Shown piece after piece: positions 1 through 45,470 of a stretch of 45,470 nucleotides of DNA. How positions within the stretch are numbered: position 1 is the first letter of the stretch; each line of letters opens with the position of its first letter. The notes below the pieces were generated by a model that was not told the DNA's origin, did no database searches, and worked only from the letters and a program-made list of their open reading frames with translations. The translations under genes and the position numbers were made by a program. The DNA is from Chromatiales bacterium (GTDB lineage Bacteria; Pseudomonadota; Gammaproteobacteria; SpSt-1174), in NCBI GenBank assembly GCA_014762505.1, contig JABURS010000013.1, forward strand, positions 1 to 45,470, in the 5' to 3' direction.

Positions 1-50
1 ATAGGTTACGAGAAAATTCTACTTTTGAGCACCGTTAGTTTTCGGGGGGA

Positions 51-503
51 TTACCCTTGTACCCCACCGAGCCTGGAAAGCAAAAGATCAAGAACGCAAT
101 AGTTCACGGGATCTAAGAACGCGACTATTTTTGAGATAAAAGAGATGCCAGAGAATTGCGGCAAACGAATGTTCCTAACGTCCTGTAAAGTTGGTATGTT
201 TCCATTCGCTACCAGCTGCTGAAATTGTCCTAACTGAGCAGCAGTAACTCCGTTTCTGAAATGGTTAACACGATACATTTGATAACCAGCGTTCGCGTTT
301 CCCCAGTAAATGACATTGGCAAGGCCGTATTCCGTTTGTTGCCCATGAGGTGAAATCAGCATCCCTCGAATGACACCCTCCAGGGCAGGCATATTCCCCG
401 CATCGACTTGTGCATTATTGAGAAAGTCGAAATAGACCGCTGGGAACGCGTAGCCCTGAATTGACGCCTCCAAGTCATTTGCTTGTTGTATTGTCAGAGG
501 CAC
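51..503 (-). CDS. Cassette-borne hypothetical protein, possibly C-terminally truncated
   Basis: A 150-residue protein of unknown function with a GTG start at 503 preceded by a good ribosome site (GGAGAG). It has no signal peptide or membrane segment. The sequence is rich in aromatic residues (AVYFDFLNNAQ, VIYWGNANAGYQMYRVNHF) and ends with a hydrophobic run, SGISFISKIVAFLDPVNYC. The final residues LLLSRLGGVQG look unlike a natural end, because the preceding VLD motif seems to lead into a further helix. No attC follows in the 50 bases before the window edge, so the cassette is longer than this frame. Either a premature stop or frameshift has shortened the gene, or untranslated sequence follows. 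I do not recognise a named family. Confidence 0.7.
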   Translation of the reverse strand: MPLTIQQANDLEASIQGYAFPAVYFDFLNNAQVDAGNMPALEGVIRGMLISPHGQQTEYGLANVIYWGNANAGYQMYRVNHFRNGVTAAQLGQFQQLVANGNIPTLQDVRNIRLPQFSGISFISKIVAFLDPVNYCVLDLLLSRLGGVQG

Positions 504-518
504 TCAACTCTCCTGGTC

Positions 519-588
519 GCATAACGCCCAAGCTCACCCGACGCGGGCCGCGTAGCGGTACGCGGTCGGGTGGAGCGCCGTGTTAGGC
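519..588 (-). other. attC recombination site of the two-gene cassette
   Basis: On the minus strand it runs from core GCCTAAC (588-582) to core GTTATGC (525-519). The inner arms pair imperfectly: GCTCACCCGAC on the plus strand faces GTCGGGTGGAGC, which leaves one unpaired G. Such an extrahelical base sets attC strand choice. Length is 70 bp, within the usual attC range. Confidence 0.88.
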
Positions 589-598
589 ATTTTCGGTA

Positions 599-1087
599 TC
601 ACGACTCCTCGGCAGTCAGCGCGTAACTACGACCCTTCTTCTCGCGCCGTACTCGCCCAAGAACTTCACCATAGTAGAGCGCCCACTGTGTTTGCTCGCG
701 TTCGTACGGCACATGCTTATATAACTCGCTCTGCAAAATACCGGGGGATGCACATATTACTTTCAAAGCTGATGTAAGGATGGCGTCAAACAATGGGTCA
801 TCAACCACGTACCGCGCCTGTTCAGATCTCAGCATGGCGTTGACCTGCTCTTTGGTAGCCGGATCTCGGATTACGCTGGCAGCGTATGCAGATTTCTGGT
901 ACATCAACCTGGCTCGTTCAAAGTCCCTTGCTTCCCAAGCGATCCGGGCCACTTTTACAAACTCACCGACGTCACCGGGCAGCAAAGGCTCAACGGCCCT
1001 GCGCACTTCCCCCATAGGGTGCGCAGGCGTAGACGAAGCCGGCTTGGTCACTTGTCTGCGCCCAAAGAACTTATCGAGCAACCCCAT
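599..1087 (-). CDS. Cassette-borne protein with C-terminal winged-helix-like domain
   Basis: This 162-residue protein is the second gene of a two-gene cassette, 40 bp behind the gene at 1128-2057 with no attC between them. The N-terminus MGLLDKFFGRR is short and amphipathic, followed by a Pro/Ser/Thr-rich linker (residues 12-24). Residues about 35-95 are helical and resemble a single helix-turn-helix repeat (VARIAWEARDFERARLMYQ). Residues about 100-158 look like a winged helix: SPGILQSELYKHV, a recognition-like helix, then RREKKGRSYALT as the wing. The partner gene starts with a similar MGILDF peptide, which suggests that both proteins go to the same place or partner. Function is unknown; DNA binding or protein docking by the winged helix is inference. 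Confidence 0.75.
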   Translation of the reverse strand: MGLLDKFFGRRQVTKPASSTPAHPMGEVRRAVEPLLPGDVGEFVKVARIAWEARDFERARLMYQKSAYAASVIRDPATKEQVNAMLRSEQARYVVDDPLFDAILTSALKVICASPGILQSELYKHVPYEREQTQWALYYGEVLGRVRREKKGRSYALTAEES

Positions 1088-1127
1088 AATCTTCTCCCTC
1101 TCCCTTTCAAACGATGCGCCTTGGACA

Positions 1128-2057
1128 CTATCTCATCTTGACTTCTGCTCTGCACGCACAGTCCAACCGGTCACATGGCGGATACCCGCTATCCCAGAAC
1201 GGATCATCGAACCTAAACGTCTTGCCGTCCAACTTATTACATCGCTCCGGTGTATCAGGTCCTTGAAATGCTACGAATCTCCAATTTGGATATCTCTCCG
1301 ATATTTCAAGCATCTGCTTCCTGCGTCGTAGCGCATACGCAATTGCTGCTATACGCCTAGCGAACATTGCACTCATGTCGCGGTGGTTCACGGTTCCTGG
1401 CTTCTCTAGTTCAGAGACAAGCCTTTCGCGCAATGCCGTTGTCAGTTGCTCGGCTGCATCGGATTCAACAACGCTAATGATGGCATTTATGATGTCAGCC
1501 TTCTTTGAACCGGCAGCACCCGATTCTTTTGTTGCGTGTTCTTTGTATATCGCGCGAAGCTCCGGCACCTTCAAGCCACCCAAGAGTTCAGCCAATGAGC
1601 TGCCGTTTATATCGGCTATTTCTTCCTCGTAAGATTCTTTGTCACGTTCTACAAGATAATTCACGTAAGCCGCCCATCGCCAAGTTCCCTCTGGCAAATG
1701 CTTCATGACGGTTTCCTGCTCACGACGTGGGCTTCCCGATGTATGGGCCACCAAGAGTTCCGGAAGCAATAATTCAAGCGCCCTACGATCTGCATCAACG
1801 CCTTCGGCGACCTTCCAGAAGGCTGGCTCGTAGTACCACTTGTTATCCTGCGCATTTTCTCTGATTTCTTGTTCGGTAAACGTCCGCACCTCGATGGAGG
1901 CGTTGAGAGAGACTCCGCCCGCGTCAATCTCACCCAGATCTTGGCGGTAAGTGACCGTTCCCTTTTCCCTTCGTTGGCTCGTAGTTGCGCCCGTACTGAC
2001 AGTGCTGCTCGGGCCTGTGCTACGAAAGACTGAGCGGATAAAGTCCAAAATGCCCAA
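1128..2057 (-). CDS. Cassette-borne protein with SAP-like and phage Mu gpF-like C-terminal segments
   Basis: A 309-residue protein starting at a TTG codon (2057) five bases after a strong GGAGGT ribosome site. Visible parts are: an amphipathic MGILDFIRSVF start; a Ser/Thr-rich linker (13-27); a helical middle; a SAP-like motif at about 159-196 (LGGLKVPELRAIYK ... GSKKADIINAI); and a Cys-rich end at about 262-309. That end (TPERCNKLDGKTF, then PPC, then DCACRAE; Cys 273, 295, 300, 302) resembles the C-terminus of phage Mu gpF/SPP1 gp7-type proteins, a region also reused in secreted and defence-associated toxins. It heads a two-gene cassette with the winged-helix gene downstream. The domain calls rest on eye-matched motifs; a nuclease or zinc-binding role is speculation. 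Confidence 0.78.
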   Translation of the reverse strand: MGILDFIRSVFRSTGPSSTVSTGATTSQRREKGTVTYRQDLGEIDAGGVSLNASIEVRTFTEQEIRENAQDNKWYYEPAFWKVAEGVDADRRALELLLPELLVAHTSGSPRREQETVMKHLPEGTWRWAAYVNYLVERDKESYEEEIADINGSSLAELLGGLKVPELRAIYKEHATKESGAAGSKKADIINAIISVVESDAAEQLTTALRERLVSELEKPGTVNHRDMSAMFARRIAAIAYALRRRKQMLEISERYPNWRFVAFQGPDTPERCNKLDGKTFRFDDPFWDSGYPPCDRLDCACRAEVKMR

Positions 2058-2086
2058 AGCTACCTCCTTTTTTATTGCCTAACGCC

Positions 2087-2154
2087 AAGCTAACCTGCTA
2101 GCTACGAGGCGCTGAGCGCCGAAGTAGCGCGTCAGGTTAAGCGACGTGTTATGC
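2087..2154 (-). other. attC recombination site of the DHFR-like cassette
   Basis: Minus-strand cores are GCATAAC (2154-2148) and GTTAGGC (2093-2087). The arms AGCTAACCTG and CAGGTTAAGC pair with one bulged base, and the centre (AGGCGCTGAGCGCCGA) is itself hairpin-forming. The upstream gene's TAA stop lies inside the outer core, which is typical of tightly packed cassettes. Confidence 0.88.
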
Positions 2155-2697
2155 GGCATCTGCAATCTTGTACAGGCTTTGCACAAAGCCGCTTTCATAA
2201 CTGCGTGTCCATACATGCTGTAGCCTGATGTCACGTGTCAATGGACCGAACAGCGGTATTCCGTCGCCAATTAGCACGGGGATTCTAGTTATAGTCATGT
2301 CCTGAATCAGACCTGCTTGCAGGAAAGCCTGGATTGTCTTTCTACCATCAACGTAGACGCGCTCAGAACCGGACGAAGCCAATAGTTGAATCAACTCTGT
2401 GGGAGACGATGAAGTCCCCTCAACGCCTTCCTTGAGGCTCTTGAGGTTCTTCGGGAATCCACTACTCAAGACGATGACATTCTTGCCTTGATACGGCCAT
2501 TCCTTGAATGTCAACGCCAAGTCATAAGTCTTTCGGCCCATGACAAGCGTATCTATGGACGCGAAGAACTCATTGAAACCATAGTCTTCGCTCGCAACCT
2601 CACCATCGCTCCCAGGCAGCCAATCAAGATCGCCGTTCTTTCTTGCGATGAAGCCGTCTAGGCTCGTTGCGATAAATACTGAGCACGTAACAGACAC
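2149..2697 (-). CDS. Dihydrofolate reductase/RibD C-terminal family protein
   Basis: A cytoplasmic, NAD(P)H-dependent reductase-like protein of the RibD-C/DHFR superfamily. Features seen are the opening strand and loop VFIATSLDGFIARKNG, then DLDWL, the nucleotide-binding strand DTLVMGRKTYD, NVIVLSS, a YVDGRKTIQAFL segment (usually G-G in this family, here DGR), and the closing IPVLIGDGIPLFG. These match stand-alone RibD-C proteins of about 180 residues that are frequent integron cargo. I chose the GTG at 2697 because AAGGGG lies five bases upstream; an ATG at 2718 is in frame but falls inside the neighbouring attC core and lacks a ribosome site. The substrate is unknown. The divergence from true folA enzymes makes trimethoprim resistance unlikely, though not excluded. 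Confidence 0.82.
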   Translation of the reverse strand: MSVTCSVFIATSLDGFIARKNGDLDWLPGSDGEVASEDYGFNEFFASIDTLVMGRKTYDLALTFKEWPYQGKNVIVLSSGFPKNLKSLKEGVEGTSSSPTELIQLLASSGSERVYVDGRKTIQAFLQAGLIQDMTITRIPVLIGDGIPLFGPLTRDIRLQHVWTRSYESGFVQSLYKIADAA

Positions 2698-2714
2698 ATC
2701 CGCCCCTTCATGAC

Positions 2715-2795
2715 GCATAACGTTCCGCTTGAGCCGCGGATTGCCCTGGAGCGCAGCGGAAGGGTAAGCCGTCGGACTCGAAGCGGTGGTTATGC
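2715..2795 (-). other. attC recombination site of the first cassette
   Basis: The minus-strand outer core GCATAAC (2795-2789) and inner core GTTATGC (2721-2715) bound an 81-bp imperfect palindrome. The arms CCGCTTGAG and CTCGAAGCGG pair except for one extra G, the extrahelical base expected of an attC. The stop codon of the gene at 2790-3257 overlaps the outer core. Confidence 0.88.
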
Positions 2796-3257
2796 AAGTT
2801 GCTCATCGCTCACCTGCCAAAACGATATTTGGTATTGAGAATAATCGTCCGCATCGTCTGGCACGAAGAACTCGACTACGCACGGACGCTCCGGAAACTG
2901 CCACTGCAGCTTGGCTTCGTAGATTTCTTTCAAGACAGTGCCAAGCCGAATCAATTTGTCCTTCGAAATATCCTCACAGCTCAAATGCTGAATGTCTTGC
3001 AAGTGCCTGTGGTTCATCACCCACTCAACAGACTTTCGCGTGCTCCCGTCTCGGCCTTCGAAGCCCCTTAACGACGCCTCAGAGAAACCCTTCGGAAGGA
3101 TGTACCCTTCGAATTCTGTGAACTCCGGCCAGAAGATGGCCGCGTAGCCTACAGCAAGAGAAAAGTTGCCGGCGCACCCAACCCAAGACTCAAGGTCAAT
3201 CCCTGAACCGTTGTTCCACGAGCCAAGGTCAGCCTTCATGCTTTCGGGTATATCCAT
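2790..3257 (-). CDS. Hypothetical protein of the attI-proximal cassette
   Basis: A 155-residue soluble protein with ATG start at 3257, only 14 bp from the attI core, so it is the cassette nearest the integrase and probably the best expressed. It is acidic and rich in aromatics, with segments WVGCAGNFSLAVGYAAIFWPEF and VVEFFVPDDADDYSQYQISFWQ. It has no signal peptide or membrane helix. A central stretch, VEWVMNHRHLQDIQHLSC, is probably helical. It resembles small hypothetical proteins often found in cassettes, but I recognise no catalytic motif and assign no function. As the newest position in the array, it may be the most recently inserted cassette. Confidence 0.75.
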   Translation of the reverse strand: MDIPESMKADLGSWNNGSGIDLESWVGCAGNFSLAVGYAAIFWPEFTEFEGYILPKGFSEASLRGFEGRDGSTRKSVEWVMNHRHLQDIQHLSCEDISKDKLIRLGTVLKEIYEAKLQWQFPERPCVVEFFVPDDADDYSQYQISFWQVSDEQLA

Positions 3258-3270
3258 CGCCGTCCCTTAC

Positions 3271-3340
3271 GCATAACTATAATTAGTGGGCCTAAATGAC
3301 CGGTTTAAACCGGTCAAATGGGACCCGTAGCAGCGGAGTA
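3271..3340 (-). other. attI site region (core 3271-3277)
   Basis: The minus strand reads GTTATGC at 3277-3271, the same core as in the attC sites, and the first cassette gene starts 14 bp beyond it. The integrase-proximal side (3278-3340) should hold the integrase-binding sites; it contains AT-rich sequence and the 20-bp palindrome at 3297-3316. The outer limit of attI cannot be fixed from sequence alone. Confidence 0.75.
3297..3316. repeat. Perfect 20-bp palindrome between attI and intI
   Basis: TGACCGGTTTAAACCGGTCA is an exact inverted repeat with no spacer, centred at 3306/3307. It lies 20 bp from the attI core and 26 bp upstream of the predicted intI -35 box. It could be an operator for a dimeric regulator or part of the integrase-binding array. 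Confidence 0.7.
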
Positions 3341-3341
3341 G

Positions 3342-3369
3342 TTGAAAAATCAACCACATAGTGAATAAT
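3342..3369 (+). promoter_or_regulatory. Putative sigma-70 promoter of intI
   Basis: TTGAAA (3342-3347) and AATAAT (3364-3369) are separated by 16 bp and each matches its consensus at five of six bases. Transcription would begin near 3376, leaving a leader of about 35 bases before the ATG. No LexA-type CTGT-N8-ACAG box overlaps it, so SOS control of this integrase is not apparent. Confidence 0.5.
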
Positions 3370-3410
3370 AACCGGACAATCCAGGAGAAATCGGACACAA
3401 GGAGGTGTCT

Positions 3411-4376
3411 ATGGGCCAGCCACGGCTGCTGGACCGTCTGAGAGAGGCGATCCGGGTACGTCATTACAGCATCCGCACCGAGGATGCGTATGTGCAGTGG
3501 GTGCGTCGATTCATCCTGTTCCATGACAAGCGCCATCCTTCGACAATGGGAGCGTCCGAGGTCGAGGCCTTCCTGAGTCATCTGGCCGTAGACAAGCATG
3601 TGTCGGCCTCCACGCAAAATCAAGCGCTCTCCGCCATCCTCTTTCTATACAAGCACGTCCTCGATATGGACCTGCCGTGGCTCTCGGACGTGGTGCGCGC
3701 GAAGCGCCCGGAACGCTTGCCCGTTGTGCTCACACGCCAGGAGATCCAGCGACTGTTCGGCCAGTTGCACGGGGTCAATGGCCTGATCGTTCGGCTGGCG
3801 TATGGCACGGGGATGCGACGGATGGAGGTGTTGCGCCTGCGCGTGCAGGACATCGACTTCGGTTACAACCAGATCACGGTGCGGGCGGGCAAGGGCAACA
3901 AGGACCGCCAGACCATGTTGCCCCGCGCCCTGGCCGGTGAACTCAAGGTTCATCTCACCAAGGTGAAACAGGCGCACGAGTCGGACCTGGCCGAGGGGTT
4001 CGGCACTGTGGCCCTGCCGGATGCGATCGAGCGCAAGTACCCGAATGCGGCCACGGAGTGGCGCTGGCAGTACGTGTTTCCCGCTCCGAAGCGCTCGATC
4101 GACCCACGCTCGGGGTCGGAACGTCGTCATCACTGGTACGAGAAGAACGTTCAGCGCGCACTGAGCCAGGCGGCGCGTGCGGCTGGCATCCACAAGCGCG
4201 TGAGCATGCACGTGATGCGCCACTCGTTCGCGACGCACCTGCTGGATGACGGCTATGACATTCGTACCGTACAGGACCTGCTAGGTCATGCCGATGTGAA
4301 GACCACCATGATCTACACGCACGTTCTGAACCGTGGCGGCCGGGCCGTGTTGAGCCCACTGGACACGCCCCGATAG
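3411..4376 (+). CDS. intI: Integron integrase IntI (tyrosine recombinase)
   Basis: Catalyses attI x attC and attC x attC recombination to insert, excise and shuffle cassettes. The 321-residue protein starts at ATG 3411, four bases after AAGGAGGT; a GTG at 3405 lies inside that ribosome site and is unlikely. Residues 1-95 form the SAM-like N-terminal DNA-binding domain. The catalytic domain follows, with Arg136 ([10 protein letters not shown]), Lys in GKGNKDR, His267 and Arg270 (HVMRHSF), His293 ([10 protein letters not shown]) and nucleophile Tyr302. The insert [20 protein letters not shown] (about residues 202-221) is the extra domain that separates IntI from other tyrosine recombinases and is needed to bind folded single-stranded attC. 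All key residues are intact and the gene appears functional. Confidence 0.96.
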
Positions 4377-4387
4377 ACTCTGCCCAC

Positions 4388-4417
4388 AAAAAAGCCCGAC
4401 CTCTCGCGAGGCCGGGC
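4388..4417 (-). terminator. Rho-independent terminator
   Basis: GCCCG-A-CCTC pairs with GAGG-C-CGGGC around loop TCGC (4394-4417). On the minus strand the hairpin is followed by six T (A run 4388-4393), so it best terminates the gene at 4441-4866. It may also slow plus-strand readthrough from intI. Confidence 0.8.
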
Positions 4418-4440
4418 CTTGATCGGGTACTACCCTGGGA

Positions 4441-4866
4441 TCACTCCCAGAAGCGCCACCACTTGCGACGCTGTTCGCGGGCCTCCTGGCCCTGCTCGGA
4501 GCCCTTGCCGGCTTCCTTCTGTTCATGTTCCATCTTGCGCTCGCGCAGCTGTTCCTGCTGCTCGGCGCCTTTGCCCTTGCCCTGGCCCATGTCGTCGGGC
4601 TTGCCCTGCTGACCCTGGCCCTGGCCCTTGGCCTTGTCGCGGTAGGCGCCGTCGCTGGTGCCTTTGCTGTCGCGGTGTTCCTGGCGCTGTTCGCGGTCGC
4701 GGCTGCGTTCCTCGTTTTCTTCCGCCTCGCTGGCCTCCTGCTCGGCGGTCTCGGCCTGGGCCAGGACGAGCGGCTGTGCCGATGCCGGGGCGGCCATGGC
4801 GGGTGCGCCCAGTGCGGCGGCCAGCAGCAGGCCGAGGGCGGTGGAGGGGATGGTCATCTTCTTCAT
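4441..4866 (-). CDS. Small secreted low-complexity Gln/Glu/Lys/Arg-rich protein
   Basis: A 141-residue protein. The start is ATG 4866, supported by AAGGAG seven bases upstream; the open frame further upstream has no such support. Residues 1-30 form a Sec signal peptide (MKKMTIPSTALGLLLAAALG, cleavage near AMAAPASA or AQP). The mature part is strongly hydrophilic and disordered-looking: an acidic stretch (ETAEQEASEAEENEERS), Arg/Gln/Asp repeats, then KGQGQGQQGKPDDMGQGKGKG, ending in an aromatic-basic RRKWWRFWE tail. No Cys, metal motif or enzyme fold is visible. It is exported to the periplasm or beyond; function is unknown. The Trp-rich cationic end might bind membrane or envelope polymers, which is only a guess. 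Confidence 0.8.
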   Translation of the reverse strand: MKKMTIPSTALGLLLAAALGAPAMAAPASAQPLVLAQAETAEQEASEAEENEERSRDREQRQEHRDSKGTSDGAYRDKAKGQGQGQQGKPDDMGQGKGKGAEQQEQLRERKMEHEQKEAGKGSEQGQEAREQRRKWWRFWE

Positions 4867-5002
4867 GGTCTTCTCCTTGGACATTCCGTGGCAGTGAGGA
4901 GTCGGACGGTCGGGCACGGATACCCTGCCGGCCGTTTTTATTGATGCGTCGTAGTATCGGGATTTGCTGATACGCGCGCATTGACCGACCGCAAAGAATC
5001 GA

Positions 5003-5356
5003 TCAATCGTCCCGCGCCCGCAGGTAGTCGCGCAGGGCGATGGCGTTGTTGTGCGCCCGGTCCCTGGCGGCATAGACGAGGGTGATGCGCCCCTGCCCTG
5101 CCCAGTCGCGCAGCTGGGTCATGGCCTCGCCGGCCTGGTCGAGCTCGGCGAAGTAGCGCTGGCGGAAGGCATCCCGGCGTGCGGGGTCGTGACCGAACCA
5201 GCGGCGCAGGTCGTCGGAGGGGGCGAGGTCTTTCAGCCAGGCGTCGATCCGCGCCTCGGCCTTGGCGATGCCGCGCGGCCAGAGGCGGTCGACCAGGATG
5301 CGGCGGCCGTCCTGCGGGCCGGGGTCGTCGTAGATGCGGCGGGTCCAGATCTGCAT
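5003..5356 (-). CDS. DUF488 family protein (YeaO-like)
   Basis: A 117-residue cytoplasmic protein of the DUF488 family. Diagnostic segments are the N-terminal TRRIYDDPGPQDGRRILVDRLWPRGI, the middle WLKDLAPSDDLRRWFGHDP, and the C-terminal strand and helix ITLVYAARDRAHNNAIALRDYL. Its length fits the short form of the family. The biochemical role of these proteins is not settled; the motif pattern R-I-Y-D...R.LVDR.WPRG is what identifies it. It lies between the secreted-protein gene and the ATPase operon on the same strand, 31 bp after the last ATPase gene, so it could be the distal cistron of that transcript, but nothing ties it functionally to the ATPase. Confidence 0.9.
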   Translation of the reverse strand: MQIWTRRIYDDPGPQDGRRILVDRLWPRGIAKAEARIDAWLKDLAPSDDLRRWFGHDPARRDAFRQRYFAELDQAGEAMTQLRDWAGQGRITLVYAARDRAHNNAIALRDYLRARDD

Positions 5357-5387
5357 GCGCCTGTTATAGACGCCGCCGGCCGTGCTG

Positions 5388-5987
5388 TCAGCCTGGGCGG
5401 CGGCTGCGCACGCGGATGGCCTCTTCCAGCTCCTGGGCCTCGAGCACGTCGCCGATGGCCTTGATGCTCTCCTTGAGCTCGGGAATGATCACGTCCTCCA
5501 GCGCGCGGGCGCGGCGCTCGGTGCGCTGGTATTCGCGCAGCAGGCGCGTGAGGTTGGCGGTGGTGGCGGCCAGGGCCGCGAGGTCTTCGAGCAGGACGAG
5601 AAACGCCGTCTTGGCGTGCTCGCCCTCGGTGGTGGCGAGGTCGGCGCTGGCCTGGCGCGCGGCCTCGATGTCGAGCCGCGCCTCGGTGAGCGGCACGCCG
5701 AGCAGGCTGCGCCGGTGCTGCCTGAATTCACCGGTGGAATCGGCGGCCGGATAGGCGGCCAGCCCCTCCAGGCCATGACGCTGTACGGCATGGGCCAGCG
5801 CGGTACGGGCATCCTCGCGATGCGCGAGATAGGCGCGACGCTGGCTCTCATAGCGCTTGAGCTGTACGACGATCTCGCTGGCGAGCAGCACGCGCTTCTC
5901 GTCGAGGAAGGCGTGCCCCTCGCGCATCACCCCCTGCTCGTCGCGCAGCTCCAGCAGGGCCGAGCGGGTGGGGATGAGATCGCTCAT
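5388..5987 (-). CDS. ntpD: A/V-type ATPase subunit D (central rotor stalk)
   Basis: Central rotor shaft subunit that carries torque between the membrane c-ring and the A3B3 catalytic head, like gamma in F-type enzymes. The 199-residue protein begins with the family's typical PTRSALLELRDEQGVMREGHAFLDEKRVLL, a long N-terminal coiled coil, and ends with a second long helix (TTANLTRLLREYQRTERRARALEDVIIPELKESIKAIGDVLEAQELEEAIRVR). These antiparallel helices make the shaft. Its ATG overlaps the stop of subunit B (ATGA), which shows translational coupling. It is the last recognised gene of the ATPase cluster. Confidence 0.93.
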   Translation of the reverse strand: MSDLIPTRSALLELRDEQGVMREGHAFLDEKRVLLASEIVVQLKRYESQRRAYLAHREDARTALAHAVQRHGLEGLAAYPAADSTGEFRQHRRSLLGVPLTEARLDIEAARQASADLATTEGEHAKTAFLVLLEDLAALAATTANLTRLLREYQRTERRARALEDVIIPELKESIKAIGDVLEAQELEEAIRVRSRRPG

Positions 5988-7386
5988 CCGCTGCCCTCCC
6001 CGTCGATGTACTGCGCGATCTGCGCGTCGTTGAGACGGTTGAGCGCGGTGCGCGGCAACGCGCGTAGCAGCTCCCAGCCCAGCGCCATGCTCGCCTCCAG
6101 GCTGCGGCGCTCGTCCTGGGCCACGTAGTCGTGCTCGAACCGGTGGGCGAAGGCGAGGAACTGCCGGTCCTCCTCGGCCAGGCCGTCGTCGCCGACCACG
6201 GAGGCCAGCAGGCGCGCCTGCTGCGCGCGGGCATAGGCGGCGTAGAGCTGGTTGGCCAGCGCCGGGTGATCGGGGTGCGTGTAGTCGCCGCCGGTGCCGT
6301 CCTTCATCAGGCGCGACAGGCTCGGCAGCACCTTCACCGGCGGGTACACGCCCTGGCGGTCGAGCTCGCGGTCGATCACGATCTGGCCCTCGGTGATGTA
6401 GCCGGTGAGGTCCGGGATGGGGTGGCCGATGTCGTCGGCGGGCATGGTGAGGATGGGCAGCTGGGTGAGCGTGCCCGCCCGGCCGTGCACGCGCCCGGCG
6501 CGCTCGTAGAGGGTGGCGAGGTCGGAGTACATGTAACCGGGATAGCCCTTGCGGCTCGGGATCTCGCCGAGGCTGGAGGAGACCTCGCGCAGGGCCTCGC
6601 AGTAGTTGGTCATGTCGGTGATGATGACCAGCACGTGCATGCCTTCCTCGAAGGCGAGGTACTCGGCGGCGGTGAGCGCGTAGCGCGGCGTGAGCAGGCG
6701 CTGGGTGCTGGAGTCAGAGGCCAGGTTCAGGAACAGCACGGTGCGTTCCAGTGCCCCGCTCTCCTCCAGGCGATGGCGGAAGTACTCGGCGCTGTCGTAG
6801 GGCAGGCCGATGCCGACGAAGACGATGGCGAAGTCCTCGTCCGAACTGCGCAGCCGCGCGTTGACGGCGATGTCCGCGGCCAGGCGGTCGTGCGGCAGAC
6901 CGCCGCCCGAGAACAGCGGCAGCTTCTGCCCGCGCACCAGGCTGTTCATGATGTCGACGGTGGAGACACCGGTCTCGATGAAGTCGCGCGGCGTCTCGCG
7001 CTGCACGGGGTTGATGGGCAGGCCGCCGATCTCCAGGTGCCGGCGCGCGGCCACCGGCGGGCCGCCGTCGACCACCTCGCCCACGCCGTTGAAGACGCGC
7101 CCGAGCAGGCCGGGACCGACGCCGAACTCCAGCGGCCGGCCGGTGAGGTTGAGGCGGATGTCGTCGAGGTTGAGCCCCATGGTCGGCTCCAGCACCTCCA
7201 CGGTCATGCGTTCCTCGTCGATGCTGACGATGCGCCCGAGGCGCTGGCGGCCGCTCGCATCCTCCACGTACACGGCCTCGTTGAGCGTGACCTCGGCCAG
7301 GCGCTTGAGGAACAGCAGCGGCCCCTCCAGGCGTTCGGCCGCGCCCTCCAGGTAGATGCGACTGCGCAGCTGCGTGATGCGCCCGC

Positions 7387-7390
<4 letters not shown>
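5984..7390 (-). CDS. ntpB: A/V-type ATPase subunit B (non-catalytic head subunit)
   Basis: A 468-residue regulatory head subunit alternating with subunit A in the A3B3 hexamer. The start is MSGRITQLRSRIYLEG (ATG 7390), overlapping the end of subunit A; the open frame upstream of it is an out-of-frame reading of subunit A. The beta-barrel (about residues 1-75), nucleotide-binding-like domain and C-terminal helical domain are all present. The P-loop position reads LFSGGGLPHDRLA, without the GxxxxGKT lysine, as expected for the non-catalytic subunit. Conserved segments include FVGIGLPYDSAEYFR, LVIITDMTNYCEALREVS, YPGYMYSDLATLYERAGR and ITEGQIVIDREL. Length agrees with bacterial B subunits (about 460-470). 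Confidence 0.96.
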
Positions 7391-9131
<1,741 letters not shown>

Positions 9132-9135
<4 letters not shown>

Positions 9136-9755
9136 GTCGCGTCCGTCGTGGCGGTGGTGTCGAGGGCCTCGAGCAGGGCCTCGCGCAGGTGCCGGTCGGC
9201 CAGCAGGGTCGCCAGCGTGGCGTCGAGCACCACGCCCTGTGCGCGGATACGCAGGCCGGCATGCAGGTCGTCGACCTGTTCCACCGCTGCCGTGCGCGCC
9301 CCGCAGGCCGCAATGGCCCGGTCCCAGGCCGCCTCGTGGTGGGCCAGCCAGCAGGGGCCGCCGCGCACCAGGGTCCAGTCCCGCGTCGGCAGCGTGGCGG
9401 CGGCCTGCGCGACCAGGGCCTCGATCCAGCGCGCGGCGGGTCCGGGCTCGGCCCAGCGCGCCAGGAGGGCCATCTCCAGCTGCGACAGGGCCCGGTCGAA
9501 CAGGCCCTGCAGGCGCTGCTGGGCACACTCGCGCTCGGCCGTGTGGATGCGCGCCTCGGCCAGGGCCTGCTCGCGGGCGATGCGCTCGCGCTCGGCCATC
9601 ACCGTCGCGTGCAGTCGGCGGGCGGCGCTGCGCCGCGCCTCCTGCAGCAGCGCCTGCGCCTGCGCGCGGGCGGCCTCGATCAGCCCCTCGCACTCGCGCG
9701 CCTGGCTGGCGCGGATGTGCTCGATGAGCCGGTGCGCGTCCTGTCCCTGGCTCAT
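9132..9755 (-). CDS. ntpE: A/V-type ATPase subunit E-like peripheral stalk protein
   Basis: A 207-residue peripheral stator stalk protein. The N-terminal half is a long charged helix (RLIEHIRASQARECEGLIEA ... RRLHATVMAERERIAREQALAEARI) as in subunit E, and the C-terminal half is a globular domain with strand-forming DWTLVRGG and LHAGLRIRAQGVVLDATLATLL, the usual anchoring fold on top of subunit B. The start at ATG 9755 overlaps the stop of subunit F. Sequence conservation of E is weak, so the call leans on the coiled-coil-plus-globular layout and the position between F and A. Confidence 0.85.
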
Positions 9756-10066
9756 GCCCCCTCCTCGCGCATGCCCAGCCGCCGCCGCACCTCGGCACCG
9801 ACGTCGGGGGCGCCCCCGGTGCCGGCATCGTGGTTGATGGCATCGATCACGACCAGCAGCGGCTTCAGGGCCGCGGCATCCGCGGCGCGGCGACGGGGCT
9901 CCAGCCGCGCCGCCCAGGGCGCGGTGAGGATGAGCACGTCGCACTCGCCGCGCAGCTTCTCGTAACGCGCGGCGAAATCGTCCTCGTCCGGCGTCTCCAC
10001 CTGCGCACCGGCCAGCCGGAAGCCGGCCGCGGTGAGCTCGTCGCCGAGAAAGCCGATGCTCGCCAT
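9752..10066 (-). CDS. ntpF: A/V-type ATPase subunit F
   Basis: A small rotor subunit (104 residues) that binds the central stalk subunit D and modulates activity. The beginning MASIGFLGDELTAAGFRLAGAQV is the family signature (G-D...GFRLAG), and residues about 45-75 give a Rossmann-like strand CDVLILTAPWAARL and LKPLLVVIDAI. Its length matches bacterial F subunits (about 100). The ATG start (10066) is 5 bp after the stop of subunit K, and its own stop overlaps the E start. No unusual feature is seen. Confidence 0.9.
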   Translation of the reverse strand: MASIGFLGDELTAAGFRLAGAQVETPDEDDFAARYEKLRGECDVLILTAPWAARLEPRRRAADAAALKPLLVVIDAINHDAGTGGAPDVGAEVRRRLGMREEGA

Positions 10067-10071
10067 CGTCC

Positions 10072-10422
10072 TCAGACCAGGCGGTTGAGGATGAGGATGG
10101 AGACGATCAGGCCGTAGATGGCGATCCCCTCGGCCAGGCCGACGAGGATGAGCGCCCGGCCGAAGAGCTCCGGCTTCTCGGCCATGAGGCCGACGGCGGC
10201 CGAGCCGACCCGGGCCACGGCGATGCCGGCGGCCAGGGCCGACAGGCCGGTGGAGAGGGCGGCGGCCATCAGGCCCCACTGCCAGACGGGGTCGCCCATC
10301 AGCTGGGCGAGGCCCTCGGTCTCGGCGGCGAAGGCATGGCTCGCACCCAGCAGCAGGGTGGCGCAGGCCGCGATCGCGATCGTGGCTTTCAACAACAGGG
10401 GAACGGCACTAGGACGGTTCAC
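10072..10422 (-). CDS. ntpK: A/V-type ATPase subunit K (proteolipid c-ring)
   Basis: Proteolipid that forms the ion-carrying rotor ring. The 116-residue protein has an N-terminal hydrophobic segment (residues 8-32, AIAACATLLLGASHAFA) that could be a signal peptide or an extra helix, then one two-helix hairpin (about 48-80 and 87-112). The second hairpin helix carries the ion-binding carboxylate Glu98 in LVGLAEGIAIYGLIVSI. It is a single-hairpin form, not the duplicated four-helix form of Enterococcus NtpK. No Gln is seen one turn before Glu98, the place where Na+-specific c subunits often have one, which mildly favours protons (inference). Its start overlaps the end of subunit I by 14 bp. Confidence 0.93.
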   Translation of the reverse strand: MNRPSAVPLLLKATIAIAACATLLLGASHAFAAETEGLAQLMGDPVWQWGLMAAALSTGLSALAAGIAVARVGSAAVGLMAEKPELFGRALILVGLAEGIAIYGLIVSILILNRLV

Positions 10423-12256
10423 GCTGGACTCCTTGGTAATGCGGCGGTGGCTGGATGGGCTGGAAGGGCCGCCCGCCGCCCTTGAGGAAGCGGACGAAGA
10501 ATTCGAACAGGATCAGGCGCGTGGTCTGGATCGAGACCACCAGGCCCTCGATGGCGAGGATGAGCAGGTTGCCGAGCACCAGGATCAGCGCGGTCGCCCA
10601 GAGGGCCGTGGTCGCCTCGGCCAGGCTCGTGACCGCCGCCGCCAGCCCGGCATGCGCCAGGGCGAAGGCGCCGACGCGCACGAAGGACAGGGTGTTGACG
10701 AGCAGCTGGAAGACGCGCTCGACGAGCTCGCCCGCCAGGTGCCCCACGGCCTTCAGGCCACCGCCGAGCGCGGCGGTCAGCAGCATGGTGACCAGCCCCA
10801 GGACGGCCAGCCACCCCAGGGCCGGCAGGAAGAAGGCGCCGAGGATCCCGGCATACAGCCCGATGAAGCCGGCCTCCGCCAGCCAGCCCAGCGGTCGGGT
10901 GTCCCGATCCCACCAGGCCTGCAGGGCATTGAGCAGGAGCCCGAGCCCCAGCAGCACCACGCCGATCACCAGCGAGCCGGCCAGCAGGGTCACCGGGTGG
11001 TTGAGCGGATGCAGCCACAGCGGCGTGATCAGGGTCTCGTTGGTGAAGATGCTGCCGTAGAGCAGGCCGAAGACCATGGCCGAGGCCCCGCCCCAGACCA
11101 GCAGCCGCGCCAGCGGCCAGCGCCGCATGAGCGCGAGCCCCAGCAGCAGGAACACGAGGCCGTGACCGACGTCGCCGAACATGTAGCCGAACAGCAGCGG
11201 CACGGCCACGGCGAGGATCACGGTGGGGTCGGCGTCCCGCCCGGCCGGCATGCCCAGGGCGCGCACGAAGGTCTCGAAGGGCTGCGCCCAGCGGCGGTGG
11301 CGCAGGATCAGCGGTGCGGCCCGGCTGCGCGGTGCCGGCGCGGCCACCACCAGGGCATTCACGCCGGCCTGTTCGAGTTCGGTGTCCAGGGCCTCGGGGG
11401 ACAGCGTGGTCCAGCCGGTGAGGCGGATCAGGTGGCGCGTGGTGTGCAGTGCCCGCAGGTGATCGGCGATCCAGGCGCACTGGGCCAGCACGCCCAGGCG
11501 GCGGGCGAGGTCGTGGCGCTCGGCCAGCGCATGCATGCGGCGCACGGCGTCGGCGCGCCCGGCCTCCAGCTCCTCCAGCCGGACCTCGGCCACCTCCAGC
11601 GGCTCGGGGCGGCCGCGCAGCCAGTCCGGCCAGCCGTGGCAGTGCCCCTCGCCCCCCTGCCGGAAGACATCCAGCGCACCGGCGCGCCCGACCAGCAGCC
11701 GGCAGTCGGCGGCATGCGGTTCCGCCCCCGCCTCCCGGCCGGGCAGCCCGGCATCGATGGGCAGGGCCAGTATCCGCGAGTCCGCCGGGAGCACCGGCCC
11801 GTCGCCGCAGCAGAGCATGACGTCGATGCGCGAGCCGGCGACCTCCACCTGCGCCAGCGGCACCCCCGCCTCGCCCAGGGCCTGCAGCACGGCCAGCCAC
11901 AGGCGGGCCTCGCGCCGGGCGGCATCCAGCCCCTCCAGTCCGTTGATGAGGTCCACCGCCTCGCGCCGCCAGGCCTCCACCCCCTCCAGGGCCGCCTGCA
12001 TCGCGGCGAGCGGGTCCTCCAGGCCGACGGAGACCGGCGGTTCGGGCGCGGGCCAGGCGTGGCGATAGTCGCGCTCGAGCAGGCGGAAGCGCTCGGCGCC
12101 GGCGGTGAGGGCGTGGGTGCTGATGAGATGCGAGCCCCGCGCGCCGGCCGGCTCCACCTCCACCTGCCCGGTGGCGGCCAGCACATCGAGCGCGCTGGCA
12201 AAGGCCTCGTGCGGCAACAGGATCTCGATCCAGCGGGCGGCCTGCGGCTTGAGCAT
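10409..12256 (-). CDS. ntpI: A/V-type ATPase subunit I (membrane stator a-subunit)
   Basis: Large membrane stator subunit (615 residues) that provides the ion half-channels. The N-terminal half (about 1-300) is cytoplasmic and helical, contacting the peripheral stalks (EILLPHEAFASALDVLAATG; long coiled regions). The C-terminal half (about 330-590) holds six to eight membrane helices. Family signatures visible are AVPLLFGYMFGDVGHGLVFLLLG, LLVWGGASAMVFGLLYGSIF and FVRVGAFALAHAGLAAAV, which contains the arginine facing the c-ring glutamate. Its ATG overlaps the stop of the preceding gene as TGATG. It is the usual partner of K within the operon. Confidence 0.95.
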   Translation of the reverse strand: MLKPQAARWIEILLPHEAFASALDVLAATGQVEVEPAGARGSHLISTHALTAGAERFRLLERDYRHAWPAPEPPVSVGLEDPLAAMQAALEGVEAWRREAVDLINGLEGLDAARREARLWLAVLQALGEAGVPLAQVEVAGSRIDVMLCCGDGPVLPADSRILALPIDAGLPGREAGAEPHAADCRLLVGRAGALDVFRQGGEGHCHGWPDWLRGRPEPLEVAEVRLEELEAGRADAVRRMHALAERHDLARRLGVLAQCAWIADHLRALHTTRHLIRLTGWTTLSPEALDTELEQAGVNALVVAAPAPRSRAAPLILRHRRWAQPFETFVRALGMPAGRDADPTVILAVAVPLLFGYMFGDVGHGLVFLLLGLALMRRWPLARLLVWGGASAMVFGLLYGSIFTNETLITPLWLHPLNHPVTLLAGSLVIGVVLLGLGLLLNALQAWWDRDTRPLGWLAEAGFIGLYAGILGAFFLPALGWLAVLGLVTMLLTAALGGGLKAVGHLAGELVERVFQLLVNTLSFVRVGAFALAHAGLAAAVTSLAEATTALWATALILVLGNLLILAIEGLVVSIQTTRLILFEFFVRFLKGGGRPFQPIQPPPHYQGVQREPS

Positions 12257-13059
12257 CAGGCCACCTCACCCGCCAGCTTCAGGTCCAGGCGACGCGGCAC
12301 CAGCTCCGCACGCAGCCGCAGCAGCAGCCAGTGCACCAGCAGCGGATAGAGGGCCGCGAGCGGGGCCTGCATGACCTGGTGGTGGGCCTCGCGCAGCAGC
12401 CGCGGCAGGGTGCGCGACTCGGGGGCCAGCCCGGCCTCATGCAGGGGATGTCCCTCGACCACCGCCTCGAGCAGGTTCCGGAAACGGGCGTCCGCGCGCA
12501 GCACCGCCAGCGCCTCCGGCAGACGGCGCCAGAAACCGGCCAGCCAGTGCCGGTTGACCCGGTGGCGGCCACCGGCGCCCCGCCGACCCTGCCCGGCAGC
12601 CGCGCCCTGCCCGCCCAGGAGCTCGGCCAGGACCCCGGCCTCACGGCCTTCCAGCCAGGCGGCCAGCCGCGGGTCGGCCTGCATCCACTCCGGGGCGGGC
12701 TCGCGGCGCTGCAGAAAACCGGCGAAGTCGAGATAGGGCAGGTATTCGCACCAGCGCAGCAGCGGGGCGTAGGCCGGCGGCAGCCAGCCGGCCACCCGCC
12801 GCAGTTCCTCGACATGGCGCTGGCGCAGGGCCTGTTCGAGGCCATGGACGTCGGCCTCGCGCGACAGGCCGCCCAGCCAGTCGGCGAGCGGCTGACGGGC
12901 GGCGGCATCGAGGTAATGGTGGTAATCGACGAGCGGTGCGAGCTGGGCCCAGGCCCCCTCCCCCGGGATACGGGCCAGGCGGTGATGCAGGCGCGCCAGG
13001 GCATAGTCGAGCTGACCATGTCCGGGCGCGGCAGCCAGCAGGAGGCGGGCGGCCGTCAT
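12256..13059 (-). CDS. Probable A/V-type ATPase subunit C-like protein
   Basis: A 267-residue protein in the place where a subunit C (AC39/d family) would be expected, directly upstream of I with a TGATG overlap and 1 bp after the preceding gene. The start MTAARLLLAAAPGHG (ATG 13059) fits the spacing. It is almost wholly helical and rich in Ala, Arg, Leu and Trp, with segments YALARLHHRLARIPGEG, LRWCEYLPYLDFAGFLQRR and LAALYPLLVHWLLLRLRAELV. It has no Walker motif, signal or clear membrane helix. It is shorter than typical AC39 proteins (about 330-350) and I could not match conserved positions, so the role (socket between D shaft and K ring) is inferred mainly from context. Confidence 0.6.
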   Translation of the reverse strand: MTAARLLLAAAPGHGQLDYALARLHHRLARIPGEGAWAQLAPLVDYHHYLDAAARQPLADWLGGLSREADVHGLEQALRQRHVEELRRVAGWLPPAYAPLLRWCEYLPYLDFAGFLQRREPAPEWMQADPRLAAWLEGREAGVLAELLGGQGAAAGQGRRGAGGRHRVNRHWLAGFWRRLPEALAVLRADARFRNLLEAVVEGHPLHEAGLAPESRTLPRLLREAHHQVMQAPLAALYPLLVHWLLLRLRAELVPRRLDLKLAGEVA

Positions 13060-13060
13060 C

Positions 13061-13441
13061 TCAGCGCCCCTCGTCCGCTTCACCGAACAGCCCCTCGACC
13101 ACGGCGTCCACCGCGGCGGTCACCAGGGCCGCCTCCTGGTCGGGATCGCCAGCCCGGTCGTAGAGCACCTGGCACTGCACCACGGCCCGCTCACGCCATT
13201 CGACCACGGCACGCTCGCGGATCTGGTGGACGCGGTGGATGCGCGCATCCGCCGTGGTCTCGATGGCCCGCGCCCGCGCACGCGCCGCCTCGAGGATCAG
13301 ACGTGCCTCCTCGTGGCAGCGGCGCAGGGCCTCGGCGGCCGCCTGTTCGGCCGCCAGTACCTCGCGGATCGGCCCGACGTCTGCCTCGTTCGACTCCTTC
13401 CCTGAGTGCCTGTCCCGATCCTGCCGGGGCGTCTTACTCAT
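13061..13441 (-). CDS. A/V-type ATPase G/H-like peripheral stalk subunit
   Basis: A 126-residue first gene of the ATPase cluster, starting at ATG 13441 only 5 bp after the end of hynL. The N-terminus is polar (MSKTPRQDRDRHSGKESNEAD), followed by a long continuous charged helix (about 25-85: IREVLAAEQAAAEALRRCHE, then EARLILEAARARARAIE), as in subunit G/H, which pairs with E to form the peripheral stalk right-handed coiled coil. A short C-terminal acidic helix follows. No membrane segment is present. The H/G call rests on length, coiled-coil character and operon position; pairwise identity to known H subunits cannot be judged by eye. Confidence 0.7.
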   Translation of the reverse strand: MSKTPRQDRDRHSGKESNEADVGPIREVLAAEQAAAEALRRCHEEARLILEAARARARAIETTADARIHRVHQIRERAVVEWRERAVVQCQVLYDRAGDPDQEAALVTAAVDAVVEGLFGEADEGR

Positions 13442-13446
13442 CGGGC

Positions 13447-15204
13447 CTAGCGGACCTTGACCTGCACCAGCTCCTCGCCGTTCTTGTCGACCATGTGCAC
13501 GGCGCAGGCCAGACAGGGGTCGAAGCTGTGGATGGTACGCAGGATCTCCAGCGGCTGGTGCGGGTCGTGCAGCTGGTGGTTGTCCATCAGCGCCGCCTCG
13601 TAGGGACCGAACTGGCCCTCGGCATCGCGCGGACCGGCATTCCAGGTGCTGGGTACCACGGCCTGGTAGTTGCTCAGCTTGCCGTCCTCGATCACCGACC
13701 AGTGGGCCAGCGCGCCGCGCGGCGCCTCCATGAAGCCCACGCCACGGCGCACCTTCTCCGTCTTGTGCCAGGTGGAGGGGTCCCATAGTTCCTGATTGTG
13801 GGTCTTCACGTCGCCCTGGCGGATGTTGTCGATGAGGTTGTCGTACCAGGTCATCATCTGGTCGGCGACGATCTTGCTCTCCAGGGTACGCGCGGCGGTA
13901 CGGCCCATGGTGGAGAACATCGCCTCCAGCGGCAGGTCCAGGGTCTTCAGGGCGAAACCGGCGAGTTCGCGGGTGGCCTCGTGCCCGTTGGCATACATCA
14001 TCAGCACGCGCGCCAGCGGCCCCACCTCCATGGGCTTGCCGCGCCAGCGCGGCGACTTGAGCCAGGAATAGCTCGCGTCCACGTCGAGGTGCTGGTACGG
14101 CGGCTTGGGTCCGGTGTAGTTGAGGTTGGTCTCGCCCTCGTAGGGATGCAGGCCCGCCTCCTTGCCCTTGCTGTAGTCGTACCAGGAATGGGCGACGAAC
14201 TCCTGGATCTGCTCGGGGTCGTTGAGATCCATCGGATGGATGGTGGACAGGTCGCGATCGAGGATGACGCCGGCCGGCACCAGGTAGGTCGAGATGTCGT
14301 CGTAGCCCTTCTCCGGGAAGTCGCCGTAGGTCAGGAAGTTGCCCACGCCCTCCCCGCGCTTGAACCAGTCCTTGTAGAAGCTGGCGATGGCCAGCGTATC
14401 CGGCACATAGACCTGGTCGACGAAGGTCTGCATCTGGATGATGATGTCGCGCACCTGCGAGAGGCCGACGTCGTTGAGCGCGGTGCCGCCGGTGGCACCG
14501 GCGGAGGAACCGCCCGCACTGATGGCCGAGGGCGCGCCGCCGACCAGGAAGTTCGGGTGTGGGTTCTTGCCGCCGACGATGGCCTGCAGCTTGGCCACGT
14601 CGCGCTGCCAGGCGAGCGCGTCGAGGTAATGGGCCACGGCCATGAGGTTGGCCTCCGGGGGCAGCTTGTAGGCCGGGTGCCCCCAGTAGCCATTGGCGAA
14701 GATGCCGAGCTGACCGGACTCGACGAACTCCTTCACGCGCTTCTGTACATCGGAGAAGTAGCCCGGCGAGGAACGCGGATAGTTGGAGAGCGACTGCGCC
14801 AGTTCGGAGGTCGCCTTTGGATCGGCCTTGAGCGCCGAGACCACGTCCACCCAGTCCAGGGCATGCAGATGATAGAAGTGCATGACATGGTCGTGTACGA
14901 ACTGCGCCCCGATCATCAGGTTGCGGATCAGCTGGGCGTTGGGCGGGATCGGATAATCCAGCGCATCCTCCACCGACCGCACCGAGGCGATGCCGTGTAC
15001 CAGGGTGCAGACACCGCAGATGCGCTGGGCGAAGGCCCAGGCATCGCGCGGATCGCGGCCTTTCAGGATGGTTTCGATGCCGCGCACCATGGTGCCGGCG
15101 CTGGAGGCATGCTTGATGAAGCCATTCTCATCGGCTTCGGCCTCGATGCGCAGATGACCCTCGATGCGCGTGATGGGATCGACGACGATACGTTCTGTGC
15201 TCAT
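13447..15204 (-). CDS. hynL: [NiFe]-hydrogenase large subunit (HynL, group 1)
   Basis: Catalytic subunit of a membrane-bound uptake hydrogenase that splits H2 at a NiFe(CN)2CO centre. The start MSTERIVVDPITRIEGHLRI is at ATG 15204; an in-frame ATG six codons upstream is less typical. Length is 585 residues. Metal ligands are the N-terminal RICGVC (Cys63, Cys66) and C-terminal DPCLACAVH (Cys564, Cys567). The 15 residues after His570 (MVDKNGEELVQVKVR) are the extension removed by the maturation protease once nickel is inserted. The order hynS-isp1-isp2-hynL is that of the Thiocapsa-type Hyn enzyme (group 1e). The protein has no signal of its own and would be exported with HynS. Confidence 0.97.
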   Translation of the reverse strand: MSTERIVVDPITRIEGHLRIEAEADENGFIKHASSAGTMVRGIETILKGRDPRDAWAFAQRICGVCTLVHGIASVRSVEDALDYPIPPNAQLIRNLMIGAQFVHDHVMHFYHLHALDWVDVVSALKADPKATSELAQSLSNYPRSSPGYFSDVQKRVKEFVESGQLGIFANGYWGHPAYKLPPEANLMAVAHYLDALAWQRDVAKLQAIVGGKNPHPNFLVGGAPSAISAGGSSAGATGGTALNDVGLSQVRDIIIQMQTFVDQVYVPDTLAIASFYKDWFKRGEGVGNFLTYGDFPEKGYDDISTYLVPAGVILDRDLSTIHPMDLNDPEQIQEFVAHSWYDYSKGKEAGLHPYEGETNLNYTGPKPPYQHLDVDASYSWLKSPRWRGKPMEVGPLARVLMMYANGHEATRELAGFALKTLDLPLEAMFSTMGRTAARTLESKIVADQMMTWYDNLIDNIRQGDVKTHNQELWDPSTWHKTEKVRRGVGFMEAPRGALAHWSVIEDGKLSNYQAVVPSTWNAGPRDAEGQFGPYEAALMDNHQLHDPHQPLEILRTIHSFDPCLACAVHMVDKNGEELVQVKVR

Positions 15205-15238
15205 GCTGCTATCCCCATGCAATCGGTTTTATTCTTGT

Positions 15239-16600
15239 TCAGTTCTCGACGAGGTTGTCGGCCACCAGTTCCAGGAGGCTGTGCATCGTCTTGTCCCAGT
15301 GGAAGTGTTCCTGGCTGTCGTCGAAGTTCTGACGGCAGTTGGAACAGCTGGTGAGCAGCATCTCGCCGCCCGCCCTCTCGATCTGCGCCATCTTGATCTC
15401 GAAGGCCTTGTAACGCAGCTTGTCGGCGCGATGGATGGTGATGACGCCACCGCCGCCGCCACAGCACCAGTTGTAGTCACCGGTATCTTCCGTTTCGCGC
15501 AACTCCACACCCAGGGCCTTCATCACGTCGCGCGGCGCCTGCGTGGCACCACCGCGCCGCGACACCTGGCAGGGATCGTGGAAGGTGACGGAGGTATCGA
15601 CCTTCTTCACCTTGAGCCGGCCGTTGTTCACCTGCTCGGCGAGAAACTCCGAGATGTGGCGCACCTTGAACGGCAGGGGTTCGCCCATCATGTTCGCCCC
15701 CTGCCAGCGCAGCGCGCCGTAGGCATGGCCGCACTCGGGCAGGATGACGGTATGCGCACCGACCTTCTTCGCGGCCTCCACGATCTTCTTCGTCATGTCC
15801 TTCTGCCAGGCGGTGTTGCCCGAGAGCATGCCGAAGTTGGTGGCCTCGTAGCCGTCGGTGCGGAAGGTCCACTTGAGACCGAGGTGGTTCATCACCTTCG
15901 CCACGGCCGCCATCGACTCGGGGTATTTCTGGATCTCGATGGAGGACATGGTGATGAGCACGTCCGCCTCGTCCTCGTCGACGTGCATCTCCACCTCGTG
16001 CTCGTCGCCCATCCACTCGATGCGGTCCTCGAACACATTGGCGGTGGCGCCCAGCGGGCTGCCCTCGCGCTCGGCCCGCTCGGCCACCGACCAGAGCTCG
16101 TGCGGCACCAGACCGGCCTGGAACATGGCGTGACGCGCCTGACCCACCAGGGTGGCGATGTCGATGCCCATGGGACAGATCATGGTGCAGCGGCCGCACA
16201 TGGTGCAGGAGTCGTAGATGAGCTCCTGCCACTCCTGCAGTTCTTCCACGGTGATCTTGCGCTTGAGACCCAGCGCCTTGTAGAGGAAGGAGAAGGGACC
16301 GGCCTCGCGCTTATAGGCCTGCTTGAAGGGCTCGAGCTTCCAGATCGGCGTGTACTTCGGATCGCCGGTCTGCACGTAGAAGTGACAGGCCTCGGCGCAC
16401 TGCCCGCAGTGCACGCAGGACTCCATGTAGGTGGCGCTGGTGGCGCCGAAGTCCTTCACGAAGTTGACCATCGCCGTGTGCACGCGCTGGTCGTCGGGCA
16501 TGTCACCCTGCATGTCGAAGCGCTTCTCGGGCTTCTTCACGCTCACGCGTTTGGATTCGAGGTCGAGCGGATGTTCCTGTTCCAGATCGGTGCTGCTCAT
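15239..16600 (-). CDS. isp2: Hydrogenase electron-transfer protein Isp2 (HdrD-like)
   Basis: A 453-residue cytoplasmic iron-sulfur protein similar to heterodisulfide reductase HdrD. Two 4Fe-4S binding sites are visible: SCVHCGQCAEACH (Cys62, 65, 68, 72) and SCTMCGRCTMICP (Cys132, 135, 138, 142). Two CCG-type regions follow: ILPECGHAYGA, then HDPCQVSRRGG, NWCCGGGGG and LLTSCSNC, the last set complete for a noncubane or cluster-bearing site. With Isp1 it links HynSL to redox carriers in the membrane or cytoplasm. The ATG start (16600) overlaps the isp1 stop. In Thiocapsa the equivalent gene is needed for in vivo H2-dependent electron flow (established family knowledge). Confidence 0.95.
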   Translation of the reverse strand: MSSTDLEQEHPLDLESKRVSVKKPEKRFDMQGDMPDDQRVHTAMVNFVKDFGATSATYMESCVHCGQCAEACHFYVQTGDPKYTPIWKLEPFKQAYKREAGPFSFLYKALGLKRKITVEELQEWQELIYDSCTMCGRCTMICPMGIDIATLVGQARHAMFQAGLVPHELWSVAERAEREGSPLGATANVFEDRIEWMGDEHEVEMHVDEDEADVLITMSSIEIQKYPESMAAVAKVMNHLGLKWTFRTDGYEATNFGMLSGNTAWQKDMTKKIVEAAKKVGAHTVILPECGHAYGALRWQGANMMGEPLPFKVRHISEFLAEQVNNGRLKVKKVDTSVTFHDPCQVSRRGGATQAPRDVMKALGVELRETEDTGDYNWCCGGGGGVITIHRADKLRYKAFEIKMAQIERAGGEMLLTSCSNCRQNFDDSQEHFHWDKTMHSLLELVADNLVEN

Positions 16601-17256
16601 GTACGTGCCCCCCGGCGCGCGAACAGCGCGCCCGTCGTGCCGCGGCTCAGGAACACGAGGAAGCTGTGTCCCAGCTTGCCGAACGGCAGCCAGATGAAGA
16701 GAAATTCGACACTGAGGATATGGATCGCCAGCACGGTCTCGTAACGCATGCCGAAACCGGTGTGGGTGAAGGCCATCATGCCGGTGAGCAGCGGCACCAT
16801 CGTCACCAGCCAGCTGAAGTAGTCATCGAAGTTCGAGATCATGCGCAGCACCGGATGGGTGAGGCGCCTCACCAGCAGGGCCACCATGGCGGCCAGGGTG
16901 ATGACGGCCACCAGGGTGATCACGCTGGTGGGCAGCGCCGGCCACTGGAAGCCGAGGATGCTCTCGAACCAGAGGATGTGCGGCAGGAAGGCGAACACCA
17001 CGATGGCCAGGCCGATGTGGAAGACGTAGCCGACCAGGTTGGAGTAGATGACGCGCGACCAGAAGGCCTTCGCCGGTACGGAACGCGAAAACACCGTCTT
17101 CACCGCGCCGCCGAGCGTGCCGGTCTGACGCGGCTCGGACAGGTCCTTCTTGCGCTTGAGGAAGATGATGCCAAAGAGGCGCCAGGCGATGCCGAACGCC
17201 AGGATGATGAGCGACCACTGCATGGCAGGGCCGCGGGCGAATTCGAGTAGGTCCAT
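16597..17256 (-). CDS. isp1: Hydrogenase b-type cytochrome Isp1 (NarI/DsrM-like)
   Basis: A 219-residue integral membrane cytochrome b-like subunit. About five membrane helices are predicted: residues 12-33, 72-96, 103-126, 141-163 and 172-198. Candidate haem-ligand histidines are within or near helices (FHIGLAIVVFAFLPHILW, AFTHTGFGMRYETVLAIHIL, GKLGHSFLVF). It would take electrons from HynS at the periplasmic face and pass them to quinone or to Isp2. The start is MDLLEFARGPAMQWS at ATG 17256, 5 bp after the end of hynS; longer frames upstream overlap hynS and are not real. Its 3' end overlaps isp2. Confidence 0.93.
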   Translation of the reverse strand: MDLLEFARGPAMQWSLIILAFGIAWRLFGIIFLKRKKDLSEPRQTGTLGGAVKTVFSRSVPAKAFWSRVIYSNLVGYVFHIGLAIVVFAFLPHILWFESILGFQWPALPTSVITLVAVITLAAMVALLVRRLTHPVLRMISNFDDYFSWLVTMVPLLTGMMAFTHTGFGMRYETVLAIHILSVEFLFIWLPFGKLGHSFLVFLSRGTTGALFARRGART

Positions 17257-17261
17257 GGTGA

Positions 17262-18332
17262 TCACCCCTGTTCCGTGGTCTTTTTCTGCTTGGCCTTCGA
17301 CATGGCGGCCACGCCGATGCCGACGGCCGCACCCGCCACCGCCGCGGCGGCGATGCCCTCGGCCGACCCCCAGTTGCCGCTGGACAGCGGCGCGTAGAAG
17401 CTGCCCTTGTCCCAGAAGTCCGGTTCCGAGCAGCCGATGCAGCCATGCCCGGACTGGATGGGGAAGGTGAGGTTCTGGTTCCATTTCACCGTGGCGCAGG
17501 CGTTGTAGGTGGTCGGCCCCTTGCAGCCGAGCTCGTACAGACACCAGCCCTGGCGCGCGCCCTCGTCGTCGAAGCTCTTGGCGAACTTGCCCTGGTCGTA
17601 GAAGGTGCGGCGATAGCAGCGGTCGTGGATGGAGTCGCCGAAGAAGGCCAGCGGACGCTTGAGGTGATCCACCTCGGGCAGCTTGCCGAAGGTGAGGAAG
17701 TTGGCGATCACGCCGGTCATCACCTCGGGGATGGGCGGACAGCCCGGCACGTTGACGATGGGCTTGTCGGTGATGATGTCCTGCACCGCGGCCGCGCCCG
17801 TCGGGTTCGGGTTGGCCTTGGGGATGCCGCCGAAGGCCGCGCAGGTGCCCACCGTGATGATGGCGGCCGCGCCCTCGGCCACGTGCTTCAGGGTCTGCAG
17901 GTTGGTCTCGCCGGCGACGGTGGAGTACACGCCGTCGTCCTTCAGCGGGATGGAGCCGTCGACCACCACCAGATACTTGCCCCAGTTCTCCTTCATGGCG
18001 ATCTCGCGCGCCTCCTCCACCTGGTGGCCGGCGGCGGCCTGCAGGGTGTGCTGGTAGTCCAGCGAGATGAAGTCGAAGATCAGCGACTCGATGGAGGGGG
18101 CATAGGAGCGGGTGATGGACTCGACGCAGCCGGTGCATTCCTGGAAGGACAGCCAGATCACCGACTGGCGTCGCGCCTTGGCCAGTGCCTCGGCCATCAC
18201 CGGGGCCATGGAGGCCGGCAGGGCCATGGCCGAGGCCACGGCGGTACAGAACTTGAGGAAGCTGCGCCGGCTCATGCCGCGCCGGCTGAGTTCCTCACCC
18301 AGGGTTTCGGGAAGTTTCTTCTTGTCGTTCAT
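17262..18332 (-). CDS. hynS: [NiFe]-hydrogenase small subunit (HynS), Tat-exported
   Basis: A 356-residue electron-transferring subunit with three Fe-S clusters. A twin-arginine signal is present (SRRSFLKFC, Arg22-Arg23) with hydrophobic stretch to about residue 48, so the HynSL dimer is exported folded through Tat. The proximal cluster begins with ECTGC (Cys66, Cys69), continued by GTCAAFGG and PGCPP; the distal part includes RCYRR, GWCLYELGCKGP and CATVKWN with SGHGCIGCSEPDFWD. A C-terminal hydrophobic helix (about 325-345, AAAAVAGAAVGIGVAAM) with a Lys-rich tail anchors it to the membrane. A GGAGG ribosome site precedes the ATG. It opens the hynS-isp1-isp2-hynL block. Confidence 0.97.
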   Translation of the reverse strand: MNDKKKLPETLGEELSRRGMSRRSFLKFCTAVASAMALPASMAPVMAEALAKARRQSVIWLSFQECTGCVESITRSYAPSIESLIFDFISLDYQHTLQAAAGHQVEEAREIAMKENWGKYLVVVDGSIPLKDDGVYSTVAGETNLQTLKHVAEGAAAIITVGTCAAFGGIPKANPNPTGAAAVQDIITDKPIVNVPGCPPIPEVMTGVIANFLTFGKLPEVDHLKRPLAFFGDSIHDRCYRRTFYDQGKFAKSFDDEGARQGWCLYELGCKGPTTYNACATVKWNQNLTFPIQSGHGCIGCSEPDFWDKGSFYAPLSSGNWGSAEGIAAAAVAGAAVGIGVAAMSKAKQKKTTEQG

Positions 18333-18365
18333 ACCCGCCTCCGTATAGCCGGTACTGATCAGGAT

Positions 18366-18800
18366 TCAGTCTGCTGGATGATCGCCTTCCAGTGCAGCGG
18401 CCAGGCGCGTCGCGGCGCCGGCGATGTCGTCCACGTGTGCCGGCAGCATGGCCGGCGCCGGGGCGATCTCCACCTGCTCGATGGCCGTGGCGCCGAGCAG
18501 GTTCTGGTATTCCACCCACCACACGCCGGCATAGGCCGTCTCGTGGATGGCGGTCGGGCCGGCGGCCTCGACCTGGACCGTCACCTCGCCCTGCCCCAGC
18601 GCCTCGCGCAGCTGGCGGCGGTCGGCACCGGTCAAGGGCAGGCTGGCCAGGTCGATCACGTGGGTTTCGCCCCGGTCACGCAGGGCCTCGAGGTGCTGGT
18701 GGATCTCGCGCAGGACGGCATCCGCCATGCCCGTGAGCGCGTCGTCCGGGACAAAGCCGCCGGACTCCACCTTCACGCCGATATCCGCCAGGCCGCTCAT
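18366..18800 (-). CDS. HupH C-terminal domain protein (hydrogenase assembly, HyaF/HoxQ-like)
   Basis: A 144-residue assembly factor consisting of only one HupH-C domain, whereas HyaF/HupH/HoxQ proteins usually carry two in about 280 residues. Signatures are the helix LREIHQHLEALRDRGETHVIDLASLPLT, GQGEVTVQVEAAGPTAIHET and the strand YAGVWWVEYQNLLG. In uptake hydrogenase operons HoxQ/HyaF-type proteins protect or help build Fe-S clusters of the small subunit, and the position immediately upstream of hynS fits this. The gene lies 13 bp after the protease gene and 33 bp before hynS. No HyaE/HoxO thioredoxin-like partner is seen nearby. Confidence 0.85.
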   Translation of the reverse strand: MSGLADIGVKVESGGFVPDDALTGMADAVLREIHQHLEALRDRGETHVIDLASLPLTGADRRQLREALGQGEVTVQVEAAGPTAIHETAYAGVWWVEYQNLLGATAIEQVEIAPAPAMLPAHVDDIAGAATRLAAALEGDHPAD

Positions 18801-18813
18801 GAGTCAGCCCCGC

Positions 18814-19314
18814 TCATGCCTGCCACCGTGCGATGAGTTGTTCGACCGCGCGGCAGGCCAGCGGGATGGCCGCGGCCACCGGCGCGGTGGGAAAGCTGCC
18901 CCAGTCGAAGTCGGCCGGCTGGATGCCGATCAGCGCGCGTCTTGCAGGCAGGTTGTCCTCCAGGCGCGCGATGGCCAGCAGGTCGTTGAGCGAGACCTCG
19001 TGCACGCTGCTCTTCTTGCCGGTGGCGATGAAGTCGTCCATGGCCTCACCCTCGAAGACCTGCACGGTGCCCGGTGCGGCATCGAGCTGGGCCGTGTCCA
19101 CCACGATGAGTGCGGCGGCCTCCTCGATGGGACCGGCGAGCGTAAAGCTCATGGTGCCGCCGTCCATGTAGTCGGCTTGCAGGGCGTCGGGGTCGTTGCG
19201 GGCGAGTTCTTCGATGACGTGCACACCCACGCCTTCGTCGGTGAGCAGGGTATTGCCCAGGCCCAGGACCAGTATCCTGCGGGTGACGGGCGACTGCGCG
19301 ATGGCAGGTTCCAA
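18814..19314 (-). CDS. hynD: Hydrogenase maturation protease (HynD/HupD family)
   Basis: Endopeptidase that removes the C-terminal extension of the large subunit after nickel insertion. Seen: VLGLGNTLLTDEGVGVHVIEEL with the nickel-sensing acidic residue (TDEG), MDGGTM, VVDTAQLDAAPG with the second acidic ligand, and the conserved histidine in SSVHEVSLNDLL. The preferred start is TTG at 19314 (166 residues), because GAGGG lies about seven bases upstream and family members begin just before RILVLGLGN. In-frame ATGs at 19404 and 19563 would add 30-83 residues of unlike composition with no ribosome site. It is the first gene of the minus-strand hydrogenase-ATPase block. Confidence 0.9.
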   Translation of the reverse strand: MEPAIAQSPVTRRILVLGLGNTLLTDEGVGVHVIEELARNDPDALQADYMDGGTMSFTLAGPIEEAAALIVVDTAQLDAAPGTVQVFEGEAMDDFIATGKKSSVHEVSLNDLLAIARLEDNLPARRALIGIQPADFDWGSFPTAPVAAAIPLACRAVEQLIARWQA

Positions 19315-19613
19315 GATGACATCCCTCGTGGCTTGTTCTTGTGAAGACCGCTGCTTTATTAGCGACTTCTTATTTTTCAATGTCTGATCATCATGGCCGA
19401 GCATAATGAAACTGTCGTGACATGGATAGCGCATCACGCACCGGGCATGACCCTGGTCAATCCATCGACAGACTCCGTTAAAAGGTAGACGCTTTCGCGT
19501 GTCCGTCAATGTATTCTGCTTCAACGTGTATGGACATACGTGTATTGCGTCTTGATCCGCCAACTGTCATCGTCTGTAATAACATCGTCACGTCACCCAG
19601 CGAGCATTGCGCC
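19315..19613. promoter_or_regulatory. Divergent regulatory region between hynD and hypC
   Basis: About 300 bp separates the hydrogenase structural block (minus) from the hyp operon (plus) and must hold both promoters. It is more AT-rich than its surroundings (for example 19360-19410). A good sigma-70 candidate faces hypC (19552-19580). No convincing minus-strand promoter or sigma-54 -24/-12 element was found by eye. Confidence 0.6.
19552..19580 (+). promoter_or_regulatory. Putative sigma-70 promoter of the hyp operon
   Basis: TTGATC (19552-19557), 17-bp spacer, TGTAAT (19575-19580). The boxes match consensus at four and five of six positions. Transcription would start near 19587, giving a leader of about 27 bases before hypC. 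Confidence 0.5.
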
Positions 19614-19844
19614 ATGTGTCTTGGAATTCCCATGCAGGTCATCGAGGTCGACGGCTACAACGCGCGCTGCGAAGCCAAGGGTGTGGAGCGCACCGTGAGC
19701 CTGTTCATGCTGCAGGACGAACCGGTACAGGCCGGCGAGTTCGTCATGGTGCATGTCGGCTACGCCATCCAGAAGATGACCGAGGAAGAGGCGCGCTCGG
19801 CCTGGGAGATCTACGACGAGATGCTCGCCCTGGAAGGGGGCTGA
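19614..19844 (+). CDS. hypC: Hydrogenase maturation chaperone HypC
   Basis: A 76-residue chaperone that, with HypD, carries the Fe(CN)2CO unit to the large-subunit precursor. The start ATG 19614 gives the invariant MCLGIP N-terminus, whose Cys2 binds the iron group; the open frame upstream of it is not part of the protein. Further features are the beta-barrel sequence VIEVDGYNARCEAKGVERTV and AGEFVMVHVGYAIQKMTEEEA, then a C-terminal helix. Length is normal for the family (70-95). It opens hypCABDFE and is followed 2 bp later by hypA. Confidence 0.96.
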   Translation: MCLGIPMQVIEVDGYNARCEAKGVERTVSLFMLQDEPVQAGEFVMVHVGYAIQKMTEEEARSAWEIYDEMLALEGG

Positions 19845-19846
19845 GC

Positions 19847-20230
19847 GTGCACGAGCTGTCGGTATGCCAGTCGGTGATCAGCCAGGTGGAACAGATCGCG
19901 CGTACGCACGGGGCCAAAGCTGTGAGTCTCGTACAGCTTTCCATCGGGCCGCTCTCCGGCGTGGAACCCGCCCTGCTCGCCCAGGCCTTTCCCATCGCCC
20001 AGGCGGGCACCCTGGCCGAGGGCGCCGCGCTGGAACTCGAGAGCCTGCCCATCCGTGTACGCTGCCGCAGCTGCAACGCGGAGTCGGATGCCACGGCCAA
20101 CCGGCTGCTCTGCGGTGCCTGCGGCGACTGGCAGACCACCATCATCAGCGGCGACGAACTGCTGCTGACCCGCGTCGAACTCATTACCGAAAACGCACAC
20201 GACACGGCAAAGGAGTCCGCCCATGTGTGA
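19847..20230 (+). CDS. hypA: Hydrogenase nickel-insertion protein HypA
   Basis: A 127-residue Ni metallochaperone. The GTG start at 19847 gives the invariant (M)HELSV, with the His2 nickel ligand. The zinc site is two CxxC motifs: CRSCNAES and LLCGACGDW at about residues 73-94. It works with HypB to insert nickel after the Fe(CN)2CO group is in place. The coding end overlaps the start of hypB by 8 bp. The C-terminal tail (ITENAHDTAKESAHV) is slightly longer than in many HypA proteins, probably because the frame runs into hypB. Nothing else is unusual. Confidence 0.95.
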   Translation: MHELSVCQSVISQVEQIARTHGAKAVSLVQLSIGPLSGVEPALLAQAFPIAQAGTLAEGAALELESLPIRVRCRSCNAESDATANRLLCGACGDWQTTIISGDELLLTRVELITENAHDTAKESAHV

Positions 20231-21086
20231 CACCTGTGGCTGCAACATCACCCCGGGCAACCGCCACCTGATCCAGCCCGGCGGCAAGCTCGCCCGCACC
20301 GACAACGGCAAGACCGCCGTCACCGTGCTGCAGGGCCTGCTCAGCGAGAACGACGTGCAGGCCACGCACAACCGCGCCCACTTCGACGGCCGCGGCATCC
20401 TGTGCATCAACCTCATGTCCTCGCCGGGCTCGGGCAAGACCGCCCTGCTCGAGGCCACCATCGAGGCGCTGGCGGGCGAGCTGAAGATCGCCGTGGTCGA
20501 GGGCGATCTCGAGACCGAGAACGACGCCGAGCGCATCCGCGCCAGGGGCGTGCCGGCCGTGCAGATCGCCACCGGCACCGCCTGTCACCTCGACGCCCAC
20601 ATGGTGCACGACGCACTGCATGCCCTGGAGCTCGACGGACTGGACATCGTCTTCATCGAGAACGTCGGCAACCTGGTCTGCCCGGCAAGCTTCGACCTCG
20701 GCCACCACCGCAACGTGACCCTGCTCTCGGTCACCGAGGGCGACGACAAGCCGGCCAAGTACCCGGTGATGTTCCGCGCCGCCGATCTCATGCTGCTGAC
20801 CAAGGCCGACCTGCTGCCGGTGCTCGACGACTTCAGCGTGGATGCCGCCACCACCGCGCTGCGGCACCTGGCCAATCCGGCCCCGGTGATCGAACTCTCC
20901 TCGCGCAACGGCGTGGGGCTGGATGCCTGGCTGGACTGGCTGCGCAGCGAACTCGCAGCACAGCGCCAGCGCCTGGACGACGGCCGGACCGCGCGCCCCG
21001 CGGTACAGGCCGACGGCGCCCGGCTGCATGGGGCCGATCCCGGCCACAGCCACGCCCATCACCACAGCCACGGGCACGCCGAATGA
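20223..21086 (+). CDS. hypB: Hydrogenase nickel GTPase HypB with C-terminal His-rich tail
   Basis: A 287-residue GTPase that drives nickel delivery to the hydrogenase precursor. The N-terminal MCDTCGC is the high-affinity Ni site of the E. coli type. The P-loop is SSPGSGKT (66-73); switch and base-recognition segments are EGDLETENDAERI and LLTKADLLP, and the metal site in the G domain is TACHLDAHMVHDAL (Cys and His). The protein ends with a His-rich tail (GHSHAHHHSHGHAE, about 274-287), whereas storage His-stretches in HypB are usually N-terminal, between the CxxCGC site and the G domain. It overlaps hypA by 8 bp and hypD by 4 bp (ATGA). Confidence 0.96.
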   Translation: MCDTCGCNITPGNRHLIQPGGKLARTDNGKTAVTVLQGLLSENDVQATHNRAHFDGRGILCINLMSSPGSGKTALLEATIEALAGELKIAVVEGDLETENDAERIRARGVPAVQIATGTACHLDAHMVHDALHALELDGLDIVFIENVGNLVCPASFDLGHHRNVTLLSVTEGDDKPAKYPVMFRAADLMLLTKADLLPVLDDFSVDAATTALRHLANPAPVIELSSRNGVGLDAWLDWLRSELAAQRQRLDDGRTARPAVQADGARLHGADPGHSHAHHHSHGHAE

Positions 21087-22189
21087 GCGCCGAGGCGCGC
21101 GACTGGCTGGAGCGCATCCGCTGCCTCGACCTGCCGCCGCGCATCCGCGTGATGAACGTCTGCGGCGGCCACGAGCGCTCCATCAGCATGGCCGGCCTGC
21201 GCAGCGCCCTGCCCGGCAACATCGAGCTCATCCCGGGGCCCGGCTGTCCGGTCTGCGTCTGCCCGGAAGAGGACATCTACCAGGCGATCCAGCTCGCCCT
21301 CAACGAGGACATCACCCTGGTGGCCTTCGGCGACATGCTGCGCGTGCCGGTGAACGTGCCCAGGGCCCAGGCCCGCTCACTGGTGGAGGCACAGGCCGCC
21401 GGCGCCGACATCCGTCCCGTCGCCTCGCCCACCGAGGCGGTGGCCATCGCCCGCGCACAGCCCGACCGGCCCGTAGTGTTCTTCGCCGCGGGCTTCGAGA
21501 CCACCACCGCGCCCGTGGCCGCCATGCTCGCCGAGGGCGTGCCCGACAACCTCTCGGTGCTGCTCTCCGCGCGCAAGACCTGGCCCGCCGTGGCCATGCT
21601 GCTGGACTCCGAGGCCCCGGGCTTCGACGCCCTCATCGCTCCCGGCCACGTCTCCACCATCATGGGCCCGGAGGAATGGGGCTTCGTGGTGGAACGGCAC
21701 GGCATCCCGGCGGCGGTGGCCGGTTTCTCCCCGGAGAGCCTGCTGGCCGCCACCTGGTCGGTGCTGCGCCAGCACATCGAGGGCCGGCACTTTCTCGACA
21801 ACTGCTACACCGGCGTGGCGCGCCCCGGCGGCAATCCCGCCGCCCAGCGCCAGCTCGATGCGGTGCTCGACGTGGTGGACGCCAACTGGCGCGGCGTGGG
21901 CGTGATCCCGGACTCCGGTTTCGAGCTCAACGCCTCCTACGCGAAGCACAACGCGCGCCTGCGCTACCCCTCCTACGAGGATGCCTCGCGCAAGCGCGCC
22001 GGCGAAATGCCGCCCGGCTGCGACTGCGCGCGCGTGGTGCTGGGCAAGATCTACCCCAACGAGTGCCGCCTCTACGGCAAGGCCTGCACGCCGCGCAACC
22101 CGGTCGGCCCCTGCATGGTCTCCGACGAAGGCGCCTGCCGCATCTGGTGGGCCAGTGGCGTGAGGGAAGCCAAACCCAGTGCCGCGTGA
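21083..22189 (+). CDS. hypD: Hydrogenase maturation protein HypD
   Basis: A 368-residue Fe-S scaffold where HypC, HypD and HypE assemble the Fe(CN)2CO group. Family motifs are intact: RVMNVCGGHERSI (iron-binding Cys), GPGCPVCVCPEEDI, FAAGFETTTAP, APGHVSTIMG and the C-terminal 4Fe-4S ligands GCDCARVVLGKIYPNECRLYG and ACTPRNPVGPCMVSDEGAC. The start ATG 21083 overlaps the hypB stop. Its end overlaps the hypF GTG start by 11 bp. The length agrees with the family (365-380), with no sign of damage. Confidence 0.97.
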   Translation: MSAEARDWLERIRCLDLPPRIRVMNVCGGHERSISMAGLRSALPGNIELIPGPGCPVCVCPEEDIYQAIQLALNEDITLVAFGDMLRVPVNVPRAQARSLVEAQAAGADIRPVASPTEAVAIARAQPDRPVVFFAAGFETTTAPVAAMLAEGVPDNLSVLLSARKTWPAVAMLLDSEAPGFDALIAPGHVSTIMGPEEWGFVVERHGIPAAVAGFSPESLLAATWSVLRQHIEGRHFLDNCYTGVARPGGNPAAQRQLDAVLDVVDANWRGVGVIPDSGFELNASYAKHNARLRYPSYEDASRKRAGEMPPGCDCARVVLGKIYPNECRLYGKACTPRNPVGPCMVSDEGACRIWWASGVREAKPSAA

Positions 22190-24509
22190 GACGCGCCGCT
22201 GGCGCATCGGCGGGCAGGTGCAGGGCGTGGGGTTCCGGCCCTTCGTCTATCGCGAGGCCCGCGCCCGCGGGCTCGCGGGCTACGTGCAGAACCGCAGCGG
22301 CGAGGTGCTGATCGAGGCCGGCGGCCCGGCCGGGGCGCTGGACGACCTGCTCGACCGCCTGCTCCATCACGCCCCGCCGCTGGCCCGTCCGCGGCTGGTC
22401 GAGACGGCCACCATCGCGCCCACCCCGGACAGGGACTTCGTCATCCGGCCCAGCGCGGCCGACGACACCCCGCGCATCCAGCTGCCGCCGGACTTCTTCA
22501 CCTGCGACGACTGCCTGGCCGAGCTCGCCGATCCCCACGCCCGTCGCCACCGCTACCCCTTCATCAACTGCACGCAGTGCGGGCCGCGCTACACCCTCAT
22601 CCGTTCGCTGCCCTACGACCGCCCCAACACGGCCATGGCGGACTTTGCCCTCTGCCCCGCCTGCCGGGCCGAATACGAGAACCCCGCCGACCGGCGCTTC
22701 CACGCCCAGCCGCTCGCCTGCCCCGACTGCGGGCCCACGCTCAGCTACCGCGAGGCGGGCGGGGAGATCACCGGCAACGCGGCCGCGCTCGCCGCCTGCG
22801 GCCGCGCGCTCGCGGCCGGCAGGATCGTGGCGGCCAAGGGCATCGGCGGCTACCACCTGCTCTGCGACGCCCGCAACCCGGCCGCCGTGGCGCGGCTGCG
22901 CGCGCGCAAGCACCGCCCGCACAAGCCGCTGGCCGTGCTGTTTCCCTGGGCCGGCGACGACGGCTTGGCCGTGCTTCGCCGCCACGCCGCGCCGGACGCG
23001 GCCGAGGCCGCCGCGCTCACCGGCCCCGAGCGGCCCATCGTGCTGGTCGCACTGACACCGGATCATGGGCTGGCGCCGGGCATCGCGTCGGGGCTTGCCG
23101 AGGTCGGCGCCATGCTGCCCTACAGCCCGCTGCATCATCTGCTCGCTGCAGACCACGGCGGCCCGCTGGTCGCCACCTCCGCCAACCGCTCGGGCGAGCC
23201 CGTGCTCACCGAGGCAGAGGCCGTGGAACAGCGCCTCGCCGAGGTGGCCGACGCCTTCCTGCATCACGACCGCCCCATCCTGCGCCCGGCCGACGACAGC
23301 GTCTGCCGCGTCATCGCCGGGCGCCCGCGCCGGCTGCGCCTCGGCCGCGGTCTCGCGCCGCTGGCGCTGGACCTGCCCCGCCCCGTGGCCTGCCCCACCC
23401 TCGCCGTCGGCGGTCACATGAAGAACACCGTCGCCCTGGCCTGGGATGACCGCCTGGTGGTCTCGCCGCACATCGGCGAACTCGACAGCCCGCGCGCCCT
23501 GGCCGTGTTCGAACAGGTGATCGACGACCTCTGTGCCCTCTACCACGTGCAGCCCGAACGCATCCTGCACGACGCCCACCCGGACTACGCCAGCACCCGC
23601 TGGGCCCGTGCGCGGGCCGCCGCGCGCGGTCTGCCGACGCTGGCCGTCCATCACCATCATGCCCACGCCGCCCTGCTCGCCGCCGAGCACCCGCAGGTGA
23701 CACGCTGGCTGGTCTTCACCTGGGACGGCACCGGCCTGGGCGAGGACGGCCACATCCAGGGCGGCGAGGCCCTGCTCGGCCGCCCCGGCGCCTGGCGGCG
23801 CGTCGCCAGCCTGCGCCCCTTCCGCCTGCCGGGCGGCGACCGTGCCGGTCGCGAGCCCTGGCGCGCCGCCGCCGCGCTCGTCTGGGAAGGCAGCCGGGAC
23901 TGGCAGCCGCCCAGGACCAACGCCGGGATCGATGCCGCACTCGCCCGCGCGGCCTGGCAGCGCGGCCTCAACACCCCCACCTCCACCGCCGTCGGCCGCC
24001 TGTTCGACGCCTGCGCCTCGCTGGCCGGCGTGCTGCACGAGGCCAGCCACGAGGCGCAGGGCCCCATGGCCTGGGAGGCCCTGGCCGCCGGCCACGCGGC
24101 CATGCCCGCCTCGCCCCTGCCCCTGGTGACCGACACCGATGGCCTGCTGCGCATCGACTGGGAACCCCTGGTGGACCTCGTGCAGGACGTGCGCCTGCCC
24201 CTGGCCGAGCGCAGCGCGCGCATGCACGACACGCTGTCCGAGACCCTCGTCGCCACCGCCCGGCGCCTGCGCGCCGAACACGGCGAGTTTGCCGTGGGCC
24301 TGAGCGGCGGCGTCTTCCTCAACCGCCGGCTCAGCGAGACCGTGCTCGCGCGCCTCAACGCGGAAGGCCTCACCGCGTTCCTGCCCGAGGTCGTGCCGTA
24401 CAACGACGCGGGGCTCAGCGTGGGGCAGGTGATGGAGGCGTCAGGCGTCGGGCGTCAGGCGGAAAGGCCAGGCGCCACAGAGGACACAGAGAAAAACGCG
24501 GGTTCGTAG
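22179..24509 (+). CDS. hypF: Carbamoyltransferase HypF (cyanide ligand synthesis), C-terminus extended by a repeat
   Basis: A 776-residue protein making the thiocarbamate precursor of CN- on HypE from carbamoyl phosphate and ATP. In order: an acylphosphatase-like domain (IGGQVQGVGFRPFVYREA), paired zinc fingers (CDDC, CTQC, CPAC, CPDC), a YrdC-like domain (RIVAAKGIGGYHLLCDA; KPLAVLF; ATSANRSGEPV) and a Kae1-like domain (VGGHMKNTVAL; HHHHAHAALLAAEH; WDGTGLGEDGHIQGGE; LSGGVFLNRRLSE). It starts at GTG 22179, overlapping hypD. The family normally ends just after DAGLSVGQV. Here about 22 extra residues (GVGRQAERPGATEDTEKNAG) are translated from repeat sequence, and the TAG stop lies in the repeat's GTAGGAG core. 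Activity is probably unaffected. Confidence 0.95.
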   Translation: MPRETRRWRIGGQVQGVGFRPFVYREARARGLAGYVQNRSGEVLIEAGGPAGALDDLLDRLLHHAPPLARPRLVETATIAPTPDRDFVIRPSAADDTPRIQLPPDFFTCDDCLAELADPHARRHRYPFINCTQCGPRYTLIRSLPYDRPNTAMADFALCPACRAEYENPADRRFHAQPLACPDCGPTLSYREAGGEITGNAAALAACGRALAAGRIVAAKGIGGYHLLCDARNPAAVARLRARKHRPHKPLAVLFPWAGDDGLAVLRRHAAPDAAEAAALTGPERPIVLVALTPDHGLAPGIASGLAEVGAMLPYSPLHHLLAADHGGPLVATSANRSGEPVLTEAEAVEQRLAEVADAFLHHDRPILRPADDSVCRVIAGRPRRLRLGRGLAPLALDLPRPVACPTLAVGGHMKNTVALAWDDRLVVSPHIGELDSPRALAVFEQVIDDLCALYHVQPERILHDAHPDYASTRWARARAAARGLPTLAVHHHHAHAALLAAEHPQVTRWLVFTWDGTGLGEDGHIQGGEALLGRPGAWRRVASLRPFRLPGGDRAGREPWRAAAALVWEGSRDWQPPRTNAGIDAALARAAWQRGLNTPTSTAVGRLFDACASLAGVLHEASHEAQGPMAWEALAAGHAAMPASPLPLVTDTDGLLRIDWEPLVDLVQDVRLPLAERSARMHDTLSETLVATARRLRAEHGEFAVGLSGGVFLNRRLSETVLARLNAEGLTAFLPEVVPYNDAGLSVGQVMEASGVGRQAERPGATEDTEKNAGS

Positions 24510-24575
24510 GAGCGCCGCAAGGCGCGATCAGGTGCCGGGCACCTCGCCTGCAGATGCACCGCGGCAGGCACGGCC
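24437..24575 (+). repeat. Composite dispersed repeat, copy A (incomplete)
   Basis: It begins with degenerate heptamers (GCGTCAG GCGTCGG GCGTCAG), then GCCACAGAGGACACAGAG (24474-24491), an A-rich spacer and the palindromic core GTAGGAGCG-CCGCAA-GGCGCGATC (24506-24530). The right-hand CTCTGTG...TGGC arm found in other copies is missing. It overlaps the last codons and the stop of hypF. Confidence 0.8.
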
Positions 24576-24583
24576 TATGTATG

Positions 24584-24757
24584 GCGTGAGGAGTCAGGCA
24601 AAAAGACAGGCGCCACAGAGGACACAGAGATCACAGAGAAAAACGGGGATTCGTAGGAGCGCTGCAAGGCGCGATCAAGGGATAGCATCATCGCCTGCTG
24701 CATCGCGACGGGCACGGCGACCCGCCCCCTCTGTGGACTCTGTGCCCTCTGTGGCAG
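24584..24757 (+). repeat. Composite dispersed repeat, copy B
   Basis: A leader GCGTGAGGAGTCAGGC is followed by the left arm GCCACAGAGGACACAGAG (24612-24629) and the right arm CTCTGTGCCCTCTGTGGC (24738-24755). The arms are inverted repeats matching at 17 of 18 positions. The inside holds GTAGGAGCG...GCGCGATC and CATCGCCTGCTG. It fills the gap between hypF and hypE; the 306 bp between these genes hold only copies A and B and about 60 bp without a recognisable signal. Confidence 0.85.
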
Positions 24758-24815
24758 ATCATGCGATTGATCCCAGACGATGAATTCGTACGCGAGAAAA
24801 AACCAGAAAACCAAC

Positions 24816-25817
24816 ATGACCGAACGACATATCACCCTTGCCCACGGCAACGGCGGGCGTTTCATGCGCGAGCTGATCGACGAGGTGTTCGCCAGACACC
24901 TGGCCAATGACCGGCTCGATACGCACACCGATGCCGCGCATCTGAACCTCAACGGCGACCTGCTGTTTTCCACCGATGGTTTCACGGTGAAACCGCTGGA
25001 GTTTCCGGGCGGCAGCATCGGCTCGCTGGCCGTGCACGGCACGGTGAACGACCTGGCCGTGGCCGGCGCGATCCCGCAGGTGCTGAGTCTGAATGCCTTC
25101 ATCGAGGAGGGGCTGTCCTTCGCCCAGCTGGAGCGCATCGTCGGGGATCTCGCCGGCGCGGCGCGCGACTGCGGCGTGGCGGTGGTCGCGGGCGACACCA
25201 AGGTGGTGCCGCACGGCGAGGGCAGCGGGCTGTATCTGGCCACCGCCGGCATCGGCCTGCGGGCCACGCCGCAGGTGCTGAGCCTGAAGGACGTGCGGCC
25301 GGGCGACCGGATCCTCGTCAGCGGGCCGGTGGGCGACCACGGCACGGCCGTGATGCTGGCACGCGAGCAGTTCGGCCTGCGCGGCGACCTGCAGTCCGAT
25401 GCCGCCAGCGTGCTGCCGCTGGCCCGGGCCCTGTTCGACCTGCCGGGCCTGCGCTTCATGCGCGACCCCACGCGCGGGGGCCTGGCCACCGTCGCCCACG
25501 AGATCGCCGAGGCCTGCGGCGCCGGCGTGCGCCTGAACGAGTCCGCCATCCCCGTGCGCGACCCCGTGCGCGCCGTCTGCGAGATGCTCGGCTACGACCC
25601 CTACTACCTCGCCTGCGAGGGCCGCATCGTCGCCATCGTCGCCCCCGGGGCCGCCGACGAGGCCCTCGCCCGCTGGCAGGCCCTGCCCCAGGGCGAACAG
25701 GCCGCCCTCATCGGCCAGGTCGAGACCGGCGCCAGCCGCGTCGTCCTCGAGACCCCCATCGGCGGCGAGCGCTTCCTCGAGGAGCTGGAGGACGACCCGC
25801 TACCGCGGATCTGCTGA
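24816..25817 (+). CDS. hypE: Hydrogenase maturation protein HypE
   Basis: A 333-residue enzyme that dehydrates the C-terminal thiocarboxamide to thiocyanate, the CN- donor for the iron centre. It belongs to the PurM/SelD-like ATP-binding superfamily. Seen: ITLAHGNGGRFMRELI at the start, DGFTVKPLEFPGGSIG, LAVHGTVNDLAVAGA, VVAGDTKVVPHGEG, FMRDPTRGGLATVAHEIAE and the essential C-terminal PRIC with cysteine as last residue. The ATG at 24816 gives the usual family start; an ATG at 24780 in frame adds 12 atypical residues. It is separated from hypF by two repeat copies, so transcription from the hyp promoter must read through them. Confidence 0.95.
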   Translation: MTERHITLAHGNGGRFMRELIDEVFARHLANDRLDTHTDAAHLNLNGDLLFSTDGFTVKPLEFPGGSIGSLAVHGTVNDLAVAGAIPQVLSLNAFIEEGLSFAQLERIVGDLAGAARDCGVAVVAGDTKVVPHGEGSGLYLATAGIGLRATPQVLSLKDVRPGDRILVSGPVGDHGTAVMLAREQFGLRGDLQSDAASVLPLARALFDLPGLRFMRDPTRGGLATVAHEIAEACGAGVRLNESAIPVRDPVRAVCEMLGYDPYYLACEGRIVAIVAPGAADEALARWQALPQGEQAALIGQVETGASRVVLETPIGGERFLEELEDDPLPRIC

Positions 25818-25846
25818 TCCCTGGCGTCTGTGATACTGGCAGGCGC

Positions 25847-25902
25847 TTGCCCGGTGAAATTCCGGCAACTACAATCCGTATTACAAAACGCAATACGGAT
25901 TG
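25847..25902 (+). promoter_or_regulatory. Toxin-antitoxin promoter with overlapping operator
   Basis: -35 TTGCCC (25847-25852), 17-bp spacer, -10 TACAAT (25870-25875). An exact 11-bp inverted repeat, CAATCCGTATT (25872-25882) and AATACGGATTG (25892-25902), covers the -10 box and expected start site. The layout fits autorepression by the ribbon-helix-helix antitoxin encoded 6 bp downstream. Confidence 0.75.
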
Positions 25903-25908
25903 AACCAC

Positions 25909-26205
25909 ATGGCCACCATCAGCCTGCGCCTGCCCGAAGACATCGAGGCCCACCTCGCCGAAGAGGCCCGCCTGGAAGGCCGGCCACGCTCCGAGGTCGT
26001 CCGCGAGGCCATCGTCGACTACCTCGCCCGCCGCGAGCGCGAGCGCTTCATGGCGCAGGTGGTGGCAGAGGCCCGTACCGCCTACGACACCCCGGCCATC
26101 CGCGAGGAGACCCAGGCGCTGTTGCAGGAGGCCGAGTCCGCCAGCAACGAGGCCCTGGAGCAGAGTGAAAAGCCGGGCCTGTCCGACAGCGACTGGTGGC
26201 GCTGA
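25909..26205 (+). CDS. Ribbon-helix-helix (CopG-like) antitoxin
   Basis: A 98-residue antitoxin and autoregulator. Residues 1-45 are a ribbon-helix-helix DNA-binding domain: strand MATISLRLPEDIEAHL, helix EEARLEGRPRSEVVREAI, helix VDYLARRER. The C-terminal part is acidic and probably unfolded until bound to the toxin (EETQALLQEAESASNEALEQ, then SDSDWWR), the usual toxin-neutralising arm. ATG 25909 is chosen over an upstream TTG at 25900 that lies within the operator. The stop overlaps the toxin start as TGATG, so translation is coupled. The inverted repeat just upstream is its likely target. Confidence 0.9.
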   Translation: MATISLRLPEDIEAHLAEEARLEGRPRSEVVREAIVDYLARRERERFMAQVVAEARTAYDTPAIREETQALLQEAESASNEALEQSEKPGLSDSDWWR

Positions 26206-26546
26206 TGCGCCGCGGTGAGGTCTGGGTGGCGCGGCTGAACCCGAACCAGGGTCGCGAAATCGGCAAGACCCGGCCCGTGCTGATCATCCAGGCCGACGAG
26301 CTGCTCGCCCTTGAAGACCTCCCCGTCATCGTCCTGCCCCTCACCTCGCAGGTCTACCCCGCCTTCCGTCACTGGCGCATCACCCTCCCCGCCCGCGACC
26401 GACTCCTGAAGCCATGCCAGATCGTCGTCGACCAGCCCCGCGCCCTGGACCGCAGACGCTTCGGCGAAGGCCCGCTGACCACGCTCACCCGCGAGGAGAT
26501 GCAGGCCGTGGAAAGGAGCCTGAAGGCCGTGATGGGGATGCTGTGA
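26205..26546 (+). CDS. mazF: MazF/PemK-family endoribonuclease toxin
   Basis: A 113-residue toxin predicted to cleave RNA at specific short sequences. The fold signature is clear: MRRGEVWVARLNPNQGREIGKTRPVLIIQ, with the catalytic Arg in GKTRPVLI, then VIVLPLTSQ with the conserved Thr/Ser, and the end KPCQIVVDQPRALDRRRF, typical of MazF strands. The C-terminal helix TREEMQAVERSLKAVMGML completes the domain. Its ATG overlaps the antitoxin stop. The pair sits alone between hypE and a bidirectional terminator, so it is a self-contained unit, probably acquired. Cut specificity cannot be read from sequence. Confidence 0.93.
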   Translation: MRRGEVWVARLNPNQGREIGKTRPVLIIQADELLALEDLPVIVLPLTSQVYPAFRHWRITLPARDRLLKPCQIVVDQPRALDRRRFGEGPLTTLTREEMQAVERSLKAVMGML

Positions 26547-26587
26547 GCAGCATTAGACCGAACAGGTAGGCAGGCCCTTCATCGACA

Positions 26588-26622
26588 CACGAAAAAGGCC
26601 GCATGTAGCGGCCTTTTTCGTG
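26588..26622. terminator. Bidirectional rho-independent terminator
   Basis: CACGAAAAAGGCCGC pairs exactly with GCGGCCTTTTTCGTG around loop ATGTA. Runs of five T lie in the 3' arm on either strand. It separates the convergent mazF (plus) and P-type ATPase (minus) genes. Confidence 0.88.
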
Positions 26623-26669
26623 CTCATCATCCCAACTGCAATGGATGCAACAGGCGCGAAGAGACGGCG

Positions 26670-29405
<2,736 letters not shown>

Positions 29406-29505
29406 GTCAGGCAGCAGGCAGGACGTGCCTGGCGGCCGGCGTTCGGTCGCGCCGCACCCTGTGGTATGCTTTCGCCGCGGCGATTCCGCCGATTTCGGCC
29501 ATCAC

Positions 29506-29582
29506 GCCCCCGTGGCACAATTGGATAGCGCAGCCCCCTCCTAAGGGGCAGGTTGCAGGTTCGAACCCTGCCGGGGGCACCA
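29506..29582 (+). tRNA. tRNA-Arg (anticodon CCT)
   Basis: A full cloverleaf: acceptor GCCCCCG/CGGGGGC, D-arm around GCACAATTGGATAGCGC, anticodon stem GCCCC/GGGGC with loop CTCCTAA (anticodon CCT at 29540-29542, reading AGG), T-arm GCAGG-TTCGAAC-CCTGC. Discriminator A and an encoded CCA (29580-29582) are present. Confidence 0.96.
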
Positions 29583-29597
29583 TCTTCTCCTGCATCG

Positions 29598-29939
29598 TCA
29601 TTCCCCTGCCAGATCGGCCGGCGTGCTCAGCTCACCGGGACAATAGCCCTGCCCCACGGCGCGTTCGTACCAGTAGTTGGCGGCGTGCACGTCCCGCTCC
29701 GTACCGATGCCGAGCTCGTACATCAACCCCAGCTGGTACTCCGCCTCCGGCGAGCCCTGTGCCGCCGCCTCGCGGTAGAGCGCGAAGGCCCGTCCGGTAT
29801 CCTGTGCCACGCCGTCTCCGGTCTCGTAGCGCCAGCCCTCGACCATGAGCGCCTGCGCATTGTTTGCCGTCTGTGGTGGGGGCGTCGCGGCGCAGGCCGA
29901 CAGGATCAGGGCCGCCATGCTGACGATCAGTGATTTCAT
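29598..29939 (-). CDS. Small Sel1-repeat lipoprotein
   Basis: A 113-residue outer- or inner-membrane lipoprotein. The start MKSLIVSMAALILSAC (ATG 29939) follows a GGGAGG ribosome site; the lipobox LSAC makes Cys16 the lipidated residue. The mature part has one and a half Sel1/TPR-like repeats: GRAFALYREAAAQGSPEAEYQLGLMYELGIGTERDVHAANYWYERAVGQGY. Such repeats bind other proteins; a partner cannot be named. It is convergent with the tRNA gene and divergent from the GGDEF-EAL gene at 30059, with about 120 bp between the two starts. Confidence 0.88.
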   Translation of the reverse strand: MKSLIVSMAALILSACAATPPPQTANNAQALMVEGWRYETGDGVAQDTGRAFALYREAAAQGSPEAEYQLGLMYELGIGTERDVHAANYWYERAVGQGYCPGELSTPADLAGE

Positions 29940-30058
29940 GACATACCTCCCGAAATATCCCTTCGCTGACGGTTCCCCTGCCCCGGCAATCGGTATAGGA
30001 TTCCCGGTCCGGCATTCAGGACAAAATAACAAGAATCGCCGGGTGGAGTCTCCAGGGG

Positions 30059-32065
30059 ATGGTCAATCAATCCAGACAGTTCCGGCTGGTGCCGTTCTTT
30101 TCGGTGGCCAGTCTCGCCAGCATCGTCATCGCGGCCGCCGCCATGACCTGGATCTTCCACGACATGGCAGTGCGCAATGTCACGGAAATCACAGAAAGTC
30201 AGAACATCACCCTCACCCGCGCCATGGCCGACGCCCTCTGGCCGTATTACTCCGCCTTTCTCACCTCGCTCAGCGGTGCCGACGGCGCCGAGATCCGCCA
30301 GCGCCCCGAGTTCGGCATGCTGCAGGAAGACGTGCGCAAGCGGGTGCAGAACCTGCCGATATTGGCGGTGAAGATCTATGATCCCGACGGGCTGACCGTG
30401 TACTCCACGGTCACCGAGGAGATCGGCGGGAGCAAGCGCGGTGCCCCATCCTATGAACAGGCTCGCCAGGGGGGGATTGCCAGCATGCTGGTCGAACAGG
30501 ACAGCAATGCCTACGCGGTGGCCTCCTACATCCCGATCCGCAGCACGCCGGAGGGTGGGATCGAGGGCGTGTTCGAGCTCTATACCGACGTCACCCCGCA
30601 GATGAGGCAGCTGCAGTCCATCCAGCTAAAGGTGTTTGGCGGCATTGCCGGGGTGCTGTTGCTGCTCTACGTGGTGCTGTTGCTGCTGGTGCGCCATGCC
30701 GACCGGCTGATCCAGCGCCAGGAAGAGGCCATCAAGATCCGCGCCCATTACGATGCCCTCACCGGTCTGCCCAACCGTATCCTGTTCCGCGACCGCCTGC
30801 AGCACGCCATGGACCGCGCCGAACGCGACGAGCGCCTGGTGGCCCTGATGTTCATCGACATGGATCGTTTCAAGGCGATCAACGATACCCTGGGGCACGA
30901 GGCTGGCGACCAGATGCTGCGCGAGATCGCGCGCCGCCTGCAGGCCTGCATCCGTAACTACGACACCGCGGCACGCATCGGCGGCGACGAGTTCACCGTC
31001 ATCCTCGAGGGCGTGCGCGACATCGAGGAGGTCGACAACATCGCGACGCGCATCGTCGCCGACCTGGGCCAGCCCTACAGCCTGCTGGGCAAGCAGCAGT
31101 ACAGCAATGCCAGCGTGGGCATCACCATCTACCCCTTCGACGACGACGGCATGGACAACCTGCTGCAGAATGCCGATGTCGCCATGTATCGCGCCAAGCA
31201 GTTCGGCGGCGACCAGTTCGTGTATTACTCCGACGCCATGCAGAAGCAGCTCATGCGCCGGCACGAGATCGAACAGGGCCTGCGCGAGGCCCTGGTGCAC
31301 GGCCACCTGCGCCTGCACTACCAGCCCAAGATCGACCTGCGCAACGGCCGCGTGGCCGGCATCGAGGCCCTGGTGCGCTGGCAGCATCCCAAGCACGGCC
31401 TGATGCTGCCGGGAGAGTTCATTCCCGTGGCCGAGGAGAGCCACCTCATCCTGCGCCTCGGGGAATGGGTGATGCGCCGCGCTTGCGAGGACATCTGCCG
31501 CTGGACCCGCCAGGGCATCGACGTGCCGCCCGTGGCCATCAACGTCTCCGCCCGCCAGTTCCTGGCCCCCGACTTCCTCGAGGACATGCAGCGTGCGCTG
31601 ACGTCCTGCTGCGTCTCTGCCGACCGCGTGGAGATCGAGATCACCGAGAACATCCTGGTGGAACAGCACGACGAGACCGCCACCGTACTCAACCGGCTGA
31701 GGGAGATGGGCGTACGCGTGGCACTGGACGACTTCGGCACCGGCTATTCCTCGCTGCGCTACCTGCAGGAACTGCCGGTGGACGTGGTGAAGATCGACAA
31801 GAGCTTCATCCAGCACATCCACGACCGGCCCGACGACTACCAGCTGGTACGCGGCATGGTCGCCCTGGCCCGCAGCCTGCGCCAGCAGGTGGTGGCCGAA
31901 GGCGTGGAAGAGGCCGAACAGGCGCAGCTGCTGCACGAAATGGGCTGCGACCTCGCCCAGGGCTTCCACTTCAGCCACCCCCTGCCCGCCGACCAGCTGC
32001 CGGAGTGGCTGGCGGCGCATGGCAAGGGGAAGTCACAGGTTGGCAGTCGCAAGTCGCCCGTGTGA
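30059..32065 (+). CDS. Membrane GGDEF-EAL protein with periplasmic sensor domain
   Basis: A 668-residue cyclic-di-GMP enzyme. Two membrane helices (about 10-32 and 193-212) enclose a periplasmic sensor of about 160 residues resembling a double-Cache-like domain (ILAVKIYDPDGLTVYSTVTEEIG, AVASYIPIRSTPEGG, GVFELYTDVT). The cytoplasmic GGDEF (308-312) is intact, with inhibitory RxxD site RNYD at 299-302; the EAL domain (EALVRW from 436, later DDFGTGYSSLRYL, KIDKSFI) has full catalytic motifs. It could therefore make and degrade c-di-GMP; which activity dominates is unknown. The last dozen residues (GKGKSQVGSRKSPV) are non-conserved and run into repeat DNA. Convergent with relA. Confidence 0.93.
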   Translation: MVNQSRQFRLVPFFSVASLASIVIAAAAMTWIFHDMAVRNVTEITESQNITLTRAMADALWPYYSAFLTSLSGADGAEIRQRPEFGMLQEDVRKRVQNLPILAVKIYDPDGLTVYSTVTEEIGGSKRGAPSYEQARQGGIASMLVEQDSNAYAVASYIPIRSTPEGGIEGVFELYTDVTPQMRQLQSIQLKVFGGIAGVLLLLYVVLLLLVRHADRLIQRQEEAIKIRAHYDALTGLPNRILFRDRLQHAMDRAERDERLVALMFIDMDRFKAINDTLGHEAGDQMLREIARRLQACIRNYDTAARIGGDEFTVILEGVRDIEEVDNIATRIVADLGQPYSLLGKQQYSNASVGITIYPFDDDGMDNLLQNADVAMYRAKQFGGDQFVYYSDAMQKQLMRRHEIEQGLREALVHGHLRLHYQPKIDLRNGRVAGIEALVRWQHPKHGLMLPGEFIPVAEESHLILRLGEWVMRRACEDICRWTRQGIDVPPVAINVSARQFLAPDFLEDMQRALTSCCVSADRVEIEITENILVEQHDETATVLNRLREMGVRVALDDFGTGYSSLRYLQELPVDVVKIDKSFIQHIHDRPDDYQLVRGMVALARSLRQQVVAEGVEEAEQAQLLHEMGCDLAQGFHFSHPLPADQLPEWLAAHGKGKSQVGSRKSPV

Positions 32066-32072
32066 TGGGGCA

Positions 32073-32262
32073 CGAGGGGATAGGCGTCAGGCAAAAACAC
32101 AGACGCCACAGAGGACACAGAGCCCACAGAGAAAAGGCGCTGCCTGTAGGAGCGCCGTTTATGCCCTCTGGGTGCAAGGCGCGATGGGGGATGACACCAT
32201 CGCCTGCTGATGCATCGCGGCGGGCGCAGCCCGCCCTCTGTGGACTCTGTGTCCTCTGTGGC
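32073..32262 (+). repeat. Composite dispersed repeat, copy C (best inverted arms)
   Basis: Leader GAGGGGATAGGCGTCAGGC (32074-32092) leads into left arm GCCACAGAGGACACAGAG (32105-32122) and right arm CTCTGTGTCCTCTGTGGC (32245-32262), exact 18-bp inverted repeats 158 bp from end to end. Inside lie GTAGGAGCGCCG (32147-32158), AAGGCGCGATG and CATCGCCTGCTG, shared with copy B. It is located in the 284-bp gap between the convergent GGDEF-EAL and relA genes. Confidence 0.87.
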
Positions 32263-32277
32263 TAAAACAGCTTAAGG

Positions 32278-32336
32278 GCGCGATGCCCAAGCCTGGGCAT
32301 CGCGCCTCGCCCGATCGCGCCTCGCGGCGCTCCTAC
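32278..32336. repeat. Strong hairpin followed by inverted REP-like core
   Basis: GCGCGATGCCCA (32278-32289) and TGGGCATCGCGC (32294-32305) form an exact 12-bp stem with loop AGCC. Next to it, 32313-32336 matches the reverse complement of the copy A core at 23 of 24 positions (GATCGCGCCTCGCGGCGCTC then CTAC). It may also act as the transcript end for relA or the GGDEF-EAL gene, though no T run follows. Confidence 0.75.
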
Positions 32337-32349
32337 GCGACTCGCAACT

Positions 32350-34521
32350 TCACGACACCCGCCGATACACATCCATCACGTTCGGCAGCTGGGCGATCTT
32401 GTCCATGACCAGGCCCAGCTGGGTGGTGCCGGTGATCTCGATGGTGAGGTCCATGTGCACGCTCTGGTCGTTCCGGTCGGTGCGGGTGTTGGCGGCCAGC
32501 ACGTTGACCTTTTCGTTGGCGAGGACGCTGGTGATGTCGCGCAGCAGGCCCTGGCGATCGAAGGCCTGCACGTGCACGTCCACCGGGCGCGCCTCGGCCT
32601 CCTCCCCCCATTCCACCTCCACCAGGCGCGGGCGTTTCTCGGCGGGCAGGCTCAGGATGTTCGGGCAGTCACGCCGGTGGATGGAGACACCCTTGCCGCG
32701 CGTGATGTAGCCGACGATGGCATCGCCCGGCACCGGCTTGCAGCAGGGCGCCATGTGGGTGAGCAGGTTGCCCACGCCACGCACGCGTACCTCGCCGGCC
32801 TCCCGGCCCTTGCGGCGTGCGCGGGCCGCGGGCCGACTGACGACGATCTCGTCGGCCTCGGGCTCGGGCATCCGCAGCGCGCCCAGCAGCTGGCCGGGCG
32901 TCACGTCGCCACGCCCCAGGGCGATCAGCAGCTCCTCGCCGCGCTGCAGGTGCAGCTCCTGGGCGAGCTGGTCCAGGTCGACGCCCTTCGGTGCAATGCC
33001 CAGGCGCTGGGCCTCGCGCTCGAACAGGTGCCGGCCGTCGGCCAGGTTCCTGTCCTGGTCCCGCTGCTTGAACCACGCGCGCACCTTGGCGCGGGCGCTG
33101 GTGGTGGCGAGATAGCCGGTATGCGGGTTGAGCCAGTCACGCGAGGGCTCGCCTTCCTTGGCGGTGAGGATCTCCACCTGCTCACCGGAATTCAGCACAT
33201 AGGTGAGCGGCACGATGCGCCCGTTGACCTTGGCGCCGCGGCAACGATGCCCGACCTCGGTATGCACGGCATAGGCGAAATCCAGCGGCGTGGCCCCGCG
33301 CTTGAGATCCATGATCTCGCCCTGGGGCGTGAGCACGAAGACGCGATCGGAGAACAGGTCGGAGCGAAAGTCGTCGAGCAACTCGGTGTCGTTGTCGCGC
33401 TCTTCCAGCAGGTGACGCAGCGAGGCGATGGCGCGCTCCATCTTCTGGTCCTGCGTGCCGCCCTCCTTGTAGCGCCAGTGCGCGGCCACACCGAGTTCGG
33501 CGAAGTCGTGCATCTCGCGCGTGCGGATCTGCACCTCCACCGTGCGCCCGCCGGGGCCGATCACGGCCGTGTGCAACGACTGGTAACCGTTCTCCTTGGG
33601 GTTGGCGATGTAGTCGTCGAATTCCTTCGGGATGTGCGGCCAGAGACCATGCACGATGCCCAGTGCCGCATAGCAGGTGGAGACCCGGTCGACGATCACG
33701 CGCACCGCGCGCAGGTCGTAGAGCTCATCCAGGTTGAGGTGCTTGCGCTGCATCTTGCGCCAGATGCTGTAGATGTGCTTCGGCCGCCCGCTCACCTCGG
33801 CCTCGAAGCCCTCCTTCTCGAGCTCGGCCTCGAGCCGCGTCATGAATTCCCGCACGTAGGCCTCGCGACCGGTACGCGTCTCCTCCAGCGAGGTGGCGAT
33901 CTGCTTGTAGGCCTGCGGTTCGAGATAGCGGAAGGCGAGATCCTCCATCTCCCACTTGAGCTGGCCGACACCCAGGCGGTTGGCCAGCGGGGAATAGATC
34001 TCCAGCGTCTCGCGCGCGATGCAGCGGCGGGTGTCGTAGTCCTCGTGCGCGAGCCCGCGCAGACGCTGCACGCGGAAGGCCAGCTTGATGAGCACGGCGC
34101 GGACATCGTCCACCATGGCCAGCAGCATGCGGCGCAGGCGCTCGGCCTGCTCGGGGGCCTGGATGGCCTCGCCGTCACGGCACTCCTTGAAGGTGTTGAG
34201 CCAGGTGACGTTCTTCACCAGGGCGGCGACGGTATCACCGAAGTGGTCGCGCAGGTAACGCTCGTCGAGCCGGCCGCGCAGGCGCGGGTCGGCGAGGATG
34301 GCGCTGATGAGGGTGATCTGGTCGACGTGCAGCCCGCGCAGGATCTCCGCCACCTCCAGGCCGCGGGGACGGTGATCCTCACCCGCCTCCACCGCCAGCA
34401 CGTGGTCGATGGCGGCGCTGGCCTGTTCGCGCTGTCTGGCGTCGGGGCTGATGGCGAAGTGCTCGATGAGCTCCTCGCGCCGCCGCGCCGAGACCGGTTC
34501 GCTGTGTCCGGAGTGCTTCAT
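32350..34521 (-). CDS. relA: (p)ppGpp synthetase RelA
   Basis: A 723-residue ribosome-associated alarmone synthetase that makes (p)ppGpp during amino-acid starvation. The N-terminal hydrolase-like domain lacks the HD...ED catalytic residues (for example ILADPRLRGRLDERYLRDHF where active enzymes have LLHDVIEDT). The synthetase domain has GRPKHIYSIWRKM, DLRAVRVIVD and the acidic signature EFDDYI (ExDD), which marks RelA, not the SpoT/Rel type. TGS (VFVLTPQGEIMDLKRGATPLDFAYAVHT), zinc-finger or conserved-cysteine region (APCCKPVPGDAIVGYITRGKGVSIHRRDC) and ACT (DRQGLLRDITSVLANEKVNV) domains follow. The start is ATG 34521, 19 bp after the end of the permease gene. Confidence 0.96.
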   Translation of the reverse strand: MKHSGHSEPVSARRREELIEHFAISPDARQREQASAAIDHVLAVEAGEDHRPRGLEVAEILRGLHVDQITLISAILADPRLRGRLDERYLRDHFGDTVAALVKNVTWLNTFKECRDGEAIQAPEQAERLRRMLLAMVDDVRAVLIKLAFRVQRLRGLAHEDYDTRRCIARETLEIYSPLANRLGVGQLKWEMEDLAFRYLEPQAYKQIATSLEETRTGREAYVREFMTRLEAELEKEGFEAEVSGRPKHIYSIWRKMQRKHLNLDELYDLRAVRVIVDRVSTCYAALGIVHGLWPHIPKEFDDYIANPKENGYQSLHTAVIGPGGRTVEVQIRTREMHDFAELGVAAHWRYKEGGTQDQKMERAIASLRHLLEERDNDTELLDDFRSDLFSDRVFVLTPQGEIMDLKRGATPLDFAYAVHTEVGHRCRGAKVNGRIVPLTYVLNSGEQVEILTAKEGEPSRDWLNPHTGYLATTSARAKVRAWFKQRDQDRNLADGRHLFEREAQRLGIAPKGVDLDQLAQELHLQRGEELLIALGRGDVTPGQLLGALRMPEPEADEIVVSRPAARARRKGREAGEVRVRGVGNLLTHMAPCCKPVPGDAIVGYITRGKGVSIHRRDCPNILSLPAEKRPRLVEVEWGEEAEARPVDVHVQAFDRQGLLRDITSVLANEKVNVLAANTRTDRNDQSVHMDLTIEITGTTQLGLVMDKIAQLPNVMDVYRRVS

Positions 34522-34540
34522 GGCAATCGATTATACCGGT

Positions 34541-37039
34541 TCAGCCACCCTGCAGGACCCGCGCCGGCGAGGTGCGCAGGGCCGCGCGCAGGCCGCCCAC
34601 GCCGGCCAGGACCACGCCGCCGATACCGGCGACGACGGCCACCGGCCAGACCCAGAGGCTGGCCTCGTAGGGCAGCTCGAAGATCTGCCGTGCCAGCACC
34701 AGCCCCACGACCTGCGCCGCCACGGCAGCGAGCAGGCCGGCGAGCAGACCGGTGATGGCGAACTCCATGCCATAGGCCAGGGCGAGCCGGCGCCGGCTCG
34801 CCCCCAGGGTGCGCAGTACCGCGCTCTCGCGCTCGCGCTCACTGCGCGAGGCCTGGATGGTGGCGTAGAGCACCAGCACGCCAGCGGCCAGGGTGAAGAG
34901 GAACACCAGCTCCACCGCCCAGGTCGCACGCTCCATCACGCCGCGCACCTGGTCCATGATGGCGCGCACGTCGAGCACGGTGACGCCCGGGAATTCCTGT
35001 ACCAGCTCCACCGGCAGGCGACGCTGTTCGGGCGCGAGGTAGAAGCTCGTGATGTAGGTGGCCGGGAAGCCGTCGAGGGTGCCGGGCGGGGCCACGACGA
35101 AGAAGTTCACGTTGAAGCTGTCCCAGTTCACGTGGCGCAGGTTGTCGATGCGCCCCGTCACCTGCTCGCCGGCGATGTCGTAGGTGAGTGCGTCGCCCAT
35201 GGCGAGCCCGAGGGTCTCGGCGATGCCCTCCTCCACCGAGAACAGCGGCTGGCCGTGATCGGCCGTATCCCACCAGCGCCCCGCCACCACGAGGTTGTCC
35301 CCGGGCAGGGTCGCCAGCCAGGACAGGTTGAACTCGCGCGTGGCCAGGCGCTGGGCACGCGGGTTCGCGTAGTCGTCCTCGTTCACGGGCTCGCCGTTGA
35401 TGGCCACCAGGCGCCCGCGCAGCATGGGATAGAACGCGGGCGGCGGCAGCTCGCGCTCGGCGAAGAAGTCGCGCAGCCGGTCGAGTTCGTCCGGCTGGAT
35501 GTTGATGAGGAACTGGTTGGGCGCATCGGCCGGCAGGGTGCGCTCCCAGGCGCTCAGCAGGTCCACGCGCACAAAGGCGAGCAGCAGCATGACCATGAGC
35601 CCCAGCCCCAGCGCCGCGATCTGGGTGACGCTCACCGCCCCGCGCCGGCCGACCGCGGCCAGGCCGAAGCGCCACACCATGCCGCGCCCGTGCGGCAGGC
35701 GACGCAGCAGGCGCACCAGTACCAGGGCCACGCCGACCAGTACCAACCCCGCGCCCATGACCCCGGCGAAGACCACCGCGGCCAGCCGCGGGTCCTGTGC
35801 CTGCCACCACAGCAGCAGGCCGATGGCGGCCAGCCCGGCGATGGCCACCGACCAGCCTGTGGGCGGGATGTACCCGACATCGTGACGCAGCACGGCCAGC
35901 GGACGAACGTTGACGGCGCGCAGCACCGCCGGCAGGGCAAAGCCCAGCAGGGCGACCGCACCGAGCAGCACACCCTGCGCCACCGGCGCGGGACCGGCGG
36001 CCGGCAGCGGGCCGACGAACCAGTCGGCCAGCATGGCGGCGATGAGCGACTGCACGCCAAAGCCGATGACTGCGCCGACCAGGCCCGAGAACACCGCGAT
36101 CCACAGCAGGCGCAGGAGGAAGATCGCCAGCAGGCTGCTGCGCTGTGCCCCGAGGCAACGCTCCACGGCAATGGACTCGGCCTCGCGGGCGGCCAGCCCG
36201 CGGGCGGCCACGGCAATGGCGATGCCGGCCAGCAGGGTGCTGATCAGGGCGGCCAGGCCGAGGAAACGCGCGGCGCGGTCCAGCGCCGTCTGCAGCTCGG
36301 GCTGGGCGTTGCGCGTGTCGCGCAGCGAGGCATGCTGCCCCAGTTCGCGTTCGAGCCGCGCCTGCCAGCGGGCGATGTCGGCGTCGGCCCCCGCCAGCAG
36401 CCAGGTATGCCGCACACGGCTCGCGGGCGAGATCAGGCCGGTGGAATCCAGGTCCGCCAGGTTGAGCATGGCCCGCGGGGCGAGCTGGAAGAGATTGGTG
36501 CTGCGGTCGGGCTCGAAGGCGAGTACCGCGCCGATGCGCAGCTCGCGATGGCCGAGGCTGACGACCTCCCCCACCTCGCGCTCGAGCTGTGCGAGCAGGC
36601 GGGCCTCCACCCAGACCTCGCCGGGTGCGGGGCCCTGCCGCACGGCCACGGCCTCGTCGTCGAGGCTGTCCTGGATGCGCAGCTCGCCGCGCAGCGGATA
36701 GCCCTCGCCCACGGCCTTGATCTGGGCCAACATGCTGCGGTCGCCGGCCAGCACCACGCTGGGGAACTCGACGTGCCGGGCGCTGGCCAGACCATCGGCC
36801 TGCGCCGCCTGCAGCAGCGGCTCATCAAAGGGACGCGAGGAGCCGATGGCCAGGTCGCCGCCGAGCACGGTGGCGGCCTGGCGGTCCATGGCCCGCTCCA
36901 CGCGCTCGACGAAGAAGCCCACCGAGGTCATGGCCGCCACCGCCACCACCAGGGCCAGGGCGATGACGCGGGATTCGCGCTGCCGCCAGTCGCGGCGCCA
37001 GGCACGCCAGGCCATGCGCCAGATGGTCGACATCCTCAT
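34541..37039 (-). CDS. ybbP: ABC transporter permease YbbP (FtsX-like)
   Basis: An 832-residue inner-membrane permease with two FtsX-type units. Helices are seen near the N-terminus (VIALALVVAVAAMTSVGFFV), a cluster at about 260-480 (LISTLLAGIAIAVAARGL, FSGLVGAVIGFGVQSLI, AALGLGLMVMLLLAFV), and four at the C-terminal end (VELVFLFTLAAGVLVLYAT ... VAVVAGIGGVVLAGVGGL). Two large periplasmic domains lie between (about 50-240 and 490-690). In E. coli the YbbA-YbbP system is linked to envelope or lipid export, but its substrate is not settled. It overlaps ybbA by 4 bp, and tesA is next to them as in other gammaproteobacteria. Confidence 0.92.
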   Translation of the reverse strand: MRMSTIWRMAWRAWRRDWRQRESRVIALALVVAVAAMTSVGFFVERVERAMDRQAATVLGGDLAIGSSRPFDEPLLQAAQADGLASARHVEFPSVVLAGDRSMLAQIKAVGEGYPLRGELRIQDSLDDEAVAVRQGPAPGEVWVEARLLAQLEREVGEVVSLGHRELRIGAVLAFEPDRSTNLFQLAPRAMLNLADLDSTGLISPASRVRHTWLLAGADADIARWQARLERELGQHASLRDTRNAQPELQTALDRAARFLGLAALISTLLAGIAIAVAARGLAAREAESIAVERCLGAQRSSLLAIFLLRLLWIAVFSGLVGAVIGFGVQSLIAAMLADWFVGPLPAAGPAPVAQGVLLGAVALLGFALPAVLRAVNVRPLAVLRHDVGYIPPTGWSVAIAGLAAIGLLLWWQAQDPRLAAVVFAGVMGAGLVLVGVALVLVRLLRRLPHGRGMVWRFGLAAVGRRGAVSVTQIAALGLGLMVMLLLAFVRVDLLSAWERTLPADAPNQFLINIQPDELDRLRDFFAERELPPPAFYPMLRGRLVAINGEPVNEDDYANPRAQRLATREFNLSWLATLPGDNLVVAGRWWDTADHGQPLFSVEEGIAETLGLAMGDALTYDIAGEQVTGRIDNLRHVNWDSFNVNFFVVAPPGTLDGFPATYITSFYLAPEQRRLPVELVQEFPGVTVLDVRAIMDQVRGVMERATWAVELVFLFTLAAGVLVLYATIQASRSERERESAVLRTLGASRRRLALAYGMEFAITGLLAGLLAAVAAQVVGLVLARQIFELPYEASLWVWPVAVVAGIGGVVLAGVGGLRAALRTSPARVLQGG

Positions 37040-37731
37040 GCCGCTACCGCCTCCAGCACGCCGTTGCGCAGCTCGTAACGCCGTTCGCAGCGCGCGGCCA
37101 GCCCGGCGTCGTGCGTCACCAGTACCAGGGCCGTGCCCATGGCCTCGCGCAGGCGGAAGATGAGGTCGGAGACCTGCTGACCGGTGCGGGCATCGAGGTT
37201 GCCGGTAGGCTCGTCGGCGAACAGCACGCGCGGTCCCGGGGCGAAGGCGCGGGCGACGGCCACGCGCTGCTGCTCCCCGCCGGAGAGCTGATGGGGGTAG
37301 TGATCCAGGCGGCGTGCCAGACCGACGTCGTCCAGCGCCTGGCGGGCCAGTGCCTGCGCCTCGCGTTCACGGCCGGCGAGCTCCAGCGGCAGCATCACGT
37401 TCTCCAGGGCCGTGAGCCCCGGCAGCAGCTGGAAGGACTGGAAGACGAAACCGACCTGCCCCGCGCCGCCGTGCGCGCGGGCATCCTCGTCGACCTGGTG
37501 CAGGGCCTGCCCGAGCAGATGCACCTCGCCGCTGCTGGGCGCATCCAGACCGGCCAGCAGGCCGAGCAGGGTGGACTTGCCGGAACCGGAGGCCCCGATG
37601 ATGGCCACCGCCTCGCCGGCGGCGATCTCGAGTTCCACGCCCTCGAGGATGGAGAGTTCACCGCCGGGTGCACGCACGCGGCGGGTGAGCCCGTGGGCAG
37701 TGACCACGGGATGCTTTACACTGTCGGTCAT
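37036..37731 (-). CDS. ybbA: ABC transporter ATPase YbbA
   Basis: A 231-residue ATPase powering the YbbP permease. Walker A is [10 protein letters not shown]-loop [10 protein letters not shown], signature [15 protein letters not shown], Walker [13 protein letters not shown], and H-loop [10 protein letters not shown]: a complete LolD/MacB-type nucleotide-binding domain. The start chosen is [15 protein letters not shown] (ATG 37731), which aligns with the E. coli N-terminus; an ATG at 37782 would place 17 extra residues over the tesA signal peptide. Its start codon overlaps the divergent tesA start (shared CATG). The 3' end is coupled to ybbP. Confidence 0.94.
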
Positions 37732-38398
37732 GCGCAAGACGATCCTGTTGTTGTTGCTTTTCGGTGCGTTGCTGGCGGCCACCGCCGCCCAGGCGGCGCC
37801 GCGTATCCTGATCCTGGGCGACAGCCTCAGCGCCGCCTACGGGATCGACCCGGATGCCGGTTGGACCGAGCTCCTGGCCAAAAGGTTGCAGGAACAAGGC
37901 CTGGATTACGAGGTCGTGAACGCCAGCATCACCGGCGATACCACGCGCGGTGGACTGGCCCGCCTGCCCCGGCTGCTGGAACGGCATCGCCCGGACATCG
38001 TCATCCTCGAACTGGGCGGCAACGACGGCCTGCGCGGGCTGTCGCTGGACAGCATGCGCGACAATCTCGATCGCATGATCGCGCTCAGCCGCGACCAGGG
38101 TGCCGAGGTGCTGCTGCTCGGCATCCAGCTCCCGCCCAACTACGGCCCCGCCTATACCGAGGCCTTCCATCGCGTGTACCTGGACCTCGCAACACAGCGC
38201 GACGTGGCGCTGGTACCCTTCTTCCTCGCTGGCGTGGTCGAGCGCGAGGAACTGTTCCTGCCCGACCGCATCCACCCGAACGAAGACGCGCAACCGCGGC
38301 TGATGGAGAACGTCTGGGCCGGGCTGGCCCCGCTGATCAACGCGCGCGCTGCCAGTCGCTCAGTATCTTCGGCACCTCGGCAAGCCGCGTCACCGTAG
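37730..38398 (+). CDS. tesA: Thioesterase I / lysophospholipase L1 (TesA), GDSL family
   Basis: A 222-residue periplasmic SGNH hydrolase acting on acyl-CoA-like thioesters and lysophospholipids. A Sec signal ([22 protein letters not shown]) precedes the blocks ILGDSLSAAYG (Ser32 nucleophile), NASITGDTTRGGLARLP (oxyanion Gly), ELGGNDGLRG (Asn) and PDRIHPNEDAQP (Asp and His). The start is ATG 37730; a GTG at 37700 is also in frame. The last about 20 residues (INARAASRSVSSAPRQAASP) are non-conserved and overlap the 3' end of the convergent HAD gene by 62 bp. Confidence 0.94.
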   Translation: MRKTILLLLLFGALLAATAAQAAPRILILGDSLSAAYGIDPDAGWTELLAKRLQEQGLDYEVVNASITGDTTRGGLARLPRLLERHRPDIVILELGGNDGLRGLSLDSMRDNLDRMIALSRDQGAEVLLLGIQLPPNYGPAYTEAFHRVYLDLATQRDVALVPFFLAGVVEREELFLPDRIHPNEDAQPRLMENVWAGLAPLINARAASRSVSSAPRQAASP

Positions 38399-39041
38399 CG
38401 TCCGGAAAAAGCGTATCCAGCGGCCAGGGCGCGTCGCGCAGGTTCACCCAGATGGTGCGCATGCCGGCACGCGCCGCCCCCTCGATATCGCGCACCGGGT
38501 CATCGCCGATATGCACGGACTCGGCCGCCGTCACGCCGCCGGCGGCGAGCGCGGCGGCGAAGATCTCCGGATGCGGCTTGGCCGCACCGATCTCCTCGGA
38601 GCGGATCACGAAATCGAAATAGTGGTCGATGCCGATGCGGCGCACGTCGGCGTTGCCGTTGGTCACGGCCCCCAGGCGATACTGTCCGCGCACGGCCTCC
38701 AGCAGGGCATGCGCCTCGTCGAACACCTCCACCTCGTTGCGCGCCTCCCAGTACACGGTGAACCCCGGTTCCACCAGGCCCTCGTCGTAGCCGCCTTCGC
38801 CGGCCAGCTGTCGCAGCCATTGCTTGCGCAGGGTGGTGAGGTCGTGCATCAGCTCGCTGCGTTCCCGCATGAAACCCTGGCGATGCGTCAGCAGGTCTTC
38901 GGTGCTGTAGCGCGCCGGGATGTTCGGGTAATGCAGCTCGAGCCAGGCATAGAAACGGGCCTCGGCCCGCTGGATCACGGGGCCACACCACCAGAGGGTG
39001 TCGTCGAGATCGAAGGTGAGACAGCGCAGGGTCATGGGCAT
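38337..39041 (-). CDS. HAD-superfamily hydrolase (YigB-like phosphatase)
   Basis: A 234-residue cytoplasmic haloacid-dehalogenase-type phosphatase. Motif I is TFDLDDTLWW (nucleophile and acid-base Asp), motif II VTNGN, motif III includes KPHPEIF, motif IV HIGDDPVRDIEGAARAGM. The alpha-helical cap between motifs I and II puts it in subfamily I. The pattern resembles E. coli YigB, an FMN and sugar phosphatase, though substrate cannot be predicted. Start options ATG 39041 and 39035 both lack a strong ribosome site. Its 3' end is antisense to the last 62 bp of tesA. Confidence 0.9.
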   Translation of the reverse strand: MPMTLRCLTFDLDDTLWWCGPVIQRAEARFYAWLELHYPNIPARYSTEDLLTHRQGFMRERSELMHDLTTLRKQWLRQLAGEGGYDEGLVEPGFTVYWEARNEVEVFDEAHALLEAVRGQYRLGAVTNGNADVRRIGIDHYFDFVIRSEEIGAAKPHPEIFAAALAAGGVTAAESVHIGDDPVRDIEGAARAGMRTIWVNLRDAPWPLDTLFPDATVTRLAEVPKILSDWQRAR

Positions 39042-39168
39042 GAAAACGATGGGTGCATCACGATTCTATCAAGCCGCCAGCCGGCGGGGGAATTTTGCCC
39101 ATTGAGCGCCGGGGTGTCCGCCGACAGACTCGAGCGGACCATCAATAACCGTGTCATGGAGGACCGTC

Positions 39169-40137
39169 ATGCAGATCACCCCGCTCAGAAACCGTCCGCA
39201 GCAGGAAACCGTACCCGCCCCGCCGGCCACGTCCGCCCCTGAGCAAAGACCCTCGCCCGCAGACCGCGACGACACATCCGCGGCAGAGGCCTGCCTGCTG
39301 TTTTCCTGCCCGGCGCATCGCGAGGTCATCCCGGCCGTGACCCAGTTCCTCTATGGCCAGGGCGCGGACATCACCTCGCTGGAGGAACACTGGACCGATA
39401 TCGACGAGGGCCTGCTGTTCATGCGCATCGGCTTTCACACGAGGCGCCTGCGCCGCACGCGCGTGAGCCTGGAATCGGCCTTCGCCCGCTGCATCGGCGC
39501 GCCCTTCAACATGGACTGGCGCATCGGCTATGCCGACCGGAAGAAGCGCGTGGCCATCCTGGTGAGTCGCTACGACCATGCCCTGATGGAACTGCTCTGG
39601 CAGTGGTCGCGCGGCCTGCTGCCCTGCGAGATGACGATGGTGATCAGCAACCACGAGGACCTGCGCCCGGCGGTGGAGAACTTCGGCATTCCCTTCCACG
39701 TGGTGCCGATGACGGCACAGACCCGTGCAGAAGGTGAACGCCAGATGCTCAAGCTGCTGGAGGGCAAGACCGACCTCGTGGTGCTTGCCCGCTACATGCA
39801 GATCCTCAGCCAGGATTTTCTCGGCTACTACCCCAACCGCGTCATCAACATCCATCATTCCTTCCTGCCGGCCTTCAAGGGGGCGAACCCCTATCGCCAG
39901 GCGCACGAACGCGGCGTGAAACTGATTGGCGCCACCGCCCACTACGTCACCGCCGAGCTGGACAACGGCCCCATCATCGAACAGGACGTGCAACGCGTCT
40001 CGCACCGGCGCGGGATCGAGCAGTTGCGCGAGCTGGGCGAACACATCGAACGCGGCACACTGGCGCGCGCCGGGCGCTGGCATCTGGAGGACCGGGTGAT
40101 CGTGCACGACAACCGCACCCTGGTCTTTTACGGCTGA
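39169..40137 (+). CDS. purU: Formyltetrahydrofolate deformylase PurU
   Basis: A 322-residue enzyme hydrolysing 10-formyl-THF to formate and THF, balancing one-carbon pools. The start ATG 39169 follows TGGAGGA; the GTG at 39151 precedes that site. After a Pro/Ala/Ser-rich N-terminal tail of about 40 residues, absent from E. coli PurU, an ACT domain (CLLFSCPAHREVIPAVTQFLYGQG) and the formyltransferase-like domain follow, with LARYMQILSQDFLGYYPNRVINIHHSFLPAFKGANPYRQA and the catalytic His and Asp in GATAHYVTAELDNGPII. It stands alone, divergent from the HAD gene by 127 bp. Confidence 0.95.
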   Translation: MQITPLRNRPQQETVPAPPATSAPEQRPSPADRDDTSAAEACLLFSCPAHREVIPAVTQFLYGQGADITSLEEHWTDIDEGLLFMRIGFHTRRLRRTRVSLESAFARCIGAPFNMDWRIGYADRKKRVAILVSRYDHALMELLWQWSRGLLPCEMTMVISNHEDLRPAVENFGIPFHVVPMTAQTRAEGERQMLKLLEGKTDLVVLARYMQILSQDFLGYYPNRVINIHHSFLPAFKGANPYRQAHERGVKLIGATAHYVTAELDNGPIIEQDVQRVSHRRGIEQLRELGEHIERGTLARAGRWHLEDRVIVHDNRTLVFYG

Positions 40138-40144
40138 CGGGTAA

Positions 40145-40564
40145 TCAGACCCCTTGCAGCGTGAAGGTCAGGCGCCGCCGGTGCGGCGCGGTACGGTGCT
40201 CCCACAGGTAAAGCCCCTGCCAGGCACCCAGCGCGCTGCGACCGCGCGAGACGGGAATGCCGAGGCCGCTCTGGGTGAGCACGGTGCGTATGTGCGCGGG
40301 CATGTCGTCCGGCCCTTCGTCGCGATGCACGAAGCCGGGGTCGCCATCTGGCACCAGGCGTGACATGAAGGTCTCGAGGTCATGCCGCACGTCGGGGTCT
40401 GCATTCTCGCAGAGCATCAGCGAGGCGCTGGTGTGGTGGATGAACACGTGGCAAAGACCGGTCTGGATGCCGGCGGCCCGTATCACGTCTTCGAGTCGGT
40501 CGGTGATGTCGTAGGTGCCGCGTCCGCGGGTCTCGACGATGAGGCTGTCCTGGAAGCAGTGCAT
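40145..40564 (-). CDS. yjbQ: YjbQ family protein (UPF0047)
   Basis: A 139-residue cytoplasmic protein of the widespread YjbQ family. Members have weak thiamine-phosphate synthase activity, but the true role is unclear. Signatures are the N-terminal RGTYDITDRLEDVIRAAGI, the metal-binding GLCHVFIHHTSASLMLCENADPDVRHDLE, then DDMPAHIRTVLTQSGLGIPVSRGRSALGAWQGLYLWEHR. Length is typical. It is convergent with purU (7 bp between stops) and lies after the PAS-GGDEF-EAL start region on the opposite side, 49 bp from that gene's end. Confidence 0.93.
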   Translation of the reverse strand: MHCFQDSLIVETRGRGTYDITDRLEDVIRAAGIQTGLCHVFIHHTSASLMLCENADPDVRHDLETFMSRLVPDGDPGFVHRDEGPDDMPAHIRTVLTQSGLGIPVSRGRSALGAWQGLYLWEHRTAPHRRRLTFTLQGV

Positions 40565-40613
40565 GGCTGACTGTCAGCGAATGGAAACGGCCGTACAGTC
40601 TACCACCCGCGCC

Positions 40614-42518
40614 TCAGCTGCCGTTATGGCAGGGCCGTTTTACCTCGCCCGACGCCTGTGCACGCAGGTAGGCATCGAGCGCCTCGGCCGGCATGGGCCG
40701 CGCGAACAGAAAGCCCTGGCCTGCCTCGCAGCCCATGGCGACGAGCTCACGGCATTGCGCCTCTTCCTCGATGCCCTCGGCGATCACATCCATTTCCAGG
40801 CTGCGCGCCAGACCCAGAACCCCCTCCACGACGGCACGGTGCCGACGGCCTCGATGCATGGCGCGGATGAAGGAACGGTCCATCTTGAGCGTGTCCATGG
40901 GCAGGTCGGTGAGATAGCCCAGGGAGGAGAAGCCGGTGCCGAAGTCGTCGATGGCCACCTCGATTCCGGCCTCACGCAGGCTCGCCACCTTGGCGCGACT
41001 GCCATCCATGTCCTCGATCAGGGTGCTCTCGGTGAGCTCCACCTTCACATGCTGCGGCTCGATGCCCGCCGCCTGGATGATGCGGAACATGTCCTGGCAG
41101 AAGTCCGCCTGCTGGAAACGCCGGGCCGAGGCGTTCACCGACACCTTGATGAGGTGTCCCGCGTCATGCCACTGGCGCAGCTGGCGACAGGCCTTTTCGG
41201 TCACCTGCGCATCGAGCTGGTGGATACGGCCGAGTTCCTCGGCCAGCGGAATGAAGGTATCGGGTGACAGATAACTGCCGTCCGGCTGACGCCAGCGGGC
41301 CAGCGCCTCTACCGCGATCACCCGCCCGCTGCCGAGATCGACGATGGGCTGGTAGTGCACCTCGATCTGTCCCTGGGTGATGGCCTCGCGCAGACGACTC
41401 TCCCAGTGCACCGCAGCGGTGGCCTGATCGCCCATCTCCGGCGAGAAGAAGCGCATGCTCTCGTTGGCGCGCTTGGCCTGGTACATGGCCGCGTCGGCGT
41501 TCTTGATCAGGGCCTCGGCGCTGCGTCCGTCCGAGGGATACATGGCGACGCCGAAGCTCGCCCCAAGGCTGAAGCGCAGCCCCTCCTGCACGAAGGGTTC
41601 GTCGGCAATCTGCAGCAGCTTGGTGGCCGTGGCCTCGGCATCGGCGCGCGTGGAACCGGTCGGCAGAACGAAGACGAACTCGTCGCCGCCGAAGCGGCCC
41701 AGCAGGACGTCGGACCGACAGCCCGAACGCAGGCGCTGGGCGAGCTTGATCAACAACTGGTCGCCCACCGAGTGGCCATGGGCATCGTTCACATATTTGA
41801 AACGATCCAGGTCCATGAAGATGACCGCGAACTCGTCCTGGTTGCGCTCCGCCCGTCTGACGATGGCCTCCAGCTCACGTTGCAGATAACGCCGGTTGGG
41901 CAGCTCGGTGAGCGGGTCGTAGTCGGCGAGCATGCGGATATAGGACTCGTAGCCCTTCTGCCGGGTGACGTCGATGGTGGTGGCACGTATGGCCTTGATG
42001 CGACCCGCCTCATCCACCACGGGTCCGGCATAGTGCCGCACCCAGCGTGCACCACCCTCCTCGTTCACGAAGCGCAGCTCGATCACCTGCGGCGAGGCGG
42101 TTTTCATCACGCGGTCGTGGCCTTCCTGCCAGAGTTCGAGGTCATCCGGATGGACACACTCGTCGAGCAGGCCCGGCGCATCCATCAGCTCCTCTGCCGT
42201 CAGACCGGTAAGCGACTGCACCGCGGGAGAGACATAGAGGAAACGCCCGTCGAGCCGCTGGACATAGGAAAACTCCAGCGCAAAGTCGGCCACTGCCTTG
42301 AACAGGTCCCCCTGACGCCCGAGGTCACGCCGCAGCCACAGCACCGTGCCCAGCAGCGAGCCGAGCAGCAGGGCCACGATCAGGGGGATGGCAATGAACT
42401 GGGGACGAAACTCGCCGACGACGTAGAGATGCTGGAGGACAGCAAAGGGCGCGATGACGACGAGCGCGATCAGGATGCCCTGGAGGTAGGCAACGAATTT
42501 TGAGCTGGTGTACTTCAC
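40614..42518 (-). CDS. Membrane PAS-GGDEF-EAL protein
   Basis: A 634-residue c-di-GMP signalling protein. Two N-terminal helices (about 10-31 and 42-62) are followed by a PAS domain with PAC tail (about 72-188: DGRFLYVSPAVQSLTGLTAEEL, RWVRHYAGPVVDEAG), GGDEF (277-281) and EAL (EALARW from 404, DDFGTGFSSLGYL, KMDRSFI). Unlike the protein at 30059-32065, the site five residues before GGDEF reads RSDV, not RxxD, so product inhibition is probably absent. The GGDEF and EAL catalytic motifs look intact. The PAS may sense redox, oxygen or a small ligand; no haem or flavin residue stands out. It is divergent from ispG with about 169 bp between starts. Confidence 0.93.
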   Translation of the reverse strand: MKYTSSKFVAYLQGILIALVVIAPFAVLQHLYVVGEFRPQFIAIPLIVALLLGSLLGTVLWLRRDLGRQGDLFKAVADFALEFSYVQRLDGRFLYVSPAVQSLTGLTAEELMDAPGLLDECVHPDDLELWQEGHDRVMKTASPQVIELRFVNEEGGARWVRHYAGPVVDEAGRIKAIRATTIDVTRQKGYESYIRMLADYDPLTELPNRRYLQRELEAIVRRAERNQDEFAVIFMDLDRFKYVNDAHGHSVGDQLLIKLAQRLRSGCRSDVLLGRFGGDEFVFVLPTGSTRADAEATATKLLQIADEPFVQEGLRFSLGASFGVAMYPSDGRSAEALIKNADAAMYQAKRANESMRFFSPEMGDQATAAVHWESRLREAITQGQIEVHYQPIVDLGSGRVIAVEALARWRQPDGSYLSPDTFIPLAEELGRIHQLDAQVTEKACRQLRQWHDAGHLIKVSVNASARRFQQADFCQDMFRIIQAAGIEPQHVKVELTESTLIEDMDGSRAKVASLREAGIEVAIDDFGTGFSSLGYLTDLPMDTLKMDRSFIRAMHRGRRHRAVVEGVLGLARSLEMDVIAEGIEEEAQCRELVAMGCEAGQGFLFARPMPAEALDAYLRAQASGEVKRPCHNGS

Positions 42519-42687
42519 GTTGGTTTACGTTTCGCCTCGAAGCCATCCATAACCACGATGGCGGAATGGTAATTACTCCCTGTGACCGACACCACCCCAG
42601 CCGCTGCCCTGCGTATAAAAAATGCCCGATAACCGCTACACTAGCGCCTGCATTCGTTCCCTTTCGACATACTAGTCCAGAAACGCC

Positions 42688-43941
42688 ATGACGTCCCAGA
42701 GCACCCCGGTCAAACGCCACGCTACGGTACCCGTTCGGGTCGGCCATGTCACGGTCGGCGGCGACGCGCCGGTCGTGGTGCAGTCCATGACCAATACCGA
42801 TACCGCCGATGCGGTGCGCACCGCCGTGCAGGTGGCCGAGCTGGCAAAGGCCGGTTCCGAGCTGGTGCGCATCACGGTGAACACCGAGGAGGCCGCCCGC
42901 GCCGTCCCCGAGATCCGCGAGCGCCTCGATGCCATGGGCTGCGACGTGCCGCTGGTCGGCGACTTCCACTTCAACGGCCACAAGCTGCTGGCCAAGCACC
43001 CGGCCTGTGCCGAGGCCCTGGCGAAGTACCGCATCAACCCGGGTAACGTGGGCCGCGGCAGGAAACGCGACGAGCAGTTCGCGCAGATGATCGAGTTCGC
43101 CTGCCGCTACGACCGGCCGGTGCGCATCGGCGTGAACTGGGGCTCGCTGGACCAGGACCTGCTGGCGCGCCGGCTGGACGAGAACGCGAAGCTGCCGCAG
43201 CCGAAGGAACTGGGTGAAGTCACCCACGATGCGCTCATCGAGTCGGCACTCACCAGCGCCGCGCGCGCCGAGGCACTGGGCCTGCCGCACGACCACATCG
43301 TGCTCTCCTGCAAGATGAGCGGCGTGCAGGACCTGATCAAGGTGTACACCGATCTCGCCGCCCAGTGCGACTACCCGCTGCACCTGGGGCTGACCGAGGC
43401 CGGCATGGGTTCCAAGGGCATCGTCGCCTCCACCGCCGCCCTGGCGGTACTGCTGCAGCAGGGCATCGGCGACACCATCCGCATCTCGCTCACCCCCGAG
43501 CCCGGCGGCTCGCGCACGCAGGAGGTGATCGTCGCCCAGGAGATCCTGCAGACCATGGGCCTGCGCTCTTTCACCCCGATGGTGATTGCCTGCCCCGGTT
43601 GCGGGCGCACCTCCAGCGACTACTTCCAGCGCCTGGCCGAGGACATCCAGAGCTACCTGCGCCACCAGATGCCGGTGTGGCGCAAGACCCACCCGGGCGT
43701 GGAGGAGATGACCGTGGCGGTGATGGGCTGCGTGGTCAACGGCCCGGGCGAGAGCAAGCACGCCAATATCGGCATCAGCCTGCCGGGCTCCGGCGAGCAG
43801 CCGGTGGCCCCCGTCTACATCGACGGGCAGAAGGACGTGACCCTCAAGGGCGACCACATCGCCGAGGAATTCCAGCGCCTGGTCGACGCCTATGTCGAAT
43901 CGCACTACGGTGAACAGGCCGGCACGCACCACGCCGCCTGA
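42688..43941 (+). CDS. ispG: 4-hydroxy-3-methylbut-2-enyl diphosphate synthase IspG (GcpE)
   Basis: A 417-residue iron-sulfur enzyme of the MEP pathway that converts MEcPP to HMBPP using two electrons, likely from flavodoxin or ferredoxin. The TIM-barrel part includes [27 protein letters not shown] and GDFHFNGH. The 4Fe-4S ligands are Cys302 and Cys305 (ACPGCGRTS) and Cys348 ([11 protein letters not shown]) with Glu355. Length is slightly above the E. coli form (372), as in other Proteobacteria with a small insert near [13 protein letters not shown]. It starts at ATG 42688 and ends 21 bp before the photolyase gene. Confidence 0.97.
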
Positions 43942-43962
43942 CGGGACCGCGCGGACAGGCCC

Positions 43963-45411
43963 GTGAGCGGGAACACGCGCACCGCCATCGTCTGGTTTCG
44001 CCGGGATCTGCGCCTGGCGGACAACCCCGCCCTCGAGCACGCCCTTGGGCGTGCCGGGCACATCCTGCCCGTCTACATCCACGATCCGCATGCCCAGGGA
44101 GACTGGCCCGACGGTGCCGCCAGTCGCTGGTGGCTGCACCAGAGCCTGCAGGCACTGGATGGCGACCTGCGCCGGCTCGGCTCCCGGCTCATCCTGCGCG
44201 AGGGTCCGGCACTGGAGGCGCTACAGCTGCTGCTGCGCGAGACCGGGGCCGGACTCGTCTGCTGGAACCGGCTCTACGAGCCGGCCGCGATCGCCCGCGA
44301 CAAGGCCATCAAGGCCCGGCTCCGGGAACACGTCGAGGTGGCGAGCTTCAATGCCGCCCTGTTCGGCGAGCCCTGGGAGACGGTGAAGGGCGACGGCACC
44401 CCCTATCGCGTCTTCACCCCCTTCTGGAAGGCCATGAACCGCGAGGGACTGCCGGAACGACGCATCCCGGGAGCAGTACCGGATCGCCTCCCCGCGGTGG
44501 ATGCCGCCCTGCCCTCCCGCGACCTGGCGGCCTTCGGACTGCTGCCGGAGATCGACTGGACGGCGGGCCTGGAAGCGGCCTGGCAGCCCGGCGAGGCCGG
44601 CGCCTGGTCGGCCCTGGAGGCCTTCCTGGACGAGGTGGCCGACTACGATACGGCCCGCGACCGCCCCGCCCTGCCCGGCACCTCGCGGCTCTCGCCCCAC
44701 CTGCACTTCGGCGAGATCGGGCCGGTGCAGATCGCCCAGGCCCTGGCCCGGCACCACGGCCTCGAGCGCCAGGGCGTGGCCAGCTATCTGCGCGAGCTGG
44801 GCTGGCGCGAATTCGCCCACCACCTGCTCTATCACTTCCCCCGGACGCCGACCGAGCCGCTGGATGCGCGCTTTGCCCGCTTCCCCTGGGCCGGCGACTA
44901 CGACGCCGCCCTCGGGGCCTGGCAACGCGGCCGCACCGGCATCCCCATCGTCGACGCCGGCATGCGCGAGCTCTGGCAGACCGGCTGGATGCACAACCGC
45001 GTGCGCATGCTGGTGGCCTCGCTGCTCACCAAGAACCTGCTCATCCCCTGGCAGGAAGGCGCGCGCTGGTTCTGGGACACCCTGGTCGACGCGGACCTCG
45101 CCAGCAACACGCTGGGCTGGCAGTGGACCGCCGGCTGCGGCGCCGACGCCGCACCCTACTTCCGCATCTTCAACCCCGTCACCCAGGGCGAACGCTTCGA
45201 CCCGAAGGGCGGGTACGTGCGCCGCTTCGTACCCGAACTGGCCGAACTCCCGGACAAGTACATCCACGCCCCCTGGCTCGCCCCCGCCAACGTCCTCGCC
45301 GCCGCCGGTGTCAGACTCGGCGACAACTACCCCGAACCGCTGGTCGACCTCAAGGCCACACGCGCCCGGGCACTGGAGCGCTTTGAGGAGATGAAGAAGC
45401 GTGAGGGGTGA
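43963..45411 (+). CDS. phrB: Deoxyribodipyrimidine photo-lyase (PhrB)
   Basis: A 482-residue light-dependent enzyme that repairs cyclobutane pyrimidine dimers. The start is GTG 43963. The N-terminal antenna-binding domain opens with TAIVWFRRDLRLADNPALEHAL; the FAD-binding domain includes GTSRLSPHLHFGEIGP, ELGWREFAHHLLYHFP, MRELWQTGWMHNRVRM, LVDADLASNTLGWQW and GADAAPYFRIFNP with YIHAPW near the end. The tryptophans for electron transfer (for example in WQW and W in GWMHNR) are present. This is a class I CPD photolyase by layout. The stop TGA lies in the first bases of the repeat leader GTGAGGGGTGAGGGGATAGG. Confidence 0.95.
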   Translation: MSGNTRTAIVWFRRDLRLADNPALEHALGRAGHILPVYIHDPHAQGDWPDGAASRWWLHQSLQALDGDLRRLGSRLILREGPALEALQLLLRETGAGLVCWNRLYEPAAIARDKAIKARLREHVEVASFNAALFGEPWETVKGDGTPYRVFTPFWKAMNREGLPERRIPGAVPDRLPAVDAALPSRDLAAFGLLPEIDWTAGLEAAWQPGEAGAWSALEAFLDEVADYDTARDRPALPGTSRLSPHLHFGEIGPVQIAQALARHHGLERQGVASYLRELGWREFAHHLLYHFPRTPTEPLDARFARFPWAGDYDAALGAWQRGRTGIPIVDAGMRELWQTGWMHNRVRMLVASLLTKNLLIPWQEGARWFWDTLVDADLASNTLGWQWTAGCGADAAPYFRIFNPVTQGERFDPKGGYVRRFVPELAELPDKYIHAPWLAPANVLAAAGVRLGDNYPEPLVDLKATRARALERFEEMKKREG

Positions 45412-45470
45412 GGGGATAGGCGTTAGGCGTTAGGCGTTAGGCGTTAGGCGTTAGGCGTTAGGCGTTAGGC
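45404..45470 (+). repeat. GCGTTAG heptamer tandem array
   Basis: Leader GAGGGGTGAGGGGATAG is followed by seven exact GCGTTAG units (45420-45468) and the start of an eighth, running off the window. The leader and unit are closely related to those before copy C (GAGGGGATAGGCGTCAGG) and copy A (GCGTCAG units). The array starts at the end of the photolyase gene. Confidence 0.92.

Follow-up and report, generated by a model that had tools for sequence, protein, structure and literature searches.

How integrases choose their attI sites, and how the integrase is restrained in integrons without LexA control, are open questions. At the locus described here, a palindrome is located upstream of the integron integrase gene intI, and a sequence-only reading had offered two alternatives for it: the binding site of a regulator other than LexA, or a part of the integrase-binding array of attI. 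The window, i.e. the whole analyzed stretch of 45,470 nucleotides, corresponds to contig C13 of genome G000, which starts within an integron cassette array; its features are listed in Table 1. In addition to the two domains listed there, IntI showed a weak Pfam match to PF02899 below the cut-off of that family. Minus-strand ORFs of the cassette array at 2149–2718 and 1128–2057 encode a protein with a RibD C-terminal domain (DHFR-like) and one resembling phage Mu F, respectively. The genes read to the right of intI comprise an unclassified ORF and a gene for a DUF488 protein, none of them a recognizable regulator. Within the same flank, minus-strand ORFs at 5984–9843 resemble V/A-type ATPase subunits by eye, which is unusual in a gammaproteobacterium.

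Table 1. Features of the attI–intI region and attI copies lacking intI. Positions refer to the window unless a locus is named.
Feature	Position	Strand	Basis or remark
First gene cassette ORF	2790..3257	-	Without Pfam match
attI core (R box), G^TTATGC on cassette strand; crossover and first-cassette junction	3271..3277	-	Alignment with sister locus
Probable L box of attI simple site, CCACTAAT on cassette strand	3281..3288	-	Position; inverted similarity to R box
38-bp dyad with the palindrome as apex	3288..3325	.	Centre 31.5 nt from AAC; same centre in other integrons
Perfect palindrome TGACCGGTTTAAACCGGTCA, two inverted half-sites AACCGGTCA	3297..3316	.	Sequence
Predicted sigma-70-like intI promoter, TTGAAA-16-AATAAT, 10/12	3342..3369	+	Absent from intI-less copies
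IHF-like motif AATCAACCACATA, one mismatch to WATCAANNNNTTR	3348..3360	+	Enrichment in attI sites
Distal direct repeat 1, AACCGGACA	3370..3378	+	Directly 3' of -10 box; identical in all five window-type copies
Distal direct repeat 2, AATCGGACA	3389..3397	+	19 bp after repeat 1
intI, integron integrase	3411..4376	+	TIGR02249, 482 bits; PF13495 and PF00589
intI-less attI copy	L047 2255-2397 (G000:C42:196754-196896)
intI-less attI copy	L080 1498-1630 (G001:C96)
intI-less attI copy	L146 1074-1200 (G001:C41)

The sequence was confirmed as a perfect palindrome of 20 bp. When up to three mismatches were allowed it matched the window only once, and no match occurred in any of 100 shuffled sequences. 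From base composition, 0.14 perfect palindromes of at least 20 bp are expected per window and 0.0006 per 200 bp; the window holds two. The other one, GGGCGAGCCGGCGCCGGCTCGCCC at 34780–34803, is longer, with 24 bp. A terminator search returned as its sole terminator-like site a weak one on the minus strand (3384–3372), which is outside the palindrome.

The borders of attI were determined by comparison with a sister locus (L033, G001:C46) from the same genus, whose IntI is 89% identical; the closest named relative is a MAG carrying the label Thioalkalivibrio sp. SpSt-1174 (DSBO01000019.1). Identity between window and sister begins at TAAC (window 3274–3277) and the first cassettes leftward of it are unrelated, and the end of attI was therefore placed there. 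The R box at this cassette junction, GTTATGC, fits the consensus GTTRRRY at six of seven bases, the fifth base being T and not a purine, and the sister has GTTAAAT; the junction itself was placed by the alignment. The probable L box is conserved in five attI copies. Judged by this comparison, attI extends over about 123 bp from the crossover to about position 3397 and includes the intI promoter. Hence, the palindrome does not lie between attI and the promoter, as had been assumed; both are inside attI. Aligning the upstream regions of related intI genes, a check proposed with the sequence-only reading, revealed that the palindrome is present in the sister as TGTCCGGTTTAAACCGGACA, with one position altered in both arms such that the perfect dyad is retained. 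Counting from the first A of AAC (window 3275) as position 0, the half-site AACCGG(A/T)CA occurs in both window and sister at 22 (reverse), 33, 95, and 114.

Three further attI copies without intI were found, two by searching genomes with the attI stretch (G000:C42:196757-196876 and G001:C96) and one by searching with the palindrome (G001:C41); the IntI search of the genomes gave no match at any of these three places. All three retain the core and L box, the dyad, the IHF-like motif, and both repeats. Between copies linked to intI and copies lacking it, these elements are 72–100% identical, whereas spacers, promoter, and the ribosome-site side reach 22–47%. Averaged by column, identity was 0.85 over the 82 columns of elements and 0.35 over the 54 of spacers (Mann–Whitney P = 1e-14, columns not being independent). 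The spacing of the elements is identical to the base in four of the five window-type copies; G001:C41 has one additional base. The intI promoter is lost in the intI-less copies, with a best match of 7/12 as compared to 10/12. The outer arms of the 38-bp dyad, imperfect in the window, are perfect in G001:C41, and this 38-bp palindrome has a DNA folding energy of -21.8 kcal/mol (z = -9.6); the crossover AAC of the same copy reads AAT. The array adjoining G000:C42 contains a stretch whose ends, GTATAAC...GTTATAC, are paired and attC-like, with ORFs alongside; its fold is not unusual (z = -0.87). Among the five window-type copies alone, covariation did not exceed that of shuffles: one pair had changed on both sides, and 51 to 105 of 500 shuffles reached the observed cell or score values.

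The claim that no LexA box is visible upstream of intI was right for the E. coli-type box, as CTGTN8ACAG was absent from 3261–3430, i.e. from attI to the ATG, with up to two mismatches allowed. Among 107 intI upstream stretches the exact E. coli box was present in 15 and absent from 92, and 27 contained it with at most one mismatch; Cambray et al. (2011) give LexA sites for 56.6% of 1,103. The genome carries a lexA gene, and exact E. coli boxes occur seven times in it as compared to 10 in the reversed control, hence without enrichment. The host may thus have a divergent LexA box near intI. The palindrome itself was rejected as a disguised LexA box since it has no copies outside attI genome-wide, although the host's own box may differ. 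Two smaller features were seen close to the promoter. A second small dyad, GTTGAAAAATCAAC at 3341–3354, overlies the -35 box and the IHF-like motif; it exists in the two intI-linked copies only, is extended to GTGGTTGAAAAATCAACCAC in the sister, and is missing in the intI-less copies. The sequence GGACACAAGGAGGTGTCT at 3393–3410 could form an RNA hairpin (GACAC/GTGTC) with the ribosome site AAGGAG in its loop, in the sister as well.

A wider survey comprised 369 genomes of the class, 100 of which had an IntI match at 1e-100. A total of 107 distinct intI upstream stretches of at least 80 bases were kept and read, and 36 attI sites were assigned, 35 by a matrix at a 98% null threshold and one cut site (L054) by hand. 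The 17 matrix seeds came from this set as well and had been selected by eye, some of them once their inverted repeats were known; a few false attI sites are expected. For the permutation of arms, 36 sites were used, which include that of the window but neither the sister nor the three intI-less copies. When all possible centres were scanned, symmetry peaked at 31.5, precisely the centre of the palindrome, with a paired fraction of 0.399 as compared to 0.263 for the background (z = 4.8; z = 4.3 without the two window-type sites). Furthermore, the arms covary around this centre: 294 of 756 cells were paired as compared to 226 after right arms had been permuted among sites, and none of 5000 permutations was as high. 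Without window-type sites (n = 35), the values were 279 of 735 and 218, with none in 20,000. The tests across integrons carry no correction for kinship, although the permutations without the window type hold. For the remaining centres between 29.5 and 33.5, P-values ranged from 0.018 to 0.87, and shifts by half a base from 31.5 abolished covariation. Apparently, the dyads of different integrons share a centre and differ in sequence. Inverted repeats between +8 and +70 exceeded those of shuffles with a mean z of 2.9 (16 of 36 sites above 2), as compared to 0.3 (three of 36) in the next block (Wilcoxon P = 1.5e-5, n = 36); several of the 36 sites have no dyad at 31.5. A more distant integron of genome G036 (L025) has the same layout in other letters, with AACGGAGCA at 21 (reverse), 33, 89, and 112. 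At this locus (G036:C1:247116-248065) the intI frame is broken by stops, and attI still carries a near-perfect long palindrome and repeats. The families of G133 and G128 provided one further attI (L149); a search of viral contigs for relatives gave none.

The half-site of the dyad block recurred in the intI-proximal block of the same integron more strongly than in the blocks of others; none of 20,000 permutations reached this value (n = 32, four of the 36 sites being omitted as they lie >260 nt from the intI start). Compared with shuffles of the own sequence, the score was 262 against a mean of 216 and a maximum of 236 in 60 shuffles. The window's own score was modest (z = 1.4). Assembly G001 contains two integrons whose dyads have a common centre and different letters, with the AACCGGACA half-site at C46 and AACACG at C7, the 62% relative, misbinning of MAG contigs being possible. 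The IHF-like motif was scored against WATCAANNNNTTR, which we took to be the IHF consensus. In 40 attI sites, namely the 36, the three intI-less copies, and L149, it was found six times exactly and 21 times with at most one mismatch; shuffles gave means of 0.3 (maximum 4) and 5.9 (maximum 12), respectively. It is located between dyad and repeats, in many attI sites at 73–76. Genes of the IHF/HU family, not told apart, are present in the genome, and the motif of the window is one mismatch away from the consensus.

Four other explanations were weighed against a role of the palindrome within attI. The operator of a non-LexA host regulator controlling intI, as proposed in the sequence-only reading, would agree with a perfect dyad and repeats that flank the promoter, repeat 1 abutting the -10 box. 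However, genome-wide and with up to three mismatches, the palindrome occurs at two places, both of them attI. Further copies at other promoters, expected for the operator of a host regulon, were not found, and a genome-wide search for half-site pairs with a free centre gave 52 matches as compared to 201 in the reversed control. In addition, the palindrome is retained at sites devoid of intI and its promoter, other integrons use the same centre with different letters even within G001, and the genes read to the right of intI offer no candidate regulator. The restriction to attI within a single genome and the different letters in the G001 integrons therefore favor the integron's own protein over a host regulator, and a host operator is improbable. 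Thus, of the two original alternatives, the integrase-binding array gained from the fixed position, the persistence without intI, and the shared half-sites, whereas the other regulator lost ground. An operator for IntI only, selected for auto-repression and of no help to recombination, would fit a repeat 1 that covers the predicted intI transcription start; we regard it as quite improbable, given that palindrome and repeats are kept in copies lacking intI.

The dyad might also be an extruded or single-stranded DNA hairpin, similar to attC and read by its shape instead of by double-stranded half-sites. This reading has to be weighed because it too would yield covariation of the arms, which was indeed found without a common sequence, and the 38-bp palindrome of G001:C41 folds well. 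IntI is known to recognize folded attC, whereas attI is used as double-stranded DNA, according to PMC8946536. Moreover, the 9-mer of the half-site is found again 60–90 bp away, in direct repeats that are unable to pair into the hairpin, and we consider the hairpin rather unlikely. A chance palindrome or functionless relic is hardly credible: although base composition predicts 0.14 of them per window, the sister shows a compensated change and the position across integrons is non-random. By comparison, we have observed a fixed geometry, covarying arms, shared half-sites, and persistence in copies without intI. On these sequence comparisons, we are inclined to regard the palindrome as an accessory, putatively integrase-bound part of the recombination site attI. 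It is probably not the operator of a separate regulator, and it may also allow IntI to repress its own promoter.

If the palindrome is such an accessory element, an IntI dimer or two protomers would bind the inverted half-sites AACCGGTCA beside the L/R crossover site. Additional protomers would occupy the two direct-repeat copies of this half-site, which follow at a distance of about 60 and 80 bp. Bending at the IHF-like motif in between would fold attI such that all bound protomers and the incoming attC hairpin form one complex. In a simple array of equal sites, the outer arms of the dyad would be expected to match the inner half-sites, but their sequences are different. Occupancy of repeat 1 would shut intI off, because this repeat directly follows the -10 box. 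A fixed dyad with private half-site repeats would represent an integrase code readable from sequence, annotation of attI would become possible outside class 1–3 integrons, and a built-in brake on intI would be suggested. A single integrase may act in trans on several attI sites; the copies that look intact and lack intI would mean that it can feed several cassette arrays. Tentatively, and with more doubt than confidence, this can be extended to many gammaproteobacterial chromosomal integrons: they may possess a lambda attP-like attI of about 120 bp with crossover, symmetric element, IHF bend, and distal repeats. Its embedded promoter would make intasome assembly and integrase expression mutually exclusive, and its half-sites would drift with their own integrase, giving each integron a private specificity and allowing one integrase to serve several attI in trans.

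Among known systems, attI1 has L and R boxes as well as the direct repeats DR1 and DR2, and IntI1 binds each of these four elements (PMC12901181). With the letters of attI1 taken from L151, both sites have a simple crossover site and two direct repeats 19 bp apart on its intI side. In attI1, which is about 65 bp long, the repeats adjoin the L box, whereas those of the window begin 95 and 114 nt from AAC (covering 95–122) and lie beyond dyad, IHF-like motif, and promoter; the dyad of the window carries the half-site of the repeats. The attIA site of the Vibrio cholerae chromosomal integron is likewise flanked by cassettes and intI, and the promoter of intI is close to it. It differs from the window attI in that it is described as having no such repeats (PMC8946536) and as controlled by LexA and CRP (PMC3948777). 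In the literature on attI dyads, on IHF with attI, and on IntI autoregulation we identified no report of this layout; the direct repeats of attI1 are its known relative, and the combination of a fixed-position dyad with distal repeats was not found described. In the intasome of lambda attP, a core-type site and distal direct-repeat sites are separated by an IHF motif, and Int has a separate arm-binding domain. No such domain was detected in the window IntI by Pfam. The window attI resembles attP in its core-type site and its distal direct repeats, and may do so in the IHF-like motif between them.
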